From Actinomycetes bacterium (lineage in GTDB: Bacteria; Actinomycetota; Acidimicrobiia; Acidimicrobiales; Palsa-688): 7,684 nucleotides of DNA. Shown piece by piece: positions 1-7,684 of this stretch; the first letter of the stretch is position 1, and each line of letters starts with the position of its first letter. The DNA lies in NCBI GenBank assembly GCA_021808665.1, contig JAKBBA010000149.1:1-7684 (forward strand), in the 5' to 3' direction. A program made the position numbers and the translations under genes. The notes beneath the pieces were generated by a model. It searched no databases. It worked only from the letters and a program-made list of their open reading frames with translations, and was not told where the DNA came from.

Positions 1-817
1 TCGCCTTGCCGGCCGGCGTTTGATCGACTTCTTGGTCGGTGATGACTGTCCAGATCATACTGCAGATATCGAGATCGTCGACCGTGCGGGGCGTGTCGAG
101 GACGCGAAGCTCGTCTTGTATTGCGACGCGCCATTGGGCGATCTCGTCCGGCGAGTCCTGGATGCCTATCCAGCCAGCCATGCCGTACCGTGCTATACGT
201 TTGGCGACTCGCCCGGCATCCTTGAGGCCGCTCAAGTACATCGGGGGATACGGCTTCTGCACTGGCTTCGCACCAAAGCCGCTGGCCTCGAAGTCGGCGA
301 ACTCGCCATGGTATTCGAAGACCTCGTTTGTCCAAATACCTTGCAGGATCTCGATGGTTTCACGGACGTGGTGGTGTCGTCGGGCAAAGATGTGACTGGC
401 GCTTGCGGCGGCGAACTCTTCTGGCATCCACCCCGACCCTAAGGCGACGTTGAGGCGCCCGTTGCAAAGATGGTCGATCGTGGCCAGCTCCGCAGCGAGC
501 ACACCAGGTGCCCGATACGGGGTGTCGATGACGCTCATGCCGATCCGGACCTTCGTGGTCTTAGCTGCGAGCCAGGGTATGAGCGGCATACCCTGCAGGA
601 ACTCGCCCCGCGACGATACGGGCAGCGCTCTCGGCAGTTCATGCATCATCCCGAACGCGTACTTCATCTCGGCGCGATCGGACGACTCGGGCACGATGAT
701 GCGGTCAAGGGTCCAGATCGACTCGAAGTTGAGCTCCTCGGCGAGTCGGGTCAGATCGTCGAGTTCCCGGACCGTGACTGCATTGCGGAAGTTCGGCAGG
801 TACAGGGCAAGTTCCAT
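1..817 (-). CDS. Luciferase-like (LLM class) flavin-dependent oxidoreductase, C-terminus cut off by window edge
   Basis: Reading the minus strand from ATG at 817-815 gives 272 codons with no stop before the left edge, so this is the N-terminal part, probably most, of a protein whose family is usually about 280-350 residues. It begins MELALYLPNF, the first beta strand of the TIM barrel. Family features seen: a GMSVIDTPYRAP segment (residues 93-104), AAELATIDHLCNGRL (108-122) and GSGWMPEEF (127-135), then a helix followed by VRETIEILQGIW (151-162). These are typical of bacterial luciferase-like monooxygenases, many of which in actinobacteria use F420 or FMN. The start is supported by a purine-rich GAGGGAG (plus 828-834), 10 nt upstream. 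It follows the SDR gene on the same strand after a 186-bp gap, so it may be the second gene of that operon or have its own promoter. Substrate and cofactor (FMN versus F420) cannot be decided. The family call is firm, the exact role is open. Confidence 0.9.
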   Translation of the reverse strand, partial: MELALYLPNFRNAVTVRELDDLTRLAEELNFESIWTLDRIIVPESSDRAEMKYAFGMMHELPRALPVSSRGEFLQGMPLIPWLAAKTTKVRIGMSVIDTPYRAPGVLAAELATIDHLCNGRLNVALGSGWMPEEFAAASASHIFARRHHHVRETIEILQGIWTNEVFEYHGEFADFEASGFGAKPVQKPYPPMYLSGLKDAGRVAKRIARYGMAGWIGIQDSPDEIAQWRVAIQDELRVLDTPRTVDDLDICSMIWTVITDQEVDQTPAGKA

Positions 818-874
818 TGTCAATGATCTCCCTCTATCATGTGGGTCCAGCGATGGACAATCGATGGTTCCCGA

Positions 875-892
875 CCAGGTCACCTGGCCAGG
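875..892. repeat. Overlapping short palindromes in the SDR-luciferase-like gap
   Basis: CCAGGT (875-880) and ACCTGG (882-887) form a 13-bp inverted repeat around one central base. It overlaps a perfect 10-bp palindrome, CCTGGCCAGG (883-892). The pair lies about 60 bp upstream of the luciferase-like start codon. It could be a regulator site or a weak RNA hairpin between two co-transcribed genes. There is no following T-tract to make it an intrinsic terminator. Short GC-rich palindromes arise often by chance in such DNA, so its function is doubtful. Confidence 0.3.
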
Positions 893-1003
893 GTGGCGTT
901 AACGTCGGGTTTGAGGATCTGGTCGACTCGCTCGCAGCCACGAGGACGAGGTCCGATGAGGCCGTTGCGTCGAGTCATCGAAGCGGGACCGATCAGCACC
1001 GGC

Positions 1004-1798
1004 TTACATCCCCATACCACCGTCTACTGGCAGTCCGGCGCCGTTGACAAACTTGGAGCGGTCCGAAGCGAGGAAGACGACGGCGTCGGCGATGTCCTCG
1101 GCTGTGGCCAGGCGCCCGGACGGTGTCCGGCTGACGACGGCGGTCACGGCTTCCTCGACGGAGGCGAAAAGGCCGAGGCGCGCGACGTCGTTGGCAAGGC
1201 CTATACCCATCTCGTTTGCTACCAAGCCGGGATAGACGCAGTTGACGCGCACGCCGTAGCCGAGTTGTCCGCTTTCCATCGCCGCGACGCGGGTCAACCG
1301 GTCGATAGCCGACTTGCTCGCGGAGTACATCGCTATAGACGGAAAAGCGATGGTGGCCGCCACCGACGCGATGTTGACGACTACCCCGCCGCGGCCGGCC
1401 GCGCCGCCGGGTTGCATAGCGCGAAAGGCGTGCTTGATGCCGAGGGCCGTCCCGACGACGTTGACCTCTATCATTCGCATCGCTTTTGCGGCGTCGAGGT
1501 CGACGATCAGATCCGTGACCTCCAGCCCGGCGTTGTTGACAACTACGTCGAGGCCCCCGAGTTGCTGTATCGTCCCGGCGATCGCGGCCTCCCATGAGGC
1601 GTCGTCGGTGACATCGAGGTGGAGAAACGCGTGACCAGTACCCAACGACGAAGCGACCTTCGAGCCGCGGTCGTCTTGCAAGTCGGCCACGGCAACGTTC
1701 GCGCCGGCGGCGGCCAGGGCGTGTGCCGTAGCCTCTCCCAATCCTTGGGCACCCCCCGTGACAAGGGCGATACGACCTGACAGGTCTGTCGTGATCAT
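1004..1798 (-). CDS. SDR family NAD(P)-dependent oxidoreductase
   Basis: A 264-residue classical short-chain dehydrogenase/reductase, expected to be a soluble cytosolic enzyme that oxidises an alcohol or reduces a ketone. Seen motifs: cofactor-binding TGGAQGLG at residues 14-21, Asp39 at the end of beta-2 (VAVADL, usually favouring NAD over NADP), LDVTD near 62-66, NNAG at 88-91, Asn112, and catalytic Ser145, Tyr158 and Lys162 in the YSASK segment. PG at 190-191 and a VNGAGLPVDGGMGM end complete the fold. The frame is open for 26 more codons upstream, but MITTDLSGR is chosen as the start because AAGGAG (plus 1806-1811) sits 7 nt before it and the protein then starts just before the first Rossmann strand. 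It is divergent from the TetR gene and precedes the luciferase-like gene, so it is probably part of a TetR-controlled catabolic or redox operon. The substrate is unknown. Confidence 0.95.
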   Translation of the reverse strand: MITTDLSGRIALVTGGAQGLGEATAHALAAAGANVAVADLQDDRGSKVASSLGTGHAFLHLDVTDDASWEAAIAGTIQQLGGLDVVVNNAGLEVTDLIVDLDAAKAMRMIEVNVVGTALGIKHAFRAMQPGGAAGRGGVVVNIASVAATIAFPSIAMYSASKSAIDRLTRVAAMESGQLGYGVRVNCVYPGLVANEMGIGLANDVARLGLFASVEEAVTAVVSRTPSGRLATAEDIADAVVFLASDRSKFVNGAGLPVDGGMGM

Positions 1799-1832
1799 GT
1801 TGAGGCTCCTTCGCGGCGACGTGGTAGTAGAT

Positions 1833-1861
1833 ATTCTGCATTGAAGCTTGGCGAGTGTCAA
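1833..1861 (-). promoter_or_regulatory. Probable SigA-type promoter of the SDR operon
   Basis: On the minus strand a perfect -35 TTGACA (plus 1856-1861) is followed after 17 bp by CAGAAT (plus 1833-1838), a 4/6 match to the -10 consensus. Transcription would begin near 1826, giving a leader of about 28 nt that holds the AAGGAG ribosome site of the SDR gene. A second TTGACA lies 22 bp upstream (plus 1878-1883) without a suitable -10. I see no equally good plus-strand promoter for the TetR gene in this gap. Confidence 0.6.
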
Positions 1862-1884
1862 GATTTTCTTGGTCACTTGTCAAG
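1854..1884. promoter_or_regulatory. Candidate TetR operator region overlapping the SDR -35 box
   Basis: CAAGA (1859-1863) and TCTTG (1867-1871) form an inverted repeat around TTT. With one unpaired base the arms extend to AGTGTCAAGA (1854-1863) and TCTTGGTCACT (1867-1877). Immediately beside it is CTTG-T-CAAG (1876-1884). TGTCAAG occurs twice (1856-1862 and 1878-1884), 22 bp apart, about two helical turns. The repeats cover the -35 element of the SDR promoter, so a bound dimer would block RNA polymerase. That the neighbouring TetR protein is the binder is inferred from position only. Confidence 0.45.
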
Positions 1885-1948
1885 CATGTCTTCGGTGGTG
1901 CGCCAGGGGGCGGATAGGCTTGTTGGCGATACACTTCGAGGAGACTTG

Positions 1949-2620
1949 ATGGCAATCACGACCCGAGAGCGACGTAACCCGGTCGACAAACATGATGCGC
2001 GGCGCCGTGCGCTCGCCGAGTCCGCACTTCGGACGCTCGGAGAGCTCGGCTACGCGAAGTTCTCGCTACGTGAAATGGCCAATCACTCGGAGTTCACTCA
2101 TGGAGTGGTGCATTACTACTTCGCCGACAAGCTCGATCTCATCGTCTACTGTGTGCAGCACTACAAGGCCACCTGCATCACCCGCTACGACAGCGTAATC
2201 GACGAGTCGTTTGCCGCTGAAGAACTGCTCCGTGCCTTCGTCGACAAACTAGGTGAGACGATCGAGGACGAAGCGCCGATGCACCGGCTGTGGTACGACC
2301 TGCGCTCTCAGAGCATGTTTGAACCAGGTCTGGCCGATGCAGTGAGCCACATCGACGAATCCCTCGCCGAGATGGTCTGGCGAGTTATGGCCCGATATGG
2401 CGAACTCGCTGGAGCCCAACTCGTCGTTGGCAAGCCGGAGGCCTACGCCATACTCGACGGCATTTTCCAGCAGGCGCTACTCGGGCACCAGCGCGATCCA
2501 CAAGGCGACCACCTCGTCCAGCTCAAACGACAAGTGATGCTGCTAGTACCACTCATGACGATGGGTCTCCAGTCTGGCCTCGCCACGGAGGGCGGCAGCG
2601 CCGATACACCTCCTTTCTAG
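1949..2620 (+). CDS. TetR/AcrR family transcriptional regulator
   Basis: A 223-residue regulator of the usual TetR length (about 190-230). The N-terminus is basic (ITTRERRNPVDKHDARRRA). The helix-turn-helix lies at about residues 38-65: FSLREMANHSEFTHGVVHYY followed by FADKLDL, a clear TetR signature. The rest is the variable helical ligand-binding and dimerisation domain, which does not reveal the inducer. The frame is open further upstream to a TTG at 1841, but the ATG at 1949 is preferred because GAGGAG (1938-1943) lies 5 nt before it and TetR proteins start shortly before helix 1. The gene is divergent from the SDR gene with 150 bp between the starts, the standard layout for a local repressor. 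It most likely represses the SDR and luciferase-like genes and perhaps itself. No terminator is evident right after its stop. Confidence 0.93.
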   Translation: MAITTRERRNPVDKHDARRRALAESALRTLGELGYAKFSLREMANHSEFTHGVVHYYFADKLDLIVYCVQHYKATCITRYDSVIDESFAAEELLRAFVDKLGETIEDEAPMHRLWYDLRSQSMFEPGLADAVSHIDESLAEMVWRVMARYGELAGAQLVVGKPEAYAILDGIFQQALLGHQRDPQGDHLVQLKRQVMLLVPLMTMGLQSGLATEGGSADTPPF

Positions 2621-2788
2621 CCATCGCCAAGAGCCAAGGAACTCACGAAGGTAGTCCAAGCGCCATGCGGTGGACGTGTTGCAGCTCCCGATTGAGTGTG
2701 ACGCGGCGGGCGTGACGAATATTTGGTCTGGGGTCCTCGTCGACGGTCGACCAGTGAGCTCGTTCTCTATGACCGAGGCGTGTCTCGC

Positions 2789-2839
2789 AAACGATTGATA
2801 CTTTATGCCGGCTATGACTGTATAAAGTATCAATCGTTT
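2789..2839. repeat. Perfect 18-bp AT-rich inverted repeat with 15-nt loop
   Basis: AAACGATTGATACTTTAT (2789-2806) is followed after 15 nt by its exact reverse complement ATAAAGTATCAATCGTTT (2822-2839). Thirty-six matched bases in a high-GC genome are very unlikely by chance. The arms are about 72 per cent A/T, unlike the GC-rich stem of an ordinary terminator, and no T-tract follows. Possible roles are a two-half-site operator (repeat centres 33 bp apart, about three helical turns), an RNA stem, or the remnant or recognition site of a mobile element. It lies 65 bp upstream of the small ORF of the helicase operon, which favours a role in its control. Confidence 0.9.
2795..2826 (+). promoter_or_regulatory. 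Tentative promoter embedded in the inverted repeat
   Basis: TTGATA (2795-2800, 5/6 to the -35 consensus) and TATAAA (2821-2826, 5/6 to the -10 consensus) lie in the two arms of the long inverted repeat. The 20-bp spacing is longer than the usual 16-18, so activity would be poor or would need a DNA-distorting activator. Because of the symmetry, a similar weak pair (TTGATA and CATAAA) exists on the minus strand. This is the only -35/-10-like pair I found upstream of the helicase operon. Confidence 0.25.
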
Positions 2840-2886
2840 CCTGGCTGGCTCGGGCGGTGGATGGAGACGCTGTCCGCTAGGCTCGA

Positions 2887-2906
2887 CATGGTATGAAAAG
2901 ACCATG
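2887..2906 (+). repeat. Small inverted repeat spanning the small ORF start codon
   Basis: CATGGT (2887-2892) and ACCATG (2901-2906) pair perfectly over an 8-nt loop, ATGAAAAG. The start codon of the small ORF (2904-2906) would lie in the stem and the only purine-rich, weakly SD-like tract (GAAAAG, 2895-2900) in the loop. This could modulate initiation, or be a short protein-binding palindrome. TATGAA (2892-2897) is also a weak -10-like hexamer, which would place a transcript start close to the ATG and make the mRNA leaderless. Confidence 0.35.
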
Positions 2907-3005
2907 AAAGTGGATAGTGCCGCCCTGCTGAAGAGGGTCGTCGAGGGGTTCGCGAAAGACGACGAAACCGCAGGTCCCCCGGCCCCCCGCCCTAATCTCG
3001 TCTGA
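2904..3005 (+). CDS. Small ORF (33 aa) translationally coupled to the Lhr-like helicase gene
   Basis: An ATG at 2904 opens 33 codons ending in TGA at 3003-3005, and the final A is the first base of the next gene's ATG (TGATG overlap). The peptide starts MKVDSAALLKRVVEGFAKDD, a likely amphipathic helix, and ends in a proline-rich tail. I recognise no family. The 911-residue gene has no Shine-Dalgarno sequence in the roughly 20 bases before its start, which are C-rich, so reinitiation by ribosomes finishing this ORF is a plausible route for its translation. That is the main argument that the ORF is translated. Its own ribosome site is weak (GAAAAG only 3 nt away), and a leaderless start is possible. 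It may be a leader or coupling peptide, or a small functional partner of the helicases. Its function is unknown. Confidence 0.5.
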   Translation: MKVDSAALLKRVVEGFAKDDETAGPPAPRPNLV

Positions 3006-5740
3006 TGGCACGAGCGCGGGAGGCTGGCGATTGGAACCGTGACCTGGCCGCAGCTCGCGCGTCCGAGGCGAAAGTAAAAGCGGCGCTATCGGCGCACCCT
3101 CTCGTGTCGCACCTCGCCGACTTCACATCCGAGATGGACGTGCTCGACTTCGAGTTCCGCTTCGAGGGAGAGCGGGTGCGGGTCGACGTGAAAGAGAAGC
3201 GTTCCGGCTACACCCGCGACTACCGCGAGGTCTGGCCCGAGGTTCCCGAGCCGGAGCTGTTTATCCTCGATGAAACGGCGTTCAAGGCGCTGATGTGGGA
3301 GGAGGGTCTCGGTTACCTTCTCATCCACGACGTGCCACAGGCCCGGTGGCTGGTGATGGGGCCGTGGGAGATAGCGCTCGGCCCGCGCCGGCGATTCCAG
3401 CGCCTCGGCGACAAGGGAAACGGAGAATTCCGCAAAGGGAAGCTCCTGCTCGACTTTCGTACAGCAAGCGCCGCAACTCGCGAGTTATCCATAGACGAGC
3501 TTCTGCGCGTCGTCGGGGAGAGCCGCAGGGCCCGCCGGCAGGTGGAGCCCTTCCATCTGCGAGACCGGCAGATCATCCCTGTCGTGCCAACCCCGCAGCG
3601 TGAGTCGGGGCGCCCGCATGTAGGCCAACAAAGGCCGTCTTTGTCCTCCACAGAACAAGCCGCGCCGGTGGAGGGTGAGTCTGACGGCACGTGGGCAGGA
3701 CTGTCGGCGGAGTTGGTCGCGGCAGTAAGGGACAAATGGGGATGGCCGGCTCCGACAGAGGTTCAGGCGCTGACTTTCCCCCACGTCCTCGACGGGGACA
3801 ACGTATTGGTCGTCGCGCCCACCGCCGGCGGCAAGACCGAGTCGGCTCTGCTCCCCGTGCTCGATCTGCTCCGCTTCGGTGCTTGGGCGCCGCCCTCGGT
3901 CGTCATGATCAGCCCGCTCAAGGCCCTGCTCGACGACCAGCTCATCCGCTACCGGAACGCCGCCTCCCTAACCGGAGCGACGGTCTTCGCCTGGCACGGA
4001 GACGTCGGGCAGGAGCAGCGCCGCGAGTTTCGCGAGCACCCAGCCGACATCCTGCTCACGACACCCGAGAGCCTGGAGCAGCTGCTGGGCCGGCCGGGTG
4101 GCGACGGGGGCGCCCTTTTCGCCGGGATCCGGGCAGTGATCGTCGACGAGGTGCACAGCTTCGCCGGCACGCCGAGAGGAGCGCAGCTTGTGTCTCTGAT
4201 GGAGCGACTCGATCAGCGCGCCAATGCCGACATTCAACGCATCGGGCTCTCGGCGACTGTGGGTGATCCCGCCGCGGTCCTCGAATGGCTGTCAGGAAGC
4301 TCCCTGCGAGAATCGCACATCGTCAAGGCGTTCAAGGCGATGAAGGGCGAGGAGCTGTCGTTTGCGACTTACGAGTCCCTCGACGAGGCAGTGTCTTTGG
4401 TAAAAGAAGTGACGAGTTCGCAGAAGGCCATCGTCTTCGCTCCCTCACGACGTCGCGCTGAAGAGTTGGCGCACCATCTCGGCGTAGCCGTCCATCACTC
4501 CTCCATCTCAGCTGAGGGGAGGGCTGGCGCTGTCCGAGCGCTGAAGGATGGATCGTCGGGTTGCGTGGTCGCCACCGCCAGCCTCGAGATGGGCGTCGAC
4601 ATCGGCGACATCGACCTGGCCGTCAACGACGGCGCGCCCTCCGGGCCCGCAAGCTACTTGCAGAGGCTCGGCCGCGCAGGCAGGCGAACAGGCAACCGCC
4701 GCATGCTTGTGACCGTTGGCGACCCTGACTCTATTCTGCTCGCCCTTGCCGTCGTGGCGCGAGCCCGGCGAGGGGATCTGGACGACGTCGCTCCGGGGCG
4801 AGGAGCGCGGCTCGTCATTGGTCAACAACTGCTGTCACTGATCTTCGAACAGACCACGCTCAAGAGGGCCGACGTCCGGGAGTTCCTTTGTTGGAGCCCG
4901 ACCTTCCGTCGCATCGAAGACGACATCGAGCAGACGATCGACCACCTGATCGGCGCCGGATGGCTCGTCGTCGCAGGGGGATACCTGGTCGCCGGGCCCG
5001 AAGCGCACGCCCGGTTTGGGGGAGCCAGTTTCGTCCGACTGCTCGCCACTTTCGATGGTACCTCGGGCGCTCTGGTCGTCGATCGCGCCGGTACGAGGCT
5101 CGGTTCACTCGACTGGAACCAGGTCGCCGACGACGCGGGGCAGCCGCGCCCTAGGCCAGTTGTACTCGGAGCAAAGCCGTGGCTTCCCGTTTCGATCGAC
5201 CGGGCGGCGGGGACGGTCACGGTAGTGCCGGCGGAGGAAGGCAAGGCCCCGAGCTGGCGCGGCCCGTCCATCGACGTCTCCCGCAAGACATGGGAGGCGG
5301 CACGCGAAATTCTGACCTCGACCGAGGTTCCGGCCGGATCTGATCGGCGGGCAGGGGAATGGCTGGAGGGGTTGCGGAGGAGGTGGGCTCCGAGGCTGGC
5401 CTCACCGGTCCGGCCCACTGCGGAAGGGACTACCGTCGACTCTTTCGGTGGCGTAGCCGTCCATCAGGCTCTGCTGCGGGCGCTCGCAGTGCAGGGTTCG
5501 GCCGACGGGCCGAGCTGTTTTTTGTCAACAACCCCTAAGGCGGCAGCGGAGCTCGCTGCAGGCGCTCTCGGCACATGGAACCAGACGATACACGCAGAAG
5601 CGGAATACCAAGCAGACCAGCTTTCCATTCGCCACAAGGAACTGTGCGCACCAGCCGTACTTCTTTCGGAAGCGCAGGAATATCACGTTGACCGAGAGGG
5701 ACTGCGAGCGGTGCTGAAACTGATTACCGGCCGATCCTGA
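3005..5740 (+). CDS. Lhr-type DExH SF2 helicase with N-terminal PD-(D/E)XK-like domain
   Basis: A 911-residue predicted ATP-dependent DNA helicase or nuclease. Residues about 15-120 look like a PD-(D/E)XK fold: Glu21 in a first helix, acidic residues Asp45/Asp48, then the strand VRVDVKEK with D61-x-K63 as the candidate catalytic pair. A charged, Pro/Gln/Ser-rich linker (about 175-230) follows. The SF2 motifs are complete: Gln254, motif I APTAGGKT (271-278), Ia SPLKALLDDQ (303-312), Ib TTPES (352-356), II DEVH (381-384), III SAT (416-418), IV IVFAPSR (476-482), V near 522-541 and VI QRLGRAGR (553-560). After about 600, the winged-helix-like and barrel-like region (GWLVVAGGYLVAGPEAHARF, then PSWRGPSIDVS) resembles the Lhr core, without the long C-terminal extension of full-length Lhr. 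ATG 3005 is the first possible start: an in-frame TAA lies 10 nt upstream. It overlaps the small ORF and is followed after 1 nt by the NERD-UvrD gene, so all are probably one transcript. Helicase call firm, nuclease call moderate. Confidence 0.92.
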   Translation: MARAREAGDWNRDLAAARASEAKVKAALSAHPLVSHLADFTSEMDVLDFEFRFEGERVRVDVKEKRSGYTRDYREVWPEVPEPELFILDETAFKALMWEEGLGYLLIHDVPQARWLVMGPWEIALGPRRRFQRLGDKGNGEFRKGKLLLDFRTASAATRELSIDELLRVVGESRRARRQVEPFHLRDRQIIPVVPTPQRESGRPHVGQQRPSLSSTEQAAPVEGESDGTWAGLSAELVAAVRDKWGWPAPTEVQALTFPHVLDGDNVLVVAPTAGGKTESALLPVLDLLRFGAWAPPSVVMISPLKALLDDQLIRYRNAASLTGATVFAWHGDVGQEQRREFREHPADILLTTPESLEQLLGRPGGDGGALFAGIRAVIVDEVHSFAGTPRGAQLVSLMERLDQRANADIQRIGLSATVGDPAAVLEWLSGSSLRESHIVKAFKAMKGEELSFATYESLDEAVSLVKEVTSSQKAIVFAPSRRRAEELAHHLGVAVHHSSISAEGRAGAVRALKDGSSGCVVATASLEMGVDIGDIDLAVNDGAPSGPASYLQRLGRAGRRTGNRRMLVTVGDPDSILLALAVVARARRGDLDDVAPGRGARLVIGQQLLSLIFEQTTLKRADVREFLCWSPTFRRIEDDIEQTIDHLIGAGWLVVAGGYLVAGPEAHARFGGASFVRLLATFDGTSGALVVDRAGTRLGSLDWNQVADDAGQPRPRPVVLGAKPWLPVSIDRAAGTVTVVPAEEGKAPSWRGPSIDVSRKTWEAAREILTSTEVPAGSDRRAGEWLEGLRRRWAPRLASPVRPTAEGTTVDSFGGVAVHQALLRALAVQGSADGPSCFLSTTPKAAAELAAGALGTWNQTIHAEAEYQADQLSIRHKELCAPAVLLSEAQEYHVDREGLRAVLKLITGRS

Positions 5741-5741
5741 T

Positions 5742-7547
5742 ATGGCCTACCTGATACCGGAGAACCTGCGCTCCAGGCGCGACGTGCCGCCCGGGGTGGC
5801 AAGGTTTGCCGGTGCACTGCGGGACGGGCTCGACGACGATGTCACCGTGTGGTACGAGCCGATGTTCGATGTCGAGGGGGAGCGGCCGGATCTCGTGATC
5901 TTGATGCCAAGCATCGGGATCGTCGTCCTCGAGGTGTTGGAGACGCGAGCGCTCGCGCTGCAGGGCGCTGAGGGAGAGTCGCTCGTCGTCGGTTCCGGGG
6001 CGCACGCCGGATCCACTCGTAACCCTCTCTCGCGGGCTCGCGAGTTTGCCCGGCATTTGGTGTCCGCGGTAGCCGACGAGTCGCGGCTACCGCCGGAAGA
6101 ACGGCTGCCCATAGCTGCGGGCGCTGTCCTTCCTTACGTGTCCTATGAAGCGTCGCTCACACGGGAGCTCGGAGACGTGTTGCCCCGAGAGAGCTGCCTG
6201 TTCCGGGGCGATGTCGAGGCGGGAGCAGCAGGAGAGGGCAGGTTCAGGTCGCGGATCAGCCGGCTGGTAGGTGCCCTACCACGTGACCCTCTGTCGGATG
6301 AAGCCGAGAAAGTGTACCGGGCGCTGATTCATCCTGACACCGTCATCGGCACGCCGCAGCTGCCGTTCCCCACCGTTGCGCGTGAGCACGCCGATGACGA
6401 GTTGCGGGTCCTCGACCGTCGCCAGGAGGCCCTCGCCAAGAGCCTCGGAGTGGGCCATAGGGTGATCCGGGGTGCGGCAGGCAGCGGGAAGACCCTTGTG
6501 CTCACCTACAGGGCTCGGTTGATGGCGGAGATTTTCCCCCACCACGGCGTACTGGTCACCTGCTACACGAACAGCCTCGCCGGACGGCTCAGGCAACAAC
6601 TGAAGCCGTGGCGGAATGTAACTGTCAAAACTTTGGACTCTCTCATGGACGAGGCTCGCCGCGGGGCCGGCATCTCGACCGACTACCGAGACGGCGACCG
6701 CGTCGAGCAGGCGGAGCAGGCCCTGCAGGCGCTGGACTCTCATCCGGAGTCGGTGGGCCGCTTCCATCATGTCCTTATCGACGAGGCGCAAGACTTTCCA
6801 AACCCGGCACTGCGCTTCGCCGTGCGGCTGCTCGTCGACGGCTCCGATTCGTTGCTGGCTGTCGCCGACCCCGTACAGAACATTTTTCGAACCCGGTTCA
6901 CCTGGAGGGCCGCAGGCATAGATGCCGTCGGGCGTACCCGCTGGCTCAACCAGAGCTACCGTAACACCCGCGAGATACTCGAGTACGCGCACCGCTTCGT
7001 GACTGGCGGCGGCGACTACCAGATCACCTCGGATCCCGATCCCGAGGACGAAAAAGCGATCACAGTCCCGCTCTTCAGCGAGCGAAGCGGGCCTATCCCG
7101 CTGCTGCTGACATCGGGCAGCCCTCAGGAGGAGGTGGTCAACATCGCCGGGCACTGCCGCAAACTTCTCGATCGAGGCGTACCCCCGAACGAGATCGCTA
7201 TCCTCTATGGAGGGACTTTCGTCGCCGGTTTCAAGTGGCCAGACTCGATCCGAGACTTCTTTGTCAAAGAGCGGCTGGCGTTGTTCTGGGCGACCGATCC
7301 AGCCGATCGGCAAGCTAGAAGCCGGATCGGCGACGACCCCTCGAAGATCGTCCTATCGACAATCCACTCGGCAAAAGGCCTCGAGTTCCGCCACGTCATC
7401 CTTTGCGGTTTCCTCGACGACAAACCCCCGGCGGAGTCGAGGGTCAGCCGCTCGCTCATTTACGTCGGCATGACCCGTGCGACGCACGAACTGACTTTGA
7501 GCGCGAGCGGCAAGCACCCGTATCTGGTGGACCTCGAGCAGATCTGA
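5742..7547 (+). CDS. NERD domain-containing UvrD/Rep-like SF1 helicase
   Basis: A 601-residue protein. The N-terminus (about 15-110) matches the NERD (nuclease-related) domain pattern: GERPDLVIL (46-54) followed by GIVVLEV (59-65), with Asp50 and Glu64 in the expected places. Position 66, where the E-x-K lysine is expected, is Leu (codon TTG), so nuclease activity may be lost. The C-terminal two thirds is an SF1 motor: Q-motif Gln228, Walker A GAAGSGKT (244-251), motif II DEAQ (347-350), motif III ADPVQNIF (375-382), motif IV NQSYRNTREIL (403-413), motif V STIHSAKGLEF (539-549) and motif VI YVGMTRA (574-580). It is shorter than UvrD or PcrA (about 720), consistent with reduced accessory subdomains as in other NERD-UvrD proteins. 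ATG 5742 follows the upstream stop after one base (TGATATG), so coupled translation and a shared task with the Lhr-like protein are likely. Probable role: unwinding or translocating on foreign or damaged DNA. Confidence 0.93.
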   Translation: MAYLIPENLRSRRDVPPGVARFAGALRDGLDDDVTVWYEPMFDVEGERPDLVILMPSIGIVVLEVLETRALALQGAEGESLVVGSGAHAGSTRNPLSRAREFARHLVSAVADESRLPPEERLPIAAGAVLPYVSYEASLTRELGDVLPRESCLFRGDVEAGAAGEGRFRSRISRLVGALPRDPLSDEAEKVYRALIHPDTVIGTPQLPFPTVAREHADDELRVLDRRQEALAKSLGVGHRVIRGAAGSGKTLVLTYRARLMAEIFPHHGVLVTCYTNSLAGRLRQQLKPWRNVTVKTLDSLMDEARRGAGISTDYRDGDRVEQAEQALQALDSHPESVGRFHHVLIDEAQDFPNPALRFAVRLLVDGSDSLLAVADPVQNIFRTRFTWRAAGIDAVGRTRWLNQSYRNTREILEYAHRFVTGGGDYQITSDPDPEDEKAITVPLFSERSGPIPLLLTSGSPQEEVVNIAGHCRKLLDRGVPPNEIAILYGGTFVAGFKWPDSIRDFFVKERLALFWATDPADRQARSRIGDDPSKIVLSTIHSAKGLEFRHVILCGFLDDKPPAESRVSRSLIYVGMTRATHELTLSASGKHPYLVDLEQI

Positions 7548-7595
7548 GTTGCCCGGGCCAGGACGCTGGTCACCTTCGGGATAGGACCGCTTGTA

Positions 7596-7684
7596 ATGCG
7601 AACGGGAATTCGGTTGATCAAGGATCGCACCCTTTGGGTAAAGCTGTCACTATCGGAGTTGACGCCGAAGATACACGGGTTACC
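7596..7684 (+). CDS. Possible start of a further gene, cut by the right edge
   Basis: An ATG at 7596 opens 29 codons that run off the window without a stop, beginning MRTGIRLIKDRTLWVKLSLS. ATAGGA (7581-7586) lies 9 nt upstream and could serve as a weak ribosome site. It would start 48 bp after the NERD-UvrD stop, in the same frame, with 16 sense codons between. It could be a third gene of the helicase operon. The length is too short to recognise a family, and minus-strand frames over the same bases are also partly open, so the strand is not certain. Confidence 0.3.
   Translation, partial: MRTGIRLIKDRTLWVKLSLSELTPKIHGL

Follow-up and report, generated by a model that had tools for sequence, protein, structure and literature searches.

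The presence of two directly adjacent genes for helicases of different superfamilies in this actinobacterial DNA raises the question of whether they constitute a single system and, if so, of what kind. The window, meaning here the whole 7,684-nucleotide stretch that was analysed, stops 137 bases past the end of the second gene. Gene 1 (3005–5740, + strand, 911 aa) encodes an N-terminal PD-(D/E)XK-like domain and an Lhr-fold SF2 helicase that groups with BrxHI and SngC; gene 2 (5742–7547, + strand, 601 aa) encodes a putative pseudo-NERD domain and a UvrD-type SF1 helicase. The two genes span about 4.5 kb. The initial annotation had described a directly coupled two-helicase unit, and both elements of that description were borne out: the one-base overlap between the frame at 2904–3005 and gene 1 at 3005, and the one-base gap before 5742, were confirmed, gene 1 is an SF2 helicase (Pfam DEAD, 8e–30; Helicase_C, 2e–19), and gene 2 contains the UvrD-type SF1 parts. 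About 60 full-length relatives of gene 1 at 44% identity or more were found among the matches listed, as were at least 120 relatives of gene 2 at 41% identity or more, a few of them partial. Because relatives are plentiful and a spacing of 1–3 nt recurs in the window and in loci L133, L001 and L002, the genes are not chance ORFs, and the two-gene pair is real. The interpretation favoured here, with a probability of roughly 0.5, is that the two genes would specify one two-motor helicase–nuclease complex that attacks invading or abnormal DNA and contains one live and one dead nuclease.

The start of the unit had been placed at position 2904, and this did not survive comparison with related loci. 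The mini-ORF at 2904–3005 (+ strand, 33 aa), whose last base is also the first of gene 1, does not qualify as a conserved gene: DNA homology with L133 begins only at 2922, so that the start codon is missing there and only the last ~25 codons are common, and in L001 and L125 nothing resembling the mini-ORF was found ahead of the helicase. A three-gene unit was ruled out on this basis, and for the same reasons the mini-ORF is probably a remnant that lies outside the system. An inverted repeat (2789–2839, unstranded), with perfect 18-bp arms and a 15-nt loop, was also considered as a component and rejected, since in L133 its counterpart (4266–4308, matching 2793–2835 of the window) is flanked by a pair of convergent ORFs, next to an ABC-transporter cassette; the repeat is probably a left-over terminator. 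The metabolic surroundings that had been reported are indeed present, in the form of genes for an LLM-class oxidoreductase, an SDR and a TetR-like regulator upstream of the pair.

The two genes are adjacent, with a spacing of 0–3 nt, in all five family loci examined (the window, L133, L001, L002 and L125), as had been anticipated for orthologues of a genuine unit, and they were not encountered as scattered single core genes. These five loci are not independent, in that L001 and L002 share one genomic place and the window and L133 another; moreover, the L002 contig begins inside the helicase, at the contig edge, which leaves the nuclease domain outside the sequence there. On a wider scale, 27 of 70 helicase clusters pair with a NERD-UvrD cluster, compared with 0 of 50 generic helicase rows, by a proxy that scores equal length of the longest contig and not presence on the same contig; the match of P0059, counted among these 27, is probably fortuitous. 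P0241/P0196 and P0242/P0179 add two further such pairs. The linked unit is rare, which agrees with the accessory nature initially ascribed to it. With the best few candidates per genome scored, family rows besides those of the centre genome, G001, were found in 0 of 394 genomes of the class (1/395 with G001), 1 of 396 of the order (2/397), 3 of 147 relatives (4/148) and 0 of 395 of the phylum (1/396). A contig scan yielded at least two family loci among the 80 matches listed, and MAGs of Acidimicrobiales or Acidimicrobiaceae account for seven of the nine family rows that carry an organism name.

Among relatives whose context is known, L133 is the closest; its helicase and its NERD-UvrD protein show 89% and 93% protein identity, respectively, to those of the window. 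The left flanks of the two loci are common at 92–93% nucleotide identity; the interval between the regulator and the helicase is ~0.26 kb long in the window but is taken up in L133 by a ~3.9-kb stretch with the ABC-transporter cassette. On the other side, homology stops 11 bases past the NERD-UvrD stop codon. Given the common left flank, the pair has therefore been kept vertically there, in a spot that is variable on both sides. A short frame upstream of the L133 helicase (6781–7140, + strand) looks, as read from the letters, like a truncated ribbon-helix-helix antitoxin. The neighbours in L001 and L002 include an ArsR-type regulator, a circularly permuted ATP-grasp protein and G6PD, among others, and are of no known defence type. 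In L125, the Wadjet II genes JetA2, JetC2 and JetD2 are situated upstream, and JetD2 ends 42 nt before the helicase. The L125 copy itself (10587–14776, + strand) looks broken, either decayed or mis-assembled: the helicase sequence is split among three frames, its Walker A stretch is missing, and a single stop, at codon 408 of 596, interrupts the NERD-UvrD gene. Of the five loci, then, L125 is the only one with a recognised defence system beside the pair, as the initial annotation had suggested for orthologues.

These surroundings are relevant to the possibility that the pair functions in housekeeping or niche-specific DNA repair. Lhr and UvrD-family helicases process recombination or crosslink intermediates, and the pair would, on that account, do the same. 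The vertical inheritance implied by the left flank is in keeping with such a role, as is the finding that no recognised defence genes adjoin the pair in the window, L133, L001 or L002 among the neighbours scanned. However, the unit is too rare for a core repair gene (0/394, 1/396 and 0/395, as above), and the sequence on both sides of it differs between two close relatives.

The placement of the SF2 motor bears on the same point. The Lhr-core module (3680–5740, + strand; residues 226–911) comprises two RecA lobes and a C-terminal part, and fold comparison of the helicase part indicated the presence of the Lhr core fold, which would also suit a role in repair. The profile scores, however, point elsewhere. 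The best defence HMM for gene 1 is that of BrxHI (489 bits, 5.6e–147, residues 233–831); SngC gives 302 bits, the best HamB model 45.5 bits and the best NCBIfam model 195 bits, while the Lhr model PRK09751 reaches 123 bits against a cut-off of 1496. For comparison, the Lhr row L104 scores 480 bits to Lhr 5v9x, and gene 1 scores 147. In the tree, gene 1 stands apart from six long Lhr rows at 100/100, in a clade that is separate from BrxHI despite BrxHI being the best model. By sequence, then, the motor groups with the antiviral BrxHI and SngC helicases and not with housekeeping Lhr, and this position outside the long Lhr clade is a further argument against a repair function, which is judged unlikely. 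The DUF1998 zinc-binding domain, a feature of the DISARM, Druantia and YprA helicases that is also noted in PMC12458937, gave no Pfam match to gene 1, nor any in residues 566–911 at a limit of E=10. According to PMC12278908, SngC, BrxHI, DruE and DpdJ potentially make up a clade of their own among SF2 helicases, with antiphage functions as its defining trait.

A complex of the kind favoured here would require a nuclease, and the initial annotation had assigned a nuclease-type N-terminus to each protein. That assignment is supported for gene 1 but, as far as an active nuclease is concerned, not for gene 2. Residues 1–180 of gene 1 (3005–3544, + strand) form a PD-(D/E)XK-like domain with E21 (3065–3067), D48 (3146–3148), D61 (3185–3187) and K63 (3191–3193), all on the + strand, as candidate active-site residues. 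In an alignment of the window with 62 relatives, from which P0057 and the mostly truncated rows from P0064 on were left out, D48, D or E at position 61, and K63 are each kept in 63 of 63 rows; E21 is kept in all 45 ungapped rows, the remaining 18 being gapped. The N-terminus thereby displays the conserved E, D and (D/E)xK motif of PD-(D/E)XK nucleases. The predicted order of its elements, helix-strand-strand-strand-helix-strand, with D48 before strand 2 and D61-x-K63 on strand 3, is the PD-(D/E)XK layout.

Database searches with this domain returned little besides its own family. Pfam at a limit of E=10 gave no match for the first ~180 residues, a profile search of PDB sequences with ten N-terminal pieces gave 0 matches, and no PADLOC model covers the N-terminal part, the matches starting at residue 191 among the 25 listed. 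When the N-terminal part alone was used as query, among candidates limited to 0.55–1.75 times its length and required to share short words, 44 proteins were found, every one of them of gene 1's helicase family. For gene 1, Foldseek and VIA listed helicases, in a comparison that covered the helicase part only. The domain thus appears to be family-specific and to represent the new part of the protein, and it is seemingly a working nuclease. Two BrxHI-like helicases of 917–920 aa (P0118 and P0119) carry a PF01612 exonuclease-type domain, possibly a second nuclease–helicase fusion in this helicase group.

The situation in gene 2 is different. In its NERD-like N-terminal domain (5742–6356, + strand) the catalytic Lys is replaced by Leu66 (5937–5939), while the UvrD-type SF1 motor (6408–7544, + strand; residues 223–601) keeps Walker A and the other motif residues checked. 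Column 66 of the gene 2 alignment contains L in 99 rows, V in nine, F in five, I in one, M in one and a gap in six; the Lys of the E-x-K motif of active NERD nucleases is therefore found in 0 of 115 ungapped rows. The Pfam NERD model gave no match to residues 1–216 at a limit of E=10, with program filters that drop most weak matches. The PADLOC model C3a187 ('NERD+UvrD') matches gene 2 over its full length (213 bits, 2.1e–63, residues 12–600), as against 74 bits for the GajB model, and the motor also matches AddA and AdnA. NERD appears under 'Nhi-like' (NERD plus SF1 helicase) in a table of PMC10952713.

A model with two live nucleases was rejected as the main reading in view of the loss of the Lys from all 115 ungapped rows. 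Such a dual-nuclease complex could still exist if the NERD domain were active by way of another basic residue, and position 69 is K or R in 107 of the 115 ungapped rows, with E64 kept in 102 and D50 in 81. Against this, D50 is replaced by H in 30 rows, and position 69 does not represent a migrated residue, because in most live relatives a K or R at this position accompanies Lys66 (EVKDWK). This version is accordingly given only a slender chance, and the N-terminus of gene 2 is considered to be NERD-like but probably not a nuclease. A viral origin of the pair was also rejected: in viral contigs the gene 1 query found no relative, and the gene 2 query found at least ten NERD-UvrD-like rows, the best among the matches listed being 26% identical.

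Unexpectedly, related NERD-UvrD genes were found directly behind three kinds of SF2 system, namely the window type, a DEDDh-DinG-RecQ-like fusion, and Shango. In the fusion loci (L134, 8506–15682, – strand; L135, 4494–11603, + strand; L136, 2427–9965, + strand), a Lys-less NERD-UvrD gene is situated 40–165 nt behind that of a 1717–1895 aa protein with matches to DpdF/PsyrT (RecQ-like), DinG-like and DEDDh exonuclease families, and Pfam RNase_T was detected in both of the fusions scanned. L134 additionally contains a gene for a calcineurin-like phosphoesterase after this pair, and a second, more distant NERD-UvrD gene at 15811–17535. Of ten further Myxococcota loci, two (L168, 1237–9191, + strand; L169, 7497–15386, – strand) have NERD-UvrD as a fourth gene, 8–9 nt behind a complete Shango SngABC, and its Lys is intact; the Shango matches in L168 have E values of 1.5e–91 (SngA), 2.2e–182 (SngB) and 8.6e–276 (SngC). 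Elsewhere, a NERD-UvrD gene on a Nostoc plasmid is one ORF away from CRISPR-type Cmr genes, and in Pyxidicoccus a distance of 3.6 kb separates one from BREX-2-like genes; in the remaining loci, neither of the two kinds of SF2 helicase probed was found directly upstream. Among 39 genomes that hold generic BrxHI-like helicases, one has a NERD-UvrD protein at E≤1e–50. In L186 (4241–9080, + strand), the gene for a 962-aa UvrD-like helicase, whose flanking parts are unassigned, directly precedes a Lys-keeping NERD-UvrD gene, giving two SF1 helicases in tandem.

The state of the NERD Lys correlates with the kind of partner. All eight loci (8 of 8) whose SF2 partner carries a nuclease lack the Lys, namely the three DEDDh loci and the five window-type loci, among which the truncated L002 and the broken L125 would have the nuclease by kinship. 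It is kept in 20 of 21 others, both Shango loci among them. The 21 loci were judged to lack such a partner by two protein probes (17 loci), a search of L153, and annotation (three plasmids, fetched from 24 records with coverage of 80% or more), on the basis of 1546 upstream bases in the case of L185; the tally leaves out the SF1 relatives in L181, L183 and L186, the second L134 gene and the viral rows. The single exception is the cyanobacterial L187 (7032–9044, – strand), with motif Q-V-I, in which the Lys is lost, there is no SF2 partner, and no ORF of 150 aa or more lies directly upstream on the same strand. All Lys-less rows in the 40-row tree other than L187 form one clade (98/99), and this tree includes, of the 29 tallied loci, only the window, L134–L136 and 13 others, L187 being one of them. 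Because the Lys-less rows form one clade, the correlation reflects mainly one persistent loss and not eight events; L187 would represent a separate loss of the active site. Further Lys-less rows are P0206, P0213, P0223 and P0234. Searches of other phyla for the Lys-less subgroup gave 0/201, 0/69 and 0/68 in three sets that had no positive control, and in a fourth set 4/68 genomes carried the Lys-keeping type and none the Lys-less.

These data also address the view that the two genes share a transcript and nothing more, their products functioning independently, with gene 1 acting, for example, as a one-protein restriction factor. The many NERD-UvrD relatives that have no SF2 helicase directly upstream would suit independent action, whereas the recurrence of adjacency with three different SF2 systems and the persistence of the Lys loss in the partnered clade would not, and separate action is regarded as quite improbable. 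A more general interpretation is offered tentatively, with the odds somewhat against it: NERD-UvrD may be an exchangeable second motor for at least three unrelated SF2 systems (REase-BrxHI-like, DEDDh-DinG-RecQ-like and Shango SngC), subject to a rule of one live nuclease per pair, such that NERD decays to a DNA-binding platform when the partner brings the nuclease.

Within the proposed two-motor complex, the SF1 motor of gene 2 would engage DNA ends or single-stranded gaps, and the dead NERD domain would serve as a platform that binds DNA or the partner. The Lhr/BrxHI-like SF2 motor of gene 1 would move on the other strand or arm, and its PD-(D/E)XK-like domain, as the sole live nuclease, would cut the unwound DNA. 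Self DNA might be spared by sensing of damaged or over-replicated DNA, a guess modelled on what is reported for Hachiman (PMC12278908). Adjacency in five loci, together with the invariance of the gene 1 residues and the loss of the gene 2 Lys, speaks for such a complex. A role in defence is inferred from the helicase group to which gene 1 belongs, the Shango association of gene 2 relatives and the one broken copy behind Wadjet. On the other side of the balance, four of the five loci have no recognised defence neighbour, the single copy next to Wadjet II looks broken, a NERD-UvrD protein turned up in just 1 of 39 genomes with generic BrxHI-like helicases, the N-terminal domain of gene 1 matched nothing in Pfam or among PDB sequences, and there is no modification gene to explain the sparing of self DNA.

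If the proposal is correct, bacteria build helicase–nuclease immune machines from interchangeable motors while keeping one working blade, and Shango, BREX-type helicases and SF1 nuclease–helicases would be mechanistically linked. The sequence of a NERD-UvrD protein would then suffice to predict whether it can act by itself or depends on a partner that brings a nuclease. The pair is small, and hence easy to test.

As the initial annotation had surmised, none of the named systems was matched in its entirety in the profile search of defence models. Among the titles and starts of abstracts listed from the open PMC literature, none described the pair, which does not prove its absence from print. 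With BREX type 2 the pair shares a BrxHI-type helicase, gene 1 having the Lhr core fold. BrxHI is described in PMC12839542 as a Ski2-like helicase with wHTH, HAS barrel and Lhr CTD that forms a linked dyad with BrxD, and a BrxHI gene does lie beside BrxD and PglZ in L141. In the pair, by contrast, a nuclease domain has been added to the helicase and BrxD and PglZ were not found, so membership in BREX-2 was rejected. Shango likewise has a related helicase, SngC, and two of its loci carry a NERD-UvrD gene with intact Lys as the next gene; the pair differs in its dead NERD, in the fusion of a nuclease-like domain to the helicase and in having no SngA (TerB) or SngB beside gene 1, and Shango membership was rejected on the latter ground. 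For BrxD, PglZ, SngA and SngB there was no tblastn match at 1e–4 in the stretches searched (the window, L133, L001, L002, L125 and L126); as controls, the BrxD and PglZ probes match L008, the SngB probe reaches BrxD in L008 and L141, and the SngA probe was controlled only by its own source, L168.

The PADLOC candidate family C3a187 matches gene 2 over its full length, but in relatives that fall outside the Lys-less clade the NERD motif is almost always retained, and an SF2 helicase gene immediately upstream is the exception. AddAB, AdnAB and RecBCD are two-motor helicase–nuclease complexes in which some domains are catalytically dead and the motors are SF1; the pair would follow the same logic, except that one of its motors is SF2. 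Housekeeping Lhr shares the core fold with gene 1, which neither scores nor branches with it. Hachiman HamAB also combines a nuclease with an SF2 helicase, as a sensor of DNA state (PMC12278908); its nuclease is a separate protein, no SF1 motor is described there, and HamB scores 45.5 bits on gene 1 against 489 for BrxHI. ARMADA type II appears to be the nearest idea to the pair, by analogy, since there a GajB-like SF1 helicase, with a toxin domain at its N-terminus, comes after an SF2 helicase that bears a nuclease domain (PMC12458937); it differs in its YprA-type SF2 helicase, in comprising four genes, including a methyltransferase, and in a RelE-like and not NERD-like N-terminus. Taken together, these comparisons suggest that the pair is distinct from BREX, Shango and Lhr and may represent a variant of the nuclease–helicase kind of defence.
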